Positions 1 to 64,000 of a stretch of 64,000 nt of DNA are shown here, piece by piece. This DNA comes from Saccharothrix luteola (GTDB lineage: Bacteria; Actinomycetota; Actinomycetes; Mycobacteriales; Pseudonocardiaceae), in contig NZ_JAJHUO010000004.1 of assembly GCF_020859565.1 (NCBI RefSeq), positions 153,842 through 217,841 on the forward strand. Direction: 5' to 3'. The stretch's first letter is position 1, and every line of letters starts with the position of its first letter. Under the pieces are notes generated by a model. The model saw only the letters and a program-made list of their open reading frames with translations. It was not told the origin of the DNA and made no database searches. The position numbers and the translations under genes are program-made.

Positions 1-309
1 GACGTCGGTGCACCCCGGCGGCACGTCGAGCAGGTAGCCCGGCGACCGGGACACGACCAGGGAGCGGGCGCCCGACTCGGCGTCCGCGAGTGCCTTGCGC
101 AGCTGGGAGACCTTGACCTGCAACGCCGACTGCGGGTTGCCCGGCAGCGCCTCGCCCCACAGGTCGTCGATGAGGCGCGCGGCCGGGATCAGGTCGCCGC
201 GGTGCGCGACGAGGTCGGCCAACAGCGCGCGCACCTTCAGGCCGGGCACCGCGACCGGCGCGCCCGCATCCGTCCAGACGGCCAGTGGACCGAGCACGTC
301 GAACCGCAC
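1..309 (-). CDS. SARP/AfsR-type transcriptional regulator, N-terminal part (runs off the window)
   Basis: Reading from a GTG at 309 the minus strand is open for 103 codons to the window edge. It begins VRFDVLGPLAV and continues with a winged-helix domain typical of OmpR/SARP regulators, including LIDDLWGEALPGNP and LQVKVSQLRKAL, the recognition-helix region. This is the DNA-binding half of the BTAD/SARP family, whose members usually activate secondary metabolism or carry NB-ARC and TPR domains behind. The C-terminal domains lie outside the window, so the subclass cannot be given. Codons are strongly GC-ending, as expected for a real gene here. Confidence 0.85.
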   Translation of the reverse strand, partial: MRFDVLGPLAVWTDAGAPVAVPGLKVRALLADLVAHRGDLIPAARLIDDLWGEALPGNPQSALQVKVSQLRKALADAESGARSLVVSRSPGYLLDVPPGCTDV

Positions 310-450
310 GTGAGCACGATAACGCCTCGCACATCGGGAGATGCGGCGCGATCCGCAGGGGGAACGGGTTGCCGGGACGGCTGATCCGCGAGCCCGTTGT
401 AGCTGGTAGCCGACCTCGGCGACGCCGGCACCTTCCTGATCGACGTGGGG

Positions 451-1749
451 TCAGACGGGGCGGGCGGAGCGGCAGCTGGGTGCTTGGCAGCCCCAGGTGG
501 TGGTGGTCCCGACGGTCACGAGGGCGGCGTGGGCAAGGAAGCGGTCGCGTTTCGCGCGTTCGTCCAGGGTCGCGCAGTCGCACCGGGGGTCGGGGCCGGT
601 CTGCTCGTCGTGCGCCAGGCCCATGTAGCCCGGTGGGATGCCGAGGCCGTTGGCGATGTCGGTCAGGGCGTCGTAGGACTCGACCTTGGCGCCGGTGAGG
701 ATCCGGTCGACGTCGTGGTCGGGTTGGCCGGTCAGCGCGGCGATCCGGTCGCGCGGCACGCCGTGGCGCGTCAGGAGCCGGTAGACGGCGGTGATGTCGC
801 GCAACGCCAAGGCCTCCCGCATCTCGTGCTGCTCCCACAGGTCGGGCAGGTCGGGGCGCGGGTGGACGGCGGGGCGCACCGCGCGTTCGGCCACGGCCGG
901 GCCGGGCGCGGTGGCGGCGGTCCACCCGACCCAGGCCCACTCCGGTTCGGCCGGCTTCGCCGCGGCTCGCGGGTCGGCGGCGGACAGGGCCACGCCGTGG
1001 ACGGCGTTGCGGAAGCGGTACGGGACGGCGGCCGACGCGGGGATGCCGCACGTGGAACCGGCCAGGATCGCGGCGACCGACTCGCTCGGCGGGCCGTCTC
1101 GCCAGTACAGCTCCAGGACGTCACCGACGACGACGCCGTCCAGCCACGCGGCGCCGCGCCACAGCGGCAGCCGGCGGAGCACGCCGCTCATCAGGTCGGC
1201 GGGCAGGTCGGGGGGTGGTTGGGACTCCCGCGGGTCGAGGTGGTCGGTCAGGGCCAGGTCGACCGGCAGGCCCGTGGCGACGGCCCGGCGCCAGCGTTCC
1301 CGTGTCACGCCGAGGAGGCGCACTTCGCCGTCGGGTGAACGCAGGTCGAGGTGATCGCGCCGCGGGTGGGCGCGCAGGCCGGGCACGCCGCGGACCCGGT
1401 CACCGGCGACGACCGGGAGCGCTTCGGTCAGGAGTTGGTCCAGCGCGGCGTCGTGGACGCGCAGGCCGAGCACCTTCGCGTCCGGCCGCACGCGGCTCAC
1501 CAGGGACGTCGGCCGCAGGGAGTGGCCGCGGCGGCGCATGCCCGCCATCGCGCGGTTGGCCGCCGCCAGGAGCGACGCCTCGAACCGGCGTTGGCCCGGC
1601 AGGCAGGCGCTGGGCACCAGGGAGTCGGGCTGGGCGCCGCCGCGTTGCCTGCGCACCATGTTCGGTGTCTCGCCGGTGCACCAGTAGCGCTTGGCCAGGG
1701 AGCTTGTCGACACGAGGAACCTCCGCGGACGCCGCCCGGTCGACGCCAC
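451..1749 (-). CDS. XRE-like helix-turn-helix protein with an unknown N-terminal region; C-terminus short
   Basis: One 432-codon frame. About residues 310-375 hold a helix-turn-helix block (PDLPDLWEQHEMREALALRD, then RIAALTGQPDHDVDRIL and LGIPPGYMGLAHDE). I recognise this as the N-terminal DNA-binding region of a common actinobacterial XRE-type family that normally continues into a long TPR region. Here that order is reversed: the HTH sits near the C-terminus, and the protein stops about 45 residues later, just after the family's usual RxKRxxFLAH segment. The first 300 residues have strong GC-ending codons, so they look coding, but I do not recognise them. The start (GTG 1749) is uncertain; an internal ATG begins MVRRQRGG. 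It could be a fusion or a decayed regulator. Confidence 0.55.
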   Translation of the reverse strand: MASTGRRPRRFLVSTSSLAKRYWCTGETPNMVRRQRGGAQPDSLVPSACLPGQRRFEASLLAAANRAMAGMRRRGHSLRPTSLVSRVRPDAKVLGLRVHDAALDQLLTEALPVVAGDRVRGVPGLRAHPRRDHLDLRSPDGEVRLLGVTRERWRRAVATGLPVDLALTDHLDPRESQPPPDLPADLMSGVLRRLPLWRGAAWLDGVVVGDVLELYWRDGPPSESVAAILAGSTCGIPASAAVPYRFRNAVHGVALSAADPRAAAKPAEPEWAWVGWTAATAPGPAVAERAVRPAVHPRPDLPDLWEQHEMREALALRDITAVYRLLTRHGVPRDRIAALTGQPDHDVDRILTGAKVESYDALTDIANGLGIPPGYMGLAHDEQTGPDPRCDCATLDERAKRDRFLAHAALVTVGTTTTWGCQAPSCRSARPV

Positions 1750-2005
1750 CGGGTTCGACCACGCGCGAGCGCACGAACAGGTGCGTACGCACTGGCGCCG
1801 AACCCCGGGAAGAGGTGGACACGCGGGACGCGTTCGTTCGAACGCGCTCTGGAGGCACCCGCTCCAGCCGGGTCAGGAGGAGCCTCGGTGGCAGCCGCGC
1901 CTGCCAGGTCACAAAACTACAACAGCGGTGATGGCCGGTGGGGCTCGATCACTCGAAGGTGCGAACTCGCGGGAAGGGTGGGGTGGGGGCCGGAGTTCGC
2001 GGGCG

Positions 2006-2797
2006 TCAGAGTTTGCGGCCCACGGCGGCGAGGCCGGCGAAGCGCTCCGGGTGGTCGTCGACGTCCTCCGGTGAGGCGGGACGCCACAGCGGGAGGTGCA
2101 CGACGCCGGGCTCGACCAGCTCGTAGCCCTCGAACAGCGCCTCGACCTCGGGCTTGGAGCGCATCGTCATTGGCGTGGCGGTGCGCCGTCGGTACAGGTC
2201 GGTGTGGTCGTCGGCCTGGGTGTCCTGGCCGTCGTGCGTGGCGTGCGAGACGACCAGGTAGCTGCCCGGCGGCACGGCGTCCCGGTAGGCGGCGATGATC
2301 TTCGCCGGGTCGTCCTGGACGAAGTGCAGCACCGCGACCATCATCACCGCGACCGGCTGGTCGAAGTCGAGCGTGCGGGCGACCACCGGGTCGGCGAGCA
2401 CCTCGTCCGGGTGGCGGAGGTCCTCCTGGACGACGGTGGTCTGCGGGTCGTCGCCGAGGATCGTGCGGCTGTACGTCACCGCGATCGGGTCGTTGTCGAC
2501 GTAGACCACGCGGGCGGCGGGGTCGGCTTCGCGGGCGACCTCGTGGACGTTGCCCACGGTCGGGATGCCGGAGCCGAGGTCGAGGAACTGGGTCACGCCC
2601 CGGCTCACGCAGAACTGGACGGCGCGGCGCAGGAACGCGCGGTTGGCCTGCATGATCAGCGGCAGTTCCGGCCACATCGAGATCGCCTGCTCGGCCATCT
2701 CGCGGTCCACGGCGAAGTTGTGCGCGCCGCCGAGGTAGTAGTCGTACACCCGGGCCGCGCTCGGCCTGGTCAGGTCGATGTCCGGTCGTTCACCCAC
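2006..2797 (-). CDS. SAM-dependent methyltransferase, Methyltransf_19 (DUF574) family
   Basis: 263 residues, the usual length for this actinobacterial family. The start is GTG 2797, with a good Shine-Dalgarno (AAGGAG) seven bases upstream. Diagnostic features are the N-terminal ARVYDYYLGGAHNFAVDRE, the SAM-binding glycine loop FLDLGSGIPT near residue 93, an acidic residue after strand 2 (VVYVDNDPIA), and the HFVQDDPAKI segment. The family is abundant in Streptomyces and Pseudonocardiaceae and its substrates are mostly unknown, so no substrate is assigned. A GTGG-rich intergenic stretch separates it from the divergent gene at 3025. Confidence 0.9.
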   Translation of the reverse strand: MGERPDIDLTRPSAARVYDYYLGGAHNFAVDREMAEQAISMWPELPLIMQANRAFLRRAVQFCVSRGVTQFLDLGSGIPTVGNVHEVAREADPAARVVYVDNDPIAVTYSRTILGDDPQTTVVQEDLRHPDEVLADPVVARTLDFDQPVAVMMVAVLHFVQDDPAKIIAAYRDAVPPGSYLVVSHATHDGQDTQADDHTDLYRRRTATPMTMRSKPEVEALFEGYELVEPGVVHLPLWRPASPEDVDDHPERFAGLAAVGRKL

Positions 2798-3024
2798 GGA
2801 TTGCTCCTTCCCCCGGCCGGCAGCTTAGGCGTCGGCGTGGTGTGGGCGGTCGCGTGGTGTGGGTCGGGTGGTGTGGTGGGTCGTGGGATGGGGGTGGGGG
2901 TGCCTGCCTTCGAGACTAGGCCGATCGCGTGCTACCTGCGGATACCCCGTTCGCGGGCCCCGGATTGTCGGACCCCCTCGGTAGAATCGAACACGAGTTC
3001 GAGCGCGTGCGAGGGGAGCTTGTC
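2798..3024. promoter_or_regulatory. Divergent intergenic region
   Basis: This 227-base gap lies between the minus-strand methyltransferase and the plus-strand gene at 3025, so it must hold both promoters. Bases 2836-2900 are strongly G/T-biased on the plus strand, with several GTGGTGTGG-like repeats. I see no clear operator palindrome and cannot place -10/-35 boxes with confidence. Confidence 0.4.
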
Positions 3025-3666
3025 GTGGAGCCGATCAGCGTCACCGCCCTGTCCTTCACCGAGTACGTCATGAGCGGTCAGCGTGGCCGGATCAGCATCG
3101 TGTCCGAGCAGCGGCGCATCTACCTGTCGTCCGAGCAGTGGGTGGCCGGGTTCTACAACCCGATGCGGGACGCCATGCGGCGGGCGGCCAACTCGCCCGA
3201 CCCGGCGGCGGAGTTGGACAAGGCGGTCGAGGCGGCGCATCGGCAGCCTCGGGCCGGGCAACCCCGGGCGTTCGAGGAGTTGCGGGAGGGGTTCCTGCCG
3301 TGGTTGCGGTCGACCAGGGCGACCGGGGTGCCCACGTCGGCGGCCAAGTGGCGGACGGGTGACCTGGCGTTGCGGGTTCGACCGCACCTGGGGTTGCGGA
3401 TGCCGGACGGGTCGCGGGCGGCGGTGTTGGTGTACGTCAAGGAAGCGCCGATGACGCAAGAAGCGGCCAACATCGGGTTGCGGATCCTGCAGCAGGCGAT
3501 GCCCGACACGTTGCCGGGCGCGACGCCGGAGGTCGTGCCGTTGGTTTTGGACGCGCGGCGGGGGCGGGCGTTCCGGATGTCCCGGCGGACGAACCTGGCG
3601 AAGTTGGACGCGTTGATCGCGGCGGAGGCGGCTGGGTATGTGGTGCATTGGAGGATGAGTGCGTAG
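3025..3666 (+). CDS. Hypothetical protein, 213 residues
   Basis: The frame is open from 2929, but the best start is GTG 3025, which follows GAGGGGAGC at a suitable distance and gives VEPISVTALSF. The protein is soluble, with no signal peptide or membrane segment, and carries several Arg/Ala-rich helices. I do not recognise a domain. The C-terminal part (RILQQAMPDTLPGATPEV, then VVPLVLDARRGRAFRMSRR) looks like a compact alpha/beta fold. It is transcribed away from the methyltransferase, and its stop is followed by the palindromic element at 3735-3859. Confidence 0.75.
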   Translation: MEPISVTALSFTEYVMSGQRGRISIVSEQRRIYLSSEQWVAGFYNPMRDAMRRAANSPDPAAELDKAVEAAHRQPRAGQPRAFEELREGFLPWLRSTRATGVPTSAAKWRTGDLALRVRPHLGLRMPDGSRAAVLVYVKEAPMTQEAANIGLRILQQAMPDTLPGATPEVVPLVLDARRGRAFRMSRRTNLAKLDALIAAEAAGYVVHWRMSA

Positions 3667-3734
3667 GTCGAGCCGGTGCGGTTCGGGTCGGCTGGTCGGG
3701 GTTTTGGGTCGGTTGCTTCGGGTTGAGGCCGGCT

Positions 3735-3859
3735 CGATTTGACATGGGGCTCTTACGGGCACCCCAGGCAGGCCAAAGCCGGGCAGGCCTGGCGGGAAAG
3801 CACCCGCCAGGCCTGCCCGGCTTCGTCCAGCCAGTGGCACCCGAACCCATGTCAAATCG
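3735..3859. repeat. Nested palindromic element: 14-bp outer inverted repeats around a perfect 21-bp hairpin
   Basis: Outer arms are CGATTTGACATGGG at 3735-3748 and its exact reverse complement at 3846-3859. Inside, bases 3776-3796 (AAGCCGGGCAGG...GGCGGG) pair perfectly over 21 bp with 3803-3823 across a six-base AAAGCA loop. The element sits between the stop of the gene at 3025-3666 and the stop of the minus-strand amidohydrolase at 3965. It could serve as a two-way terminator. The outer arms, however, give it the look of a small non-autonomous mobile repeat. No coding function is seen in it. Confidence 0.8.
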
Positions 3860-3964
3860 GGCCTCGGTGGGGTGGTTCCGGGGCCGTTGTGGTGAGGGTC
3901 GGGTTGGTGGCCACGAGGGCGGCGCGGGTCCGTCTTGCTTGCCGTCGCGGTCGGGCTGGGTGGG

Positions 3965-5557
3965 TTAGGCGGGGAAGGTGGCGGGGTTGTGGGTGAAGTC
4001 GCCGCCGATGACGGTGGCGGCGATCTCGATGTCGCCGATCTTGGAGATGTCGGTGGTCAGGGGGTTGGCTTCGAGGATGGCGAAGTCGGCCAGCTTGCCC
4101 GGGGTGATGGTGCCGAGCGCGTTTTCCTGGCGGCACGCGTAGGCGGCGCCGGTGGTGTAGGCGGCGAGCGCTTGGTGGACGGTGATCGCCTCGTCCGGGC
4201 CGACGGGGTTGCCCTCTTTCGACTTTCGTTCGGCCATGAACTGGATGGCGCGCAGTGGTTTGCCGTCGGCGACCGGGCGGTCCGAGCTGCCGGCCAGGGC
4301 GATTCCGTGGTCGAGGAAGGATTTGCCCCGGTACATCCAGGGTGAGCGTTCCGGGCCCATGATCTTGGCGTAGTCGTCGCCGTAGGCCCACAGGAAGGTC
4401 GGCTGGATCACCGGGATGACGTCCAGTTCGGCGATGCGGGCCAGTTGCTCCGGGCGGACCAGGCCGCAGTGCTCGATTCGGTGCCTGGCGTCCGGGCGGG
4501 GAAGGGTTCTTTGGGCTTCGGAGAGGGCATCGAGGGCGAAGTCGACCGCGCGGTCGCCGATGGCGTGGACGGCAAGTTGCCAGCCGGCTGTGTGGCCGTC
4601 GATGATCGCCGCGCGCATGAGGTCCGGGTCGTCCTGCAGTTGGCCCGATGTATCCATTCCCTCGTACGGCCGGGTCAACGCTGCCGTGCGGGCCATCATG
4701 CCGCCGTCGGTCCACAGCTTGAGCGGGCCGATGGAGAGGCGGTCGTCGCCCAGGCCCGTTCGCAGGCCGAGGGGGACGGCGCGGCGGATGCCGTCGTCGG
4801 CGTGGGCGGCCACCGGTTCCAGGCGGTCGGCGGAAACCATCAGTTGGATGCGGATGGGCAGGGTGGCGCGTTGGTAGGCCTCGACCTCCAGCGGGCTGCT
4901 GCCGATCAGGCCGCCGCCCACGCCGGCTTCGGCGGCGAGCACGATGCCTTCGCGGAGGCACTGGTTCGCGCCGGCTTCGACGTCGGCGGCGATGTCGTCG
5001 AGTGAGTAGGGCAGGCGGAGTGCCCGGACGGCGGTCTGGGCGGCTTCGGCGAGGAAGCCGGTCGGGTTGCCGGTCGCGTCACGTCGGGCGTCGCGCAAGG
5101 CCGAGGCGGGGAGCACGGCGAGCACGTCGCCGCTGACGACGCACGCGTGGCCGGAGAGGTCCTGCACGTAGACGCGCGGCCCGATCAGGTCCAGGTCGCG
5201 CGAGGTCAGGGGGCGGTCCAGGGCGCGGTGGTCGTAGCCCGCCGCTTCGACCCAGCCCGAGGCGCGCGGTGCGTCGCGCAGGATGTCCAGGACCTCCGCG
5301 ACGGTCTTGCAGGAGGAGACGTCCGGGGTCCTCGCGGCACGTCCGGCCCACGCGAGGTGGTTGTGGGCGTCCACGAAACCCGGCAGCACGACCGCGCCGT
5401 CGAGGTCGACCACGCGCCGCGCGGGCAGGTCGGCGACGTCGTCGTCCAGGCCCACGACCCTCCCCGCCCAGACACCGATCACCGACGCCACCGGCCGGGC
5501 CGGGTCCATGGTCACGACCCGCCCGCCAACCACCTTGAGGTCAAGGATCACCCGCAA
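3965..5557 (-). CDS. YtcJ-like amidohydrolase (amidohydrolase family 3)
   Basis: 530 residues, normal length for YtcJ-like metal-dependent hydrolases. The metal-binding HxH is in LPGFVDAHNHLAWAG near residue 65. Further ligands are suggested by the HAIGDRAVD segment and RIEHCGLV, and the conserved Asp by SSDRPVADGKPL. The family hydrolyses amide or related bonds on uncertain substrates; the neighbours do not identify one. The annotated start is TTG 5557; GTG 5551 is the alternative. It is divergent from the formyltransferase, and the 67-base gap between them contains two iron-box-like sequences that could affect both promoters. Confidence 0.88.
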   Translation of the reverse strand: MRVILDLKVVGGRVVTMDPARPVASVIGVWAGRVVGLDDDVADLPARRVVDLDGAVVLPGFVDAHNHLAWAGRAARTPDVSSCKTVAEVLDILRDAPRASGWVEAAGYDHRALDRPLTSRDLDLIGPRVYVQDLSGHACVVSGDVLAVLPASALRDARRDATGNPTGFLAEAAQTAVRALRLPYSLDDIAADVEAGANQCLREGIVLAAEAGVGGGLIGSSPLEVEAYQRATLPIRIQLMVSADRLEPVAAHADDGIRRAVPLGLRTGLGDDRLSIGPLKLWTDGGMMARTAALTRPYEGMDTSGQLQDDPDLMRAAIIDGHTAGWQLAVHAIGDRAVDFALDALSEAQRTLPRPDARHRIEHCGLVRPEQLARIAELDVIPVIQPTFLWAYGDDYAKIMGPERSPWMYRGKSFLDHGIALAGSSDRPVADGKPLRAIQFMAERKSKEGNPVGPDEAITVHQALAAYTTGAAYACRQENALGTITPGKLADFAILEANPLTTDISKIGDIEIAATVIGGDFTHNPATFPA

Positions 5558-5575
5558 AGGCTAGCCCACCGGCAC

Positions 5576-5614
5576 TTAGGTTAGGGTTGGATAACTTAGG
5601 CCAGGCTATCCAAG
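5576..5614 (+). promoter_or_regulatory. Two tandem iron-box-like (IdeR/DmdR) sites
   Basis: TTAGGTTAGGGTTGGATAA (5576-5594) and TTAGGCCAGGCTATCCAAG (5596-5614) each match the actinobacterial iron-box consensus TTAGGTTAGGCTAACCTAA at 14 of 19 positions by my count. They are spaced 20 bp apart, on one face of the helix. The second overlaps the Shine-Dalgarno AAGGAGGAG (5612-5620) of the formyltransferase. Binding by IdeR/DmdR would block transcription when iron is plentiful. The motif match is seen; the regulator itself is inferred. Confidence 0.6.
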
Positions 5615-5624
5615 GAGGAGCTCC

Positions 5625-6572
5625 ATGCGGGTCGTCATGTTCGGCTACCAGACCTGGGGTCACCGCACGCTCCAGGCACTGCTGGACTCCGAGCACGAGG
5701 TGGTGCTGGTCGTCACGCACCCCAAGAGCGACCACGCCTACGAGCGCATCTGGAGCGACTCGGTCGCGGACCTGGCCGCCGAGCACGGCGTCGAGACGAT
5801 CATCCGCAACCGACCGGACGACGACGAGTTGTTCCAGCGCCTCAAGGAAGTCGAGCCGGACGTCATCGTGGCCACGAACTGGCGCACGTGGATCCCGCCG
5901 CACATCTTCACCCTCCCCAAGCACGGCACGCTGAACGTGCACGACTCGCTGCTCCCCGCCTACGCGGGCTTCTCGCCGTTGATCTGGGCCCTGATCAACG
6001 ACGAGAAGGAGGTCGGCGTCACCGCGCACATGATGGACGACACGCTGGACGCCGGCGACATCGTGCTCCAGCGCGCCGTCCCCGTCGGCCCGCGCGACAC
6101 GACGGCGGACCTGTTCCACAAGACGCTGGAGCTGTTCGGCCCGATCACCGTGGACGGCCTGGCCGAGATCGCCAAGGGCCGCACGGACTTCACCAAGCAG
6201 GACCGGTCGAAGGCCAGCTTCTTCCACAAGCGCGCGGAGGAGGACTTGCGCATCGACTGGACGTGGGGTGCGGAGGAGCTGGACCGGCTGGTGCGCGCGC
6301 AGTGCGCGCCGTACCCGAGCGCGTTCGCGTTCCACAAGGGCAAGCGGCTGGAGATCGTGGAAGCCGAGGTGTCCAAGGAGTGCTACGGCGGCACGCCCGG
6401 TCGGATCTTCTACCGCGAGGGCGACGGTGTCGCGATCGTCGCGGGCGCGGAGGCTCGTCGCGGCCGCAACCACGCCCTGCTGGTCAAGCGAGTGCGGACG
6501 GAGGACGGCGTCGAGCTGGGCGCGACGGAGTACTTCGCGCACATGGGCGGGTACCTCACGAGTCGACCCTGA
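5625..6572 (+). CDS. Formyltransferase, methionyl-tRNA formyltransferase-like; probably N-hydroxyornithine formyltransferase
   Basis: 315 residues starting at ATG 5625 with a near-perfect SD (AAGGAGGAG). The 10-formyl-THF transferase fold shows in LNVHDSLLPAYAGFSP (the Asn-x-His catalytic region, about residue 105) and HMMDDTLDAGDI (catalytic Asp, about residue 140), followed by a C-terminal Fmt-like domain. Housekeeping Fmt normally lies beside def or sun; here there is neither. The sequence resembles CchA-type enzymes that formylate N5-hydroxyornithine in coelichelin-like siderophores. The upstream iron boxes fit that role. No NRPS or ornithine hydroxylase is in the window, so the partner cluster must be elsewhere. 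It overlaps the convergent gene by 17 bp. Confidence 0.82.
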   Translation: MRVVMFGYQTWGHRTLQALLDSEHEVVLVVTHPKSDHAYERIWSDSVADLAAEHGVETIIRNRPDDDELFQRLKEVEPDVIVATNWRTWIPPHIFTLPKHGTLNVHDSLLPAYAGFSPLIWALINDEKEVGVTAHMMDDTLDAGDIVLQRAVPVGPRDTTADLFHKTLELFGPITVDGLAEIAKGRTDFTKQDRSKASFFHKRAEEDLRIDWTWGAEELDRLVRAQCAPYPSAFAFHKGKRLEIVEAEVSKECYGGTPGRIFYREGDGVAIVAGAEARRGRNHALLVKRVRTEDGVELGATEYFAHMGGYLTSRP

Positions 6573-7494
6573 GCGAAGCCTGGCGCACGACGAACAGGAA
6601 AGCCCAGGTGAGGACGATCAGGACGGCGTGGGCGATGAGGGGCCCGGGAGACTTCTCCACGAGGATCCAGCCGAGCCACGTGTAGGTGACCAGGGCGCCG
6701 GCCGCCACCGCGTACCGGTGGGCGGCGCCCCAGGCCGTGCTTCGGCCCCACCAGGTCAACGCGGTGGCGGCGAGGATCGTGAGGGCGATCTTGAGGCCGA
6801 AGCCGGTCCAGTCCTCGGGCACGGCGACGAAGAGCGAGGACACCAGGAACGCGCTGAAGCCGAGAGGGCCCGGGCGGGGCACGCGGCGGTCGGTGGTGGC
6901 GCGCGGTCGGATCAGGAAGGCGACGGCGATCAGGGCCAGGACGACCAGGGCGGCGCCGAGGCGTTGAGCCGGCGTGGCCATGAAGTCCTCTTGGGCGAGG
7001 AGGATCCGGAAGACGAGGGCGCAGCCGGCGAGGAAGACGAGCGTGAGGACGATCAAGCCGGTCCGGCCGAGCCACGGTGTGGCGCGCCGACGCCAGGCCA
7101 GTGATTCGACCAGGGCGATCGGGACGCCGATGCTCCAGACGGCGTGGCCGACGACGAACGAGTAGCCGTTCAGCGCGCTGATACCCAGGGCCGGGACCGG
7201 TGTGACGGCCTGGAACCGGTACTCCTCGAACTCCGGGTTGAACAGCGACTGGTCCAGCAGGCCGGCTTCCAGCACGCCGTAGGCGAGGCCGAGGGTGAGG
7301 ATGGTCGGCCAGCCCCGACCCGTGCGCCGGACGACCTCGCGGATCAGCAGCGCTCCCCCGCCGTACATCGGCGCGAGGACGACGAGCGCGCCGATCTCGG
7401 ACAACGGGAGGTTGCCCAGGACGTACTCGCCGATCAGGGGCGCGAGGAGGAACAGGATCAAGGCGGCGCGGATGTTGCGGGACATGCGGTGCAA
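6556..7494 (-). CDS. Polytopic membrane protein, unknown function
   Basis: 312 residues with about eight hydrophobic helices spread over the whole length, for example ALILFLLAPLIGEYVLG near the N-terminus, LIVLTLVFLAGCALVF in the middle and LIAHAVLIVLTWAFLFVV at the end. A second ATG at 7485 (MSRNIRAA) is an equally good start. It lies 59 bases behind the response regulator on the same strand and is probably cotranscribed with the two-component system. It may therefore be a target or accessory of that system. I do not recognise a transport or enzyme motif. Confidence 0.75.
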   Translation of the reverse strand: MHRMSRNIRAALILFLLAPLIGEYVLGNLPLSEIGALVVLAPMYGGGALLIREVVRRTGRGWPTILTLGLAYGVLEAGLLDQSLFNPEFEEYRFQAVTPVPALGISALNGYSFVVGHAVWSIGVPIALVESLAWRRRATPWLGRTGLIVLTLVFLAGCALVFRILLAQEDFMATPAQRLGAALVVLALIAVAFLIRPRATTDRRVPRPGPLGFSAFLVSSLFVAVPEDWTGFGLKIALTILAATALTWWGRSTAWGAAHRYAVAAGALVTYTWLGWILVEKSPGPLIAHAVLIVLTWAFLFVVRQASLRVDS

Positions 7495-7553
7495 CGCTAG
7501 GAGCGGCTCGGGCTCGGCACATCGGGCTTGAGAACGGTGTCCGGCCTCCGCCT

Positions 7554-8207
7554 TCAGACCGAGCGCGGGCGGACGAGCCCTACTTCGTAGGCCAGGACGA
7601 CGGCTTGGACGCGGTCGCGGAGGCCCAGTTTGCGCAGGACGGCGGACACGTGCGTCTTGATCGTGGCCTCGGTGAGGACGAGGTGCTGGGCGATCTCGGC
7701 GTTCGAGAGGGCCAGTGAGACCAGGCGGAGCACTTCGACCTCACGGCTGGTCAACGCGTCCAGCGCGCGGGGGGACGGCGCCGGGAAGGTGTCCACGAAG
7801 CGGTCCAGCAGGCGGCGGGTCACCGAGGGCGCGAGGAGGGCGTCGCCGCGCGCGATCACGCGGACGGCTTCGACCAGTTCCGGTGGCCGCACGTCCTTGA
7901 GCAGGAAGCCGCTCGCGCCGGCGCGCAGGGCCGCGTAGACGGAGTCGTCCACGTCGTAGGTGGTGAGGACCAGGACGCGGGCGGGACTGCCGGAGGTGAC
8001 GATGCGGCGGGTCGCCTCCAGGCCGTCCACGGTGGGCATCCGGACGTCCATCAGGACGACGTCCGGCTTCAGGGACGCGGTGAGGTCCACCGCTTCGACG
8101 CCGTCCGCCGCCTCGCCGACGACGTCGAGGTCGTCGCGTGCTTCCAGGATCATGCGGAAACCGCCGCGCACCAACGCCTGGTCGTCGGCGACGAGGACGC
8201 GGATCAC
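7554..8207 (-). CDS. NarL/LuxR-family response regulator
   Basis: 217 residues from GTG 8207, which overlaps the kinase stop as GTGA; the longer upstream frame is a shadow of the kinase. The receiver domain (1-120) has the acidic pair in VLVADDQALVRGG, phosphoacceptor Asp in PDVVLMDVRMP, Thr in VLVLTTYD and Lys in FLLKDVRP. The C-terminal LuxR HTH (about 150-210) includes LTSREVEVLRLV and IKTHVSAVLRKLGLRDR. It is the output partner of the adjacent DesK-like kinase. Its targets are unknown; the membrane protein downstream is the best candidate. Confidence 0.96.
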   Translation of the reverse strand: MIRVLVADDQALVRGGFRMILEARDDLDVVGEAADGVEAVDLTASLKPDVVLMDVRMPTVDGLEATRRIVTSGSPARVLVLTTYDVDDSVYAALRAGASGFLLKDVRPPELVEAVRVIARGDALLAPSVTRRLLDRFVDTFPAPSPRALDALTSREVEVLRLVSLALSNAEIAQHLVLTEATIKTHVSAVLRKLGLRDRVQAVVLAYEVGLVRPRSV

Positions 8208-9247
8208 GCGGTCACCGCCAGCGGGAGGCGGGCGTGCACCCGGAAACCGCCGTCGGGCAACGGACCCGCGTCGACCGTGCCGCCGAGGAGCGCGGCGCGT
8301 TCGCGCATGCCGGTGATGCCGCGCCCGAAGGCGGGCACGCCGCCTCGACCGTCGTCGCGGACTTCCAGTTCGAGCACGCCGGAATCGTTGCGCACCAAGA
8401 CTTCCGCACGGTTGGCGCGGGCGTGGCGGAGCGTGTTCGTGAGGGCTTCCTGCACGATCCGGTAGGCCGACAGGTCCACGCCTGCGGGCAGCGGCACGGG
8501 TTCCCGGTTCACCTCGACGTGCAGGCCGGCGGCGCGCAGCGGTTCCACGAGGTCGGCCAGCCGGTCCAGGCCCGGGCGTTCCTCCGGCCGCACGGCGCCG
8601 AGGACTTTGCGCAACTCTTCGAGAGTCGCCCGGCCCGTCGCGTCGATCGAGCGCAACGCCTCCCGGGCGCGGTCGGGGCGTTGGTCGAACACGTCGTCCG
8701 CCGCCGCGGCCTGCACCACGATCACCGAGACTCCGTGCGCGATGACGTCGTGCAGTTCCCGGGCGATGCGGGCTTGCTCCTCGCCGACCGCGCGGTGCGC
8801 CGCTTGCGCCAACGCGACCCGCCGACTGCGCACGGCTTCGCCCACCGCGGCGACGACCACGGCGACGGCCATCACGAACTGGGTGTCCTCGGGGGTCGTG
8901 GTGCGGAAGTTCAGCGAGATCACGCCGAGCAGCAAGGCCAAGGCGGGCAAGGAGAACCTCGGTGGACGCGCGGCGGCCAGCGAGCCCATGGCGACGAGCG
9001 CGGCGAGCGGGAAGACCGTCATCGGCGCGACGAGCTGCACGACCAGGCCGCCGACCAGCGCGATGCCCATGACCGGCACGGGATTGCGGCGTCGCCACCA
9101 CAGCGCGGCGCCGGACACCACCGCGATCAGCGCGGCGGGCACCGTGATCGCGGTGGTGGAGGTGGACGTCCCGACGACCATGAACGCGACGAGCACCGCG
9201 ACCGAGGCCGGCACGAGCACGTCGAACGACTGTCGAATGCGGCGCAC
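8204..9247 (-). CDS. DesK/NarX-type sensor histidine kinase
   Basis: 347 residues. Four or five membrane helices fill the first ~135 residues. A HisKA_3 dimerisation domain follows, with the phosphorylated His in RIARELHDVIAHGVSV (about residue 165), then an HATPase domain with the N box (YRIVQEALTNTLRHA) and G box (EVRDDGRGG and GITGMRERAALLGG). It has almost no extracytoplasmic domain, so it probably senses a membrane or envelope signal. It is translationally coupled to the response regulator by a four-base overlap. The 71-base gap to the divergent HNH gene carries the promoter. Confidence 0.96.
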   Translation of the reverse strand: MRRIRQSFDVLVPASVAVLVAFMVVGTSTSTTAITVPAALIAVVSGAALWWRRRNPVPVMGIALVGGLVVQLVAPMTVFPLAALVAMGSLAAARPPRFSLPALALLLGVISLNFRTTTPEDTQFVMAVAVVVAAVGEAVRSRRVALAQAAHRAVGEEQARIARELHDVIAHGVSVIVVQAAAADDVFDQRPDRAREALRSIDATGRATLEELRKVLGAVRPEERPGLDRLADLVEPLRAAGLHVEVNREPVPLPAGVDLSAYRIVQEALTNTLRHARANRAEVLVRNDSGVLELEVRDDGRGGVPAFGRGITGMRERAALLGGTVDAGPLPDGGFRVHARLPLAVTA

Positions 9248-9318
9248 GGTTCGGGATTATTCCGGACGATTTCGGCCGCGGTGTTCCGCTCGGCGCGATC
9301 ATCGCTGATCATGGGGGC

Positions 9319-9981
9319 ATGAGCGGCAAGCGGTCGACAGCGGTGGTCAGCGGTGTCCTGGTGCTCCTCATGGTCATCGCCGGCTGCGGCACCGACATCC
9401 TCGCGCCGAACACCCCAACCACCGCCCCGGTGCCGACCGGTCCGGCATCGCCCGGTGACGACCCGGCGGCGCAGTTGGCGGCGTTGACCCTGGCGCCCGA
9501 GGGGAAGATGACGGGTTACAGCCGCGACCGGTTCCCGCACTGGAGCAGCCAGGGCGACGGGTGCGACACGCGGGACGTGGTGTTGCAGCGGCAGGGCGCG
9601 GACGTGCAGACCGGTGACAGCTGCAAGATCACCTCGGGGACGTGGACCAGCGTCTACGACGGCAAGGTCGTGACCGACGCGGGTGAGCTCGACATCGACC
9701 ACACGGTGGCGTTGGCCGAGGCGTGGCGTTCGGGTGCGGACAAGTGGACCGACGAGCAGCGGGAGAAGTTCGCCAACGACCTCGGCGGGTTGCAGCTGAT
9801 CGCGGTGACGGCGGCCAGCAACCGGTCCAAGGGCGACCAGGACGCGGCCAAGTGGAAGCCCCCGGTCGAGGCGTACTGGTGCACGTACGCGCGGGCCGTG
9901 GTGTCGGTGAAGACGCTGTACGAGCTGACGGTGGACGAGGCGGAGCGCGACGCGCTGGCCGCGATGCTCAAGACCTGCTGA
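9319..9981 (+). CDS. Lipoprotein with an HNH (DUF1524) nuclease domain
   Basis: 220 residues. The N-terminus has a lipoprotein signal ending in VIAGCG (lipobox Cys about residue 23), followed by a Pro/Thr-rich linker. The rest is an HNH/DUF1524 domain: ELDIDHTVALAEAW supplies the conserved Asp-His, and ASNRSKGDQDAAKWKP the downstream Asn and metal-site residues. Such secreted HNH proteins are common in actinobacteria. They may act in extracellular DNA degradation or competition, but their role is not settled. Cys pairs (GDGCDTRD, GDSCKI, YWCTYA, LKTC) suggest disulfides outside the cell. Confidence 0.88.
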   Translation: MSGKRSTAVVSGVLVLLMVIAGCGTDILAPNTPTTAPVPTGPASPGDDPAAQLAALTLAPEGKMTGYSRDRFPHWSSQGDGCDTRDVVLQRQGADVQTGDSCKITSGTWTSVYDGKVVTDAGELDIDHTVALAEAWRSGADKWTDEQREKFANDLGGLQLIAVTAASNRSKGDQDAAKWKPPVEAYWCTYARAVVSVKTLYELTVDEAERDALAAMLKTC

Positions 9982-10097
9982 GGGCGCGGTAATGCTTCGC
10001 AGGGGTCCCCGCCCAGAGGATCCCCGGTTTTGATCCTGCCACGAGGGACTGACAAGACTGCGGCGTCAAAGGGCCGGCTGTGGACAACTCGCGGTGG

Positions 10098-10889
10098 TCA
10101 GGGGCGCAGGGATTCGAGTTGGTCGACGATGTCCGTGTGCGCCTCGGCCCGGCGGACCCAGGCGGCGAAGCCGGAGGTCGCCGAGGGGATCTCGCCCAGT
10201 GGTGAGATCGGGTCCGCGACGCCGTACTCGAGGCGGTAGGCGACCAGGGCGACGGCGGCCTCGACCCAGCGGGACGGGTCGGGGGTGGTGATCTCGCCCA
10301 GACCGACGCGGAACCACAGTGGCAGGCGGGTGTCGGCGGACAGGGCGCGGTTCAGGCGGCGGCGGGCGATGTCCAGGACTTCCTGGCGCGCCTTCTCCCC
10401 CGCCACGACGGCCTCCGCGCGCCACGGCTCCCCGGCGGCCAGCAGGTCGGCGGCCAGCCGGTGGGAGGCGGCCCGCGCGCCGGCCTCCTGCGCGTTGACC
10501 CGCCACTCCAGGTTCTGCACCTCGTGCTGCAACGCGTCGCGCTCGAAGCGCGGCATGCGGCCGGCCGAGAGCTTGGCCAGCCCGGCGTCCCGCTGCTGCG
10601 CCAGCGACTCGTACTCGGCGACCTCGGCCTGCAGGTCGGCGCGGACGGAGTCGGCCAGCAGCTCCTGCTCGGCGTCCCACGCGGCGCGCAGCGCGTTCAC
10701 CGTCTCGGCGATGCCCTCGGTCGAGTCGAGGTCCTCGTCCGGGCCCGAACCGGCGCCGGACAGCCTGCGCTCCAGCACGTGCAGGCGCGCGCTCACCCGA
10801 CCGAGCTCGGCCGTCAGCGCCTGGGTGGTGGCGACGAGATCAGCGACGGTCGGCTCGACCTCGTCGAGCCGTTCCTTCTCAGTGGGCAC
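10098..10889 (-). CDS. Coiled-coil protein, unknown function
   Basis: 263 residues from GTG 10889 (VPTEKERLDEVEP). The frame is open to GTG 10961, but the extra residues look non-coding. About residues 5-150 are heptad-rich and acidic (TQALTAELGRVSARLHVLER and later helices), so a long coiled coil is likely. The C-terminal ~100 residues look helical and globular (LPLWFRVGLGEITTPDPSRW). There is no signal peptide or enzyme motif. It lies back to back with the CYTH-CHAD gene. Confidence 0.75.
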   Translation of the reverse strand: MPTEKERLDEVEPTVADLVATTQALTAELGRVSARLHVLERRLSGAGSGPDEDLDSTEGIAETVNALRAAWDAEQELLADSVRADLQAEVAEYESLAQQRDAGLAKLSAGRMPRFERDALQHEVQNLEWRVNAQEAGARAASHRLAADLLAAGEPWRAEAVVAGEKARQEVLDIARRRLNRALSADTRLPLWFRVGLGEITTPDPSRWVEAAVALVAYRLEYGVADPISPLGEIPSATSGFAAWVRRAEAHTDIVDQLESLRP

Positions 10890-11040
10890 GCGAACCAGCC
10901 AACCGCACCGGGACGCCCCGTCCAGGGACGGAACCGGAAAACCACGCGTACGGGCCGACACAAACCCCCGGCCTGGTTAACGTTCGATCACACACCGTGA
11001 CACCAGCATGAACCCGCACCAAACGGTGTATGCCTGGTAC

Positions 11041-12525
11041 ATGTCGAGGTCGGTGCACGAGACGGAACGCAAGTACGAGGCCCCCGGTGGCGCCGCGCTG
11101 CCGGACCTGACCGGCCTGCCCGGCGTGGCGGCCGTGGCGGGACCGGAGGAACAACGCCTGGAAGCGGTCTACTACGACACCGCCGACCTGAGGCTCGCGC
11201 GCGCCGGGTTGACGTTGCGCCGCCGCACGGGCGGTGACGACGCGGGCTGGCACCTGAAGCTGCCGGCGGGCGTGGACACGCGCGAAGAGGTGCGGTTGCC
11301 GCCCGGCCGCGCGGCCAAGCACCCGCCCAAGCAGCTCGGCTCGCTGGTCCAGGTGCACGCGCGCGGCCACGAGCTGTCGCCCGTCGCGCGCATCCAGACC
11401 ACGCGGCAGCGCTGGCAGCTCGTGGACGACAAGGGCCGCCTGCTCACCGAGGTGGTCGAGGACCTGGTCTCCGGGCAGTCCCTGACCGACGGCTCGCCGG
11501 TCGACTCGTGGCGCGAGATCGAGGTCGAGCTGGGCGAACGCGGTGACGTCGCGCTCCTGGACCGGGTCGAGGCACGGCTGGCGGACTCGGGCATCACCCG
11601 GTCCACGTCGTCGGCGAAGCTGGGCCGCCTGCTGGCCGACCGGATCGCCACCACCACGCCGCCGACCACGCCGGGCAAGTCCGCCGGTGACGTGGTGCTG
11701 GCGTACCTGCGCGAGCAGGCCGACGCGTTGAAGCAGCAGGACCCCAGGGTGCGCCGGGGCGAGGACGACGCCGTGCACCAGATGCGGGTGGCGACGCGGC
11801 GGATGCGCAGCGCGCTCCAGGCGTTCGGCACGATCGTGGAACGCGACGACACGCGTGAGCTGACCGACGAGCTGAAGTGGCTCGCGGGAGTGCTCGGCGA
11901 GGCCCGTGATCTCGAAGTGCTCCGCACGCGGTTCGAGGACCACGTCGCCGGACTCGACGACGAGTTGGTGCTCGGCCCGGTGCACGCCCAGCTCACCCGG
12001 CACTTCGCGCCGTTGGAGGCCGCGGCGCACGAGGCGGCCCTGGCGGCGTTGGACAGCGAGCGGTACTTCGCCCTGCTCGACGCGGTCGACGCGCTGGTCG
12101 CCGAACCGCCGTTCACGCCGGCGGCGGACGCCAGGGCCGCGAAGGCGCTGCCCGACCTGGTCGACAAGACCTACCGCAGGCTGGCGAAGCGGGCCGAGGG
12201 CGCGCACGACGACGTCGAGCTGCACGAGGCGCGCAAGGCGGCCAAACGGCTGCGGTACGCGGTGGAGGTGTCCGAGCCGCGGATCGGCAAGCGGGCCAAG
12301 GCGTACCGCAAGAAGGTCAAGGCGGTGCAGGAACTGCTCGGCGAGCACCAGGACGGCGTGCTGGCGCGGCCGGTGCTGCGCGAGCTCGGCGCGAAGGCGC
12401 AGCTCGACGGGGAGAACGGCTTCACGTTCGGCCTGCTGCACGGTCTGGAGACGGCCGCGGCGCAGCGCGTGGAGGACCGGTTCCCCGCCGCGTGGCGTGG
12501 TCTCGGCAAGCCGAAGCTGCGGTAA
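11041..12525 (+). CDS. CYTH and CHAD domain protein (polyphosphate-related)
   Basis: 494 residues from ATG 11041. The frame opens at 11008, but MSRSVHETERKYE places the ExExK signature at the expected N-terminus. Residues ~1-195 form a CYTH triphosphate tunnel (HETERKYE; YYDTADLRLARAGLTLRRR; WREIEVEL). Residues ~215-480 form a CHAD helical domain with its conserved histidines (VHQMRVATRRMRSALQAF, ELHEARKAAKRLRYAVE). CHAD binds inorganic polyphosphate; CYTH enzymes hydrolyse triphosphates. The fusion is widespread in actinobacteria. No polyphosphate kinase is in the window. Confidence 0.94.
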   Translation: MSRSVHETERKYEAPGGAALPDLTGLPGVAAVAGPEEQRLEAVYYDTADLRLARAGLTLRRRTGGDDAGWHLKLPAGVDTREEVRLPPGRAAKHPPKQLGSLVQVHARGHELSPVARIQTTRQRWQLVDDKGRLLTEVVEDLVSGQSLTDGSPVDSWREIEVELGERGDVALLDRVEARLADSGITRSTSSAKLGRLLADRIATTTPPTTPGKSAGDVVLAYLREQADALKQQDPRVRRGEDDAVHQMRVATRRMRSALQAFGTIVERDDTRELTDELKWLAGVLGEARDLEVLRTRFEDHVAGLDDELVLGPVHAQLTRHFAPLEAAAHEAALAALDSERYFALLDAVDALVAEPPFTPAADARAAKALPDLVDKTYRRLAKRAEGAHDDVELHEARKAAKRLRYAVEVSEPRIGKRAKAYRKKVKAVQELLGEHQDGVLARPVLRELGAKAQLDGENGFTFGLLHGLETAAAQRVEDRFPAAWRGLGKPKLR

Positions 12526-12540
12526 TTGGTCTGGACCTTG
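12525..12540 (+). promoter_or_regulatory. DasR-like operator (dre) upstream of the hexosaminidase
   Basis: ATTGGTCTGGACCTTG matches the DasR responsive element consensus ACTGGTCTAGACCACT at 11 of 16 positions, with the core TGGTCTNGACC intact. It starts on the last base of the upstream stop codon, about 75 bases before the hexosaminidase start. DasR is the GntR-family repressor of N-acetylglucosamine and chitin genes in actinobacteria, so the target gene fits well. Confidence 0.55.
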
Positions 12541-12612
12541 ACACCTCCTGGCGGGGCTGAAACGGTGGCGTGAGCCGCCGCTCGGTGATCCACGCTGACC
12601 AGGAGGACGTCA

Positions 12613-14199
12613 GTGCTTCCCACAGAAGGCGCCGGACGGCGCGGGTTCGGTCGAGTGCTCGTCGCGCTGCTGTTCGTGGGCGCGGTGGGCGCGGCGGTTC
12701 CCGCCCAAGCAGCTCCGGAGACGCCGTTGCAGCACATCGTGCCCGCTCCCGTCACTGCCACCCCGCGGCCGGGCGTGACGTTCACGCTCAGCGCGGACAC
12801 CAGGATCTACACCCACCCCGGCTCGGCCGGCGCGAAGCAGGTCGGCGAGTTCCTCGCCGGCGTGCTGCGCCCGTCGACCGGCTACCGCCTGCCCGTCGTG
12901 CCCGGCGCGTCCGGCCGGCACATCTCGCTGCTGCTCGTCGGCGCGGACGCCCGCGTCGGCACCGAGGGCTACCAGCTCGACGTGACCAAGCGGGGCGTGC
13001 TGATCCGGGCCCGCACGGCGGCGGGCCTGTTCGCGGGCGTACAGACGTTCCGGCAGCTCCTGCCCGCGAAGGTGGAGGCGAAGACCAGGCAGCCCGGTCC
13101 GTGGACGGCGGCCGGCGGGCGGGTGCTGGACTACCCGCGCTACGCCCACCGGGGCGCGATGCTCGACGTGGCCCGGCACTTCTTCTCCGTCGACGAGGTC
13201 AAGCGGTACATCGACCAGATCGCGCTCTACAAGGTCAACCGGCTGCACCTGCACCTGACCGACGACCAGGGCTGGCGGCTGGAGATCAAGAGCTGGCCCA
13301 ACCTCACCGCGCACGGCGGCAGCACGGAGGTGGGCGGCGGCCCCGGCGGCTTCTACACCCAGGAGCAGTACCGGGACCTGGTGGCCTACGCCGCCGCACG
13401 GCACATCACGGTGATCCCGGAGATCGACATGCCGGGCCACACCAACGCCGCGCTCTCGTCCTACCCCGAGCTGAACTGCGACGGCGTCGCGCCGCCGCTC
13501 TACACCGGCATCGAGGTCGGCTTCAGCTCCCTGTGCATCGACAAGGACATCACCTACCGGTTCGTGGACGACGTGCTGCGCGAACTGGCCGCGTTGACGC
13601 CGGGCGAGTACCTCCACATCGGCGGCGACGAGGCGCACGCCACCACCGACCCGGACTTCGACCTGTTCATGGACAAGGTGCTGCCGCTGGTGGCCAAGCA
13701 CGGCAAGACCGCGACCGGCTGGCACGAGTTCGTGAAGGCCGGTCCGCCCGCGTCGGCGGTGCCGCAGTTCTGGGGCACGAAGACCGTCGCGCCGGACATG
13801 GTCGAGGCAGCCGCCCGTGGCAGCGAGATCGTGCTGTCGCCCGCGACCAAGGCGTACCTGGACATGAAGTACGACGCGAACACCCGGCTCGGGTTGAGCT
13901 GGGCCGGGTACACCGACGTGCAGGACGCGTACGACTGGAACCCCGGCGCGTACATCGAGGGCCTGCCGGCCGAGGCGGTGCGCGGTGTCGAGGCGCCGCT
14001 GTGGAGCGAGACCATCACCAACACCGCGGACCTGGAGTTCCTGGCGTTCCCGCGCCTGCCCGCGATCGCGGAGCTGGGCTGGTCGCCGTGGTCGACGCAC
14101 GACTGGGACCGGTTCAAGGTCCGGCTCGCGGCGCAGGCCGACCGGTGGGACGTGATGGGCGTGAACTACTACCCGTCGCCGCAGGTGCCCTGGAGGTAG
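12613..14199 (+). CDS. Secreted beta-N-acetylhexosaminidase, glycoside hydrolase family 20
   Basis: 528 residues, start GTG 12613, five bases after AGGAGGA. An N-terminal signal peptide (RVLVALLFVGAVGAAVPAQA, cleavage near residue 35) is followed by a GH20b-like domain to ~150 and a GH20 barrel from ~175. Recognisable family blocks are RGAMLDVARHF, NRLHLHLTDDQGWRLE, EIDMPGHTNA, the catalytic Asp-Glu pair in YLHIGGDEAH (about residue 340), and the Trp-rich end GLSWAGYTD and WSPWS. It removes terminal GlcNAc or GalNAc from chitooligosaccharides outside the cell. The DasR-like site upstream suggests GlcNAc-responsive control. Confidence 0.95.
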   Translation: MLPTEGAGRRGFGRVLVALLFVGAVGAAVPAQAAPETPLQHIVPAPVTATPRPGVTFTLSADTRIYTHPGSAGAKQVGEFLAGVLRPSTGYRLPVVPGASGRHISLLLVGADARVGTEGYQLDVTKRGVLIRARTAAGLFAGVQTFRQLLPAKVEAKTRQPGPWTAAGGRVLDYPRYAHRGAMLDVARHFFSVDEVKRYIDQIALYKVNRLHLHLTDDQGWRLEIKSWPNLTAHGGSTEVGGGPGGFYTQEQYRDLVAYAAARHITVIPEIDMPGHTNAALSSYPELNCDGVAPPLYTGIEVGFSSLCIDKDITYRFVDDVLRELAALTPGEYLHIGGDEAHATTDPDFDLFMDKVLPLVAKHGKTATGWHEFVKAGPPASAVPQFWGTKTVAPDMVEAAARGSEIVLSPATKAYLDMKYDANTRLGLSWAGYTDVQDAYDWNPGAYIEGLPAEAVRGVEAPLWSETITNTADLEFLAFPRLPAIAELGWSPWSTHDWDRFKVRLAAQADRWDVMGVNYYPSPQVPWR

Positions 14200-14210
14200 T
14201 GCCCGGTCGG

Positions 14211-14236
14211 GGGAGGCGGCCCGGGCGCCGCCTCCC
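14211..14236. terminator. GC-rich hairpin between convergent genes
   Basis: GGGAGGCGGC (14211-14220) pairs perfectly with GCCGCCTCCC (14227-14236) around a CCGGGC loop. It lies between the hexosaminidase stop and the stop of the convergent ALDH homologue. There is no U tract, as is usual for actinobacterial hairpin terminators, and it could act in both directions. Confidence 0.6.
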
Positions 14237-15547
14237 TCACCACGGCTTCTCCACCAGGACGGTCTTGGTCTGCTGGTAGTGGTCGATCGCGGCGGGGCCG
14301 CCGATGTCGGAGCGGACCGTGTTCAGCCACACGCGGCGCGCTTGGATCCGCCGTGCGACGCGGTCGGCCACGGCGGTGTCCCGGGACCAGACGCCCGCGC
14401 CGACGCCGCGCGCGGTCTCGTTCGCCGCCTTCACCGCGTCGTCGAGGTCGTCGAACCTGGTCAGCGACACGACCGGGCCGCCGATGTCGGTCCCGTCGAA
14501 GCCCGTCCGACCTTCCAGGACCGTCGGCGTGACGTAGTACCCGCCGGCCAGTTCGCCGCGCAGGTCGGCGCGCTCGCCTCCGCGCACGAGCCGGGCGCCT
14601 TCCCGCCGGGCGGTCTCGACGCGCGCCACGAACTCGTCCACCTGCTCACGGCTGGTCAGCGCCCCGATCGTGGTCGCGGTGTCGAGCGGGTGGCCCGGCC
14701 GGATCGCCGCGGTGCGCTCGGTGACGTCGGCGAGGAACCGGTCGTAGACCGCGCTCTGCACCAGCGCCTGGTCGAGGGCGAAGGTGGTGACGCCCCGCAA
14801 CGCCTTGTCGTAGAACGCGTCGCGGTGCGCGGCCACGTCGGCGAAGAAGACGTGCGGGTGCCTGCCGGTCTCCGACGACCCGCGGGTCAGCCCGTTCACG
14901 ACGTTGACCACGCCGGGCGGCAGCAGGTCGGCGATCAGGCCCACGAGCACGTGGATGGAGGCGGGGGTCTGCTCGGCGGGCTTGAGCACCACCGCGTTGC
15001 CCGCCGCCAACGCGGGCGCGAGCCTCTCCGCCGCCATGAGCAGCGGCCGGTGCCACGGCACGACCTGGCCGACCACGCCGAGCGGCTCCGGGAAGTGGTA
15101 GGCCGTCAGGCCCTCGCCGGGCCGCGAGATGCCGCCCTCCTGGGCTCTGATCACGGCCGCGAAGCGGCGGAAGTGGTCGACCACCGACGGCAGGTCGGCG
15201 GCCAGCGCCTCGCCGATCGGCTTGCCGGTCTCCCAGGTCTCGGCCACCGCGAGGGCGTCGAGGTGGTCCTCGACCCGGTCGGCGATCTCGTTGAGCACGT
15301 TCGCCCGTTCGGCGGCGGACGTGCGGCCCCACCGGCGAGCCGCGCCGTGCGCGGCGTCCAACGCCCGGTCCAGGTCCCCGGCCGCGCCCCGGGCCACCTC
15401 GGTGAACACCTCGCCGGTGACGGGGGTGTGGTCGGCGAAGTAGCCGCCCTCGGCCGGCGGCACGTACCCGCCCCCGATGAAGTGGTCGTACCGGTCCCGG
15501 TACGACACCACGCTGCCCTGCGCGCCCGGCGCCGCGTACCTCGCCAT
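14237..15547 (-). CDS. Aldehyde dehydrogenase homologue lacking catalytic motifs (probable pseudoenzyme or remnant)
   Basis: 436 residues from ATG 15547, against about 500 for the AldB/ExaC-type aldehyde dehydrogenases it clearly matches (AETWETGKPIGEALAADLP, AGNAVVLKPAEQTPASIHVL, SGGYYV-like AGGYYVTPTVLEG, DHYQQTKT). The functional blocks are missing or altered. PWNFP is PWHRP at ~164-168. The FTGS and ELGGKSP region has shrunk to TRGSSETGRHPHVFFADV (~221-238). The segment with the nucleophilic Cys is gone (TFALDQALVQS, ~255-265). EEIFGP is replaced by DIGGP, and the C-terminal GGYKxSGIGRE is absent. All losses keep the frame and codon bias. The NAD-site Lys of LKPAEQTP remains. It is unlikely to work as a dehydrogenase and could be a regulator, a scaffold, or a gene in decay. 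Confidence 0.85.
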   Translation of the reverse strand: MARYAAPGAQGSVVSYRDRYDHFIGGGYVPPAEGGYFADHTPVTGEVFTEVARGAAGDLDRALDAAHGAARRWGRTSAAERANVLNEIADRVEDHLDALAVAETWETGKPIGEALAADLPSVVDHFRRFAAVIRAQEGGISRPGEGLTAYHFPEPLGVVGQVVPWHRPLLMAAERLAPALAAGNAVVLKPAEQTPASIHVLVGLIADLLPPGVVNVVNGLTRGSSETGRHPHVFFADVAAHRDAFYDKALRGVTTFALDQALVQSAVYDRFLADVTERTAAIRPGHPLDTATTIGALTSREQVDEFVARVETARREGARLVRGGERADLRGELAGGYYVTPTVLEGRTGFDGTDIGGPVVSLTRFDDLDDAVKAANETARGVGAGVWSRDTAVADRVARRIQARRVWLNTVRSDIGGPAAIDHYQQTKTVLVEKPW

Positions 15548-15682
15548 GTCCGCCCCTCCTCGCGTTGGTCGTGGGGCAGCAGCGTCGGGCGCACGACGTT
15601 GCAACCGCGTTGCACCCGAACGGATCAGCGTTTCGCTTGCCGCGACCGGCGCGGGCGGGTCATCCTGGTCGGGGAGGCGCCC
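15548..15682. promoter_or_regulatory. Divergent intergenic region between the ALDH homologue and the GAF regulator
   Basis: This 135-base gap must contain both promoters. Direct GTTGCA copies occur near 15597 and 15609 (ACGTTGCAACCGCGTTGCAC), which could be a regulator site. The match to any known operator is not established. Confidence 0.35.
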
Positions 15683-17095
15683 ATGCAACCGGACCCGCGA
15701 CGGCTCGCGCACGTGCACGAGGCGGTGCTGAGCGGAGGCCGGGCGCACGAGGCGCGTCAGCTGATCCTGGAGTCGTGGCGGCGTTCGCTGGCCGCGCGCG
15801 TCGACCCGGACCGGCACGAACCGCCGGTGGTGCTCGACCCGGCCGAGGTCCTCGACCGGCGCGGCGCGCACCCGATCGCGGCGGCGCTGCCGGTGCTCCG
15901 CGAGACGTTGCTGGGCTTCGCCGACGAGGCGCAGCACGTCATGATCGTCACCGACGCGGACGGCAACATCCTGTGGTGCGAGGGCACGAACCCGGTGCGC
16001 TTCCTGGCCGAACGGGTGCGGCTGACCGAAGGCGCGTGCTGGGCCGAGGACGCCATCGGCACGAACGCGATGGGCACGGCGCTGGCGGTGGGCAAGCCGG
16101 TGACGGTGCACTCCGCCGAGCACCTGGTGCGGACCTACCACAGATGGACGTGCGCGGCGAGCCCGGTGCGCGACCCGGACACCGGCCGCACGATCGGCGT
16201 GGTGGACGTGAGCGGGCCGGTGAGCAGCACGCACCCGGCGCTGGTCGCGCTCGTCTCCGCCGCCGCCCGGTTGGCCGAGGGCCAGTTGCGGGCGCGGTCG
16301 GCGACCCGGGACGAGCGGCTGCGGTCGGTGAACATGCGGCACCTGATCGGCTTGCGCGGCGAGCCCGGCGCGTTGCTGAGCCCGAGCGGCCGGGTGCTGG
16401 CCGCCGAACCGCACGGCCTGCTGGAGACGCGGGTGGACGTGACCGGCGAGACCGTGCGGCTGGCCGATGGACGGGAAGCGCTCCTGGAGCCGTTGGACGA
16501 GGGGTATCTGCTCCGGGTGCCACGACGGGGCACGCGAAGACCCGTGCTGTCGCTGCGGTTCCTGGGTGACCCGAAGGGGTCGCTGGACGGTCGGGCGCTG
16601 CCGCTGTCGTTGCGGCACGCGGAGCTGCTGACGGCGCTCGCGCTGCACCCGCGCGGCCTGACCGCGGAGCGGTTGGCGCTGCACCTGTACGGCGAGCGCG
16701 GCAACCCGACGACCGTGCGGGCCGAGCTGCACCGGCTGCGCGCCCAGCTGGGCGGGGTGCTGCTGACCAGGCCGTACCGGCTGTCGGCGGACGTGCGCGG
16801 CGACTTCCTGGCGGTGCGCGACGCCCTGCGCGCCGGTGACGTGGGCACGGCCGCGGCGGCGTACCGGGGCGAGCTGCTGCCGCGGTCGGAGGCGCCGGTG
16901 GTGTGCGAGGAGCGGGAAGACCTGGCGGCGGCGTTGCGCCGGGGCGTGCTGGAGCGCGGCGACGTCGAGGCGCTGTGGGCGTTCGGCCTGGTCGCGGAGG
17001 ACGTGACGGTGCTGGAACGCCTGGTCCGCCTGCTGCCCCGCACCGATCCGCGCCGCGAGGTGGCGGCCACGAGGTTGCGCAGGGCTCTCAATTAG
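15683..17095 (+). CDS. GAF-domain transcriptional regulator with a C-terminal winged helix
   Basis: 470 residues from ATG 15683, with GGGGAGG upstream. A leading helical segment (AVLSGGRAHEARQLILESWRR) is typical of AcoR/DhaR-like sensors. A GAF domain follows at ~60-200 (GFADEAQHVMIVTDADGNI, AEDAIGTNAMGTALAVGKPV). No AAA+ sigma-54 domain follows. Instead, residues ~290-385 look like a winged helix (LRHAELLTALALHPRGLTAE, TTVRAELHRLRAQLGGVLL). This architecture is often encoded next to an acetaldehyde-type dehydrogenase in actinobacteria, which it probably controls. Here that partner has lost its active site, while the regulator looks intact. Confidence 0.85.
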   Translation: MQPDPRRLAHVHEAVLSGGRAHEARQLILESWRRSLAARVDPDRHEPPVVLDPAEVLDRRGAHPIAAALPVLRETLLGFADEAQHVMIVTDADGNILWCEGTNPVRFLAERVRLTEGACWAEDAIGTNAMGTALAVGKPVTVHSAEHLVRTYHRWTCAASPVRDPDTGRTIGVVDVSGPVSSTHPALVALVSAAARLAEGQLRARSATRDERLRSVNMRHLIGLRGEPGALLSPSGRVLAAEPHGLLETRVDVTGETVRLADGREALLEPLDEGYLLRVPRRGTRRPVLSLRFLGDPKGSLDGRALPLSLRHAELLTALALHPRGLTAERLALHLYGERGNPTTVRAELHRLRAQLGGVLLTRPYRLSADVRGDFLAVRDALRAGDVGTAAAAYRGELLPRSEAPVVCEEREDLAAALRRGVLERGDVEALWAFGLVAEDVTVLERLVRLLPRTDPRREVAATRLRRALN

Positions 17096-17104
17096 CCTGA
17101 TCAC

Positions 17105-17704
17105 ATGGGGTACTTCCGGCCGGGGGACGTGGCGTTGCGCCGCGAGGTGCTGCACGGCGAGCCGTGGGTGGTGACGCCGACGCGGGTCGTCGAGGACGGG
17201 CCCGACCTGCTCGTGGTGTTCACCGCGCCGGGCACCGAGTTCGGCTTCCACCCGCACCCGCGCACGCACCACTGGCAGGAGCTGGGCCGCACGCGCTGGA
17301 AGGGCATCGGCAAGCTCCAGCTGCACCGCCCCGGCGACGCCTACTCGGTCGACCTGTACTGGCAGGGTGACGACCGCCGCTTCGCGGGCTTCTACCTCAA
17401 CCTCCAGGAGCCGTTCCGCCGCACCGCGCTCGGCTTCGACACGCTCGACCACGCGCTGGACTTCTGGGTGCCGGTCGAGGGCGACTGGCAGGAGCTGGAC
17501 CGCGACGAGTTCGAGCAGATGGTCGCGGACGGCAAGTACGACGCCGCCGAGGCCGAGGGGATCCGGCGCACGGCCAAGGAGGTCGAGGCGATGCTGACGG
17601 CCGGCACGACGTGGTGGGACCCGGCGTGGGGCGCGTGGGAGCCGGACCCGGACTGGCCGGTCCCGGTGCTGCCCGCCGGCTGGGAGGACCACCCGCTGCC
17701 GTGA
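17105..17704 (+). CDS. DUF402 (FomD-like) protein
   Basis: 199 residues, ATG 17105, nine bases behind the GAF regulator. The DUF402 beta-barrel shows in DLLVVFTAPGTEFGFHPHP, YSVDLYWQGDDRRFAGFYLN (metal/phosphate-site region) and TLDHALDFWVPVEGDW. Members include FomD, a nucleotidyl phosphonate hydrolase, and others that hydrolyse nucleoside diphosphates or act in RNA metabolism; the substrate here is not evident. The stop overlaps the next gene's GTG as GTGA, so the two are translationally coupled. Confidence 0.85.
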   Translation: MGYFRPGDVALRREVLHGEPWVVTPTRVVEDGPDLLVVFTAPGTEFGFHPHPRTHHWQELGRTRWKGIGKLQLHRPGDAYSVDLYWQGDDRRFAGFYLNLQEPFRRTALGFDTLDHALDFWVPVEGDWQELDRDEFEQMVADGKYDAAEAEGIRRTAKEVEAMLTAGTTWWDPAWGAWEPDPDWPVPVLPAGWEDHPLP

Positions 17705-18315
17705 AGGTCGTCCCGCTCTCGCCGCAGACCCTCGTGGACGAGTTGGTCGGGCGTGTCGACGCGCTGCCCCGCACGACGTGGGCACGGGTGCTGGTCGACG
17801 GCGCCGTGCCGACCGAGCCGGGCAAGCTGGCGGACGCCCTGGTGGAGCCGCTGCGCGCGCTGGGACGCCCGGTGCTGCGGGTGTCGGCGTGGGACTTCCT
17901 GCGGCCCGCGTCCGTGCGGCTGGAGTACGGGCACGAGGACCCCGACTCGTTCCGCGACTCGTGGCTGGACGTCGGCGGCTTGCTGCGCGAGGTGCTGGAG
18001 CCGCTCGACCCCGGCGGGTCGGGGCGGGTGCTGCCGGCGTTGTGGAACGCGGCCGCGGACCGGGCGCACCGGGCCGAGTACGTGACGCTCGGCGCGGGTG
18101 GCGTGCTGCTGCTGGACGGCACCGTCCTGCTGGACAAGTGGCTGCCCGCGGAGCTGACCGTGCACCTGTGGCTGTCGCCGGGCGCGCTCGAACGGCAGCT
18201 GCCCGACGAGTGGCGGTGGACGCTGCCCGCGTACACCTCCTACGAGCCTCACGCCGACGTGACGGTGCGCTACGACCACCCCGCGCGGCCCGCCCTCGTG
18301 GGTAGAGTGGACTGA
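17701..18315 (+). CDS. Uridine kinase-like P-loop protein with a degenerate Walker A
   Basis: 204 residues from GTG 17701, sharing GTGA with the DUF402 stop. The fold follows uridine kinase-like proteins: a first strand then loop (RVLVDGAVPTEPGKLADAL), VLRVSAWDFLRPASVRLEYG, and VLLLDGTVLLDKW. The Walker A is unusual: GAVPTEPGKL keeps Gly-Lys but has Leu instead of Ser/Thr, and the loop is one or two residues off the canonical spacing. Such proteins are annotated as uridine kinases in actinobacteria without proof. Coupling to a DUF402 phosphohydrolase-like gene hints at a nucleotide-related pair. Confidence 0.7.
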   Translation: MKVVPLSPQTLVDELVGRVDALPRTTWARVLVDGAVPTEPGKLADALVEPLRALGRPVLRVSAWDFLRPASVRLEYGHEDPDSFRDSWLDVGGLLREVLEPLDPGGSGRVLPALWNAAADRAHRAEYVTLGAGGVLLLDGTVLLDKWLPAELTVHLWLSPGALERQLPDEWRWTLPAYTSYEPHADVTVRYDHPARPALVGRVD

Positions 18316-18336
18316 GATCCAGGGGGAGGTGGGGCA

Positions 18337-18612
18337 ATGGCCAGGCTGCGGCTGCTGTTGGCGCTGTACCTGCCGGCCCTCTACGCCCTCACCCTGCTGA
18401 GCACGCCCACCGAGGTGCTGGCCGCCGTGACGGCCGTGGCTCTCGTCGTGCTGCTGCTCACCGCCACGCCGGTGGTGCAGGCCGCGCCCGCGTGGGTGCG
18501 ATCGCTGTCGATCCGCGAGAAGTCGCTGCGCGCCGCGTTCCTGCGGCTGCGCGACCCCGACGCGGCGGGCCGTCCCCGTCCTCGAGCTCCGGGACTGGGC
18601 CTCAGCTCCTGA
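18337..18612 (+). CDS. Small membrane protein (DUF6412-like)
   Basis: 91 residues. The first ~50 residues hold two hydrophobic segments (LLLALYLPALYALTLLS, AVTAVALVVLLLTATPVVQ). The rest is basic and likely cytoplasmic (SIREKSLRAAFLRLRDPD). It precedes the YidC-like gene by 39 bases on the same strand. This pairing of a small DUF6412-type protein with a second YidC is, as I recall, common in actinobacteria, and suggests a shared insertion role. Confidence 0.75.
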   Translation: MARLRLLLALYLPALYALTLLSTPTEVLAAVTAVALVVLLLTATPVVQAAPAWVRSLSIREKSLRAAFLRLRDPDAAGRPRPRAPGLGLSS

Positions 18613-18651
18613 GGCCCGCAGTTCCCCTTGCTCTGAGGACGGAGTTCCCCC

Positions 18652-19320
18652 TTGTTCCACGCCCTGGGCTCAGCCCTGGCCGCGTTCGCCACGCCCGCCC
18701 TGGCCATCGTCGCCTTCACCGTCGTCGTGCGGCTGCTCATGCACCCGCTCAGCCGTGCCGCCGTGCGCGGCGAGAAAGCCCGCGCCGCGTTGGCGCCCGA
18801 GGTCCGCAAGCTGTCCGAGAAGTACGGCAAGGACCGGGTGAAGCTCCAGGAGAAGACCCTGGAGCTCTACCGGTCCAACGGCACGTCGATGCTGGCCGGC
18901 TGCCTGCCCGCGCTGGTGCAGGCGCCGTTCTTCATGGTGATGTACCGGCTGGTCACCACGCCGAACCCGCTGCTGGACGGCACGCTGCTCGGCGTGCCGC
19001 TCGGCACGAGCTGGTTCGGTGTCTGGGCGCACACGCCGGTGTTCCTGGCGCTGTTCGCCGTGCTCACCGGGGTCGCGTTCGCGACGTCGCGGTGGCAGGC
19101 GGCGGTCGCGCTGAGGAACGGCGGGCCGCAGCCGCCGTTCGCCGGGCTGCTGCGGCTCCTGCCGTTCGGGACCGTGCTGATCGCCGCCGTGCTGCCGCTG
19201 GCGGCCGGGGTCTACCTGGTGACGACGACTACCTGGACCCTGCTGGAGCGAGCGTTCCTGTACCGCGTAGTTCAGCTCCCGCCTCGTGCAGGTACTTCAG
19301 CACGTACCCGTACGACGTGA
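18652..19320 (+). CDS. YidC/Oxa1-family membrane insertase (paralogue)
   Basis: 222 residues from TTG 18652. It shows the YidC/Oxa1 core: a first helix (PALAIVAFTVVVRLLMHPLS), a charged cytoplasmic hairpin (VRKLSEKYGKDRVKLQEKTL), then NGTSMLAGCLPALVQAPFF and further helices. Conserved basic residues such as the Arg of VVRLLMHPLS line the insertase groove. The housekeeping YidC of actinobacteria sits near rnpA/rpmH; this copy does not and is shorter. Its last ~30 residues overlap the convergent desaturase gene by 92 bp and look like read-through tail. Confidence 0.88.
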   Translation: MFHALGSALAAFATPALAIVAFTVVVRLLMHPLSRAAVRGEKARAALAPEVRKLSEKYGKDRVKLQEKTLELYRSNGTSMLAGCLPALVQAPFFMVMYRLVTTPNPLLDGTLLGVPLGTSWFGVWAHTPVFLALFAVLTGVAFATSRWQAAVALRNGGPQPPFAGLLRLLPFGTVLIAAVLPLAAGVYLVTTTTWTLLERAFLYRVVQLPPRAGTSARTRTT

Positions 19321-20263
19321 ACAGGCCGCACTCGGCGTAGGACACCGACTGACGGTGGCAGAAGTCGCGGACCAGGGCCTGCGCCTTGCGCAGGTTCGGT
19401 CGCGGCATGCTCGGGAACAGGTGGTGCTCGATCTGGTAGTTCAGGCCGCCGAGCAGGAAGTCGGTGAACCAGCCGCCGGTGACGTTGCGGGAGGTCAGCA
19501 CCTGCTTGCGCAGGAAGTCGAGCTGGTGGCCGGCCTGCAGCACCGGCATGCCCTTGTGGTTGGGCGCGAAGGAGATGCCCATGTAGACGCCGAACAGGCC
19601 CTGGTGCACCGCGATGAACACGACCGCCTTCAGCGGGGACATCAGCAGGAACACCGCGGTCAGGTAGACCACGACGTGCACGGCCAGCAGCGCGATCTCC
19701 AGCCGCCAGCTCTTGACGTCCCGGCGCACGGCGGCGGCGGTGCTGATGATGTGCAGGCTGAAGCCTTCGAGCAGCAGCAGCGGGAAGAAGAGGTACGCCT
19801 GGCGCTTGACGACCCAGCGGAAGAAGCCGCGCTTGCGCTCGGCCTGCTCGGCGCTGAACGCGAGGACGGCGATGTCGACGTCCGGGTCCTCGTCCTCGTG
19901 GTTCGGGTTGGCGTGGTGGCGGGTGTGCTTGCCCATCCACCAGCCGTAGCCGACGCCGATCAGCAGGTTGCCGAGCAGCAGGCCCATGGCCTGGTTGGCC
20001 TTGTGCTCCGCGAACACCTGCCGGTGGCCCGCGTCGTGCCCGAGGAACGCGATCTGGGTGAAGACGACGGCGAGCACGGCGGCCGGCACGAGCTGCCACC
20101 AAGAGTCGCCGATCAGCACCATCGCGACCCCGGTGAGGCCGAAGGCGGCCAGCACTGCGACCAGGAACGTGATGTAGAAACCGATGCGCCGGTCCAGCAG
20201 ACCTTGCTGCTTGACCAACCTGGACAATTCAGCGAAGTCGCTGCCGCGGGCTTGGGTGCTCAC
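19229..20263 (-). CDS. Membrane fatty acid desaturase
   Basis: 344 residues. It has four or more membrane helices and the three histidine boxes of front-end/acyl-lipid desaturases: HDAGH (about residue 75), HTRHHANPNH (about 113), and QIEHHLFP (about 280). These ligate the diiron centre that introduces a double bond into membrane acyl chains, using electrons from a ferredoxin or similar donor. It lies 32 bases after the PucR-type gene on the same strand and could be read through from it. The C-terminal tail past LHEAGAELRG overlaps the YidC gene. Confidence 0.92.
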   Translation of the reverse strand: MSTQARGSDFAELSRLVKQQGLLDRRIGFYITFLVAVLAAFGLTGVAMVLIGDSWWQLVPAAVLAVVFTQIAFLGHDAGHRQVFAEHKANQAMGLLLGNLLIGVGYGWWMGKHTRHHANPNHEDEDPDVDIAVLAFSAEQAERKRGFFRWVVKRQAYLFFPLLLLEGFSLHIISTAAAVRRDVKSWRLEIALLAVHVVVYLTAVFLLMSPLKAVVFIAVHQGLFGVYMGISFAPNHKGMPVLQAGHQLDFLRKQVLTSRNVTGGWFTDFLLGGLNYQIEHHLFPSMPRPNLRKAQALVRDFCHRQSVSYAECGLFTSYGYVLKYLHEAGAELRGTGTLAPAGSR

Positions 20264-20295
20264 TCCCGGAGGGTACGTCGCGACCGGTCGCCGGT

Positions 20296-21834
20296 TCAGC
20301 CCAGCCTGAGTTGCAACTGGGCGAACAACCGGAGCAGTGGGTCGTCGAGATCGAATCCGCCGACCTCCGCCGCACGTCGGAGGCGGTACCGGAGCGTGTT
20401 CGGGTGGACGTGCAGTTGCGCGGCCGCACGTTTGACGTCACCGAATTCGTCCAAGTAGACCAAAAGTGAACGGGCCAGTTCCCCATCGAGCTCCGCGAGT
20501 CGCGGATCCCGGATGCGCGGGTGGTCGGCCAAAAGCGCGAGGGTTTCACTGATCAACACCCGGGACCGGACGTCCTCGAGCGTCGCCACGTCGGCGTCGA
20601 GGTCGCGCGACATCGCGTCGAGCACGCGGTCGGCCTCGTCCCGGGAGACCATCACCTCGTCCATCGGCACGGCGGAGCCGATCGCGCCCTGCACCCGCAG
20701 GCCCATGTGCTTGCGCGCGGCGGCCACGATCTCCTTGGTCAACGCCAGCAGCGGCGCCTTCGGCGGCAGGTCGGTGAGCAGGGCGTACGTGCGACCGCTC
20801 TGCCGGCTGACGAGCGCGCTGCGCCGGTACGCGGCGGCGTGCACGGAGATCAGGCCGGTCATCTCGGCCCGGCGCAACTCGTGCTCCGTGCGGTCGGTGT
20901 GCTCCTGCCCGCGCAGCGCGAAGACGACGACCGCGGCGGGCTTGTCCGGGTCCGCGCCGATCTGCTCGGCGATCGCCTCGGCGTCCATCCGGCCGTCGAG
21001 CAGGGACGCGAGCAGGTTCTCCCGGAACGCGGCGGCGGGCTCGCGCTGCTGGACCAGGTGCAGGGCGGTGACGCGGGCCGCGCCCAGCAGGGCGCGTTCG
21101 GCCTGCTCGGCCAGCGGCGCGTCGCCCTCCTGCACCCAGATCGTGCCCAGCGGCTGCGTGCCCGCGTGGATGCCGACCGCGATGCGGCGGCGGATGCCCA
21201 ACTCGGGGCGCTCGTCGATGCGGACGACCTCCTCGCCGGAGCGAAGGCGCTGGTAGACGCCCCACTCGCGGAGCATCTTGAGGTACGGCTCCGGCCCCTG
21301 GCGGCCGAGGATCGACAGCCGGCGCAGCTCGTCGACCTCGTCGGTGGAGCGGGAGTAGGCCAGCACCCGGCTGGCGGTGTCCTCGATGCTGACGATGCCG
21401 CCGGTCAGCGAGGCGATGGTCTGGGCGAGGCCGAACAGGTCGCCGAGCACCTCGCCCGCGCCCGCGTCGGCCGTCACGCGGGCGTTGCGCACGACGCCGC
21501 GGGCGAGCGCTTCGAGGTGTTCCCAGCGGACCTCGGGCCGCACGGCCAGCAGCGCCACGCCCGCGTCCGCCGCCGCCTGCCGCAGCACGGTCGACGGCGC
21601 GTCCACCTTGACCGCGACGGCCACCGCTCCCCCGGCGCCGGCGGCCCTGACCAGCGCCGACGCCGCCCGACCGCGGGCGCCGATGACGAGCGCGAGGTCG
21701 CCGGGCCGCACGTCGGGCGTGTCGTCGGGGTCGAGGATGACCACGTCGAGGACGTCGGCCTCCAGCCCGTGCGGCGCGACCTGGACCTCGACCAACGGAT
21801 CGCCGAGCGCGATCAACACCTGCCGCAGGCTCAT
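20296..21834 (-). CDS. PucR-family transcriptional regulator, probable proline-catabolism regulator
   Basis: 512 residues from ATG 21834 (MSLRQVLIALGDPLVEVQ). The N-terminal ~110 residues match the PucR ligand domain, the middle is GAF-like (IASLTGGIVSIEDTASRVLAYS), and the C-terminus (~455-510) is the PucR HTH (DVKRAAAQLHVHPNTLRYRLRR). It is divergent from pruA with a 114-base gap, an arrangement commonly seen in actinobacteria. It therefore probably activates the pruA-putB operon in response to proline or a derivative; this is inferred from position. The longer upstream frame is a shadow of pruA. Confidence 0.9.
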   Translation of the reverse strand: MSLRQVLIALGDPLVEVQVAPHGLEADVLDVVILDPDDTPDVRPGDLALVIGARGRAASALVRAAGAGGAVAVAVKVDAPSTVLRQAAADAGVALLAVRPEVRWEHLEALARGVVRNARVTADAGAGEVLGDLFGLAQTIASLTGGIVSIEDTASRVLAYSRSTDEVDELRRLSILGRQGPEPYLKMLREWGVYQRLRSGEEVVRIDERPELGIRRRIAVGIHAGTQPLGTIWVQEGDAPLAEQAERALLGAARVTALHLVQQREPAAAFRENLLASLLDGRMDAEAIAEQIGADPDKPAAVVVFALRGQEHTDRTEHELRRAEMTGLISVHAAAYRRSALVSRQSGRTYALLTDLPPKAPLLALTKEIVAAARKHMGLRVQGAIGSAVPMDEVMVSRDEADRVLDAMSRDLDADVATLEDVRSRVLISETLALLADHPRIRDPRLAELDGELARSLLVYLDEFGDVKRAAAQLHVHPNTLRYRLRRAAEVGGFDLDDPLLRLFAQLQLRLG

Positions 21835-21948
21835 CTTTGTCCAGTTCCACAACGAGGGGTGACCAAGCCTAGACGCGCGGACAACGGGACGCATGGTTGG
21901 AAGTCCTACCGTTGGGTCAACCCCAACCCTGTGGTGAAGGAGCTGCTT

Positions 21949-23574
21949 GTGGATGCCGTGACCACGGTCCCCGCACCGGTGAACGAGCCCGTCCTCGGCT
22001 ACGCCCCCGGCACCCCGGAGCGCGCGCAGCTGCAGGCGAAGTTGGCCGAGCTGGCCAAGGAGCCCACCGAGCTGACCCTCACCATCGGCGGTGAGCAGCG
22101 GGTCGGCGGCGGCGAGCGCTTCGACGTCGTGCAGCCGCACAACCACCGCGCCGTCCTCGGCACGCTGCACGGCGCCACCCGGCAGGACACCCGGGACGCC
22201 ATCGCCGCCGCGAAGCAGGCCGCGCCCGCGTGGCGCGCGATGTCCTACGACGACCGCGCCGCGATCCTGCTGCGCGCCGCCGACCTGCTCGCGACCAAGT
22301 GGCGGGCCACGCTCAACGCGGCCACCATGCTCGGCCAGTCGAAGACCGCGATCCAGGCCGAGATCGACGCCGCCTGCGAGCTGATCGACTTCTGGCGCTT
22401 CAACGTCTCCTTCGGCCGACAGCTGCTCGCCGAGCAGCCGCGGTCGTCCACCGGCGTGTGGAACCGCACGGACCACCGCCCGCTGGAGGGCTTCGTCTAC
22501 GCGATCACGCCGTTCAACTTCACCGCCATCGCGGGCAACCTGCCCACCGCGCCCGCCCTGATGGGCAACGTGGTGCTGTGGAAGCCGTCGCCGACGCAGA
22601 GCTTCGCCGCGCACCTGACCATGCGGCTGCTCGAAGAGGCCGGCATGCCGCCCGGCGTGATCAACCTGCTGCCCGGTGACGGCCTGGCCGTGTCCGAGGT
22701 GGCGTTGGCCGACCCGGACCTCGCGGGCATCCACTTCACCGGCTCCACCCGCACGTTCCAGCACCTGTGGGGCCAGGTGGGCGCGAACATCGCGAACTAC
22801 CGCTCGTACCCGCGGATCGTGGGCGAGACCGGCGGCAAGGACTTCGTGCTGGCGCACCCGTCGGCCGACGTGGACGTGCTGCGCACCGCGCTGGTCCGCG
22901 GCGCGTTCGAGTACCAGGGCCAGAAGTGCTCGGCCGCGTCCCGCGCGTACGTCCCGCGCTCGGTGTGGAACCGGGTGAAGGACGACTTCCTGGCCGACGT
23001 CGAGTCGTTGACCATGGGCGACGTCACGGACCTGTCGAACTTCATGGGCGCGGTGATCGACCGGCGTTCGTTCGACAAGCTGTCGGGCGTGCTGAAGGCC
23101 GCGCACGCGGACGACCGGCTGGAGGTCGTGGCGGGCGGCACGGCGGACGACTCCGAGGGCTTCTTCGTGCGGCCGACCGTGCTGCTGGGCACCGACCCGG
23201 AGCACGAGGTGTTCACCACCGAGTACTTCGGGCCGGTGCTGGCGGTGCACGTGTTCGAGGACTCCGACTACGACACCGTGCTCAAGCAGATGGAGAGCGC
23301 CGCGCCGTACGCGCTGACCGGCGCGATCATCGCCCAGGACCGCGCCGCGATCGTGCACGCGCAGCACGAGCTGCGGTTCGCCGCGGGCAACTTCTACGTC
23401 AACGACAAGCCGACCGGCGCGGTCGTCGGCCAGCAGCCGTTCGGCGGCGGTCGGGCGTCGGGCACGAACGACAAGGCGGGCTCGGTGCACAACCTGCTGC
23501 GCTGGGTGAGCCCGCGCTCGATCAAGGAGACGTTCGCGGCTCCGACTTCCTACCGCTACCCGCACCAGGGGTGA
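21949..23574 (+). CDS. pruA: L-glutamate gamma-semialdehyde dehydrogenase (delta-1-pyrroline-5-carboxylate dehydrogenase)
   Basis: 541 residues. The start is GTG 21949, six bases after AAGGAG, giving MDAVTTVPAPVNEPV as in homologues. It oxidises glutamate semialdehyde to glutamate with NAD. Family residues are intact: PFNFTAIAGNLPTAPALMGN, the NAD-site HFTGSTRTF, the general-base Glu in VGETGGKDF, and the nucleophilic Cys in YQGQKCSAASRAYV (about residue 325). It is complete at normal length. The downstream putB begins two bases after the stop, so both steps of proline breakdown are cotranscribed. Confidence 0.97.
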   Translation: MDAVTTVPAPVNEPVLGYAPGTPERAQLQAKLAELAKEPTELTLTIGGEQRVGGGERFDVVQPHNHRAVLGTLHGATRQDTRDAIAAAKQAAPAWRAMSYDDRAAILLRAADLLATKWRATLNAATMLGQSKTAIQAEIDAACELIDFWRFNVSFGRQLLAEQPRSSTGVWNRTDHRPLEGFVYAITPFNFTAIAGNLPTAPALMGNVVLWKPSPTQSFAAHLTMRLLEEAGMPPGVINLLPGDGLAVSEVALADPDLAGIHFTGSTRTFQHLWGQVGANIANYRSYPRIVGETGGKDFVLAHPSADVDVLRTALVRGAFEYQGQKCSAASRAYVPRSVWNRVKDDFLADVESLTMGDVTDLSNFMGAVIDRRSFDKLSGVLKAAHADDRLEVVAGGTADDSEGFFVRPTVLLGTDPEHEVFTTEYFGPVLAVHVFEDSDYDTVLKQMESAAPYALTGAIIAQDRAAIVHAQHELRFAAGNFYVNDKPTGAVVGQQPFGGGRASGTNDKAGSVHNLLRWVSPRSIKETFAAPTSYRYPHQG

Positions 23575-23576
23575 TC

Positions 23577-24500
23577 ATGCTCCGCACCGCGCTGCTCGCC
23601 GCCTCGCGCTCCGGGGCCGTCCGCGAGCTCGTCGAACGCACGCCGCTGACCCGGCCGGTCGTCCAGCGCTTCATCTCCGGCGACGACGTGGCCGCGGCCG
23701 TCGCCACCACCGGCGAGGTGCTGGCCGACGGCCGGTACGTGACGCTGGACCACCTCGGCGAGGACACCCGAGACGCGGCGCAGGCCGCGGCCACCGTCGA
23801 GGCGTACCTCGACCTGCTGCGCAAGCTGGAGCTCGCCGGGCACACCGAGCGGGCCGAGGTGTCGGTGAAGCTGTCCGCGGTGGGCCAGTTCCTGCCCGTG
23901 GACGGCGAGAAGATCGCGTTGGAGAACGCCCGCCGCATCTGCGCGGCGGCGGGCGCGGTCGGCACCACGGTCACCCTCGACATGGAGGACCACACCACCA
24001 CCGACTCGACCCTGGGCATCCTGCGCGAGCTGCGCGTGGACTTCCCGTGGGTCGGCGCGGTGCTCCAGGCGTACCTGAAGCGGACCGAGCAGGACTGCCG
24101 GGACCTGGCGCACGCCGGGTCGCGCGTGCGGTTGTGCAAGGGCGCGTACCGGGAGCCCGCTTCGGTGGCGTTCCAGGACAAGGCGGACGTCGACCGGTCG
24201 TACGTGCGGTGCCTGAAGGTGCTGATGGCGGGCGAGGGCTACCCGATGGTCGCCTCGCACGACCCGCGGCTGATCGCGATCGCGGGCGAGCTGGCCGGGG
24301 ACCGGTCGCCGGACACCTACGAGTACCAGATGCTCTACGGCATCCGGCCGGACGAGCAGCGCCGCATCGCCGGCGCGGGCAACCGCATGCGGGTCTACGT
24401 GCCGTACGGCGACCAGTGGTACGGCTACTTCATGCGGCGGCTGGCGGAGCGCCCGGCCAACGTGGCGTTCTTCCTGCGCTCACTGGTCACCACGGGCTAG
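23577..24500 (+). CDS. putB: Proline dehydrogenase (FAD-dependent, monofunctional)
   Basis: 307 residues from ATG 23577. It catalyses the first step of proline catabolism, proline to pyrroline-5-carboxylate, passing electrons from FAD to the membrane quinone pool. The (beta/alpha)8 barrel shows in EVSVKLSAVGQFLPVDG, TTVTLDMEDHTTTDSTL, VGAVLQAYLKRTEQDC, RVRLCKGAYREPASVAF, and YEYQMLYGIRPDEQRR. The C-terminal YVPYGDQWYGYFMRRLAERP holds the substrate-binding Arg pair. It pairs with pruA upstream. The stop overlaps the convergent ATPase gene by 21 bp. Confidence 0.97.
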   Translation: MLRTALLAASRSGAVRELVERTPLTRPVVQRFISGDDVAAAVATTGEVLADGRYVTLDHLGEDTRDAAQAAATVEAYLDLLRKLELAGHTERAEVSVKLSAVGQFLPVDGEKIALENARRICAAAGAVGTTVTLDMEDHTTTDSTLGILRELRVDFPWVGAVLQAYLKRTEQDCRDLAHAGSRVRLCKGAYREPASVAFQDKADVDRSYVRCLKVLMAGEGYPMVASHDPRLIAIAGELAGDRSPDTYEYQMLYGIRPDEQRRIAGAGNRMRVYVPYGDQWYGYFMRRLAERPANVAFFLRSLVTTG

Positions 24501-25784
24501 CCCGAGCCGCTGGTCGGTGACCTTCGCCAGGTCCACCCGGAACAACTTCGGGTGGGCCTGCGCGAGGTCGTGGTAGAGGTCGGCGGCCTCGTCGATCGCG
24601 GTCAACGCCTCGTCACGGCGGCCGAGCGCGGCGTAGCGCCTGCTCAGCCGGTCGAGCGCGCCGGCGAGCTGCGGCGTGCAGTCGTGGTCCTCGGCGGCGA
24701 CGACCCGGCACAGCTCGACGGCTTCCCGGGACGCGGTCAGGGCGTCCTCGGGCCGACCCACCGCCATGCAGCGCAAGCTCAAGTCCCCCAACGCGTCCGC
24801 GAGCGCGGGGCGGTGTTCGGTCGGGTCCTCTTCGGCCAGTTCGCGGTAGAGGGCGACCTCCTCGCGTGCCGCCGCCAGGGCTTCCTCGTGCAGCGACGCC
24901 AGGGCCGCGCGGGCGGCCAGCAGGCCGTGCAGCTCGGCGCGTTCGAGCCGGTCCTCGGCGTCCCGCGCGAGGGTCCGGGTGAGGATGGCGGGCAGCGGGT
25001 CGCCGTGGAAGCGGGGGTCGTCGAAGACGCGGCGGGCGATCGCCCTGGCCGGTGCGGGCCACTCGGCGAGGATCCTCAGGGTCGCGCCGGTGGCGGTGTC
25101 CGCGAGGTCCGGGTGCGTGGTGAACAGCTCCTCGGCGCGGCGGCGCGCGTGCGGCAGGCGTCCGGCGGCGCGGAGCAGGAGCTCCAGGGCTTCCGGCGTG
25201 CGGTGGGGGCTGATCCGGTCGTCCAGCAGCGTGACGGCCAGCGCGTCCTCCGCGAGCCGGCCGCGGGTCGGTGGCGGCTCGACGGGTGAGCCGTGCACGG
25301 CGGTGAGGGCGGCCAGGTGCAGGTCGTGCAGCGTCGGCACGTCCGGCGGTGGCGTGGTCGGGATCGGGAGGCCCAGGGCGTAGGCGAAGTGGGCGCAGGC
25401 GGTGGCGAAGGACGTCTCGTGCTCGTCCGGGTGGGCGGTGACGGCGAGGTCCGCCGTGTGGCAGCCGCGGTCGGCGGCGCGTTGCCGGTGGGCGGACCAC
25501 CACCAGCCCGTGGTCCGGGCGACCAGCAGCACGCGGGGGTGTCGGGGGTCGAGGTGGTCCACGAGGTCGGCGTCGTCCACGACCAGGACGTCCGAGCCCG
25601 CCGCGAAGTGCCTCGCCAACCGGGTCTTGCCGACGCCCGCCGGACCGTGCAGGAGGAGGACGGAGCACGCGTCGTCGCCATCCCGCCACCGCGCCAGTTC
25701 GGCCAACTCGTCCACGCGCCCGTGGAACGGCACCACCTCGTGCCGCGGATCCAGCAGCTCACCGGGCGACAGGGTGCGGTCCAC
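24480..25784 (-). CDS. P-loop ATPase with tetratricopeptide-like C-terminal repeats
   Basis: 434 residues from GTG 25784, with GGAGCAGGA upstream; the frame continues into the repeat block to 25925, but that part is repeat sequence. An AAA/NB-ARC-like domain has Walker A LHGPAGVGKTRLAR (about residue 48) and a Walker B-like DVLVVDDADLVDHL. The C-terminal ~180 residues are TPR-like helical pairs with recurrent ALADALGDLSLR, ALDRLSRRYAALGRRDEAL motifs. It resembles STAND-type signalling ATPases but lacks a recognisable effector domain. Function unknown. Confidence 0.78.
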   Translation of the reverse strand: MDRTLSPGELLDPRHEVVPFHGRVDELAELARWRDGDDACSVLLLHGPAGVGKTRLARHFAAGSDVLVVDDADLVDHLDPRHPRVLLVARTTGWWWSAHRQRAADRGCHTADLAVTAHPDEHETSFATACAHFAYALGLPIPTTPPPDVPTLHDLHLAALTAVHGSPVEPPPTRGRLAEDALAVTLLDDRISPHRTPEALELLLRAAGRLPHARRRAEELFTTHPDLADTATGATLRILAEWPAPARAIARRVFDDPRFHGDPLPAILTRTLARDAEDRLERAELHGLLAARAALASLHEEALAAAREEVALYRELAEEDPTEHRPALADALGDLSLRCMAVGRPEDALTASREAVELCRVVAAEDHDCTPQLAGALDRLSRRYAALGRRDEALTAIDEAADLYHDLAQAHPKLFRVDLAKVTDQRLGLARGDQ

Positions 25785-25840
25785 CGGCCCATCCTGCTCC
25801 CCGCCTCGCGCCACGATCAGGTGACCGGCCACTCCTCTCC

Positions 25841-25960
25841 CCGCGAGGTCGCGTCGACCGCTCACCACCTCCCCCGCGAGGTCGCGTCGGTCGCTCACCA
25901 CCTCCCGCGAGGTCGCGTCGACCACTCACCACCTCCCCCGCGAGGTCGCGTCGGTCGTTC
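25841..25960. repeat. Four imperfect tandem repeats, 31-33 bp period
   Basis: Copies begin at 25841, 25874, 25905 and 25938. Each starts with CCGCGAGGTCGCGTCG followed by ACC or GTC and CTCACCACCTC(CC). The block lies just upstream of the minus-strand ATPase. The repeats extend that gene's reading frame (LAGEVVSGRRDLAG), which is why its apparent N-terminus is repetitive. Spacers are not unique and copies are adjacent, so this is not a CRISPR array. Confidence 0.85.
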
Positions 25961-26020
25961 GCGTCCTCATTCCCGGCGATCACGCTCTTCGATCGTCGGG
26001 AATCAGGACGCGAACGACCG
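25952..26020. repeat. 30-bp inverted repeat with a 9-base loop
   Basis: Bases 25952-25981 and 25991-26020 are inverted copies with two mismatches in 30. Both arms contain GGTCGTTCGCGTCCT or its complement. The structure immediately follows the tandem repeats and ends about 80 bases before the start of the exonuclease/polymerase gene. It could fold into a long cruciform or RNA hairpin. Confidence 0.8.
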
Positions 26021-26098
26021 ACTTCCAGGCGACCTCGCCCGCGACGCCGGAGGCGGCGCAATCCAACACTGTCGGTGCTGTCCTACACAATCAGAGCC

Positions 26099-27772
26099 AT
26101 GCTCATCGCTCTGGTGTCGGACGGCGGGAACGCGGGGCGGTTCCGCGTGCTCTCCGATGCCGGGGTGCCCGAAGGACCCGCGGTGGCGACGGCGGACCTG
26201 GCGGCGGCGGTGTCGGATCTGGAGGACCGGCACAGACCCCGGTGGCTGTGGGCGGAGACGGCGGAGGTCTACCCCGACCTGCTGGCACGCGGGGTGCGCG
26301 TCGAGCGGTGCCAGGACCTGGCGCACGTCGAGTACCTGCTGCTGGCCTACCAGGGGCGGCACGGCGAGCCGCGTGGCCTCGGCGCGGCCATCGCCCGGCT
26401 GCGCGGGCTGCCGGTGCCGCAGGACCACGGGCCGCGCAAGCGCGACGCCCAGCCGACCCTGTTCGAACCCGAGCAGCAGCGGCTGCCCGGCGACGCCGAC
26501 CCGCTCGACGCGGTGATCGCGGTGCACGTCGAGCAGCAGCGGCTGGTCGCCACGCTCGCGCACGCCGACCGCTTGCGGCTGCTGTTCGCGGCCGAGTCGG
26601 CCAGCGCGTTGGCCGCCGCCGAGATGACGCACTTCGGCCTCCCGTGGCGGGTGGACGTGCACGAGGAGTTGCTGGTGGACACGCTGGGACCGCGTCCGGC
26701 CAACGGCGTGCGCCCGGCCCGGCTCGCCGAGCTGGCCGACCGGATCACGGCGGCGTTCGGCGGCAAGCAGGTCAACCCCGACCACCCGCCGGGCATCGTG
26801 CGCGCGTTCGCCCGGGAGGGCATCGACGTGCCGTCGGCCCGCGCGTGGGTGCTCAAGGACGTCGACCACCCGGCCGTCGAGCCGCTGCTGGAGTACAAGG
26901 AACTTGCCCGGCTGTGGGTGGCGCACGGCTGGACGTGGCTGGACGCCTGGGTGGCGGACGGGCGGTTCCGGCCGGACTACGTGGTCGGCGGCGTGGTGTC
27001 CGGGCGGTGGGCGACGCGGGGTGGCGCGGCGTTGCAGATCCCGCGCACGCTGCGCACGGCGGTGCGGGCGGATCCGGGGTGGAAGCTGGTCGCGGCCGAC
27101 GCGGCGCAGCTGGAGCCGCGCGTGCTGGCGGCGTTGTCGAACGACCACAAGTTCACCGAGGTCTCCTCGGACGACGACCTCTACACGACGTTGGCCGCGG
27201 AGGCGTTCGACGGCGACCGGGGCAAGGCGAAGCTCGCCATGCTGTCCGCGATGTACGGCGGCACGGGCGGTGGCGCCGGTCCGGCGATGGCGGTGCTGCG
27301 CCGCCGTTTCCCCGAAGCCGTCGGGTACGTGGAGGCCGCCGCGCTGGCGGGCGAGCAGGGCCGGATGGTCCGCTCCCGGCTGGGCCGCACGAGCCCGCCG
27401 CCGTCGGCCGCGTGGCACGAGACGACCGGCAACGCCGACGACGGTGAGGACGCGGTGCGGCAGTCGCGGCGGGCGGCGCGGGACTGGGGCCGGTTCACCC
27501 GCAACTTCGTGGTGCAGGCCAGCGCGGCGGACTGGACGGCGGCGTTGCTCGGTGTGCTGCGGCGGCGGCTGCACCAGTCGGCGCCGGGCGCGCACCTGGT
27601 GTTCTTCCAGCACGACGAGGTGCTGGTGCACTGCACGCAGGAGCAGGCCGAGGTGGTGTGCGCGGAGGTGACGGCGGCGGGCGAGGAGGCGTCACGGCTG
27701 GTGTTCGGCGCGACACCGGTCCGCTTCCCGCTCAAAGCCGTGCCGGTCGACTCCTACGCCGACGCGAAGTAG
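26099..27772 (+). CDS. Bifunctional 3'-5' exonuclease/DNA polymerase (family A)
   Basis: 557 residues from ATG 26099. It is an actinobacterial family A polymerase-like protein, separate from PolA and with no 5'-3' exonuclease domain. The N-terminal third is exonuclease-like. The polymerase part has motif A in AADAAQLEPRVLAALS (about residue 345), an O-helix-like GKAKLAMLSAMYGG in place of the canonical RxxxKxxxFGxxYG, and motif C in VFFQHDEVLVH (about 505). The His-Asp-Glu of motif C and the Asp of motif A supply the metal ligands. The cellular role of this family is not well known; repair synthesis is plausible. Confidence 0.88.
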   Translation: MLIALVSDGGNAGRFRVLSDAGVPEGPAVATADLAAAVSDLEDRHRPRWLWAETAEVYPDLLARGVRVERCQDLAHVEYLLLAYQGRHGEPRGLGAAIARLRGLPVPQDHGPRKRDAQPTLFEPEQQRLPGDADPLDAVIAVHVEQQRLVATLAHADRLRLLFAAESASALAAAEMTHFGLPWRVDVHEELLVDTLGPRPANGVRPARLAELADRITAAFGGKQVNPDHPPGIVRAFAREGIDVPSARAWVLKDVDHPAVEPLLEYKELARLWVAHGWTWLDAWVADGRFRPDYVVGGVVSGRWATRGGAALQIPRTLRTAVRADPGWKLVAADAAQLEPRVLAALSNDHKFTEVSSDDDLYTTLAAEAFDGDRGKAKLAMLSAMYGGTGGGAGPAMAVLRRRFPEAVGYVEAAALAGEQGRMVRSRLGRTSPPPSAAWHETTGNADDGEDAVRQSRRAARDWGRFTRNFVVQASAADWTAALLGVLRRRLHQSAPGAHLVFFQHDEVLVHCTQEQAEVVCAEVTAAGEEASRLVFGATPVRFPLKAVPVDSYADAK

Positions 27773-27807
27773 CGGCTATTGCGCCGTTCGGCCCCTTGAT
27801 CGATCTT

Positions 27808-27825
27808 CATGAGAGCGCTCTCATG
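27808..27825. promoter_or_regulatory. CebR/CelR-like palindromic operator
   Basis: CATGAGAGCGCTCTCATG is a perfect 18-bp palindrome 63 bases upstream of the GH16 start. Its core TGAGAGCGCTCTCA differs at two symmetric positions from the cellobiose-responsive LacI-family operator TGGGAGCGCTCCCA used by CebR/CelR. It probably represses the glucanase until an oligosaccharide inducer is present. Confidence 0.65.
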
Positions 27826-27888
27826 AGTCGGAAGGCAATTTGTTGTCGTGCCGAACGCTAGAGGACAGTGACAAGGAGGTCACCGCTC

Positions 27889-29277
27889 ATGGAGTTCAGC
27901 CCGAGCAGACGACGACGCGTCCTCGCGACCGCTGCCGCCCTGATCACCGCCGTGCCGCTGGCGGTCGTCGCCACGATGTCGGCCAACGCCTCGGTGCCGT
28001 CCACCCCGCCGGGTTGGACCTTGCAGTGGAGCGACGACTTCAACGGCGCCGCGAACACCCTGCCGTCGTCCTCGAACTGGATCTTCGACCTCGGCCACGG
28101 CTACCCCGGCGGTCCGGGCAACTGGGGCACCGGCGAGATCCAGAACTACACCAACAGCACGAACAACATCAAGCTCGACGGCTCGGGCAACCTGCGCATC
28201 ACCGCCCTGCGCGACGGCTCGGGCAACTGGACGTCCGCCCGCATCGAGACCCAGCGGTCCAACTTCAAGCCGCCCGCGGGCGGCAAGCTCGCCATCGAGG
28301 GCCGCATCCAGATGCCCAACGTCACCGGCCAGGCCGCACTCGGCTACTGGCCCGCGTTCTGGGCGCTCGGCTCGCCGTACCGGGGCAACTACTGGAACTG
28401 GCCCGCCATCGGCGAGTTCGACATCATGGAGAACGTCAACGGCATCAACTCCGTGTGGGGCGTGCTGCACTGCGGCGTGAACCCGGGCGGGCCGTGCAAC
28501 GAGACCAACGGCCTCGGCGCGAGCCGCGCGTGCCCCGGCTCGACGTGCCAGTCGGCGTTCCACACCTACCGGTTCGAGTGGGACGACGGCGCCAAGGCGC
28601 TGCGCTGGTACGTGGACGGGCAGCAGTTCCACACCGTCACGCAGGCCCAGCTGGACGCGACCACGTGGAACAACATGACCAGCCACGCGGGCTACTTCCT
28701 GCTGCTGAACCTGGCCATGGGCGGCGCGTTCCCCAACGGCGTGGCGGGCTTCGGCACGCCGACCTCGGCCACCCAGTCCGGGCACTCGTTGGTCGTCGAC
28801 TACGTCGCGGTGTGGTCGGCGGGCGGCGGCACGCAACCCACGACCACGACCACCACCCAGCCCGGCGGCAGCGGGTGGGACGCGTTCAGCGACATCCAGG
28901 CCGAGCAGGCCACGTCGCGGTCCGGCGGTTCGATCGTGTCGGGTGACGGCGGGCAGGCGGTGGCGCAGCTGGGCAACGGCAACTCGCTGCGGTTCTCCGG
29001 CGTCCGGTTCGGCTCGCGCACCGCGACGCAGTTCGTCGCACGGGTCGCGTCCGGCGCGTCCGGCGGGGTGAGCGGGCTGGTCGAAGTGCGGCTGGACAGC
29101 CCGACCGCGGCGCCGATCGGCAGTTTCGCCATCGCCGACACCGGCGGCTGGCAGAGCTGGCGGACGGTGCCCGCGAACATCTCGGGCGTCACCGGCACGC
29201 ACGACGTCTACATCACGTTCACCAGCGGCCAGCCCGCGCCGTACGTGAGCGTGAACTGGATCCGCTTCGGCACGTGA
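27889..29277 (+). CDS. Secreted GH16 endo-beta-glucanase with a CBM6-like C-terminal domain
   Basis: 462 residues from ATG 27889, eight bases after AAGGAGGT. A signal peptide with a basic N-terminus (SRRRRVLATAAALITAVPLAVV) precedes a GH16 domain (~40-310) with the catalytic signature IGEFDIMENVNG (two Glu and an Asp, about residue 185). Typical substrate blocks include WYVDGQQFHTV and VDYVAVW. After a Thr-rich linker (TTTTTTQPGG) a ~130-residue domain from IQAEQATSRSGG looks like CBM6. It likely cleaves beta-1,3 or mixed-linkage glucans. A stem-loop follows at 29284. Confidence 0.93.
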   Translation: MEFSPSRRRRVLATAAALITAVPLAVVATMSANASVPSTPPGWTLQWSDDFNGAANTLPSSSNWIFDLGHGYPGGPGNWGTGEIQNYTNSTNNIKLDGSGNLRITALRDGSGNWTSARIETQRSNFKPPAGGKLAIEGRIQMPNVTGQAALGYWPAFWALGSPYRGNYWNWPAIGEFDIMENVNGINSVWGVLHCGVNPGGPCNETNGLGASRACPGSTCQSAFHTYRFEWDDGAKALRWYVDGQQFHTVTQAQLDATTWNNMTSHAGYFLLLNLAMGGAFPNGVAGFGTPTSATQSGHSLVVDYVAVWSAGGGTQPTTTTTTQPGGSGWDAFSDIQAEQATSRSGGSIVSGDGGQAVAQLGNGNSLRFSGVRFGSRTATQFVARVASGASGGVSGLVEVRLDSPTAAPIGSFAIADTGGWQSWRTVPANISGVTGTHDVYITFTSGQPAPYVSVNWIRFGT

Positions 29278-29283
29278 GGGCTC

Positions 29284-29323
29284 GTGGCGGGTCGCGCATG
29301 CCTCCTCCTGCGCGGCCCGCCAC
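29284..29323 (+). terminator. 15-bp stem-loop terminator after the GH16 gene
   Basis: GTGGCGGGTCGCGCA (29284-29298) pairs with TGCGCGGCCCGCCAC (29309-29323) with one G-T wobble, around a 10-base loop. It begins seven bases after the glucanase stop and ends before the next gene's preferred start. It makes a start at GTG 29284 for the AraC gene unlikely. Confidence 0.7.
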
Positions 29324-29331
29324 TACCATCT

Positions 29332-30006
29332 GTGCACGTGTACGCGGAACGCCCGTTCCCCGGTCTGGTCTGCGCGTGGCGCCGGACCACGACGTCGGCC
29401 GCGCCCGGCCTGGTCGTGCCGGACGGGTGCACCGACCTGATGTACTCGTCGGGGACGGGCGAGGTGTTCGTGGCCGGGCCGGACACGGTCGGGCACGTGA
29501 CGCGGTCGAGGCCGGGCACGTTGTTCGGCGTCCGGTTCGGTCCCGGCGTGGGGCCCTCGGCGTTCGGCGTGCCCGCGGTGGAGCTCCGCGACCAGCGCGT
29601 TGCGCTGTCGGAGCTGTGGGGTGCGTCGGCTCGACTGGAGGACGCCCTCGGCGCGGCCGAGGACCCGTGCCAGGTGCTGGCGTCGGCCGCCCTGGCCCGG
29701 TTGCGGGAGACGCCGCCGGATCCCGTGGTGGGCGTCATCGCGTCGTCCTCGGGGAGCGTCGGCGACCTGGCCTGGTCGCTGGGGCTCAGCACCCGGCAGC
29801 TGCACCGGCGCAGCCTGGCCGCGTTCGGCTACGGGCCCAAGGTGCTGCACCGCGTGCTGCGGTTCGACCGCGCGGTGAAGCTGGCGTGGCGGGGCGTGCC
29901 GTTCGCCGACATCGCCCACCGCACCGGGTACGCCGACCAGGCGCACCTGTCGCGCGAGGTGCGGGAGTTGGCGGGCGTGCCGCTGGGTCAGCTGATCCGG
30001 TCGTAG
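29332..30006 (+). CDS. AraC-family transcriptional regulator
   Basis: 224 residues from GTG 29332 (VHVYAERPFPG); GTG 29338 is an alternative. An N-terminal DUF6597-like sensor segment (VVPDGCTDLMYSSGTGEVFVAG) is followed by an AraC DNA-binding domain at ~135-220, with two HTHs: SVGDLAWSLGLSTRQLHRRS and VPFADIAHRTGYADQAHLSRE. It is not clear which gene it controls; the GH16 glucanase and the convergent terpene-cyclase-like protein are neighbours. Its stop overlaps the convergent gene by 19 bp. Confidence 0.9.
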   Translation: MHVYAERPFPGLVCAWRRTTTSAAPGLVVPDGCTDLMYSSGTGEVFVAGPDTVGHVTRSRPGTLFGVRFGPGVGPSAFGVPAVELRDQRVALSELWGASARLEDALGAAEDPCQVLASAALARLRETPPDPVVGVIASSSGSVGDLAWSLGLSTRQLHRRSLAAFGYGPKVLHRVLRFDRAVKLAWRGVPFADIAHRTGYADQAHLSREVRELAGVPLGQLIRS

Positions 30007-30851
30007 GCGCGCAACGCCTGCAACGCCTTGATGGTCACGATCGGTCGCCACTCGTAGGTGGTCACGGGCGTCCACGCGGCCCAGGGGAACGTCCAGCCGC
30101 CGTCGTCCTGCTGCTGTGCCGCCAGGGCGTCGAGGTCGGCGTTCACCTCGTCGTCGCTGAACCACCTCCGGGCCAGGCTGTCCGGTGTGGGCGCGTAGTC
30201 GTGCGGCTTGTGGGTCTCCCCTTCCGCGTACCCCTCGTGCGCCTTGCCTCCGCCGACGTCCACCAGTCCTTGCTCGCGCACGAGCTTCCCGAGCCGCTCG
30301 GCCTCCCGTTCGGCCCTCGGCCGGTCGGGCACGTGGTCGAGGAAGCGGACGCAGGCGGCGGCCTCGTACGGGTGGGTCTTGGTGAGTGCTTCGAGGTGCC
30401 GCCGGCAGAACTGCGTGGCGCCGTCCAGCCAGGCGTGCTCGACGCCCATCTTGTGCAGGACACCCGCCAGCAGGGCCGTGACCAGGAGGTCGCTGTCACC
30501 GGAGGGCTGCCACCACGGCGCCCGCAGGTCGTCGTGCCCGGTGTCCAGGCAGTTGGGCACGCCGCCGTCCGCGTGGGTGATCGTGGTCAGGAAGTCGCAC
30601 GCGCGCTCGGCGTGCTCGGTCACGCCGACCTCGTCGAGCAGCGACAACGCGGTGTAGGTGTGCAACGGCTGGCTCTCCGGGCCGCGTCCGTCGGGCTCCA
30701 GGGCGTGCCCGAAGCCGCCGTCGTCGTTGCGGTAGGCCAGCACGGCGGTCGCGACGGCCTCCCCGGGCCCGTCGTCGAAGAGGTGCGCGAACCGCCGTTG
30801 CTCGAGGACGCGTGCGTTGAGCCAGATGAAGGAACGTGCTGCTTCGATCAT
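29988..30851 (-). CDS. Terpenoid-cyclase-like (prenyltransferase/squalene-cyclase repeat) protein
   Basis: 287 residues from ATG 30851 (MIEAARSFIWLNARVLEQ); the frame upstream lacks support. The protein is built of alpha-alpha repeats with QW-type motifs such as AYRNDDGGFGHAL, ITHADGGVPNC and QQQDDGGWTFPWAAW. The acidic DxDD cyclase motif is not seen. Proteins of this kind are often annotated as hypothetical or prenyltransferase-repeat proteins with unknown substrate. It is convergent with the AraC gene. Confidence 0.85.
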   Translation of the reverse strand: MIEAARSFIWLNARVLEQRRFAHLFDDGPGEAVATAVLAYRNDDGGFGHALEPDGRGPESQPLHTYTALSLLDEVGVTEHAERACDFLTTITHADGGVPNCLDTGHDDLRAPWWQPSGDSDLLVTALLAGVLHKMGVEHAWLDGATQFCRRHLEALTKTHPYEAAACVRFLDHVPDRPRAEREAERLGKLVREQGLVDVGGGKAHEGYAEGETHKPHDYAPTPDSLARRWFSDDEVNADLDALAAQQQDDGGWTFPWAAWTPVTTYEWRPIVTIKALQALRAYDRIS

Positions 30852-31003
30852 GCCACCGACGGTATGCCCGCCGAGGTCCCGCGGTCTTGAACGGATCGGA
30901 CGTCCATCCCCCGGCAGGAGTAACCGTTCCGATAGCTCCATCGTGGCCGAGGCCCTGTGCCATCATCACCTCGGGGCAGTTCAGCGTGAGGGGAGCACGA
31001 ACG
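30852..31003. promoter_or_regulatory. Divergent intergenic region upstream of the type VII cassette
   Basis: These 152 bases separate the minus-strand cyclase-like gene from the plus-strand type VII cassette. They must supply the cassette promoter. GAGGGGAG just before 31004 is the ribosome binding site. No clear operator is visible. Confidence 0.4.
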
Positions 31004-31426
31004 ATGTTGGACGCCGGTGGCGGCGGGGGTGCCAAGCAGATCGGGTTCTTGGCGGACACTGTGTCCGCCGGACCAGCGGGTGCGGGGCTGGTGGCGAGCC
31101 AGACGCGCTTCAGCGTCGATCCGGAGCAGGCGCAGAAGCTGATCAACGGCTTGGCGGATGCGCGCGACCAGCTACAAGTGCTGTTCGACACCACTGCGAG
31201 GTCCGTGTTCACCGGGCCGCCCGGCAAGGACCCGTACAGCGAGTCGGCGGCAACGACGATCAAACAGACCGCCGGACCCGACCCCGGCGGCTACAGCTGG
31301 GCCAGCTCGAAGGCGATCGACGCCCTCAACAGTACGATCCAGAGCATCCAAGCCTCCCTGGACACCTACAAGAACCAGGATCAGGCCACCGCCGACGCCT
31401 TCACCGGCGGAGGGACTCAGTCGTGA
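31004..31426 (+). CDS. Small type VII substrate-like protein with a YxxxD signal
   Basis: 140 residues from ATG 31004. A Gly-rich N-terminus precedes two helical stretches (ridge SVDPEQAQKLINGLADARDQ and KAIDALNSTIQSIQASLDTY). The classic WxG turn is absent, but a C-terminal YKNQD (Y122-D126) fits the general T7SS secretion motif YxxxD/E, and the helical layout suits a PE/ESAT-6-like partner. It heads a four-gene operon with a DUF3558 lipoprotein, a WxG protein and EspG, which is the basis for the assignment. The stop overlaps the next GTG as GTGA. Confidence 0.72.
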   Translation: MLDAGGGGGAKQIGFLADTVSAGPAGAGLVASQTRFSVDPEQAQKLINGLADARDQLQVLFDTTARSVFTGPPGKDPYSESAATTIKQTAGPDPGGYSWASSKAIDALNSTIQSIQASLDTYKNQDQATADAFTGGGTQS

Positions 31427-32028
31427 GGCGAGCAACGCTGCTAATCCTGTCCGCGACGATCCTCATGGTCGCGTCGGGTTGTACGACCGAGAACGGCGGC
31501 ACCCCGTCGCCGCAAGGGACCACTGGCACCACCGCGGCAGGGACCACGACGTCGGCGGCAGCGGGCGAGGTCCCGGCCATCAGCGGCCCGGAGTTGGACC
31601 TCACCAAGTTCGACGGCCCTTGCGCGTTGTTGAAGGACGATCAACTCTCCGCCCGCGGCGTGACCAAGGCCGGCATCGAAAGCACGGACCACACCGGCAC
31701 GAACTGCCAGTGGTACCCGGACGACCGCGCGCTCGGCACGAGTTTCGTCGTCGCGCTGCTGGACAAGGCCAAGGGCCTCGACGGCGTCTACGCCAACCGG
31801 GAAGAACTCACGGTGTTCAGGCCGACCGAGATCGCCGGCTACCCGGCGGTCAACACCGACTTGACCGATGCCGCCCACGGCTCGTGCACGACCGCTGTCG
31901 GTGTGGCCGAGGGCGACGGCTTCGCGGTGCAGGTCCGGGTGAACGACAAGAAGCTGCCCGGGTACACCGACCCGTGCTCCGTGTCCAGCGAGATCGCGGA
32001 AACCGTGGTCGGGAACCTGAAGGGGTAG
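31423..32028 (+). CDS. DUF3558 lipoprotein
   Basis: 201 residues from GTG 31423. A lipoprotein signal (LLILSATILMVASGCT) is followed by a Thr/Ala-rich linker (TTGTTAAGTTTSAAAG) and a DUF3558 domain: FDGPCALLKDDQLSARG, NCQWYPDDRALG, and a later Cys pair (GSCTTAVGV, TDPCSV) that probably forms disulfides. DUF3558 lipoproteins accompany type VII and other secretion genes in actinobacteria, with unknown function. It is coupled to the preceding gene and three bases from the next. Confidence 0.9.
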   Translation: MRRATLLILSATILMVASGCTTENGGTPSPQGTTGTTAAGTTTSAAAGEVPAISGPELDLTKFDGPCALLKDDQLSARGVTKAGIESTDHTGTNCQWYPDDRALGTSFVVALLDKAKGLDGVYANREELTVFRPTEIAGYPAVNTDLTDAAHGSCTTAVGVAEGDGFAVQVRVNDKKLPGYTDPCSVSSEIAETVVGNLKG

Positions 32029-32031
32029 GAC

Positions 32032-33384
32032 ATGGCCGGTGATGTCGACAGCGACGGCATGGGTCTGCTCAACATGTGCGTCGCCCCGGAGCAGATCTAC
32101 CGCTGGTTCCAGGAGGGCAAAGGTCCCGACCAGACCACGGACGCCAGCCGCGACGCGTGGACGGGGATCTCCACCGGCCACTCCCAGATCAGCGAGTTGA
32201 TCAACGCGGCGGTCAAGGCGTCCGGCGCGGTGTGGGAAGGAGCCGCGGGCGACGCGGCCCGCGCAAACACCACGCCGTTGGCCAGTTGGTCGGACTTGAC
32301 CAGCGAGCTCGCCACGACCGCGGGCGACAACACGGGCGAGATCAGCCGTGCGTTCCGCGAGGCCAAGGACAACGTGCAAGAGCCCGTCCCGGTGCCGGAC
32401 AAGCCCTGGTACAACAGCGTGATCCCCTGGGACACCGACTACGACAACGCGGTCGAGCAGAGCCAGCAGGTCAACACGCACAACGTCCAGGTACTGGAGC
32501 GCTACGGCAGCTCCACGACCTCGGCCAGCGCCTCGATGCCGTACTTCCCCGAACCCGGCGAGATGAACGGGAGCGTCGAGAAAGAGGAAAAGCGCACCCC
32601 GCCGGTCAAGGAAGAGTTCAACAACAACACGAACAACACCAACAACAACACGAACACGAACACGAGCACCAGCAGCAGCACCACCAACACGGGCACGACG
32701 AAGCCGTCGTGGAGCGAACCGCCGTACATCACGCCGCCCGGTACGAACGACAACACGACCAAGCCGTCGTGGGTGCAGCCCGACCCCAACGGGCCCAAGC
32801 CCGACATCGGGTACCGGCCGCCGCCGCTGCCGCCCGACTCGCGGTTCCCGTCCGACCCGCGGTTGCCCTATGACCCCCGGTTGCCGTACGACCCGCGCAA
32901 CCCGAACGACCCCCGCAACCCCAACCACCCGAACAACCCCAACAACCCGCGCAACCGCGTGCCGGGTACGCCGCCGGGCAACCCCGGCCTGCCCGGTGGT
33001 GGCCGCGGGGGCGGTGGAGGCGGCGGTGGCGGTGGCGGTGGAGGCGGTGGAGGCGGCGGCATGGGTGCCGGCCGGATCCCCGGCATGGGCGGACCCGGCG
33101 GCATGGGCGGCGGGTTCGGGCCCGGCGGCGCGGCCGGCGTCATGGGGCACGGTGAGGGCCGCGGTGGCTTCGGGCCCGGTGGCGCGGGCGGGTTCGGGCC
33201 CAGTGGTGGCGCGGCTGGTGGTCGCGGTGGCCCCGGTGCCGGCGCCATGGGCGGCATGGGCGCCGGTGCGGCCGGTGGTCAGGGTGAAGAGGACAAGGAG
33301 CACAAGGCCGCCTCGTACCTCCAGGAGACCGAGGACATCTTCGGTGACGGCACGATGGTGGCCCCACCGGTCATCGGTGAATAG
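32032..33384 (+). CDS. WxG/PPE-like secreted protein with Asn-, Pro- and Gly-rich low-complexity tail
   Basis: 450 residues. Residues ~1-160 are helical, with a WxG turn in SGAVWEGAAGDAARAN (about residue 68), like a PPE or WXG substrate. The middle has an Asn/Thr/Ser run (codons 195-225, mostly AAC and ACG). Pro/Asn repeats follow (PYDPRLPYDPRNPNDPRNP), then a polyglycine run of about 18 residues and Gly-Met-Phe-Pro repeats. The protein ends with a conserved-looking acidic tail (ETEDIFGDGTMVAPPVIGE). EspG downstream binds PPE proteins, so this is its likely client. The low-complexity section is unusual even for this family. Confidence 0.83.
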   Translation: MAGDVDSDGMGLLNMCVAPEQIYRWFQEGKGPDQTTDASRDAWTGISTGHSQISELINAAVKASGAVWEGAAGDAARANTTPLASWSDLTSELATTAGDNTGEISRAFREAKDNVQEPVPVPDKPWYNSVIPWDTDYDNAVEQSQQVNTHNVQVLERYGSSTTSASASMPYFPEPGEMNGSVEKEEKRTPPVKEEFNNNTNNTNNNTNTNTSTSSSTTNTGTTKPSWSEPPYITPPGTNDNTTKPSWVQPDPNGPKPDIGYRPPPLPPDSRFPSDPRLPYDPRLPYDPRNPNDPRNPNHPNNPNNPRNRVPGTPPGNPGLPGGGRGGGGGGGGGGGGGGGGGGMGAGRIPGMGGPGGMGGGFGPGGAAGVMGHGEGRGGFGPGGAGGFGPSGGAAGGRGGPGAGAMGGMGAGAAGGQGEEDKEHKAASYLQETEDIFGDGTMVAPPVIGE

Positions 33385-33401
33385 CTGGAACAGGGGGGAA
33401 C

Positions 33402-34220
33402 GTGCTGCGCACCAGGGTGGCCATCCCGGTCGTCGCGCTCTACAACGCCTGGCAGGCCGAAGGTCTGCCGACGCTGCACAACGCGCTGCTGACCCAGGTC
33501 GACTTCGACGAGGACCAGCTCGCCGAGGGTGACGTCACGGTGCTGGCCGACCTCGCCCGTCGCGGTTGGGCCGAGCTGGAACGGCTCGGCCTGGCCCGCG
33601 GTCGGCAGGTGCACGCCGACCTCGGCCGGTCGCTGCGCCTGATCGCGGACGCGAGCGTCGAGTACTACGCGTTCTTCAACCAGGGCGACGACGATACCCG
33701 CACCGCGCTGGTGGCGCAGTCGGGTGACGAGGCGCTGCGCGTGGTGCTGCGGGCGGACAAGCACTTCGTGCTGGAGCCCGTCCGGGCCGAGGACGTGGTG
33801 CAGTCCCTGGTGTCCGCGCTGCCGGAGGCGAAGCCGGGACGCGGCGGCGTGCTCTCGCTGCCCGCCGACGCGCTGAACGACAAGCCGCGCCAACCGCGGC
33901 CGGACGAGGACGGCGGGTCGTTCCTGCAGGCCAGCCGGCCGACCGGCGCGCACGTGACCGAGGTGCAGCAGGTGCGCAAGCTGCTCGCCGAGCAACGCAC
34001 CGGCGGCGGCCAGCTGTACGCCGCACGACGTGACCGCTTCGGGCGCAAGCAGCGGTGCGCGGCGCCGTTGACGTACTTCGACACGATCACCGGCCGCTAC
34101 CTGTCGGCGAAGACGACCGGCGGCGACGGCACGCCGTGGATCACCGTGCAGCCGGCCGACTTCACCACCTTGCAGAACCGGTTGCGGCAGCTCAGCGCCG
34201 ACGCAGCGCCTCGCGGTTGA
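33402..34220 (+). CDS. EspG-family type VII secretion chaperone
   Basis: 272 residues from GTG 33402, after AGGGGGGA. EspG proteins bind cytosolic PPE substrates and deliver them to the ESX secretion machinery. The N-terminal PVVALYNAWQAEGLPTLHNA block, GWAELERLGLARGRQVHADL, and C-terminal DFTTLQNRLRQL match the family. It closes the four-gene cassette. No EccB/C/D/E or mycosin is present in the window, so a machine must be encoded elsewhere. It overlaps the convergent oxidase by 29 bp. Confidence 0.88.
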   Translation: MLRTRVAIPVVALYNAWQAEGLPTLHNALLTQVDFDEDQLAEGDVTVLADLARRGWAELERLGLARGRQVHADLGRSLRLIADASVEYYAFFNQGDDDTRTALVAQSGDEALRVVLRADKHFVLEPVRAEDVVQSLVSALPEAKPGRGGVLSLPADALNDKPRQPRPDEDGGSFLQASRPTGAHVTEVQQVRKLLAEQRTGGGQLYAARRDRFGRKQRCAAPLTYFDTITGRYLSAKTTGGDGTPWITVQPADFTTLQNRLRQLSADAAPRG

Positions 34221-35352
34221 GCTCGGCCGGGCTGCGGTGCCCGGACAGGCCGAGGGTCAGGTCGAAGTCGGCGAGCAGGCTGCGCAGCACGTGCCGCACG
34301 CCGACCTGACCGCCGTGCGCCAGGCCGTAGGCGAACGGACGGCCGACGAGCACCGCCTTCGCGCCGAGCGCCAGCGCCTTCACGATGTCCGAACCGCTGC
34401 GGATGCCGGAGTCGAACAGCACCTCGACCTGCTCGCCGACGGCGTCCGCGATCTCCGGCAGCACCTCCAGCGACCCGACCGCGCCGTCCACCTGCCGCCC
34501 GCCGTGGTTGGACACCACGATGCCGTCCACACCCGCGTCCACGGCCTTGCGCGCGTCGTCGGGGTGCTGGATGCCCTTGAGCACGATCGGCCCGTCCCAG
34601 TGCTCGCGCAGGAACGACAGCTGGTCCCACGACTTGTCGGTGCCGGTGAACAGCTGCACCCACCGCAGGATCGCCATCGGCAGGTCCTCTTCGGGTGACG
34701 CGGCGAGCCCGGCCCGGAACGCCGGGTCGGAGAACGGGATCGCCGTGCCGACGCCCCGCAGGAACGGCAGGTAGGACTGGTCGAGGTCGTGCGGTCGCCA
34801 CGCGAGCGTCCACGTGTCGAGCGTGACGACCAGGACCCGGTACCCGGCCTTGCGCGCCCGGTCCAGGATGCTCGCGGCCACGTCCGGGTCGTTGGGCCAG
34901 TAGAGCTGGAACCAGCGCGCCGCGTCACCGGCGGCCTCGGCGACCTCCTCGATCGTGTGCGAGGCCGCGGTGGACAGCACGAACGGCACACCCAGCTCCG
35001 CCGCCGCACGCGCGGTCGCCAGTTCGCCGTCCGGGTGCAGGATCGACTGCACGCCGACCGGCGCCAGCAGCACCGGCGCGGGCAGGTCCGTGCCCAGCAA
35101 CGACGTCCCGAGGTGCCGCTCGGTGGCGTTGGTGAGCATCCGCGGCACGATCCGCCAGTCGTCGAACGCCTCCCGGTTCGCCCGGGCCGTGGCCCCACCG
35201 CCGGCCGCACCCGCCACGTACCAGAACGGCCCCGGCCCGAGCCGTTCCCGGGCGGACGCCTCCAGCGCTTCGGGATCCGTGGTGAACGGCGGCACGTTCC
35301 CCGCCAGACCTTGGAGGTAGATCTCGTTCTGGTACGCGGCGAATCCGGTCAT
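34192..35352 (-). CDS. FMN-dependent alpha-hydroxy-acid oxidase, lactate 2-monooxygenase-like
   Basis: 386 residues. It is a TIM-barrel flavoprotein that oxidises L-2-hydroxy acids. The N-terminal YQNEIYLQGLAG and WYVAGAAGGGATARANREAF (substrate Tyr region), FQLYWP, TLDTWTLAWRP, and the catalytic SNHGGRQ (His and Arg, about residue 285) are present. FDSGIRSGSDIVKALALGA gives the FMN phosphate site. Overall it looks closest to mycobacterial lactate 2-monooxygenase, though that substrate is not proven. It is the last gene of a five-gene minus-strand run and follows the antiporter by 12 bases. Confidence 0.92.
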   Translation of the reverse strand: MTGFAAYQNEIYLQGLAGNVPPFTTDPEALEASARERLGPGPFWYVAGAAGGGATARANREAFDDWRIVPRMLTNATERHLGTSLLGTDLPAPVLLAPVGVQSILHPDGELATARAAAELGVPFVLSTAASHTIEEVAEAAGDAARWFQLYWPNDPDVAASILDRARKAGYRVLVVTLDTWTLAWRPHDLDQSYLPFLRGVGTAIPFSDPAFRAGLAASPEEDLPMAILRWVQLFTGTDKSWDQLSFLREHWDGPIVLKGIQHPDDARKAVDAGVDGIVVSNHGGRQVDGAVGSLEVLPEIADAVGEQVEVLFDSGIRSGSDIVKALALGAKAVLVGRPFAYGLAHGGQVGVRHVLRSLLADFDLTLGLSGHRSPAELNREALRRR

Positions 35353-35364
35353 GAGGACACCTTG

Positions 35365-36534
35365 CTACACGAACAGGCGTTTCGGCAGCAGCCAGGTCAG
35401 CCGGTCCGAGCGCAGCACGGCCAGCGGACCCACCACGGCCAGCAGCAGGACGTAGCCCGCGACGAAGGGCGCGACGCGCGAGTCCAGGCCCGCCGCCACC
35501 GCCATCGCGGCCAGGACCAGGGAGAACTCGCCGCGCGTCAACACGGTCAGGCCGATGTCCACCGCCTGCTGCCGGTCGAACGAGTGCAGCTTCGCGGCGA
35601 ACAGGCCGGCGCCCAGGTTCAGCACGATCGTCACCGCGACGGCCGCCAGGATCGGCAACGCCACGGTGCCCACGGCGCGGGGATCGATGCTCAGACCGAA
35701 GATGAAGAAGAACAGCGCGCCGAAGGCGTCCCGCAGCGGCAGCACCAGCTTGTGCACGCGGGGCGCGACGCCGGAACCGCCGAGCACCGCGCCGACCATG
35801 AACGCGCCGATCGCGTCGGACACCCCGAGCTCGTGCGCGACCGCCGCACCCGTCACCGCCACGCCGACGAAGCACACCACGAGCAGCTCGTCGTCCGCCG
35901 AACCGAACAGCCTGGTCACCACCCGGCCGCCCCAGCGCGCGATCGCCGCCAGCACCAGCAGGAACGCGAACGCCTTGCCGAAGCCCACCAGCGCGGACAC
36001 CCCGGACGTGCCGCTGAGCACGGGCTGCAGCACGGCCAGGTACAGCGCGAGGAACACGTCCTCGATCACGATGATGCCCATCACCAGCCGTGACTCGGGG
36101 TTGCGCAACCGCCGTGCCTCGACCAGCAGTTTCGTCACGATCGCCGACGACGAGATGCCGATCGCGCCGGCGATCACCAGCGCCTCGCGCGTGCCCCACC
36201 CCAGCGCGAAGCCGAACGCGAGCCCGCCGCCGATGTTGAGCACCAGGTACCCCGCGCCCGCCAGCGCCAGCCGTCGACCGCCCGACACCAGGTCGTCCAC
36301 CGAGAACTCGAGGCCGAGGTAGAACAGCAGGAACACCAGGCCGAGGCTGGACAGGACGGCCATCTCGCCGGGATCGTCCACAAGGGACAGACCGGGCGTG
36401 TGCGGCCCGAACAGGATGCCCGCCACCATGAACAGCGGGATCGTCGGCAGTCCGATCCGGACGCCGGCGCGCGCGATGACGCCCGCGGCGAGGAACGCCC
36501 CACCGACCGCCAGCAACGCGTGGCCGCTGCTCAC
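35365..36534 (-). CDS. Cation/proton antiporter, CPA2 family (KefB-like membrane domain)
   Basis: 389 residues from GTG 36534, overlapping the SecDF stop as GTGA. About 11-12 hydrophobic helices span the protein. The inverted-repeat CPA2 core includes GLPTIPLFMVAGILFGP, LGLVFLLFYLGLEF, ISSSAIVTKLLVEARRL and an acidic IVIEDVFLALYLA helix. It ends after the last helix and lacks a C-terminal RCK/TrkA domain, as do many actinobacterial members. It probably exchanges Na+ or K+ for protons. Coupling to SecDF, itself proton-driven, is notable. Confidence 0.9.
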   Translation of the reverse strand: MSSGHALLAVGGAFLAAGVIARAGVRIGLPTIPLFMVAGILFGPHTPGLSLVDDPGEMAVLSSLGLVFLLFYLGLEFSVDDLVSGGRRLALAGAGYLVLNIGGGLAFGFALGWGTREALVIAGAIGISSSAIVTKLLVEARRLRNPESRLVMGIIVIEDVFLALYLAVLQPVLSGTSGVSALVGFGKAFAFLLVLAAIARWGGRVVTRLFGSADDELLVVCFVGVAVTGAAVAHELGVSDAIGAFMVGAVLGGSGVAPRVHKLVLPLRDAFGALFFFIFGLSIDPRAVGTVALPILAAVAVTIVLNLGAGLFAAKLHSFDRQQAVDIGLTVLTRGEFSLVLAAMAVAAGLDSRVAPFVAGYVLLLAVVGPLAVLRSDRLTWLLPKRLFV

Positions 36535-38684
36535 CGGTCCTCCAGCACGATCGCCACCGGCGCCGCGGTCAACACGGTCGAGACCGTGCCGGCGACGAGC
36601 CCGATCAGCAGCGCGGTGGAGAAGTCGGCCAGCGAGCCGTCACCGAGCACCAGCAGCGCGGCCAGCACGAACAGCACGCCGATACCCGTGTTCACCGTCC
36701 GCGGCAGGGTTTGCAGCACCGCCGAGCTCATCACCTCCGGGAACGGCACCCGCGTCCGCCGCAGCTCGCGCACCCGGTCGAACACCACCACCGAGTCGTT
36801 CACCGAGTACCCGATCACGGTGAGCAGCGCGGCCAGGAACACGCCGTCGGCCGTCTTGCCCAGCCACGCGAACGCGCCGACCAGCACGACCACGTCCGTG
36901 ACCAGCGCGACCACGGTGGCCACGCCGAGCCGCCAGTCGAACCGCACGGCCAGGTAGACCAGCTGCGCGGCCACCGCGATGGCCAGCGCGATCAGCGCGT
37001 TGCGCCGCAACTCCGAGCCGAGGCTGGGGCCGATCAGCTCGTTGCTGACCTGCTCCGCACCACCGGTCGCGCGGTCCACCGCCTCACCCACGCGCACGGC
37101 GGCGGCCGAGTCGATCGGCCCCGTGCGCACCGAGACGCCGTCCGAGCCCGAGCTCACCACGACCGCGTCACCGAACCCGGCGGAGGCCAACTCCGCCCGC
37201 ACCCGACCGGTGTCCACCGAGGACGCCGTGAACTCCAGCATCCGACCGCCGGTGAACTCCACGCCCAGCTCCAGCCCGCGCAGGACCACCCCGCCGACGG
37301 CCGCCAGCAGCACGAGCCCGGCCGCGAGCAGCCACCGCCGGGGCCGCCGGAACAACGTGATCCCGCGCGAGGTCAGCCACGTCCGCACCCGCCCCAACGT
37401 GTGCAGCCCGCTCCACTCAGGCCGCCGTTGCAGCAACGGCATCACCAGCTGCAACAGCACCCGGCTCAGCACCAGGGCGCTGAACAACGACGCCAGCACA
37501 CCGATCGACAACGTGACGCCGAACCCCTTCACCGGACCCGTGGCCAGCCAGAACAGCAGCCCGGCGGCCAGCAACGTGGTCACGTTCGAGTCCGCCACCG
37601 CGCTCAGCGCGCCGCGGAAGCCCTGGTCCACCGACCTCGGCAGGCGTTTGCGCCGCGCGTACTCCTCCCGCGACCGCTCGAACACCAGCACGTTCGCGTC
37701 CACCGCCATGCCGATGGCCAGCACGAACCCGGCCAACCCGGGCAACGTCAACGTCGCGCCGATCGCCAGCATCGCCGCGTACGCCAAGGCCGCGTAACCA
37801 CCCAGCGCCAGCACGGCCACGAGCCCCGCCAGCCGGTACACGAACACCAGGAACAGCCCGGTCAACGCCACGCCGATGATCGCCGCACGGGCGCTGGCCT
37901 CGATCGCCTCCGCGCCGAGCGTCGGACCGACGGTCCGCTGCTCCACCACCTCCACCGGCACGGGCAGCGCGCCGGACCGGATCACCAGCGCCAGCTCCTC
38001 CGCCTCGGCCTGGCCGAACTGCCCGGTGATCGACGTGCTGCCGCCGATCATGCCCGTGCCGCACACCACCGACGGGTCGACCTGGGGCGCGGACACGACC
38101 GAACCGTCCAGCACGAACGCCACCCGCCGCTTCGGGTCGCCCGGCGGTGAGCACGCGGCCTCGGCGGTCACCCGCTGCCACGCCTGCGGCGCGTCGCCCT
38201 GGAAGTCGACGCCGACCAGGTAGCCGACGCCCTGCGGGTTGGGGGTGGCGCGGGCGTCCTCGATGCCCTCGCCGGTCATCACGACCTCGCCGAGGCCGAC
38301 CGCGTCGCCCTCGGGCGTGGGCACGTCGCCGAGCCCGGTCACCGGCTGCACGCGCAGCTGGGCCGTGCGGCCGAGCACCTCGATGGCCTCGGTCGGGTCC
38401 TGCACGCCGGGCAGCTCCACCACGATGCGGTGGTCGCCGGACCGGGCCAGCACGGGTTCGGCCACGCCGAGCTCGTCGACCCGGCGGCGCAGCACCTCCA
38501 TCGCCCGGTCGGTGGCGTCGGAGGTGGCCTCGGACGGGGTTTCGAGCACGATCTGGGTGCCGCCGCGCAGGTCGAGGCCGAGGCGCGGTTGGACGGTGAG
38601 CAGGGTGAACGCGGACGCGGCGAGCACGCCGAGGGCCAGCAGCCCACGGACGACAAGAGCTCGCCGCGCACTGGGGCGCGGCAT
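36531..38684 (-). CDS. secDF: Fused SecDF protein-export membrane protein (paralogue)
   Basis: 717 residues. SecD and SecF halves are joined in one chain: the SecD part (~1-420) has LGLDLRGGTQIVLETP, the P1 domain and VLAIGMAVDANVLVFERS; the SecF part (~445-717) has GLELGVEFTGGRMLEF and LLTVIGYSVNDSVVVFDR. SecDF uses the proton gradient to pull secreted proteins through SecYEG. Most actinobacteria have separate secD and secF beside yajC and ruvABC, so this fused copy is probably a second, specialised version. It is translationally coupled to the antiporter and preceded by a small secreted protein. Confidence 0.93.
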   Translation of the reverse strand: MPRPSARRALVVRGLLALGVLAASAFTLLTVQPRLGLDLRGGTQIVLETPSEATSDATDRAMEVLRRRVDELGVAEPVLARSGDHRIVVELPGVQDPTEAIEVLGRTAQLRVQPVTGLGDVPTPEGDAVGLGEVVMTGEGIEDARATPNPQGVGYLVGVDFQGDAPQAWQRVTAEAACSPPGDPKRRVAFVLDGSVVSAPQVDPSVVCGTGMIGGSTSITGQFGQAEAEELALVIRSGALPVPVEVVEQRTVGPTLGAEAIEASARAAIIGVALTGLFLVFVYRLAGLVAVLALGGYAALAYAAMLAIGATLTLPGLAGFVLAIGMAVDANVLVFERSREEYARRKRLPRSVDQGFRGALSAVADSNVTTLLAAGLLFWLATGPVKGFGVTLSIGVLASLFSALVLSRVLLQLVMPLLQRRPEWSGLHTLGRVRTWLTSRGITLFRRPRRWLLAAGLVLLAAVGGVVLRGLELGVEFTGGRMLEFTASSVDTGRVRAELASAGFGDAVVVSSGSDGVSVRTGPIDSAAAVRVGEAVDRATGGAEQVSNELIGPSLGSELRRNALIALAIAVAAQLVYLAVRFDWRLGVATVVALVTDVVVLVGAFAWLGKTADGVFLAALLTVIGYSVNDSVVVFDRVRELRRTRVPFPEVMSSAVLQTLPRTVNTGIGVLFVLAALLVLGDGSLADFSTALLIGLVAGTVSTVLTAAPVAIVLEDR

Positions 38685-38720
38685 GGCGAAGAGACCTCCG
38701 GATGAGGTGAACGGGTGGGT

Positions 38721-39050
38721 TCAGCTACCGGGGGACCGGGGCGGTGCGCGTTCGCCGAGCGGGGTCTGGCCGTTGCGCTCGGGGGTGCGGTGGGTCGGGT
38801 CGACGACCCGCACCCGCACCTGTGGCGCGGGAGTGACGTGCACGGCGGGCTGGACGCCGTCCAGCGGCTGGCCGACGTGCACCTGCACGGGGTGCGCGGC
38901 GTTCGTGCCGCGGGTGGCCGTGCCGGGGAGGTGGGCGGCGTCCACGGTGGACGAGACGGCGGCCACGGCGGCGGTCGTGCTCGGGCCGGGTCCGGACACG
39001 ACGAAACCCGCGATCAACGCCAGGATCGCGAGCAGCGCGCGTCGGGTCAT
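38721..39050 (-). CDS. Small secreted protein, unknown function
   Basis: 109 residues from ATG 39050, four bases after AAGGAGG. An N-terminal signal sequence (RRALLAILALIAGFVV) precedes an Ala/Thr/Val-rich segment and a proline-rich end (RTPERNGQTPLGERAPPRSP). No domain recognised. It sits between the TPR membrane protein and SecDF with gaps of 23 and 36 bases, so it is probably cotranscribed. It may be a cargo or accessory of the SecDF copy, but that is only inference from position. Confidence 0.72.
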   Translation of the reverse strand: MTRRALLAILALIAGFVVSGPGPSTTAAVAAVSSTVDAAHLPGTATRGTNAAHPVQVHVGQPLDGVQPAVHVTPAPQVRVRVVDPTHRTPERNGQTPLGERAPPRSPGS

Positions 39051-39073
39051 CGGCCTCCTTCCCGACGTCCAGG

Positions 39074-40066
39074 TTAGCGGCCTCCGGCGAGCACCACGAC
39101 GGCTCCGCCGAGCAGGGCGCACAGCCACGCGATCACGAGCGGCTGCATCGTCGTGGCCCCTAGGAGGAGTGCCACCGCCCAGCCGGCGAGGACCACCGCG
39201 GCCAGGCCGAACATCGTCGTGACGAAGGCCACCTTGGGCCGGTGCAGCGGCAGTCGCAGCAACGCCCGCCGCACGCCGCCCCGGGCCTTCAGCAGCACCA
39301 GTCCCACGATCATCAGGCAACCCCCGACCAGCAGCCCGGTGAACCAGCCCAGCATCGGCGTCGGCTTCGGCATGCCGGCCAGCAGCAGCACGAGGCCGCC
39401 GGCGACGAGCAGCGCGGCGAGCCGGGACAGCGCGGGCCAGACCAGGACGTGCGCGGCGTGCAGGGCTTCACCGGACGGCGGCGGCACGGGCGCGCCGCCG
39501 CGCTTGCGCCGCACGGTGGCGAGGTTCGCGCGCACGTCGTCGTCGCCCGGGTCGAGGCGCAACGCGGTGCGGTAGGCGCGTTCGGCGGTGCCCCAGTCGC
39601 GCACGCGCAACGCGGAGTCGCCGAGCACCTGGAACGCGCGGGCCTCCGTCGGCGCGAGGTGCGCGGCCTCCCGCGCCACCTCCACGGCCTCGCGCTGCCC
39701 GTCGGGGCTGTCGGCCAGCACTTCGGCCAGCACCACCTGGCACCGCCAGTCGCCGGGCTTGCGGCGCACGCACTCGCGGGCCGCGACCACCGCTTCGGTG
39801 TGCCGGCCGAGTTCGCTCAACGCCAACGCGGTCAGCCGCTGCGCCCACGCCGGGTCGCCGTCGAGCACCAGGGCCCGCTTGGCGGCGCTCAGCGCCGGGT
39901 CGGGCTCGCCGGCGTCGAGGTAGGCGGCGGCCAGCCGGCACCACGCCTCACCGTGCAGCGGGTTGGCCGCGAGGGCCGGCTGGAGCAGGTCGATCGCCTG
40001 GCGCGGCAACCCGCGGGCGGTCAACTCGGCGGCACGCACCACGACCGCGGCGATCGGCTCCGACAT
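39074..40066 (-). CDS. TPR protein with C-terminal membrane helices
   Basis: 330 residues from ATG 40066 (MSEPIAAVVV); ATG 40075 is three residues earlier. Residues ~1-185 form four or five TPR units (AIDLLQPALAANPLHGEAW, AKRALVLDGDPAWAQRL, AYRTALRLDPGDDDVRANL). The C-terminal ~120 residues carry four hydrophobic helices (LAALLVAGGLVLLLAG, LLVGGCLMIVGLVLL, and others). It faces the cytoplasm with a membrane anchor. First gene of the minus-strand run that leads into SecDF. Confidence 0.82.
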   Translation of the reverse strand: MSEPIAAVVVRAAELTARGLPRQAIDLLQPALAANPLHGEAWCRLAAAYLDAGEPDPALSAAKRALVLDGDPAWAQRLTALALSELGRHTEAVVAARECVRRKPGDWRCQVVLAEVLADSPDGQREAVEVAREAAHLAPTEARAFQVLGDSALRVRDWGTAERAYRTALRLDPGDDDVRANLATVRRKRGGAPVPPPSGEALHAAHVLVWPALSRLAALLVAGGLVLLLAGMPKPTPMLGWFTGLLVGGCLMIVGLVLLKARGGVRRALLRLPLHRPKVAFVTTMFGLAAVVLAGWAVALLLGATTMQPLVIAWLCALLGGAVVVLAGGR

Positions 40067-40101
40067 GGTCCACATGGTCGCAGGCCGACGAGGCTTGCAC
40101 T

Positions 40102-40145
40102 ATCGGGTGACGGGCCGCCCCCTCGACCACGGCCCGTCACCCGAT
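40102..40145 (-). terminator. Perfect 15-bp hairpin after the azoreductase gene
   Basis: ATCGGGTGACGGGCC (40102-40116) and GGCCCGTCACCCGAT (40131-40145) pair perfectly around a 14-base loop. On the minus strand it starts eight bases past the azoreductase stop and lies before the TPR gene. There is no U tract. It probably terminates the azoreductase transcript and separates it from the five-gene run. Confidence 0.65.
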
Positions 40146-40152
40146 CTCCCCC

Positions 40153-40764
40153 TCAGGCGACGGCCAACTCGCGCACCACCCGGTGCGCGTCCTCCAACGA
40201 GGCGACCGCGAGTTCGCGGAACTGGGCCATGTGCGGCACGACGCCGGCCAACGTCAGCTCGGCGTGCACGAACTCCAGGTGCCGGTCCAAGCCCAGCATC
40301 CCGAACACCGCGCGCAGGTACGGCTCCTGGAAGTCGAACGAGTGCCGGGGCGTGCCGGGCGCGTAGGAGCCGCCCCGAGCGGTCACGACCACGATCCGCT
40401 TGCCGGTCAGCACGCCTTCGCCGGTCTGCTGGTCGGCCATCAGCTCCGGCACGATGATCCAGTCCAGCCACGCCTTGAGGCTCGACGGCAGGCCGAAGTT
40501 GTACATCGGCACGCCGAGCAGCACGGTGTCCGCCGCCTTCACCTCCGCGATCAGCCGCTGCTCCAACGGCCGGTCGCCGTCGGCCTGCCGGGTGGCCAGC
40601 GCCGCCGGGTCGACGTGCGGCAACGGGTCGGCGGCCAGGTCGCGGTAGGTGTACGCGCCGTCCGGGCGCGCGGCGCGCCACGCCTCCGCGAAAGCGCCGC
40701 TGACCTGGCGCGACACCGAACCCTCGAACCGCAGGCTGGTGTCGATGTGCAACAAGTGGGCCAT
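40153..40764 (-). CDS. FMN-dependent NADH-azoreductase-like flavodoxin-fold protein
   Basis: 203 residues, family length. Flavodoxin fold: HIDTSLRFEGSVSRQV (phosphate loop), VLLGVPMYNFGLPSSLKAWLDW (FMN isoalloxazine contact with the typical PMYNF), and VVVTARGGSYAPGTP. Such AzoR-type enzymes reduce quinones and azo compounds with NAD(P)H. It is divergent from a MarR-type gene, a classic arrangement for quinone- or electrophile-induced detoxification, with palindromic sites between them. Confidence 0.92.
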   Translation of the reverse strand: MAHLLHIDTSLRFEGSVSRQVSGAFAEAWRAARPDGAYTYRDLAADPLPHVDPAALATRQADGDRPLEQRLIAEVKAADTVLLGVPMYNFGLPSSLKAWLDWIIVPELMADQQTGEGVLTGKRIVVVTARGGSYAPGTPRHSFDFQEPYLRAVFGMLGLDRHLEFVHAELTLAGVVPHMAQFRELAVASLEDAHRVVRELAVA

Positions 40765-40773
40765 AGTTCCCTC

Positions 40774-40848
40774 TCAAGAAGTTCTTGACTCGGAACATAT
40801 GGGTAGGGGCGTTATGAGTCAAGATGTTCTCAGGCAAGAATATCTCAC
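40774..40848. promoter_or_regulatory. MarR-type operator cluster between azoreductase and marR
   Basis: TCAAGAAGTTCTTGA at 40774-40788 is a perfect palindrome with 7-bp arms around a central G. Two weaker relatives follow: TCAAGATGTTCTCAG (40819-40833, 11 of 15 matches) and GCAAGAATATCTCAC (40834-40848, 9 of 15). They cover both divergent promoters. The adjacent MarR protein is the likely ligand-sensitive repressor. Confidence 0.6.
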
Positions 40849-40868
40849 AGCCGGCGTATGATCCGGGC

Positions 40869-41339
40869 ATGGACCTCGCCCCCAGCCACGGCTGCACCAG
40901 CCGTGCGGGCCTGAACTGGCTGCTGCACCGCGCGGCGCACAAACTGGGCACGGTCGCGCAGGAAGCGGCGGTGCGGCACGGCATCACCACCCGGGGGCAG
41001 ATCGTCCTGACCGCGTTGGCCAGCGAGGAGTTCCAGCGCACCCAGCTCGCGCTCGGCCACGCGCTCGGCGTCGACAAGACCACGCTGACCGCGGAGCTGG
41101 ACCGGCTGGAACGCGCGGGCCTGATCATGCGCAAGCCGGACCCGAACGACCGGCGCGTGCGCGTGCCGGTGATCACCGAGCAGGGCCGGGCCGTCCAGCG
41201 CGAGGTCGAGAAGCTGCACGTCCAGGTGGAGCGCGAGTTCACCGCCGAGCTCGCGCCGGACGAAGCCCGCGCCCTGCACGAGCTGCTGGAGCGCCTGATC
41301 GCGGCGGACCACGGGCCCGACAGCGGCTCCTGCCTGTGA
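40869..41339 (+). CDS. MarR-family transcriptional regulator
   Basis: 156 residues from ATG 40869. The winged HTH is at ~45-115: LALGHALGVDKTTLTAELDR (recognition helix) and LIMRKPDPNDRRVRVPVITEQG (wing, with the DxRxxRV-type signature). A single N-terminal Cys (SHGCTSRAG) and one near the C-terminus (SGSCL) could be redox or electrophile sensors, as in other MarR proteins; that is inferred. It probably represses itself and the divergent azoreductase. The stop is 15 bases from the convergent reductase stop. Confidence 0.92.
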   Translation: MDLAPSHGCTSRAGLNWLLHRAAHKLGTVAQEAAVRHGITTRGQIVLTALASEEFQRTQLALGHALGVDKTTLTAELDRLERAGLIMRKPDPNDRRVRVPVITEQGRAVQREVEKLHVQVEREFTAELAPDEARALHELLERLIAADHGPDSGSCL

Positions 41340-41354
41340 CCGCCTAGCCCACGC

Positions 41355-42551
41355 CTAGCCCAGCTCGCCTCCGCGCAGCCGCTCCGGCGTCACCTCGGCC
41401 CGCGCGTCGACCAGCAGCTGCAACGCCTCGCCGTCGTCCCACTGGTTGACGTTCATCGCCGCTTGCACCCTCCCGTCGCGCAGCCAGAACGCGATGAACT
41501 CGCGCGCGTCCACGTCACCGCGCACCACCAGCTCGTCGTGCTCGGCGTCGGCGAGCCCCCGGTACTCCATGCCCAGGTCGTACTGGTCGGTGAAGAAGTA
41601 CGGCGACGCTTCGTACGGCTCGTCGCTCCCGAGGACCGTGCCGGCCACGTGCTCGCCCTGGCCCTTCGCGTTCGCCCAGTGCTCGACCCGGACGCGCCGC
41701 CCGTAGCGGGGGTGGTCGTGCGCGGCGATGTCACCGATGGCGAAGACGTCCGGCGCGGACGTGCGCAGCGCGGCGTCCACCGCCACCCCGCCGTCGGCCA
41801 ACGCCAGGCCGGCGTCCCGCGCGAGCCCCAGGTCCGGCGCGGCGCCCACCGCGACCACCACCAGGTCTCCGGTCAGCGAACCGCCGTCGGCGAGCCGGAC
41901 GCCGTGCTCGGTGAAGCCGTCCACGCCGACACCGAGCCGCCACCTCACGTCGTGCGCGGCGTGCAGGTCGCGGAACACCTCGCCCATCCGCGGCCCGAGC
42001 ACGCGCCGCAACGGCAGGTCCACCGGGTCGACCACGGTCACGGAGGCGCCGTGCCGCCGGGCCGCGGCGGCGACCTCGCAGCCGATCCACCCCGCGCCGA
42101 CGATGACCACCTCGCGGCCCTCGGTCAGCTCACTCCGCAACGCCAGCGAGTCCTCCACCGTGCGCAACGTCCGCAGACCCGGGAGCTCTCCACCCGGCAC
42201 GGGCAACCGGCGCGGTGTCGAGCCGGTCGCCAGGATCAGCCGGTCGTACGAGTGCGACGCACCGGTGGAGTCCTCGACCACCCGCCCGCCGACGTCCACC
42301 CGGACGATCTCGACGCCGAGCCGCAGCTCGACCCCGCGGGTGTCGTAGAAATCGGGCTCGTGCACGAAGTCCGGCTCGTCGGCGTCGCCCAGCAGCACCT
42401 GCTTGGACAACGCCGGCAGCTCGTAGGGCCGGTGCCGTTCGCGGCCGAAGACGACGATGTCACCGGTGTAATCGCGCTCGCGCAACGCCCCGGCCGCCGC
42501 GGCGCCGGCCAGACCGGACCCGATTATCACGATCCGTTGCGGTTCAGCCAT
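41355..42551 (-). CDS. NAD(P)/FAD-dependent oxidoreductase, ferredoxin-reductase type
   Basis: 398 residues. Two Rossmann motifs: IVIIGSGLAGAAAAGALRER near residue 7 (FAD) and VVIVGAGWIGCEVAAAARRHG near residue 148 (NAD(P)H). The FAD-binding PDVFAIGDIAAHDHP lies near residue 265, and ILATGSTPRRLPVPG is the linker signature. The C-terminal reductase domain resembles rubredoxin/ferredoxin reductases that feed P450s or dioxygenases. No ferredoxin or P450 gene is nearby. It is probably monocistronic. Confidence 0.92.
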   Translation of the reverse strand: MAEPQRIVIIGSGLAGAAAAGALRERDYTGDIVVFGRERHRPYELPALSKQVLLGDADEPDFVHEPDFYDTRGVELRLGVEIVRVDVGGRVVEDSTGASHSYDRLILATGSTPRRLPVPGGELPGLRTLRTVEDSLALRSELTEGREVVIVGAGWIGCEVAAAARRHGASVTVVDPVDLPLRRVLGPRMGEVFRDLHAAHDVRWRLGVGVDGFTEHGVRLADGGSLTGDLVVVAVGAAPDLGLARDAGLALADGGVAVDAALRTSAPDVFAIGDIAAHDHPRYGRRVRVEHWANAKGQGEHVAGTVLGSDEPYEASPYFFTDQYDLGMEYRGLADAEHDELVVRGDVDAREFIAFWLRDGRVQAAMNVNQWDDGEALQLLVDARAEVTPERLRGGELG

Positions 42552-42724
42552 TTTCTCACCCCTTCAGGTGACTGCAATGACAGCCACATGCGACGCTAGC
42601 GACAGCTCGGCGCGGTTGCCCGGCGGAATGTTCCGTCATGGCGCCAACCCGCGTGCGTCTCATCACCACGAGCGCCCGGATTGGTCCGAGCACACCGTGT
42701 CGAGACACCTGGAGGTTGGGGGCC

Positions 42725-42928
42725 GTGAGCACAGGCAAGGAGTGGCAGATCTCCTGCCGCGACATCGCGTCACGTCGCCGTGACATGACCGTTTTCGTCA
42801 GCCAGGGCCACGTCGTGGTGACGGTGCCGCCGGGTGAGGCCGCGGTGCTGACGCCGTTGGAGGTGGGCCGCCTGCGCGCGGCCTTGCGTGACGCGGTGGT
42901 GAACGCGTCCGGCACGCCGGAAAACTGA
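42725..42928 (+). CDS. Small hypothetical protein, 67 residues
   Basis: Starts at GTG 42725, after GGAGGTTGGGGG. The sequence begins STGKEWQISCRDI, has a central VFVSQGHVVVTVPPGEAAVL segment and a helical C-terminus (EVGRLRAALRDAVVN). It looks like a small beta-rich fold followed by a helix, of a kind common in Pseudonocardiaceae with no known function. The frame upstream to 42638 is not supported. The next gene begins 67 bases on, behind a palindrome. Confidence 0.6.
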   Translation: MSTGKEWQISCRDIASRRRDMTVFVSQGHVVVTVPPGEAAVLTPLEVGRLRAALRDAVVNASGTPEN

Positions 42929-42960
42929 TCACAGGCGTTCCGATTTCACCCCGCACTCTT

Positions 42961-42976
42961 CCTACTCGCGGGTAGG
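42961..42976. promoter_or_regulatory. Operator-like palindrome upstream of the reductase/SDR operon
   Basis: CCTACTCGCGGGTAGG matches its own reverse complement at 14 of 16 positions. It lies 19 bases before the GTG at 42996, where it would overlap the promoter or the 5' end of the message. The shape suits a TetR- or MarR-like repressor; the protein is unknown and none is encoded beside it. Confidence 0.45.
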
Positions 42977-42995
42977 TAGTGTCAGTATCGGGGTC

Positions 42996-44855
42996 GTGAG
43001 TACCTACTTCGTCACCGGCGCGACGGGCTTCATCGGCAGGCGCCTGGTCGCCGAGCTCCTGCGGCGACCGGACTGCGAACGGGTGTTCGCGCTGGTCAGA
43101 CCGCATTCGGCGGACAAGTTGGACCGGCACGGCAAGCTGACGCCGGTGCTGGGCGACCTCGGCTCGCCGATCGACGCCGACCGGGTCGACCACGTCGTGC
43201 ACCTGGCCGCCGTCTACGACTTCACCGCGTCCGCCGACGCCCACCACGCCGTCAACGTCGAGGGCACCCGGCGGGTCGTGGAGTACGCCGAGCGCACCAA
43301 TTGCGGGCTGCTGCACCACGTGTCGTCCATCGCGGTCGCGGGCGACCACCGGGGCGCGTTCACCGAGGACGACTTCGACCTCGGCCAGCACCTGCCCTCG
43401 CCGTACCACGAGACCAAGCACGCGGCCGAGCGGATCGTCCGCGACCAGGGCACGCCGTGGCGCGTGTACCGGCCGGGCGCCGTGGTCGGGGACTCGCGCA
43501 CGGGCGAGATCGACAAGGTCGACGGCCCGTACTACTTCTTCCCGGCGCTGGCCGCGCTCGCCCGCCTGCCGCGCCGGCTGCCGCTGGTCGCGCCGCACTT
43601 CGGAGCCACGAACCTGGTTCCGGTCGACTACGTGGTGGCGGCGCTGGACCGGTTGATCCACGCCGACGTGCCGTCCGGCAGCACGTTCCACCTCACCGCG
43701 CGCCGCTCACAGTCGCTGGACGAGGTCCACAACGCGCTGGCCGACGCCGCCGGCGCCCCGAAGGTCCGGTTCACGTGGCCGATGCCGCCGCCCGTCGCGC
43801 CGACGAGCGCGGTCGTCACCGGCGTGCTCACCGAACTGGGCATCCCGCCGCAGGTCGTGCCGCACCTCGCGGTGCACGCCGGGTTCGACTCGACCGCCAC
43901 CCGCACGGTCACCGGCCTGGAACCGCCCGACTTCACCGCCTACGCGCCCGTGTTGTGGAAGTACTGGTCGGACCACCTGGACCCGCTGCGCGCCGCGCGG
44001 AAGCACGGCCTGGCCGGGCGGACCGTGCTGATCACCGGCGCGTCGTCGGGCATCGGCGCGGCCACCGCGCTCGCCGTGGCCCGGGAGGGAGCCGTGCCGC
44101 TGCTGGTCGCGCGCCGTGCCGAGGAGTTGGAGCAGGTCGCCGAGCGGATCCGCGCGGAGGGCGGCGCGGCGCACACCTACCCGTGCGACCTGACCGACGG
44201 GGAAGCCGTCGGCGCGCTGCTCAAGCAGGTCCTCGCCGAGCACGACGGCGTCGACGCGCTGGTCAACAACGCGGGCCGGTCGATCCGGCGCAGCGCGCAC
44301 CTGTCCGTCGACCGGTTGCACGACTTCGAGCGCACCATGGCGTTGAACTACTTCGCGCCGCTGCGGCTGGTCCTCGGCCTGCTGCCGCACATGAGGGAAC
44401 GGCGGTTCGGGCACATCGTGAACATCTCCAGCATGGGCGTGCAGCTCAACACCCCGCGCTTCTCCGCCTACCTGGCCTCGAAGAGCGCGCTGGACGCGTT
44501 CAGCCGGGTGGCGGCTAGCGAGACCGTCGCCGACGGTGTCACGTTCACGTCCGTGCGGATGCCGTTGGTGCGAACACCCATGATCGGGCCGACGAAGGTC
44601 TACGACGCGTTCCCGGCGGCGACGCCCGAACGCGCGGCGCGGTGGGTCGTCCGCGCGCTGGAGCGCCGTCCCGAGGAGGTCAACCTCCCGTCCGGGCTGC
44701 TGGCCGAACTCGCCCGCAAGGCCGCGCCGAAGCAGGTGCGGTCGCTGCTGCACCTGGGGTACCGGGCGATGCCCGAGAAGGGCACGCCGCCCACGCCGCC
44801 GCTGGCCGCCGTCGCCGCGGGCGTCACCCGCCTCGTCCTGCGGGCGACGCGGTGA
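42996..44855 (+). CDS. Two-domain protein: extended SDR (reductase/epimerase-like) fused to a classical SDR
   Basis: 619 residues from GTG 42996. Residues ~1-330 are an extended SDR (FVTGATGFIGRRLVAELL, DVVHLAAVYDFT-like HVVHLAAVYDF, catalytic Tyr-Lys in SPYHETKHAAE), as in thioester reductase and epimerase families. Residues ~345-600 are a classical SDR (VLITGASSGIGAATALAVA, ALVNNAGRSI, VNISSMG, SAYLASKSAL). This resembles the fatty acyl-CoA reductase/SDR fusions of mycobacteria. Together with the coupled acyl-CoA synthetase it may reduce activated fatty acids to aldehydes or alcohols, but no substrate is proven. The stop shares GTGA with the next gene. Confidence 0.88.
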   Translation: MSTYFVTGATGFIGRRLVAELLRRPDCERVFALVRPHSADKLDRHGKLTPVLGDLGSPIDADRVDHVVHLAAVYDFTASADAHHAVNVEGTRRVVEYAERTNCGLLHHVSSIAVAGDHRGAFTEDDFDLGQHLPSPYHETKHAAERIVRDQGTPWRVYRPGAVVGDSRTGEIDKVDGPYYFFPALAALARLPRRLPLVAPHFGATNLVPVDYVVAALDRLIHADVPSGSTFHLTARRSQSLDEVHNALADAAGAPKVRFTWPMPPPVAPTSAVVTGVLTELGIPPQVVPHLAVHAGFDSTATRTVTGLEPPDFTAYAPVLWKYWSDHLDPLRAARKHGLAGRTVLITGASSGIGAATALAVAREGAVPLLVARRAEELEQVAERIRAEGGAAHTYPCDLTDGEAVGALLKQVLAEHDGVDALVNNAGRSIRRSAHLSVDRLHDFERTMALNYFAPLRLVLGLLPHMRERRFGHIVNISSMGVQLNTPRFSAYLASKSALDAFSRVAASETVADGVTFTSVRMPLVRTPMIGPTKVYDAFPAATPERAARWVVRALERRPEEVNLPSGLLAELARKAAPKQVRSLLHLGYRAMPEKGTPPTPPLAAVAAGVTRLVLRATR

Positions 44856-46432
44856 ACCGGGTCCTGGAAGCGCTGCGCGCGGTGGCGACGCTGGTGCGCG
44901 CCGGCGTCGTACGGCCGATGGGTCCCGGCAGGCTGCTCGGCGTCGTCGACGCCTACCTCCAGTGGGACATCACGGTGGCGTTCGGGTTCGCCACCGGCGC
45001 GGCGCGCCACCCCGACCGGCCGGCGATCGTCGACGACGCGGGCACGCTCACCTACGCCCAGGTCGACGAACGCACCACCCGGCTCGCGCACGGCCTGCAC
45101 GACCTCGGCGTGCGGTCGGGCTCGAAGGTCGCGGTGCTGTGCCGCAACCACCGCGGTTTCGTGGAGACCGTGGCCGCGTGCGTGAAGCTCGGCGCGCACA
45201 CCGTGCTGATCAACACCGGGTTGAGCGCGGCCCAGGTCGCCGTGGTGCTGCGCGAGCAGGACGTGTCCGTGGTCGTCGCCGACACCGAGTTCCGCGGCCT
45301 GCTGGCCAACGCGCCGCGCAAGGTCCGCCGGGTGATGGCGTGGGTCGAGGGCGTCACCAGGAGCCGGACGCTGGAGCAGCTGATCGCGGGCTCACCCGCC
45401 ACGCCGCTGCCCAGGCGCCCGCCGCGCGGCCGGATGATCGTGCTGACCTCGGGCACCACGGGCGCGCCGAAGGGCGCCAGGCGGCCGGAGCCGGCGAGCC
45501 TCGCGCCCGCCGCCGCGTTGTTGTCCCGCATCCCGTTCAGGGCGGGCGACCGGTTCTCCGTGCCCGCGCCGCTGTTCCACACCTGGGGCCTGGCCGCGTT
45601 CCAGATCGGGCTGGTGCTCGGCGCGACGTTCGTGCTGCGCCGCAGGTTCGACCCGGCGCTCGTGCTCGCCGACGCGCGCAAGCACGGCAGCGACGCTCTG
45701 TTCACCGTTCCCGTGATGCTGCAACGCATCCTGGAGCTGACCGGGCGCCCGCACCTGCCGAAGCTGCGGGTGATCGCGTCCAGCGGCTCGGCGCTGCCGC
45801 CACCGGTGGCCCGGCGGTGCCTGGAGGAGTTCGGCCCGGTGCTCTACAACCTCTACGGCTCCACCGAGGTGTCGTGGGTGACCATCGCCCGGCCCGACGA
45901 GCTGGCCCGGCGCCCGGACACGGCGGGCCTGCCGCCGCGCGGCACCCGGCTGGCGATCCTGGACGACGCGGGCGACCCGGTGCCCGTCGGCACGACCGGC
46001 CGCATCTTCGTGGCCAACGACATGCTGTTCGACGGCTACACCAACGGCGCGGGCAAGGAGGTCCGCGACGGCCTCATGTCGACCGGCGACGTCGGCTACC
46101 GCGACCGGGACGGCCTGCTGTTCGTCGCCGGGCGTGACGACGAGATGATCATCTCCGGCGGCGAGAACGTGTACCCGCGCGAGGTCGAGGACCTGCTGGC
46201 GGGCCTGGCCGGGGTGCGCGAGGTCGCCGTGGTCGGCGTGCCGGACGAGCAGTTCGGCCAACGGCTCGCCGCGTACGTCGTGCCCGAGGAGCCGGGTGGG
46301 CTGGACGAGGACGCGGTGCTGGACCACGTGCGCGGCAACCTGGCCAGGTTCTCGGTGCCGAGGGAGGTGGTCTTCCTCGACTCCCTGCCGCGCAATGAGA
46401 CGGGAAAGGTGCTGAAGCGCGAGTTGGGGTGA
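44852..46432 (+). CDS. AMP-forming acyl-CoA synthetase-like enzyme
   Basis: 526 residues from GTG 44852, overlapping the previous stop as GTGA. The ANL core motifs are present: the P-loop-like IVLTSGTTGAPKGARR, NLYGSTEVSWVTIA, STGDVGYRDRDGLLFVAGR, and the C-terminal Lys of RNETGKVLKREL, which completes adenylation. It activates a carboxylic acid, probably a fatty acid, to acyl-CoA. Position between the reductase fusion and the LuxR gene suggests one lipid-related pathway. Confidence 0.93.
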   Translation: MNRVLEALRAVATLVRAGVVRPMGPGRLLGVVDAYLQWDITVAFGFATGAARHPDRPAIVDDAGTLTYAQVDERTTRLAHGLHDLGVRSGSKVAVLCRNHRGFVETVAACVKLGAHTVLINTGLSAAQVAVVLREQDVSVVVADTEFRGLLANAPRKVRRVMAWVEGVTRSRTLEQLIAGSPATPLPRRPPRGRMIVLTSGTTGAPKGARRPEPASLAPAAALLSRIPFRAGDRFSVPAPLFHTWGLAAFQIGLVLGATFVLRRRFDPALVLADARKHGSDALFTVPVMLQRILELTGRPHLPKLRVIASSGSALPPPVARRCLEEFGPVLYNLYGSTEVSWVTIARPDELARRPDTAGLPPRGTRLAILDDAGDPVPVGTTGRIFVANDMLFDGYTNGAGKEVRDGLMSTGDVGYRDRDGLLFVAGRDDEMIISGGENVYPREVEDLLAGLAGVREVAVVGVPDEQFGQRLAAYVVPEEPGGLDEDAVLDHVRGNLARFSVPREVVFLDSLPRNETGKVLKRELG

Positions 46433-47784
46433 GTACCCTCTCCAGCGGGGGCAGACTGATGACGATTCCCGTCCAGCGGGCAGCCGATCCGCGCGAGGCC
46501 GCGGTGTCCAACCTGCGCGAGGCGCGGATGGCGCTGGACGAGGGCCGCCCCGGCGACGCGCTGGAGTCCGCCGAGAAGGCGGTGGCCGCGTTCTCGTGGC
46601 TGGACGACGCCGAGGGCGTGGCGCACAGCGTGCTGGCCCAGTCCGTGGCGCTCGGCAAGCGCGGGCTGCTGCCGGGTGCGCTGGACACCATCGACCGGGT
46701 GCAGGCCATCGCGGCGGCCAACCGGCACGTCGGGCTCCAGGCGTGGTGCAGCTTCTCGCAGGCCGTGGTGGAGCTGCGGCTGGACTCGCGGGAGCGGTCG
46801 CTGCACTCGCTGGCCCGCGCCCTCGGCCTGGCCGAGCTGACCAAGGACGTCGAGCTGATCGGCTCGATCCTGTACGAGCAGGCCAACGTGCTGCGCACGC
46901 AGTACCACGAGCACTGCATGGTGCGCACGGCGGCGAGCCGGTGCAGCCCGGACGGCGAGCCGTGCACGCGCAAGCTGCGGCGCGCGGAGGCGCTGTGCGC
47001 GCAGGCCCGTGACCGGTGGAAGCACCTCGACCAGCCGTTGCGGATGGCGAGGCTGAACCTGCTGCTCACGCACGTGCGGCTGGACCTGGGCGACGTGGAG
47101 CGGGCGCTGCGCTCGTGCCAGCGGGCCGACCGGCTGCTGACCGGGCAGGACCGGCCCGTGCTGCGGGCCGAGCTGCTGATGGCGCGGGCCCGGATCAGCG
47201 GCGCGCGGGAGCGGCACGACGACCAGGTGCGGCTGCTCACCCGTGCGGCGGAACTGGCGATGGGCGTGCTGGCACGGGAAGTCGCGGTGCGGGCGCACGG
47301 CGCGCTGAGCGTGGCCCACGAACGGGCCGGGAAGTTTGACTCGGCGTTGCGACACGCCCGGTCTCAATTGGAGCAGTACCGGCTGTGGGAGCTCCAGGAA
47401 GGCCGAGACCTGCTGCGGATGCGGGAGCACGACCTGTCCGCCCGCCTGGTCGACCAGCTGGCCGAGCGCACGTTCGGGCTGCGCCGCGAGCATCGGGCGG
47501 CGCCGGACCCGCTGCGCAGCTCGGCCACCGCCGAGCAGGACAACCGGCGGATCGCGCGGGCGCTGCGGTCCGGGCTGACCAAGCGCGGCATCGAGGTGCT
47601 GCGGCGCGTCGCGGCCGGTGAGAGCACCGCGGACATCGCGGCCGAGCTGTCGTTGTCGCCGAAGACCGTGCAGAACCACCTCCAGCGGATCTACCGGACG
47701 ATCGGCGTGCGCGACCGGGCGGGCGCCGCGGTCTGGTGGGTGGACCTGGACGAGGAGGCGCGGACCAGACCGCTGCTCGACTGA
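46429..47784 (+). CDS. LuxR-type regulator with TPR-like helical repeats
   Basis: 451 residues from GTG 46429, again overlapping the previous stop; ATG 46459 (MTIPVQRAADP) is a shorter alternative. About residues 20-330 are TPR-like helical pairs (ALDEGRPGDALESAEKAV, SLHSLARALGLAELTK, ALRSCQRADRLLTGQ). A Cys-rich insert (EHCMVRTAASRCSPDGEPC) interrupts them and might bind metal. The C-terminal HTH (~380-440) reads GLTKRGIEVLRRVAAGES and PKTVQNHLQRIYRTIGVRD. It is the third gene of the coupled operon and may control it. Confidence 0.85.
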   Translation: MSTLSSGGRLMTIPVQRAADPREAAVSNLREARMALDEGRPGDALESAEKAVAAFSWLDDAEGVAHSVLAQSVALGKRGLLPGALDTIDRVQAIAAANRHVGLQAWCSFSQAVVELRLDSRERSLHSLARALGLAELTKDVELIGSILYEQANVLRTQYHEHCMVRTAASRCSPDGEPCTRKLRRAEALCAQARDRWKHLDQPLRMARLNLLLTHVRLDLGDVERALRSCQRADRLLTGQDRPVLRAELLMARARISGARERHDDQVRLLTRAAELAMGVLAREVAVRAHGALSVAHERAGKFDSALRHARSQLEQYRLWELQEGRDLLRMREHDLSARLVDQLAERTFGLRREHRAAPDPLRSSATAEQDNRRIARALRSGLTKRGIEVLRRVAAGESTADIAAELSLSPKTVQNHLQRIYRTIGVRDRAGAAVWWVDLDEEARTRPLLD

Positions 47785-48006
47785 GTCACTTCCGGGTTTC
47801 CGGCTCGTTACCCGTAATGGTGGGATGTCCCCGACGATCGGGGCTACCGCTCCGGGGGTATTGCCCAACGGGCAGGGGCAGAAGTGGGTGATGACCGTGA
47901 CGACCCGCCTGTGCCATGCTCCGCTTGGACGCCTCCGGGCGCTGTCCGCGGATCTGGTCCGGCTCCCCCTGCCGACAAAGCCGCTACGATCGAACGGAGT
48001 TCGACG

Positions 48007-48156
48007 ATGGTTGTGCACTCCCTGCACAAGATCATGGCTGCGCTCGCCGTCTGCGCCGGTCTCGCGGTCGTCGTGGGTGTGCCCGCCGCCGTGGCCGTCC
48101 AGGGCGAGAGCGCCACGGCCAGGGTGTTCCAGGCGCCCTACGCACCGCAGCCGTAA
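48007..48156 (+). CDS. Small secreted peptide, 49 residues
   Basis: ATG 48007 follows GGAG at a fitting distance. The sequence is mostly a signal peptide (HKIMAALAVCAGLAVVVGVPAAVAV) and a short exported tail (QGESATARVFQAPYAPQP). Length and composition fit a real small exported peptide, but there is no homology evidence. It lies alone, 55 bases before the PH-domain gene, behind a 222-base gap with a short CCCCGA/TCGGGG hairpin at 47829-47843. Confidence 0.5.
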   Translation: MVVHSLHKIMAALAVCAGLAVVVGVPAAVAVQGESATARVFQAPYAPQP

Positions 48157-48210
48157 CCGATCGGCCCCGAGGCCGGGTTCGCGCGCACGCGGGCTCGGCC
48201 TTGAGGCACA

Positions 48211-48711
48211 GTGGACGGCGTGAGCAGCGAAGTGTTGCGCCTGCGTGCGCCGCGGCACCAGGTGAGCCGCAAGTCGATCACCCTCTGGACCCTGCACGCG
48301 CTGATCGGCTGGGCGGTGCTGCTGGTGCCGCAACTCGTCGTGCTGATCTTCACCACGTCGCCGTGGCAGGTGACCGCCGCGATCGCGACCCTCGTGCTCG
48401 GCACTGCGCACACGCTGGTGATGCCGCGCTGGCGGTACCGCGTGCACCGCTGGGAGGCCACCCCGGACGCGGTGTACACGCTGGCCGGCTGGCTGAACCA
48501 GGAGTGGCGCATCGCGCCGGTCTCGCGCATCCAGACCGTGGACACCAAGCGCGGTCCCCTGCAACAGCTCCTCGGGCTCTCCACGGTCACCGTGACCACC
48601 GCCTCGGCCGCCGGCCCCGTGCTCATCGAGGGCCTCGACCACGACGACGCGGTGCGGTTGGCCGACGAGCTGACCACGACCACCCAGGCCACGCCGGGTG
48701 ATGCCACGTGA
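48211..48711 (+). CDS. Bacterial PH-domain membrane protein, YdbS-like
   Basis: 166 residues from GTG 48211 (GAGG four bases upstream); GTG 48220 is possible. Two membrane helices near the N-terminus (LHALIGWAVLLVPQLVVLIF, VTAAIATLVLGTAHTLVM) precede a bPH2/DUF304 domain (~75-150) with RVHRWEATPDAVYTLAGW and VSRIQTVDTKRGPLQQLLG. YdbS/YdbT pairs occur widely in Gram-positive bacteria. In Bacillus they have been linked to resistance to antimicrobials, but mechanism is unknown. The stop shares GTGA with the ydbT-like gene. Confidence 0.9.
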   Translation: MDGVSSEVLRLRAPRHQVSRKSITLWTLHALIGWAVLLVPQLVVLIFTTSPWQVTAAIATLVLGTAHTLVMPRWRYRVHRWEATPDAVYTLAGWLNQEWRIAPVSRIQTVDTKRGPLQQLLGLSTVTVTTASAAGPVLIEGLDHDDAVRLADELTTTTQATPGDAT

Positions 48712-50246
48712 CCACGGACCTGCCCGCCGCGCCCGAGTACGCCGAGCCGGTGGTGGACTGGCACCGGCTGGACGTGCGGATGCTCGTCGTCCGCCCGCTG
48801 AACGAGCTGCTCGGCCTGGTGCCGCTGTTCGTCGGCCTGATCGTGCTCGGCAAGGGCGAGACGTGGCGGATCCTGGTCAGCGTCGGCGTGATCGCGGCGA
48901 TCGTGCTGTTCGGCCTGCTGCGCTGGATCACCACCCGGTACCGGATCACCACCGAGCAGGTCGAGCTGCACACCGGGCTGCTCGTGCGCAAGCGCCTGGC
49001 GGTGCCGCGCGACCGGATCCGCACGGTCGACCTGACCGCGAAGCTCGGGCACCGGCTGTTCGGGCTGTCCGCGATCCGGGTCGGCACCGGGCAGCGCGAC
49101 CAGCCCGGTGAGGACGGCCTGACGCTGGACGCGGTGTCGTCCGCCGAGGCGGAACGGCTGCGCGTGCTGCTGCTCACGATCGCCAAGGCGGAAACCCCCG
49201 CCGTCGCGGAGGAAGCGCGGCCGGGCGTCGTGCTGTCCGAATGGGACAACCGGTGGCTGCGCTACGCGCCGTTGACGTTGTCCGGCCTGGTGGCCGCGGG
49301 CGCGCTGTTCGGGTTCGTGATGAACTTCGCGCGGGAGCTGGACATCGAGGTGTTCGAGCCGATGAGCGAGGCCGCGCACTGGGTGGTGGAACAGCCGCTC
49401 GGGTTGACCATCGCGGTGTTCGCGGGCGTCGTGCTGCTGGTGGCCACGTTCGGCTCGGTGCTGGTGTACGTGGTGCAGTTCTGGGGCTACCGGCTGACGC
49501 GCGAGCCGGACGACACGGTGCGCGTGCGCCGCGGCCTGCTCACCACCCGTTCGGTTTCCGTTGCGGAGCAACGACTTCGCGGCGTCGAGCTGGTCGAACC
49601 GCTGCTGCTGCGCGCCGGGCGGGGCGCCCACGCCAAGACCGTGACGACCGGTCTGGGCCGCAAGGGCGAGAGCAACCTGCTGCTGCCGCCCGCGCCGGTC
49701 GCCGAGGCTCACCGCGTGTCCGCGGAGGTGCTGCGGCCGACGACGGGCAACGCCGCTGAACACGCCGCCACCGCCGACCGGGCCGGGGCGTCGCCGACGC
49801 GGACGCCGTTGCGCAGGCACCCGGTGGCCGCCCTGCGCCGCCGGATGGTGCGCGCCGTCGTGCCGTTGCTGGTGCCGGCGGCCGTCCTGGCGTGGTTCGC
49901 GCCGAGCTGGACGTGGCAGGTCGTGCTGGCCCTGGTGCCCTTCTCCGCCGCCCTGGGCTGGGACCGCTACCGCTCGCTCGGCCACGCCCTGACCGACCGC
50001 CACCTCCTCGCCCGCGCGGGCTCCGCGGTCCGCGAAACCGTTGCCCTGCAACGCACCGGCATCATCGGCTGGCGCATCTCCCGCTCGTTCTTCCAACGCC
50101 GCGCGGGCCTGGTCACGATCACCGCCACCACCGCGGCGGGCAACGGCGCGTACCACGTGGTCGACGTGGCCGAGGCCGACGGCCTGGCGCTCGCCGACGC
50201 GGCCGTGCCGGACCTGCTGCGCCCGTTCCTGGAGCTACCCGACTGA
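48708..50246 (+). CDS. Bacterial PH-domain membrane protein, YdbT-like
   Basis: 512 residues from GTG 48708, coupled to the previous gene. Three bPH2/DUF304 units are separated by helix pairs: unit 1 at ~75-165 (YRITTEQVELHTGLLVRKRL), unit 2 at ~260-345 (YRLTREPDDTVRVRRGLLTT), and unit 3 at ~420-500 (HLLARAGSAVRETVALQRTG). Each has the R-I-RTVD/LRGVE strand pattern of the family. About six membrane helices sit between them (LVPLFVGLIVLG, LSGLVAAGALFGFVMNF, IAVFAGVVLLVATFGSV, AVVPLLVPAAVLAWF). It probably forms a complex with the YdbS-like protein. The stop overlaps the convergent regulator by 12 bp. Confidence 0.9.
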   Translation: MTTDLPAAPEYAEPVVDWHRLDVRMLVVRPLNELLGLVPLFVGLIVLGKGETWRILVSVGVIAAIVLFGLLRWITTRYRITTEQVELHTGLLVRKRLAVPRDRIRTVDLTAKLGHRLFGLSAIRVGTGQRDQPGEDGLTLDAVSSAEAERLRVLLLTIAKAETPAVAEEARPGVVLSEWDNRWLRYAPLTLSGLVAAGALFGFVMNFARELDIEVFEPMSEAAHWVVEQPLGLTIAVFAGVVLLVATFGSVLVYVVQFWGYRLTREPDDTVRVRRGLLTTRSVSVAEQRLRGVELVEPLLLRAGRGAHAKTVTTGLGRKGESNLLLPPAPVAEAHRVSAEVLRPTTGNAAEHAATADRAGASPTRTPLRRHPVAALRRRMVRAVVPLLVPAAVLAWFAPSWTWQVVLALVPFSAALGWDRYRSLGHALTDRHLLARAGSAVRETVALQRTGIIGWRISRSFFQRRAGLVTITATTAAGNGAYHVVDVAEADGLALADAAVPDLLRPFLELPD

Positions 50247-51209
50247 GCGGAACGTGGTGCGGTAGGCGCTGGGCGACACGCCGAGCGTCGCGCCCATCTG
50301 CTGCCGCAGCGCCGCGCCCGTGCCGAAGCCCGCGTGCCGGGCCACCTGGTCGATCGCCAGGTCGGTGGTCTCCAGCAGGTGCCGGGCCCGTTCGACGCGC
50401 TGCTGCGTGATCCACTTGCCGGGGCTCACGCCGGTCTCCTCGCGGAACCGGCGGGTGAACGTGCGGACGCTCATCCGGGCGTGCGCGGCCAGCGCGCGCA
50501 GGTCCAGCGGCTCGTGCAGGTGCGCCACGGCCCACGCGCGGGCCGGTGCGGTGGACGTGTCGGCCCGGTCCGGGATCGGGCGGACGATGAACTGCGACTG
50601 CCCGCCCGGACGCCACGGCGGCACGACGCACCGGCGCGCGGCCGTGTTCGCGACGTCGCTGCCGTGGTCGTGCCGCACGACGTGCAGGCACAGGTCGACG
50701 CCCGCGGCGACGCCCGCCGAGGTCAGCACGTCGCCCTCGTCCACGAACAGCACGTCCGGGTCGAGGTCGACGTTCGGGAACAGGCGGCGGAAGTTGTCCG
50801 CGTGCGCCCAGTGGGTGGTGGCCTTGCGCCCGTCCAGCAGCCCGGCCGCGGCCAGCACGAACGCGCCCGTGCAGATCGACATCACCCGGGCGCCCCGGTC
50901 GGCCGCCGCGAGCAGGGCGTCGCGCACCGGCTCCTCCAGCGTGCCTTCCTCCAGCACCCGCGCCCCGTAGTGCACGCCGGCCACGATCACCGTGTCCGCC
51001 TCCGCCACCAGCTCCAAGCCGTGGTCGGGGGTGATGGCGAACCCGGCCGAGCTGCGCACCGGACGTCCGCCCGGCGTGCAGACCCGCACCCGGTAGTACC
51101 GCTGACCGTGCTCGTCGCGGGCGGCGTTGAGGACCTGCGTCGGCGTGCCGAGGTCGAACGTCACCACCTCGTCCAGCGCGAGCACGGCGACCAGGTGACG
51201 GCTGTCCAT
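50235..51209 (-). CDS. AraC-family regulator with an N-terminal DJ-1/GATase1 domain
   Basis: 324 residues from ATG 51209. Residues ~1-190 are a DJ-1/PfpI-like domain with the nucleophile-elbow Cys in RVMSICTGAFVLAAAG (about residue 113), and the AraC HTH pair is at ~220-315 (LRALAAHARMSVRTFTRRF, AIDQVARHAGFGTGAALRQQ). Proteins of this FtrA/GlxA type sense small metabolites or betaines; the ligand is unknown. It is divergent from an MFS transporter, its likely target. The longer frame upstream is a shadow of the transporter. Confidence 0.92.
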   Translation of the reverse strand: MDSRHLVAVLALDEVVTFDLGTPTQVLNAARDEHGQRYYRVRVCTPGGRPVRSSAGFAITPDHGLELVAEADTVIVAGVHYGARVLEEGTLEEPVRDALLAAADRGARVMSICTGAFVLAAAGLLDGRKATTHWAHADNFRRLFPNVDLDPDVLFVDEGDVLTSAGVAAGVDLCLHVVRHDHGSDVANTAARRCVVPPWRPGGQSQFIVRPIPDRADTSTAPARAWAVAHLHEPLDLRALAAHARMSVRTFTRRFREETGVSPGKWITQQRVERARHLLETTDLAIDQVARHAGFGTGAALRQQMGATLGVSPSAYRTTFRSVG

Positions 51210-51281
51210 GGCCGGATTTTTGCACATGATGGCCATCCAGCCACTTTCCGGAACCGGGTCGCATCGTTGAGGCTTCCTCAC

Positions 51282-52577
51282 GTGATTCGCAGCAGGCAGA
51301 ACTGGGCATGGGTGGTCGCCGGCGTCGCCTTCATCGCACTCGTCGGCGCCGCGGCGTTCCGGGCCACCCCGGGCGCGTTGATCGAACCGCTGCAACGCGA
51401 GTTCGGCTGGTCCACGGCCACGATCGGCTTCGCCGTGTCGGTGAACCTCATGCTGTTCGGGCTGACCGCGCCGTTCGCCGCCGCGCTGATGGAGCGACTC
51501 GGCGTGCGCAAGGTCGTGGCCTCGGCGTTGACGCTGGTCGCCGTGGGCAGCGGGTTGACCGTGTTCATGACCACGGCCTGGCAGCTGGTGCTGTTCTGGG
51601 GCGTCCTGGTCGGCCTGGGCACCGGTTCGATGGCGCTGGCGTTCGTGGCGACCATCACCGGCCGCTGGTTCGTCAAGCACCGCGGCCTGGTCACCGGCAT
51701 CCTGACCGCGGGCGGCGCGACGGGGCAGCTGGTGTTCCTGCCGGTGGTGGCGGCGTTGTCGGAGTCCTCCGGGTGGCGCTCCGCGTCCATCGTGGTGTCG
51801 GTCGCGGCCCTCGCGGTGGTGCCGCTGGCGCTGCTGTTCCTCCGCGACCACCCCGCCGACGTGGGTGTCCCGCCCTACGGCGGCGACGAGATCGTGCCCG
51901 TGCCGCCGTCGACGGGCGGTTCGGCCCGGCGTGCCATCAGCGCGCTGACCAGCGCCGCGCGCACCGGACCGTTCTGGTTCCTGGCGGCGGGCTTCGCGAT
52001 CTGCGGCGCGACCACGAACGGCCTGGTCGGCACCCACTTCATCCCCGCCGCGCACGACCACGGCATGCCCACCACCACCGCCGCGGGCCTGCTCGCCCTG
52101 GTCGGGATCTTCGACATCGCCGGCACGGTCCTGTCGGGCTGGCTCACCGACCGCGTCGACTCGCGGATCCTGCTCGCCGTGTACTACGCGCTGCGCGGCG
52201 CGTCGCTGCTCGTCCTGCCGCAGCTGTTCCACGACTCGGTGCACCCGTCGATGCTCGTGTTCATCATCTTCTACGGCCTGGACTGGGTCGCCACCGTCCC
52301 GCCGACGGTCGCGCTGTGCCGCCAGGTGTTCGGCCTGTCCGCCCCAGTGGTCTTCGGCTGGGTCTTCGCCTCGCACCAGATCGGCGCGGCGATCGCCGCC
52401 ACCGCCGCCGGTCTCACCCGCGACCACTTCGGCGACTACGCGCCGGCCTGGTACGTCGCCGGCCTGCTCAGCATCGGCGCCGCGTTCCTGTCCATGAAGG
52501 TCAAGCGCTCACCGGCGCTTGCGGGAGGTCCCGAAGAGCCCACGGGTGATCTCGCGGCCGAGCGCGCTCGCGGCTGA
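51282..52577 (+). CDS. MFS transporter, oxalate/formate or monocarboxylate type
   Basis: 431 residues from GTG 51282. Twelve hydrophobic helices, with AFRATPGALIEPLQREFGWSTATIG at helix 1-2, MERLGVRKVVASAL as the loop 2-3 signature, and RDHPADVGVPPYG at the central loop. The sequence resembles the OFA/monocarboxylate branch. The substrate is not determined. The divergent AraC/GATase1 gene probably regulates it. Its last ~23 codons overlap the convergent HerA-like gene by 69 bp. Confidence 0.9.
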   Translation: MIRSRQNWAWVVAGVAFIALVGAAAFRATPGALIEPLQREFGWSTATIGFAVSVNLMLFGLTAPFAAALMERLGVRKVVASALTLVAVGSGLTVFMTTAWQLVLFWGVLVGLGTGSMALAFVATITGRWFVKHRGLVTGILTAGGATGQLVFLPVVAALSESSGWRSASIVVSVAALAVVPLALLFLRDHPADVGVPPYGGDEIVPVPPSTGGSARRAISALTSAARTGPFWFLAAGFAICGATTNGLVGTHFIPAAHDHGMPTTTAAGLLALVGIFDIAGTVLSGWLTDRVDSRILLAVYYALRGASLLVLPQLFHDSVHPSMLVFIIFYGLDWVATVPPTVALCRQVFGLSAPVVFGWVFASHQIGAAIAATAAGLTRDHFGDYAPAWYVAGLLSIGAAFLSMKVKRSPALAGGPEEPTGDLAAERARG

Positions 52578-54151
52578 ACGCAGGAACGACTTCACCGCCG
52601 AGTTGCCGAGCACCTGCGACACCACGCCCGGCTCCTCACGCGGCTCTTCGCGCTCGGCCCGGCGTTCGGGCTCGCGAGGTGGCGGCCCCCCCCCCCCCGG
52701 CGGGGGGGGCCCCCCCCCCCCGCCCCGCGCCCCCCCCCCCCCCCCGGGGGGGGGGGGGCCCGGCGGGGGGGGGGGGGGGGGGGGGGGGCCCCCCCCCCCG
52801 GGGGGGGGGGCGCCGCCACCTTCGCCGTCAGCTTCTCGTACGCCGACTCGCGGTCGATCGTCCCGGCGTACTTGCCGTGCAGCTCTGACGCCTCCGCGGC
52901 CTGCTTGATCGCGTCCGACCCGATCGTGTCCATCAAGGACCGCGGCGCGCGCAGCCTCGTCCACGCGACCGGCGTCGGCGCGCCCTTCTCGCTCAGCACC
53001 GTCACCACCGCCTCGCCGGTCCCCAACGACCTCAACGCCTCATCCAGCTCGTAGTGCGGCGTCGTCGGGTACGTCTTCACCGTCTTCGCCAACGCCGCCT
53101 GGTCCTCCGGCGTGAACGCCCGCAACGCGTGCTGCACCCGTGCGCCCAACTGCGACAGCACCGCGTTCGGCACGTCGGTCGGCAGCTGCGTGCAGAAGAA
53201 CACACCCACGCCCTTGGACCGGATCAGCTTCACCGTCTGCGTGATCCGCTCCAGGAACGCCTTGGACGCGTCGGCGAACAGCAGGTGCGCCTCGTCGAAG
53301 AAGAACACCAGCTTCGGCTTGTCCAGGTCGCCCTCCTCGGGCAGCACCTCGAACAGCTCCGCCAGCAGCCACATCAGGAACGTCGAGAACAACGCGGGCC
53401 TGGCCTGCAACTCCGCCAGCTCCAGCAGCGACACCACACCTCGGCCGTCGACCAGCCGCATCAGGTCGCGCGGGTCGAGCTCCGGCTCGCCGAAGAACGT
53501 GTCACCGCCCTGCGCCTCCAGGTTCACCAGCGAGCGCAGGATCACACCGGCCGTCGCCGACGACACACCGCCGAGGCCCTTCAGGTCCGCCTTGCCCTCC
53601 TCGGACGTGAGGTGCCCGATCACCGACCGCAGGTCCTTGATGTCCAGCAGCGGCAGCCCGCGCGAGTCGGCCCAGTGGAAGATCAGCCCGAGCGTGGACT
53701 CCTGGGTGTCGTTGAGCCCGAGCACCTTGGCCAGCAGGATCGGCCCGAAGCTGGTGACGGTCGCCCGCACCGGCACGGCCACGCCACCCGTGCCCAGCGA
53801 CAGGAACTGCACCGGGCACGCCTCTGGCTGCCAGTCGTCACCCGTCTGGGTGGCACGCTCGGTGACCCGCTCACCGCCCTCCCCCGGCCGTGACAACCCC
53901 GACAGGTCGCCCTTCACGTCCGCCACCACCACCGGCACGCCCGCCGCCGACAACTGCTCCGCGATCAGCTGCAACGTCTTCGTCTTGCCGGTGCCGGTGG
54001 CGCCCGCGACCAGCCCGTGCCGGTTCAGCGTGGCCAGCGGGAGCCGCACGCGCGCGGTCGGCTCCACCGTGCCGTCCACGAGGACCGCACCGAGTTCGAT
54101 GGCCGCGCCCTCGGAGGCGTAACCGGCAGCGATGTCGCTCTGGGCCGTCAT
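52509..54151 (-). CDS. HerA-like (DUF853) ATPase, reading frame broken in a GC-only tract
   Basis: It starts at ATG 54151 (MTAQSDIAAGYASEG) and gives about 445 clear residues. Walker A is LVAGATGTGKTKTLQLIAEQ (about residue 45), Walker B is LVFFFDEAHLLF, and the sensor region VGVFFCTQLPTDVPNAVL follows. DUF853 proteins are HerA/VirD4-type helicase-like ATPases of unknown role. The frame runs into 52681-52817, where it becomes Pro/Gly/Arg junk and would stop at 52592. A typical family C-terminus (VVSQVLGNSAVKSFLRSA, ALGREITRGLFG) is in another frame and ends at 52509. Either the tract is misread or the gene has a natural frameshift. Confidence 0.85.
52681..52817. repeat. 137-base tract containing only G and C
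   Basis: Not one A or T occurs from 52681 to 52817, and the stretch is mostly long alternating runs of C and G (up to about 26 G in a row near 52765-52788). It lies inside the HerA-like gene in place of what should be a linker of varied sequence. Neighbouring DNA has normal composition. It most resembles a low-quality consensus region rather than biology. Confidence 0.9.
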
Positions 54152-54234
54152 CGCCCCGAGCGTAATGAGATTGGAAGGGCCCGCCACCCGAAGCGACGCG
54201 GGGCCGGCGGGACCGGGCGACTAGGCTCGCGCGG

Positions 54235-54846
54235 GTGATGGATCGCTTGGTGTGGATCGACTGCGAGATGACAGGCCTCGACCTGGGCAAGGACGCCTTG
54301 ATCGAGATCGCGGCGCTGGTGACCGACGCGGAGCTGAACGTGCTCGGCGAGGGTGTCGACGTGGTGATCCACGCCGACGACACCGCGCTCGACTCGATGC
54401 CGGACGTCGTCATGCAGATGCACGCCAAGTCGGGGCTCACCGAGGAGGTGCGGCGGTCGACCGTGACGCTCGCCGACGCCGAGGCGCAGGTGCTGGCCTA
54501 CATCAAGGAGTGGGTGCCGGACCCGCGCACCGCTCCCCTGGCGGGCAACTCGATCGCCACCGACCGCGGGTTCATCGCCCGTGACATGCCCGAGCTCGAC
54601 GCCCACCTGCACTACCGCATGGTCGACGTGTCGTCGATCAAGGAGCTGTGCCGGCGGTGGTACCCGCGCATCTACTACGCGCAGCCGGGCAAGGGCCTGG
54701 CGCACCGCGCGCTGGCCGACATCAAGGAGTCGATCCGCGAGCTGGCGTACTACCGGCGGACGGCGTTCGTGCCGCAGCCAGGGCCTTCCTCGGAGCAGGC
54801 GCAGGCCGTGGCCGCCGAGCTGCTGGCCGCCGACGGCCTGAAATAG
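54235..54846 (+). CDS. orn: Oligoribonuclease
   Basis: 203 residues; GTG 54235 or ATG 54238 as start. It is a DEDDh 3'-5' exonuclease that degrades di- to pentaribonucleotides, including pGpG. Catalytic acids and the His are in [12 protein letters not shown] (Asp, Glu), [32 protein letters not shown], and [11 protein letters not shown]. Family length is about 200 residues. It precedes tRNA-His by 61 bases, an order seen in many actinobacteria. Confidence 0.97.
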
Positions 54847-54907
54847 GGTCGATTTCAGACCCGGCGGTAGGGCACTGTATGCTTCACGCGCCGGGTCAGC
54901 CGGTCTT

Positions 54908-54984
54908 GGTGGGTGTAGCTCAGCTGGCAGAGCACTGGGTTGTGATCCCAGGTGTCGCGGGTTCAAGTCCCGTCACTCACCCCA
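54908..54984 (+). tRNA. tRNA-His (anticodon GTG)
   Basis: The cloverleaf folds completely: acceptor GTGGGTG pairs with CACTCAC, the D arm contains GCTCAGCTGGCAGAGC, the anticodon stem CTGGG/CCCAG flanks TTGTGAT with anticodon GTG, and the T arm is CGGGTTCAAGTCCCG. The extra 5' G (-1) at 54908 and discriminator C73 are the histidine identity elements. CCA is encoded at the 3' end. Confidence 0.97.
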
Positions 54985-54990
54985 AGCGAA

Positions 54991-55025
54991 CGCCCCTCGA
55001 CGCCTGTCGAGGGGCGTCTTCTTTT
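54991..55025 (+). terminator. Intrinsic terminator after tRNA-His
   Basis: CGCCCCTCGAC (54991-55001) pairs perfectly with GTCGAGGGGCG (55006-55016) around a GCCT loop, followed by TCTTCTTTT. This is a canonical rho-independent terminator 6 bases after the tRNA. It separates the tRNA from the ABC-F gene that starts at 55040. Confidence 0.92.
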
Positions 55026-55039
55026 GCCGTGGAGTCGTC

Positions 55040-56671
55040 ATGAGCGCCACACTCGTCGCGAAGGACCTGGCCGCCGGGCACGGCGACCGCGTCCTGTTCG
55101 AAGGCTTGGACCTGGTCGTCGCACCCGGTGACGTGATCGGCCTGGTCGGCGCCAACGGCGCGGGCAAGTCGACGTTGCTGCGGACGTTGGCGGGCCTGCT
55201 GCCCGCCGAGCGGGGTGTGATCCGCCTCTCCCCGACCACCGCGACCGTCGGCCACCTGCCGCAGGAGCCGGAACGGCGTCCCGGTGAAACCGTGAGGGAC
55301 TTCCTGGCCCGGCGCACGGGCGTGGCGGCGGCGCAGGTCGAGCTGGACCGGGCGACCGAGGCGTTGTCGTCGGGTGCGGGTGACGACGGCTACTCCGACG
55401 CGCTGGAGCGGTGGCTCGCGCTCGGCGGCGCGGACCTTCCGGAGCGGTCGCTGGAGGTGGCCGCCGACCTGGGGCTCGACGTCTCGCTCGACCTGGCGAT
55501 GACGGCGCTGTCGGGCGGCCAGGCGGCGCGGGCCAGCATGGCGTCGTTGCTGCTGAGCAGGTACGACGTGTTCCTGCTCGACGAGCCGACCAACGACCTC
55601 GACCTGGACGGCCTGGCTCGGTTGGAGCGGTTCGTGACGGGGCTGCGGGCGGGTGTCGTGGTGGTGTCGCACGACCGCGAGTTCCTGGCCCGGACGGTGA
55701 CGCGGGTCGTCGAGCTGGACCTCGCGCAGCAGCAGGTGCGGTCCTACGGCGGCGGCTACGAGTCGTACCTGGAGGAACGGGAGATCGCCCGCAGGCACGC
55801 GCGTGAGGAGTACGACGAGTACGCGTCCACGCGGTCGTCGCTGGAGGAGCGCGCCCGGGCGCAGCGGGCGTGGATGGAGAAGGGCGTGAAGAACGCCCGC
55901 CGCAAGGCTCCCGACAACGACAAGATCGGGCGCAAGTTCCGCACCGAGGCGACCGAGAAGCAGGCGTCGAAGGCCCGGCAGACCGAGCGCCTGATCGAAC
56001 GCCTCGACGTGGTCGAGGAGCCGCGCAAGGAGTGGGAGCTGCGGATGGAGATCGCCGCCGCGCCCAGGTCCGGCTCGGTGGTGTCGGTGTTGCGGGCGGC
56101 GGTGGTGACGCGCGGGTCGTTCACGCTCGGGCCGGTGGACCTGCAGGTGGACTGGGCGGACCGGATCGCCATCACCGGGGCCAACGGCTCGGGCAAGTCG
56201 ACGTTGCTGGCGGCGCTGCTCGGCCGCGTCCAGCTGACCTCGGGCTCGTCGTCCCTCGGCTCGGGTGTGGTGGTCGGCGAGATCGACCAGGCGCGCGGCC
56301 TGTTCCTGGGTGACGAGCCGCTGCTGGACGCGTTCGGCGCGGCCGTGCCGGACGTGCCGCCCGCCGAGGTGCGCACGCTGCTGGCGAAGTTCGGGCTGAA
56401 GGCGGCGCACGTGCTGCGGACGGCGGCCTCGCTCTCACCCGGTGAACGCACCCGTGCCGCGTTGGCCCTGCTCCAGGCGCGCGGCGTCAACCTGCTCGTG
56501 CTGGACGAGCCGACGAACCACCTCGACCTGCCCGCGATCGAGCAGCTGGAGTCCGCCCTCGACTCCTACCAGGGCACCCTGCTGCTGGTCACCCACGACC
56601 GCCGGATGCTGGACGCGGTGCGCACGACCCGCCGCCTGGTCGTGGCGGCGGGTCGCGTCACCGATCTGTAG
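55040..56671 (+). CDS. ABC-F family ATP-binding protein
   Basis: 543 residues, two tandem ABC domains and no membrane part. Domain 1 has GLVGANGAGKSTLL, LSGGQAARASMASLLL and LLDEPTNDLDL; domain 2 has ITGANGSGKSTLLAAL, LSPGERTRAALALL and VLDEPTNHLDL. The linker between is Arg/Glu-rich (EKGVKNARRKAPDNDKIGRK), as expected for the P-site tRNA interaction motif. ABC-F proteins act on the ribosome, in translation or in antibiotic protection. No macrolide or other resistance context is near, and the subfamily cannot be fixed from sequence alone. Confidence 0.93.
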   Translation: MSATLVAKDLAAGHGDRVLFEGLDLVVAPGDVIGLVGANGAGKSTLLRTLAGLLPAERGVIRLSPTTATVGHLPQEPERRPGETVRDFLARRTGVAAAQVELDRATEALSSGAGDDGYSDALERWLALGGADLPERSLEVAADLGLDVSLDLAMTALSGGQAARASMASLLLSRYDVFLLDEPTNDLDLDGLARLERFVTGLRAGVVVVSHDREFLARTVTRVVELDLAQQQVRSYGGGYESYLEEREIARRHAREEYDEYASTRSSLEERARAQRAWMEKGVKNARRKAPDNDKIGRKFRTEATEKQASKARQTERLIERLDVVEEPRKEWELRMEIAAAPRSGSVVSVLRAAVVTRGSFTLGPVDLQVDWADRIAITGANGSGKSTLLAALLGRVQLTSGSSSLGSGVVVGEIDQARGLFLGDEPLLDAFGAAVPDVPPAEVRTLLAKFGLKAAHVLRTAASLSPGERTRAALALLQARGVNLLVLDEPTNHLDLPAIEQLESALDSYQGTLLLVTHDRRMLDAVRTTRRLVVAAGRVTDL

Positions 56672-56675
56672 AGCC

Positions 56676-57878
56676 CTAGCGGTTGCCCTTGACCCACTGG
56701 TCCCACGGGATCTGCCAGTCGCCGAAGCCGTCCCACGACTCCAGCACCGGGCCGCCGGAGTTGGTGACGACCACGATGTCGCCCTGCTTGGAGTTGTCGA
56801 ACACCCACTTGGCGTTCTCGGGCGAGAGGTTCAGGCAGCCGTGGCTGACGTTGCGGTGGCCCTGGTCGCCGATGGACCACGGCGCGCTGTGGAAGAAGAT
56901 GCCGGAGTTGGACATCCGGTAGGCCCAGTCGACCGGGGTGACGTAGCCGCCCGCCTCCAGCGACAGGCCGTAGGTGCGGGAGTCCATCACCATGTGGGCG
57001 TGCTTCTCCATGAGCACGTAGGTGCCCGTGGGGGTCGGGTTCTGCGCGTCGCCCATGGAGGTCGGCATGGTGCGCACGACCTGTCCGTTGACCTTGGTGA
57101 CGACCTGGTGCGTCTGGCCGTCCGCCTCGTGCACGACGGCGTCGCCGATGGTGGTGTTGATCACACGGTCTTCTTCGCCGTACACGCCGTTGCCCACGTG
57201 CTTGCCGTAGATCTTGGCGTTGATCGTGATCTTGGTGCCGGGGGTCCAGTAGTTCTGCGGCCGCCAGTGCGCCGTCTTCTCGTCGAACCAGTAGAACGCG
57301 CCCTCGACGCGCGGCACCGTGGTGATCGAGATCATCGCCTCGGCGGCGGCCTTGTCCGCGATCGGCTCGTCGAAGTAGAACGCGAGCGGCTGGCCGACGC
57401 CGACCGTCGTGCCGTCCTGCGGGTTGACCGAGAGGTAGGTCAGCGTGCGCGGCTTGACGGTGGTGAAGGTGGACGTCTTGGTGACCGGCTTGCCGTCCGC
57501 GCCCTCGCCCGTCACGGCCAGCGTGTAGGTCTTCTGGTAGCCGAGCGGCTCGGTGTTGGTCCACTGCAGACCGTCCGGGCTCACCTGGCCGGCCACGGCC
57601 TTGCCCTCCGGGTTGGTCAGCGCGACCGACGTGATCTTGCCGTCGGTCGCCGTGGCGACGACCGGCACGCCGGGCTGCACGTCGACCGCCGCGTCCGCGG
57701 GGCCCGTGGTCAACGACACGGGCTTCGGCGGCGGTGTCGACGACGTGGTGGTGGTGGATGCCTCGCCGCCGGTGTCCCCGGTCGCGGCCGAACCGGAAGA
57801 GCAACTCGTGACCAACGTCGCGACCAACCCGATCGCGACGATTCCCAGCGCTCGGCGCGCCCCCCGCTTGCGGTACAT
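56676..57878 (-). CDS. L,D-transpeptidase lipoprotein (YkuD domain)
   Basis: 400 residues from ATG 57878, with GGAGG six bases upstream. A lipoprotein signal (GIVAIGLVATLVTSCSSG) and Thr/Pro linker precede two Ig-like domains (~55-240) and a YkuD catalytic domain (~250-370). The active-site motif is HRNVSHGCLNLSP, with the catalytic Cys about residue 350 and His three before it. It forms 3-3 cross-links in peptidoglycan outside the membrane, like mycobacterial LdtMt enzymes. The upstream frame to 58088 is a shadow. It is convergent with ABC-F, three bases apart. Confidence 0.94.
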   Translation of the reverse strand: MYRKRGARRALGIVAIGLVATLVTSCSSGSAATGDTGGEASTTTTSSTPPPKPVSLTTGPADAAVDVQPGVPVVATATDGKITSVALTNPEGKAVAGQVSPDGLQWTNTEPLGYQKTYTLAVTGEGADGKPVTKTSTFTTVKPRTLTYLSVNPQDGTTVGVGQPLAFYFDEPIADKAAAEAMISITTVPRVEGAFYWFDEKTAHWRPQNYWTPGTKITINAKIYGKHVGNGVYGEEDRVINTTIGDAVVHEADGQTHQVVTKVNGQVVRTMPTSMGDAQNPTPTGTYVLMEKHAHMVMDSRTYGLSLEAGGYVTPVDWAYRMSNSGIFFHSAPWSIGDQGHRNVSHGCLNLSPENAKWVFDNSKQGDIVVVTNSGGPVLESWDGFGDWQIPWDQWVKGNR

Positions 57879-58112
57879 CCCCGTCCTCCGCTTCGTCCCC
57901 AGAACGCCGTGACAGCCCGCAACAGGAGTCTGTCGGCGTCCCCTGACAAGGTGACGCCTGGAGGCTTGACGATGTTGCCCGAGATGCTGGATCGTTACCA
58001 AGGCGAAGTTCCCCCTGCACCAGGGCGGCACACCCACCCTGACCAGGCGATTGGGAGCCCGGTCGGACGCTGTGCTAATGTTCTTCACGTCGGACGGAGC
58101 AAGAGGGTCCGG

Positions 58113-58185
<73 letters not shown>

Positions 58186-58196
58186 CAACACAGCGA

Positions 58197-58232
58197 GAGG
58201 GTCACCATTCCGGTGGCCCTCTTGTTGTCTTT
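58197..58232 (+). terminator. Terminator after tRNA-Lys
   Basis: GAGGGTCACC (58197-58206) pairs with GGTGGCCCTC (58212-58221) with one G-T wobble, around an ATTCC loop, followed by TTGTTGTCTTT. It fits a rho-independent terminator for the tRNA transcript. Confidence 0.85.
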
Positions 58233-58710
58233 CTCGGCGATGAACGCCACTAAGGAGTGGGTGGGAACTCGTACTCCCACCCACGTCCTCAGGTCGGCGC
58301 CTCGGAGGTTCCACCACCGGTACTGCCGGCTCTGCGTATGTCGGGTTCCATCAGAGCTCCTCGTTCGAGTCTCGACACCGCGAAGCGGTCGTCATCCGAT
58401 ACGGCCGGGCCATTGCACAACACAAGCCGAGCTGCCCAGGTCGACTTCGGCGGCCGTTGCCGTCGGGCCGCCGAGCACGAATGCGACGACGGCGAGTGAA
58501 CCGGTGAACGAAACAGCAATGGTCCGCGATGCGCGGCGCATGCGTGAGTACACGGGCGTAGTAGATCACCCGCCCCAGTGGTCCGTCCCACGGGGGTGGT
58601 TCTCTTCCGGGTGTCACCCACCCGTCAGAGAAGAGCGGCGACACCCATTGATGCATAACTATTTTGTTGTCCTGCTCAACATTCACTGGATCAGGTGACG
58701 ACCTTTCCTC
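58233..58710. other. Non-coding stretch, no gene supported
   Basis: These 478 bases separate the tRNA-Lys terminator from the end of the AfsR-like gene. Open frames here lack GC-ending codon bias and ribosome binding sites, and I do not accept any. Composition is less GC-rich, especially near 58645-58690 (ATGCATAACTATTTTGTTG). One two-stage hairpin stands out at 58599-58631 (TTCTCT/AGAGAA outside, CGGGTG/CACCCG inside); it may terminate the AfsR-like transcript on the minus strand. Confidence 0.6.
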
Positions 58711-61683
58711 TCAGTTCTTACGCTCAGTGATCTCCTTGGCCGGCGTGGCGGTGAAGTCGGGCGCCGACGAACGAGGCTCCGGAATAGCGCTGCGAATAGT
58801 CTTCACATCGGCCAGGTGTTCCGTCACCACCTCGGCCTCGACCTCCTGCACGCCCCGCAGCACGCCGACTGCCAGCCGGAACCGCTCTTCGGCCTCGTCC
58901 AACCGCCCGAGGGCCACCAGCGCGTGACCCCAGACGTGCAGCGCGCGCCCCTGTCCCGCACGCGCCCCGATGACGTGACACGTGGAAACGGCCTCCTCGG
59001 CGTGGCCGATGGCCTCACCGAACCGGCCCAGGTCGTACTCCACCTCGGTGAGCGTGACGAGCGCGTCGGCGGTGCGGGCGCGATCACCGCCGATCGGGTG
59101 GAGCGCCAGGGCTTCGTGGAGGCGACCCAGGGCCTCCTCGTGCTCGCCCCTCTCGAAGTGGAGCCGCCCGACGTCCGTGAGGGTGGTCGCGACACCCCTG
59201 ACGTGACCTATCGAGCGACGGATGGCGAGCGCCTGGTAGTAGTGCTCCAGCGCGAGATCGTCCCGCTCCGCTTTGCGGTACGCGTTCGCGAGCTCGTTCA
59301 GGGCGTACGCCTCGCCGTCGCGGTAGCCGGATTCGCGCGTCGCGTCCAGGGTTTCCCGGTACAGCTCGATCGCGGCGCCGACCTCGCCCAGGGCCAAGCG
59401 GATTCCGGCCAGGTTGTGCGAGCAGATGAGTTGGATCTCGTGCGCGCCGATGGCTCGCGCCAGGTCCGATCCGGCTTTGAAGTGCTCTTCCGCCTCGGCG
59501 TACTTGCACAACCGGTACAGCACCATTCCCACATTGCTGTGCGTGCCGCTCAACGCTTCCAGGTCGCCGAGCGCGGCACACGATTTGAGCGCCGCCCGGT
59601 GACTGATGAGGACGTCCTCGTAATGCCCGGACCGGTCGTACGCCTCGTGGAAATTGGCCGACAGCCGCCACGCGTGCCCGTGGAACCCGTGGCGGACGGC
59701 TTGCGGCACCGCGGCGACCAGGTTCGCCCGCTCCCTGGTGAGCCACCTCAACGCGTCCGACTGGTCCGCGAGCGGCACCGGCTCCGCCGACATGCCCGGC
59801 AGTGGCGGCACCGGCGAGGTCTGGGGATCCAGCAGGTGGGCCGCGGCGCCGGACGACGCCAGGTACCAGTCCAGCAGCCGGGTCATGGCGTGCTTGCGCG
59901 CCTGCGCGGGCTCGTCGCGGCGCACGAGGTGCAGCGCGTAGCCGTGCAACGTGTCGTGCAGCCTGAACCGCCGCGGCACGGCGCCGTAGTCCAGCAGGTT
60001 GCTGCGCACCAGCGTGCTCAGGTGCGCGCTGACCGCGTCGTAGGGCTCGCCCAGGAGCGCGACCGCCGCGTCGACGCCGAACTCGGCCGTCGGGTTGAGC
60101 GCCAGCAGCCGGAACATCCGCGCGGTGTCCGCGGGCAGGTCGCGGAACGACCAGGAGAACGCCGCCGGCAGCGTGGCGCTCTCGTCGTCGCTGTCGTGCA
60201 CGGATCCGAGGATCCCGAGCCCGTCCTGACCCTTGAAGTCCTCGACGAGCTCCCCGATCGGGGTGTCCGGCCGGTTCGCGACGTGCTGCGCGATGATCCT
60301 CAACCCGAGCGGCAGGCCGTCCACCAGACCGGCCAGGTCCCGCAGCGCCGCGGGGTCGACGTCGGCCCGCTCGCGGCCGATCTCGTTGCGCAACAACGTG
60401 ATCGACTCCGCCGTCGACAGCGGCGGCACGGGCACGAGGTCGACGTGGTCGAGGACCTTCAGCCCCATCAGCCGGGTCCGGCTCGTGATGATCGTCAGGC
60501 ACTGCGGCGTCGCCGCCAGGACCGGCCTGACCTGTGCGCTCTCGTGCGCGTCGTCGAGCAGGACCAGCATCCTGCGGTTGCCGAGCAACCGGCGGAGCTC
60601 GAGCTGCCGCTCGCCGCCGGTGGCGGGTATCCGCTCGGCGCCGAGCGACCTCAGCAGGAACGCCAGCACGTCGTCGGGCGCGACCCGCGTGCCGGGGCCG
60701 GCGCCGCGCAGCTCCAGGTACAGGTTCCCGTCCGGGAACCGGTCGCGGTGCCGTGCCGCCCACTTGAGGGCGAGCTGGCTCTTGCCCACGCTCGGCATCC
60801 CGTGCAGCGCGACGACCCGGCCCTGGTCGCCGTCGCCGAGCAGGGCGTCGAGCCTGGCCAGCAGGTCGTCGCGGCCGGTGAAGCTGCGCGCGGGCGGCGG
60901 CAGCTGGTGCGGCGCCGTCGTGCCCGGCACCGCGGTGCTCTCCTGCTTGCGCAGGATGCTCCGGTAGAGGTCCCGCAACTCCGGGCCGGGCTCGGCGCCG
61001 ACGTGCTCGAACAGGCGCTGGCAGAACACGGCGTAGAAGTCGAGCGCCGTGGAGTAGCGGCCCAAGGCGTCCAGGGAGCGCATGTAAAGGCCGGCGAACG
61101 CCTCGTCCGGGGCCTGGCTCGCGGTGAGCCTGCCCGCTTCGGCCATCACCTCCAGGTGCTCGCCCAGTTGCCGCTGGCTGTCCAGCAACGCGTAAAACGC
61201 GGGCATCCGGTCGAATGTCTCCATTTGGTCACGACAATGGTCGGCCCACGCCCCGCCGAGCTCTTCGAGCGGCCTGCCGTTCCACTGCGAAAGCGCCTCG
61301 CGCAGCAATGCCTTGGCCTCCCGGTGGTCACCTCGAGAGGCCGCTACCCGACCCATCTCCGCCAATTTGCGGAAACGGTGGTAGTCGATCAGGTCCGCCT
61401 GTCGCAACACCAAGCGATAAGCGTTGCCCTCCTTCGGTATCGACGCACCTGTCCCCGATTTGGCCAGAATGGCTCGCAGTCGGCTGACGATCGGCTGCAG
61501 GTTTCGTTTCACCTGTTCCGGGGCACTGTCCGGCCAGAGCACCTGAGCGATGGTGTCCACTTGGACCGGTCTCGGGAAGTAGTAGAGGAGCAATGTGAGC
61601 ACGCCGCGGTGCTTGGCCGGCCCGAGATCACAATCATTCCCGTCGATGTGTAATCGCGTCTTGCCGATGATCTTGAACTCCAC
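58711..61683 (-). CDS. AfsR-like regulator: SARP DNA-binding, BTAD, NB-ARC ATPase and TPR domains
   Basis: 990 residues. GTG 61683 is preferred (VEFKIIGKTRLHID, with AAGGTGG five bases upstream); upstream GTG 61692 is possible. A winged helix (~1-95, LTLLLYYFPRPVQVDTIAQ) and BTAD (~95-245, KALLREALSQWNGRPLEELG) are followed by an NB-ARC/STAND ATPase with Walker A in ALHGMPSVGKSQLALKW (about residue 300) and Walker B in RMLVLLDDAHESAQ. TPR units fill ~640-960 (GDREARTADAL-like ALGRLHEALALHP, AYRKAERDDLALEHYYQAL). Such regulators integrate a signal to activate secondary metabolism. No metabolite cluster is present here; the divergent gene at 61882 is the likeliest target. Confidence 0.92.
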   Translation of the reverse strand: MEFKIIGKTRLHIDGNDCDLGPAKHRGVLTLLLYYFPRPVQVDTIAQVLWPDSAPEQVKRNLQPIVSRLRAILAKSGTGASIPKEGNAYRLVLRQADLIDYHRFRKLAEMGRVAASRGDHREAKALLREALSQWNGRPLEELGGAWADHCRDQMETFDRMPAFYALLDSQRQLGEHLEVMAEAGRLTASQAPDEAFAGLYMRSLDALGRYSTALDFYAVFCQRLFEHVGAEPGPELRDLYRSILRKQESTAVPGTTAPHQLPPPARSFTGRDDLLARLDALLGDGDQGRVVALHGMPSVGKSQLALKWAARHRDRFPDGNLYLELRGAGPGTRVAPDDVLAFLLRSLGAERIPATGGERQLELRRLLGNRRMLVLLDDAHESAQVRPVLAATPQCLTIITSRTRLMGLKVLDHVDLVPVPPLSTAESITLLRNEIGRERADVDPAALRDLAGLVDGLPLGLRIIAQHVANRPDTPIGELVEDFKGQDGLGILGSVHDSDDESATLPAAFSWSFRDLPADTARMFRLLALNPTAEFGVDAAVALLGEPYDAVSAHLSTLVRSNLLDYGAVPRRFRLHDTLHGYALHLVRRDEPAQARKHAMTRLLDWYLASSGAAAHLLDPQTSPVPPLPGMSAEPVPLADQSDALRWLTRERANLVAAVPQAVRHGFHGHAWRLSANFHEAYDRSGHYEDVLISHRAALKSCAALGDLEALSGTHSNVGMVLYRLCKYAEAEEHFKAGSDLARAIGAHEIQLICSHNLAGIRLALGEVGAAIELYRETLDATRESGYRDGEAYALNELANAYRKAERDDLALEHYYQALAIRRSIGHVRGVATTLTDVGRLHFERGEHEEALGRLHEALALHPIGGDRARTADALVTLTEVEYDLGRFGEAIGHAEEAVSTCHVIGARAGQGRALHVWGHALVALGRLDEAEERFRLAVGVLRGVQEVEAEVVTEHLADVKTIRSAIPEPRSSAPDFTATPAKEITERKN

Positions 61684-61881
61684 CAGCGCCACCTTTCGCT
61701 GGCCAACTTGCCCTTGGGCACAGTGTGCTTCACTGGGAGGAAGTTCCGCAGGCCCGTTTCCCATTTTCGTCCGAATTGCCCAGGTGACCGGACGGCGATC
61801 GGCAGATGCAAGCGGACTGCAAGTTCCCGGCAAACCGGTCCGTCACTCTTCTCCCGAGGGTTGGAGCGCGAGGGGGAGTGC
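61684..61881. promoter_or_regulatory. Divergent intergenic region between the AfsR-like gene and the transferase-like gene
   Basis: The 198-base gap carries both promoters. GAGGGGGAGTGC just before 61882 is the ribosome binding site for the plus-strand gene. SARP proteins bind heptameric direct repeats; I see no convincing pair, so direct control is not shown. Confidence 0.4.
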
Positions 61882-63081
61882 ATGACACGTCCAGAGTGGC
61901 CGCGAGTGCCGATCGGGCTCGACGCGTCGCAGTGGGTCAGCCGCGCCGGGTGCCTGTCGGTGCTCGCCGTGGTGCACACGGTCACCAGCGGGCAACGCCT
62001 GCTGGAAGCCGTGGAGCTGATCGAGACGGACACGAGGCTTCAGGTCGTCTTCACGCAGGCGCCTGACGTCTTCAGCAACGGGGTGGCCGAGTTCCTGCGG
62101 TCCACCGGGGGCGTCGTGTGGCCGTGGGAGCTGGCGATCCGGCAGGAGTTCGCCCTGGCCGTCGCCGCGTCCTACGGCGGGCTGCACGAGTTGCACGCGC
62201 CGCTGGTGGTGATGCCGCACGGCGCCGGCTACGGCAAGTCCTTCACCACCGGCGGCGAGCCGGTGGTCTACGGGTTGGACGCGCAACGGCACCTGCACAA
62301 CGGCCGTGTGCTGGCGAGCGCGCTGGTGCTCGCGCACGACGACGAACGGGAGGTGCTGCGGCGGCAGTGCCCGCAGGCGCTCGACGTCGCCGTCGTGGCG
62401 GGCGACCCGGCCTACGACCGGTTGGTCGCGAGCCTGCCGCGGCGCGACGAGTACCGGGCCGCGCTGGGCATCGAGCCGGGTCAGCAGGCCGTGGTGGTCA
62501 GCTCGACGTGGGGGCTGGACTCGTTGTTCGCGAGGTTCGAGGACCTGCTGCCGAGCCTGCTCGAAGAGCTGACGCCGCACGGGTTCCGCGTGGTGGCGCT
62601 GGTGCACCCGGGAGCCTGGTTCGGCCACGGCAAGCGGCAGGTGGACGCGTGGCTCGCGGAGTGCCGGGACGCGGGGCTGGTCGTGGTCGGCCCGCACGTG
62701 GACTGGCGGGCCGCGGTGATCGCCGCCGACCACGTGGTGGCCGACCACGGGTCGGTCGGCGTGTACGCGGCGGCGATCGGCCGGCCGGTGGTCCTGGTCG
62801 ACGCACCGGTGCGGGTCGCCACGTCCAGCGGGTCGGCGCAGGAGCTGTTGCGGCACCTGGCGCCCAGGTTCCAGTCGGGATCGCCCGTGCGACCGCAGCT
62901 CGACCTGGCCGCGGCACGTGCGGCCGAGCTCGGCGAGGTCGTGCGGGAGCGGTTGACCTCCGAGCCCGGCCGCTCGTCGGCGCGGCTGCGCCGGATCATG
63001 TACGAACTGCTCGACCTCCCCGAACCGGGACGGCACCGCGCCGTGCCGCCGGTTCCGACACCACCGGAGGAGTCTCCGTGA
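61882..63081 (+). CDS. CDP-glycerol glycerophosphotransferase-like (GT-B fold) protein
   Basis: 399 residues from ATG 61882. The N-terminal half begins PVIGLDASQWVSRAG-like (RVPIGLDASQWVSRAGCLS) and has VVMPHGAGYGKSFTT. The C-terminal half (PHVDWRAAVIAADHVVADHG, VGVYAAAIGRPVVLVDAP) has the Asp-His and Gly-Ser nucleotide-sugar features of CDP-glycerol and related GT-B transferases. I recall this as a recurring actinobacterial family near signalling or conflict genes, but no function is proven. No membrane anchor or tagF-like N-terminus. The stop shares GTGA with the next gene. Confidence 0.72.
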   Translation: MTRPEWPRVPIGLDASQWVSRAGCLSVLAVVHTVTSGQRLLEAVELIETDTRLQVVFTQAPDVFSNGVAEFLRSTGGVVWPWELAIRQEFALAVAASYGGLHELHAPLVVMPHGAGYGKSFTTGGEPVVYGLDAQRHLHNGRVLASALVLAHDDEREVLRRQCPQALDVAVVAGDPAYDRLVASLPRRDEYRAALGIEPGQQAVVVSSTWGLDSLFARFEDLLPSLLEELTPHGFRVVALVHPGAWFGHGKRQVDAWLAECRDAGLVVVGPHVDWRAAVIAADHVVADHGSVGVYAAAIGRPVVLVDAPVRVATSSGSAQELLRHLAPRFQSGSPVRPQLDLAAARAAELGEVVRERLTSEPGRSSARLRRIMYELLDLPEPGRHRAVPPVPTPPEESP

Positions 63082-63500
63082 CCGAACCCGTGGTGCGGTG
63101 GACGAGCGGCCCGGACCGCCTGGCGGACGTCGTCGTGCGCGAGGTGTCCGGTGTGGATGGTGATCCGACCGCCGAGCTGCTGCGCGACAACCCGTTCGCC
63201 GCGCTGGCGGTCGCCGCGTCGGCCGATCGGCTCGTGGTGCGGACCGAACTCGGCCAGGTGGTCGAGCTCACGCCGGCGGCCACCGAGGCGCGCTGCCTCG
63301 ACGTCCAAGCGGTCGTGGTGTCGGCCGTCCAGTCGCTCTACGCGTGGCACGTGGCACGACTCGACCTGAGCGCGCTGCGACCGCGTGGGCTGCCCGTGTG
63401 GTGCGCGGAACACCGGGCACGGCGGTCAGCCGTCGCGTGCGGGTGGCTCCGGGTCGTCGTCCTGGACGCCCAGTCGTCGAGCGATGCCGTCGGCCTTTGA
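63078..63500 (+). CDS. Small hypothetical protein coupled to the transferase-like gene
   Basis: 140 residues from GTG 63078, overlapping the previous stop as GTGA, so the two are cotranslated. The sequence is Val/Ala-rich alpha/beta (ADRLVVRTELGQVVELTPA, AVVVSAVQSLYAWHVARLD). Two Cys occur (PVWCAEH, VACGWL). No domain recognised. Coupling suggests a partner subunit for the transferase-like protein. The last 75 bases overlap the convergent TPR gene. Confidence 0.65.
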   Translation: MTEPVVRWTSGPDRLADVVVREVSGVDGDPTAELLRDNPFAALAVAASADRLVVRTELGQVVELTPAATEARCLDVQAVVVSAVQSLYAWHVARLDLSALRPRGLPVWCAEHRARRSAVACGWLRVVVLDAQSSSDAVGL

Positions 63501-64000
63501 GGATCCGATCTCGGTGTAGAGCCGCAGAGCCTGTCTCCAGTGCTCTGCGGCCCGCTCCGCGTCACCCTGCCGTTCGGCGGACTCCGCCAGCAGTTGGTGC
63601 GACTCGGCCATCCCCTGTTTGGAGCCGAGCGCGCTCAGCGCGTCCAGCGCGCTCCGGGCCGTTCGGTCGGCGAGCGGCAGGTCGTCGGCACGCAGGTACG
63701 CCGCGGCCTGCGCCACCACGACCCGTGCCTGGTTGTAGGGGTCCGGCGGCTCCAAGCCGCGGAACTGCTCCGTCGCCTCCAGCAACGCCCGCTGCGCCTC
63801 GTCGACCCGACCCAGCCCGGTCAGCGCCCGGCCGAGGTTGATCAGCGTGAGGCCGAGGCTCCGCCGCGCGCCCAGGTCCCGGTTGGTCCGGGCCAACCGC
63901 TCGAACAGCCCGACCGCCTCGGCGAGCCGGCCACCGGCCACGTGCAGCAGGGCGAGCGCCTCCTCCGCGTCGGCGGCGCCCCGCCGGTCGTCGATCTCCT
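63426..64000 (-). CDS. TPR-repeat protein, C-terminal part (runs off the window)
   Basis: The frame is open without stop to the window edge, about 191 codons. It consists of TPR-like helical pairs: AVGLFERLARTNRDLGARRS, LGLTLINLGRALTGLGRVDE, AYLRADDLPLADRTARSAL and AAEHWRQALRLYTEIGSSKA. It ends in an acidic tail (VQDDDPEPPARDG). This resembles the C-terminal repeats of AfsR-like or STAND proteins, whose ATPase and effector parts would lie outside the window. The convergent overlap of 75 bp with the small gene is unusually long. Confidence 0.75.
   Translation of the reverse strand, partial: EIDDRRGAADAEEALALLHVAGGRLAEAVGLFERLARTNRDLGARRSLGLTLINLGRALTGLGRVDEAQRALLEATEQFRGLEPPDPYNQARVVVAQAAAYLRADDLPLADRTARSALDALSALGSKQGMAESHQLLAESAERQGDAERAAEHWRQALRLYTEIGSSKADGIARRLGVQDDDPEPPARDG

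Follow-up and report, generated by a model that had tools for sequence, protein, structure and literature searches.

Results

An aldehyde dehydrogenase homologue without its catalytic machinery

The window, namely the whole stretch of 64,000 nucleotides that was analysed, contains a gene for an aldehyde dehydrogenase (ALDH) homologue that, judged from its sequence and those of its relatives, we regard with moderate confidence as a maintained pseudoenzyme having a non-catalytic role in a module with a GAF-domain regulator, and not as a relic; the partner and the role are what we infer. This reading draws on deletions shared among homologues, open reading frames, a regulator and a presumed operator that have been kept, purifying selection, and a confident model of the ALDH fold. 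The features of the locus are as follows.

12613–14199, plus strand: convergent family-20 hexosaminidase, used as synteny marker
14237–15547, minus strand: ExaC-type aldehyde dehydrogenase of 436 aa, predicted to be catalytically dead from profile matches, alignment, and an AlphaFold2 model
14288–14293, minus strand: junction of the missing 16-residue AFGGYKQSGIGRE block
14474–14488, minus strand: former EEIFGP block, now DIGGP (residues 354–358)
14765–14770, minus strand: junction of the missing nine-residue Cys302 loop (FALDQ joined to ALVQS)
14864–14884, minus strand: junction of the missing 38-residue NAD loop and Glu268 block (residues 222–228; model confidence below 50)
15050–15052, minus strand: codon for residue 166, once the catalytic Asn (PWN) and now His (PWH)
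15555–15561, minus strand: candidate ribosome-binding sequence GAGGAGG, 7 bases upstream of the ALDH start codon
15596–15614, plus strand: presumed operator, direct repeat ACGTTGCA-N4-CGTTGCA with an 11-bp period, 48 bases upstream of the ALDH start
15683–17095, plus strand: divergent GAF-domain regulator of 470 aa (Pfam match to GAF only), which by eye presumably has a C-terminal DNA-binding domain
17105–17704, plus strand: DUF402 protein, 9 bases after the regulator

The ALDH gene is an intact open frame of 436 codons (ATG at 15547; TGA stop at 14239–14237), and its product scores 290 bits against Pfam Aldedh (PF00171; cut-off, 23), which places it in the ALDH superfamily by sequence and bears out the initial annotation of an intact 436-residue frame that keeps the scaffold. 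The top NCBIfam model is that of ExaC (acetaldehyde dehydrogenase; NF050026), with 510 bits against a curated equivalog cut-off of 900, and the best matches in a PDB search were ExaC-type ALDHs aligned in two pieces, between which the NAD loop and the general-base block are absent. Aligned with its intact counterpart of 507 aa at the syntenic locus of G008, the window protein is short by 71 residues, which are missing in five gaps: 38 residues comprise the NAD-loop/Glu268 block, 9 the Cys302 loop, 2 precede EEIFGP, 16 make up the AFGGYKQSGIGRE block, and 6 belong to the C-terminal tail (residues are named by what we take to be the usual ALDH numbering). Among the ExaC catalytic residues, Cys302 and Glu268 are absent and Asn169 is replaced by His (PWN to PWH), and the NAD-binding FTGxTxTG loop is deleted. 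The same alignment upholds the earlier proposal that the catalytic Asn, the NAD motif, the general-base Glu, the nucleophilic Cys segment, and the C-terminal GxKxSGIGRE had been lost. Two details of that proposal stand only in part: the EEIFGP block is altered, to TDIGGP, but not removed, and the missing NAD loop had been described as FTGS, whereas intact orthologs carry FTGETSTG. The window protein is an enzyme homologue without the conserved catalytic motifs, as the term pseudoenzyme denotes.

Dead and intact copies in the genus and the family

Searches covered 25 genomes of the genus, a family set of 297 genomes, and a class set of 394 genomes. An ALDH match was obtained in 22/25 genus genomes, comprising 9 short forms (the window's included) and 13 longer ones. 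At the same syntenic locus, ten of the 25 genomes carry all tabulated catalytic residues, 12 have copies that are dead or degenerate by their residues (hereafter dead copies), and three contain neither the ALDH nor the regulator. The exceptions that are not short are those of G003 (Cys302 to Gly), G011 (481 aa; Cys302 to Arg and Glu268 to His), and G001, in which the NAD loop is degenerate, Asn is replaced by Asp, and EEIFGP is lost while Cys and Glu are kept; from its sequence, the G001 ALDH appears to be degenerate. In G013 and G017, PWN is kept, the excision is shorter, and Ser stands in place of Cys302, so that the lesions are graded. Homologues sharing the deletions, which the initial annotation had named as support for a functional pseudoenzyme, were thus found in the genus together with graded shorter forms.

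The family search revealed short forms in 24 g8, 2 g22, and 8 g27 genomes, which together with the 12 copies of the window's genus (g1) make 46 dead copies. All of the g8 short proteins (24/24) lack the NAD loop and Glu268; the Cys302 position is occupied by Ser, Ala, Pro, or Thr in 23/24 and is kept only in G208, and the length is 445 aa in 21/24. A different degenerate form, a 474-aa ALDH of G191 (g26; L120, 8926–10194), was left out of the 46; the regulator is absent from its fetched stretch and the promoter repeat from its genome. Class-wide, in a search for dead forms beyond the family, 46 of the 394 genomes gave a match at E ≤ 1e-93; among the four candidates scored per genome, the only one running through the excision was the window's own, and weaker candidates may have escaped. 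A protein scan of the genome contigs gave three full-length ALDHs and no short form.

Retention of the regulator and the promoter repeat

In all 22 genus loci, the ALDH gene adjoins the family-20 hexosaminidase and is divergent from the GAF regulator. The hexosaminidase–ALDH–regulator order also occurs in 8/9 dead g8 loci read in context, with the exception of L111, which has no hexosaminidase match, and in 8/8 g27 loci. In g22 (G082 and G110; L102 and L103), a tandem ALDH–regulator duplication stands beside the hexosaminidase, in which one ALDH is intact and one dead, each copy having its own regulator and its own promoter repeat. ALDH and regulator are both present in 22/25 genus genomes and both absent in the remaining three (G005, G016, and G020), where the repeat is missing as well. 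The regulator could be aligned over its full length beside 46/46 dead copies (g1, 12/12; g8, 24/24; g22, 2/2; g27, 8/8), so that the neighbouring GAF regulator, annotated initially as intact, is indeed intact and is retained together with the dead ALDH. Two regulators beside intact ALDHs are damaged or altered: that in L095 (G007; 8326–9210, 326 aa) is truncated with loss of its C-terminal part, and that in L128 (G045; 7117–8997) is rearranged.

Of the g8 genomes, 23/24 gave a further ALDH match at E ≤ 1e-90, and both g22 genomes also have a second strong match; this second ALDH is an intact ExaC in the seven g8 and two g22 genomes read, and in those seven it lies beside another GAF regulator. 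In these g8 loci (L121–L127), the intact ExaC is accompanied by a shorter, diverged GAF regulator with the repeat variant CGTTTCA-N4-CGTTGCA, and the g8 regulator nearest to the window's stands beside the dead ALDH, not beside the intact ExaC.

At the divergent promoter, 44–71 bases before the ALDH start, stands the direct repeat CGTTGCA-N4-CGTTGCA, of which slightly different versions occur in other genera. The repeat lies upstream of dead and intact ALDH genes alike, in 52/55 intergenic stretches cut out; of the three misses, the L097 and L123 stretches were clipped by a misplaced regulator start, and L130 is one base off. In the 25 genus genomes, the exact repeat occurs as one promoter site in each of the 22 with the module and in none of the other three. 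With a looser pattern in 25 genomes of other genera, the number of sites equals that of modules in 20 of the 24 in which a module was seen; G180 and G226 have extra sites, G110 and G236 one too few, and G191 has neither module nor site. From this position and co-occurrence, it is likely that the GAF regulator binds the repeat. A wider regulon was rejected by the exact repeat search, in which the sole further match (L143, C1:324777–324794, in G000, the window's own genome) lies inside a coding sequence and is probably due to chance. Sites with two mismatches were no commoner than those of a reversed control in 11/11 genomes. A link to defence systems was likewise dismissed, there being no PADLOC match.

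Selection on the dead copies

No stop codon interrupts any of the 46 dead copies in the four genera. In a neutral simulation, the probability that such a frame stays free of stops fell from 0.19 at 0.1 substitutions per site to 0.07 at 0.2; the open frame in one lineage alone is therefore weak evidence. Under a codon model with position-specific base frequencies, omega ranged from 0.036 to 0.236 in 13 pairs of dead copies, omega = 1 being rejected in each (likelihood-ratio statistic, 27–286), and from 0.016 to 0.060 in six intact pairs; the pair L102b–L103a (omega 0.013 at t 3.16) was deemed unreliable and kept out of the former range. The simpler NG86 method gave dN/dS values of 0.14–0.32 in g8, g22, and g27 pairs and 0.20–0.78 in seven short-form genus pairs, and the window gene gave 0.59 against L081 and 0.73 against L087. 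The raw differences between the window gene and L081 at the three codon positions (54/47/63) show no third-position excess (p 0.31); those with L087 are 108/74/97.

Because third codon positions are 97% G+C, a further test was limited to C↔G changes. Between the window gene and L081, such differences occur at 40/258 fourfold sites and 17/517 sites of positions 1 and 2 (ratio, 0.21; p 4.6e-9), and between the window gene and L087 at 62/240 and 50/491 (ratio, 0.39; p 9.7e-8). The ratio was 0.09–0.10 in two g8 pairs, 0.12–0.15 in two g27 pairs, and 0.04–0.08 in three intact pairs, and C↔G changes were rarer at positions 1 and 2 in all 13 dead pairs tested (p 9.7e-8 or less). Selection thus does act in the lineage of the window, though with clearly less force than on the enzyme, and in g8 it comes close to the enzyme's level. 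GC1 and GC2 of the window gene are above those of the intact ortholog. Altogether, purifying selection acts on the dead copies, strictly in g8 and more weakly but significantly in the lineage of the window; that the gene is maintained by selection, as a pseudoenzyme should be, is borne out by the codon model and the C↔G tests, the simpler tests being weaker in this lineage. The initial annotation had argued that the in-frame losses speak against random decay, with which the kept frame and the selection on the dead gene agree. It had also named the lack of homologues sharing the deletions together with a high nonsynonymous rate as signs of error or decay: such homologues exist, and the rates are clearly raised in the window's lineage, though non-neutral by the composition-aware tests.

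Probable number of conversions

In the regulator tree (built without L121–L128, which have shorter or rearranged GAF-regulator frames), the partners of the nine short genus members form one clade (support, 95) beside the partners of the intact G008 and G009 ALDHs (96), and the partners of the g8, g22, and g27 dead copies fall into separate clades; the tree requires six changes, and the grouping of all dead partners into a single clade is rejected (p-AU 2.8e-6). The hexosaminidase tree agrees with the regulator tree for the genus (95 and 99). The ALDH DNA tree, from which L133, L123, L124, L127, L106, L109, L104, L110, and all g27, other-genus, and g26 rows were omitted, shows the same nesting, with the nine short members together (99) beside G008/G009 (94), and one clade of all dead genes is borderline (p-AU 0.050). 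The ALDH protein tree (without L120, L123, L124, L127, and L133), in which the dead branches are long, splits the nine short members and leaves one origin of the dead forms unrejected (p-AU 0.49). When the N-terminal half is compared, the dead clades of g8, g22, and g27 each lie, on average, nearer to one of the intact groups than to the dead copies of another clade; the nine short genus members are nearer to the intact g1 and g8 copies (0.77 and 0.75) than to the other dead clades (at most 0.71). Since loss of the catalytic blocks is taken as irreversible, we infer at least five separate conversions, namely one each for the nine short genus members, g8, g22, and g27, and one or more for G001, G003, and G011.

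Parts kept, parts gained, and structure model

Taking residues invariant in 24 intact proteins as the baseline, the four dead clades keep 85–91% of them in the first 125 residues, and only 4–22% in the NAD/Glu268 block, 11–73% in the Cys loop, and 9–46% in the GGxKxSGIGRE block; four single degenerate copies keep 69–97% in the first 125 positions and 9–59% in the NAD/Glu268 block. When all intact proteins were compared with 32 degenerate ones (that of g26 among them), 59 residues, of which the start Met is one, never varied. The suggestion of a pseudoenzyme that binds NAD is unlikely to hold, since no other part has been lost as completely as the NAD-loop/Glu268 block (4–9% of invariant residues kept in the nine short genus members, g8, and g27; 22% in g22). 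At enzyme-invariant sites, 34 substitutions are newly fixed or nearly so in the dead g8 clade (nine proteins) and 24 in that of g27 (eight proteins), and none is common to the nine short genus proteins; a list of 39 for g22 rests on two proteins and was unused. Only five parallel substitutions, each in two clades, are shared between dead clades. The dead clades share losses and retained parts, not gains, suggesting that the enzyme already possessed the function that was kept.

An AlphaFold2 model of the window protein, for which ten full-length ALDHs were aligned with it, reached a pLDDT of 85 and a pTM of 0.84, an earlier model from four sequences having been poor (pLDDT, 55). The closest solved structure is ExaC (PDB ID: 9koi; TM-score, 0.95 by query length), and the predicted structure has the ALDH fold. 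The model is least certain near the excision points (222–228, 349–355, and 411–417) and retains the hairpin 139–155 and the last strand 425–433, which we take to be subunit-contact elements of ALDHs.

Discussion

The apparent loss of catalysis several times at the same locus in one family, with the protein, the regulator, and the DNA site kept, suggests a second, non-chemical job. In the scheme that we propose, an ExaC-type ALDH would have been converted in place, in an ancestor of nine genus members, to a protein that lacks the catalytic machinery and is still selected, and the conversion would have been repeated at the same locus at least five times. A second, non-catalytic role alongside the GAF regulator may go back to the intact enzyme; the ALDH chain could, for instance, bind the regulator that drives its gene and set the activity of that regulator, in the fashion of trigger enzymes. 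Several lineages would now need only this role, which is probably carried by the retained N-terminal half and the subunit-contact strands. There is about an even chance that at least five in-place pseudoenzyme conversions took place in one family, often in genomes without an active ExaC, each sparing the frame, the regulator, and the operator. Several points run counter to the scheme. A regulator acting only on its own divergent promoter leaves the output of the module unexplained, and a further output is needed; in addition, the constraint in the window's lineage is weak, the ALDH protein tree leaves one origin unrejected, and almost no gained residues are common to the dead clades.

The raised nonsynonymous rate and the composition shift in the window's lineage, the neutral stop-free chance given above (0.19 or 0.07), and a degree of damage that differs between species speak for a gene that, having lost catalysis, drifts without function, frameshifts being absent by chance or avoided owing to the shared promoter region. 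Such slow decay is rather unlikely for the dead copies as a whole, in view of the open frame in 46/46 of them in four genera, the rejection of omega = 1 in all 13 kept pairs, the rarity of C↔G changes at positions 1 and 2, the near-fixed length in g8, the 34 and 24 newly fixed residues in g8 and g27, and the whole regulator beside every dead copy; for the window's own copy in particular, decay is possible. Artefacts are of negligible probability. A long antisense frame, in the same register as the regulator, does exist in the window, but it is unconserved (open stretch, 60 to 1854 bases; below 710 in 15/22 loci), which refutes constraint by an antisense gene. A sequencing or assembly error is refuted because the architecture recurs in many independent assemblies and the excisions, in full or in a shorter version, are present in related genomes, in some of them (G022, G006, and G013) within one contig.

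It is also conceivable, if distinctly improbable, that the dead chain serves as a subunit or modulator of another, active ALDH, tuning or stabilising its partner in mixed oligomers. The model points to retained subunit-contact strands, a second strong ALDH is present in 23/24 g8 and both g22 genomes (intact ExaC in the seven and two read), and enzyme–pseudoenzyme heterotetramers are described for TbPRMT (PMC10211241). However, no second ExaC match was found in the nine short-form genus genomes (E ≤ 1e-60) or the eight g27 genomes (E ≤ 1e-90), so that any partner in those genomes would be an ALDH of more distant kinship. Replacement of the old activity by a new one, catalytic or ligand-binding, would account for purifying selection and for newly fixed residues in g8 and g27, but is highly unlikely, the old pocket having lost its cofactor and nucleophile parts and almost no gained residue being common to the dead clades.

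By both sequence and fold, ExaC (NF050026; PDB ID: 9koi) is the closest family, and intact ExaC-type genes stand at the same locus in sister species; the window protein differs from it in scoring 510 bits versus the cut-off of 900 and in lacking Cys302, Glu268, the catalytic Asn, and the NAD loop. Trigger enzymes such as PutA and RocG are metabolic enzymes that also control a transcription factor or promoter. A likeness to them would rest on the co-occurrence with the regulator and the shared promoter repeat; unlike them, the window protein has, as far as its residues indicate, no enzyme activity left, and control of the regulator is hypothetical. Human ALDH16A1 has a two-domain build. It is described as a pseudoenzyme of the ALDH superfamily without the catalytic triad, for which interaction with protein partners is reported (PMC10650815); it is an animal protein, whereas the window form is bacterial, has large in-frame excisions, and occurs at one locus beside a kept regulator. 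Pseudoenzymes acting as oligomer partners have been reviewed (PMC10211241), and the TbPRMT prozyme is likewise a pseudoenzyme that has lost part of its Rossmann fold and serves through oligomer contacts, but it has an active enzyme partner, whereas dead-ALDH genomes are often without an active ExaC found. No comparable bacterial case was found in the limited collection of literature searched.

Pseudoenzymes are usually studied singly, whereas here intact, half-eroded, and fully dead versions stand at one locus in sister species. This natural experiment could tell a non-catalytic job of an ALDH apart from the catalytic one, and makes the selected part of the protein directly testable. If the proposed scheme is true, ExaC of this family would be a protein with two jobs, the regulatory one being the more durable. 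For genomes of this kind, the annotation 'aldehyde dehydrogenase' can predict a reaction that is impossible for the protein.

As a minor observation, the DUF402 gene is absent from the fetched stretch in g27, lies 0.5 to 2.7 kb off in several other species, and is possibly co-transcribed with the regulator in some.
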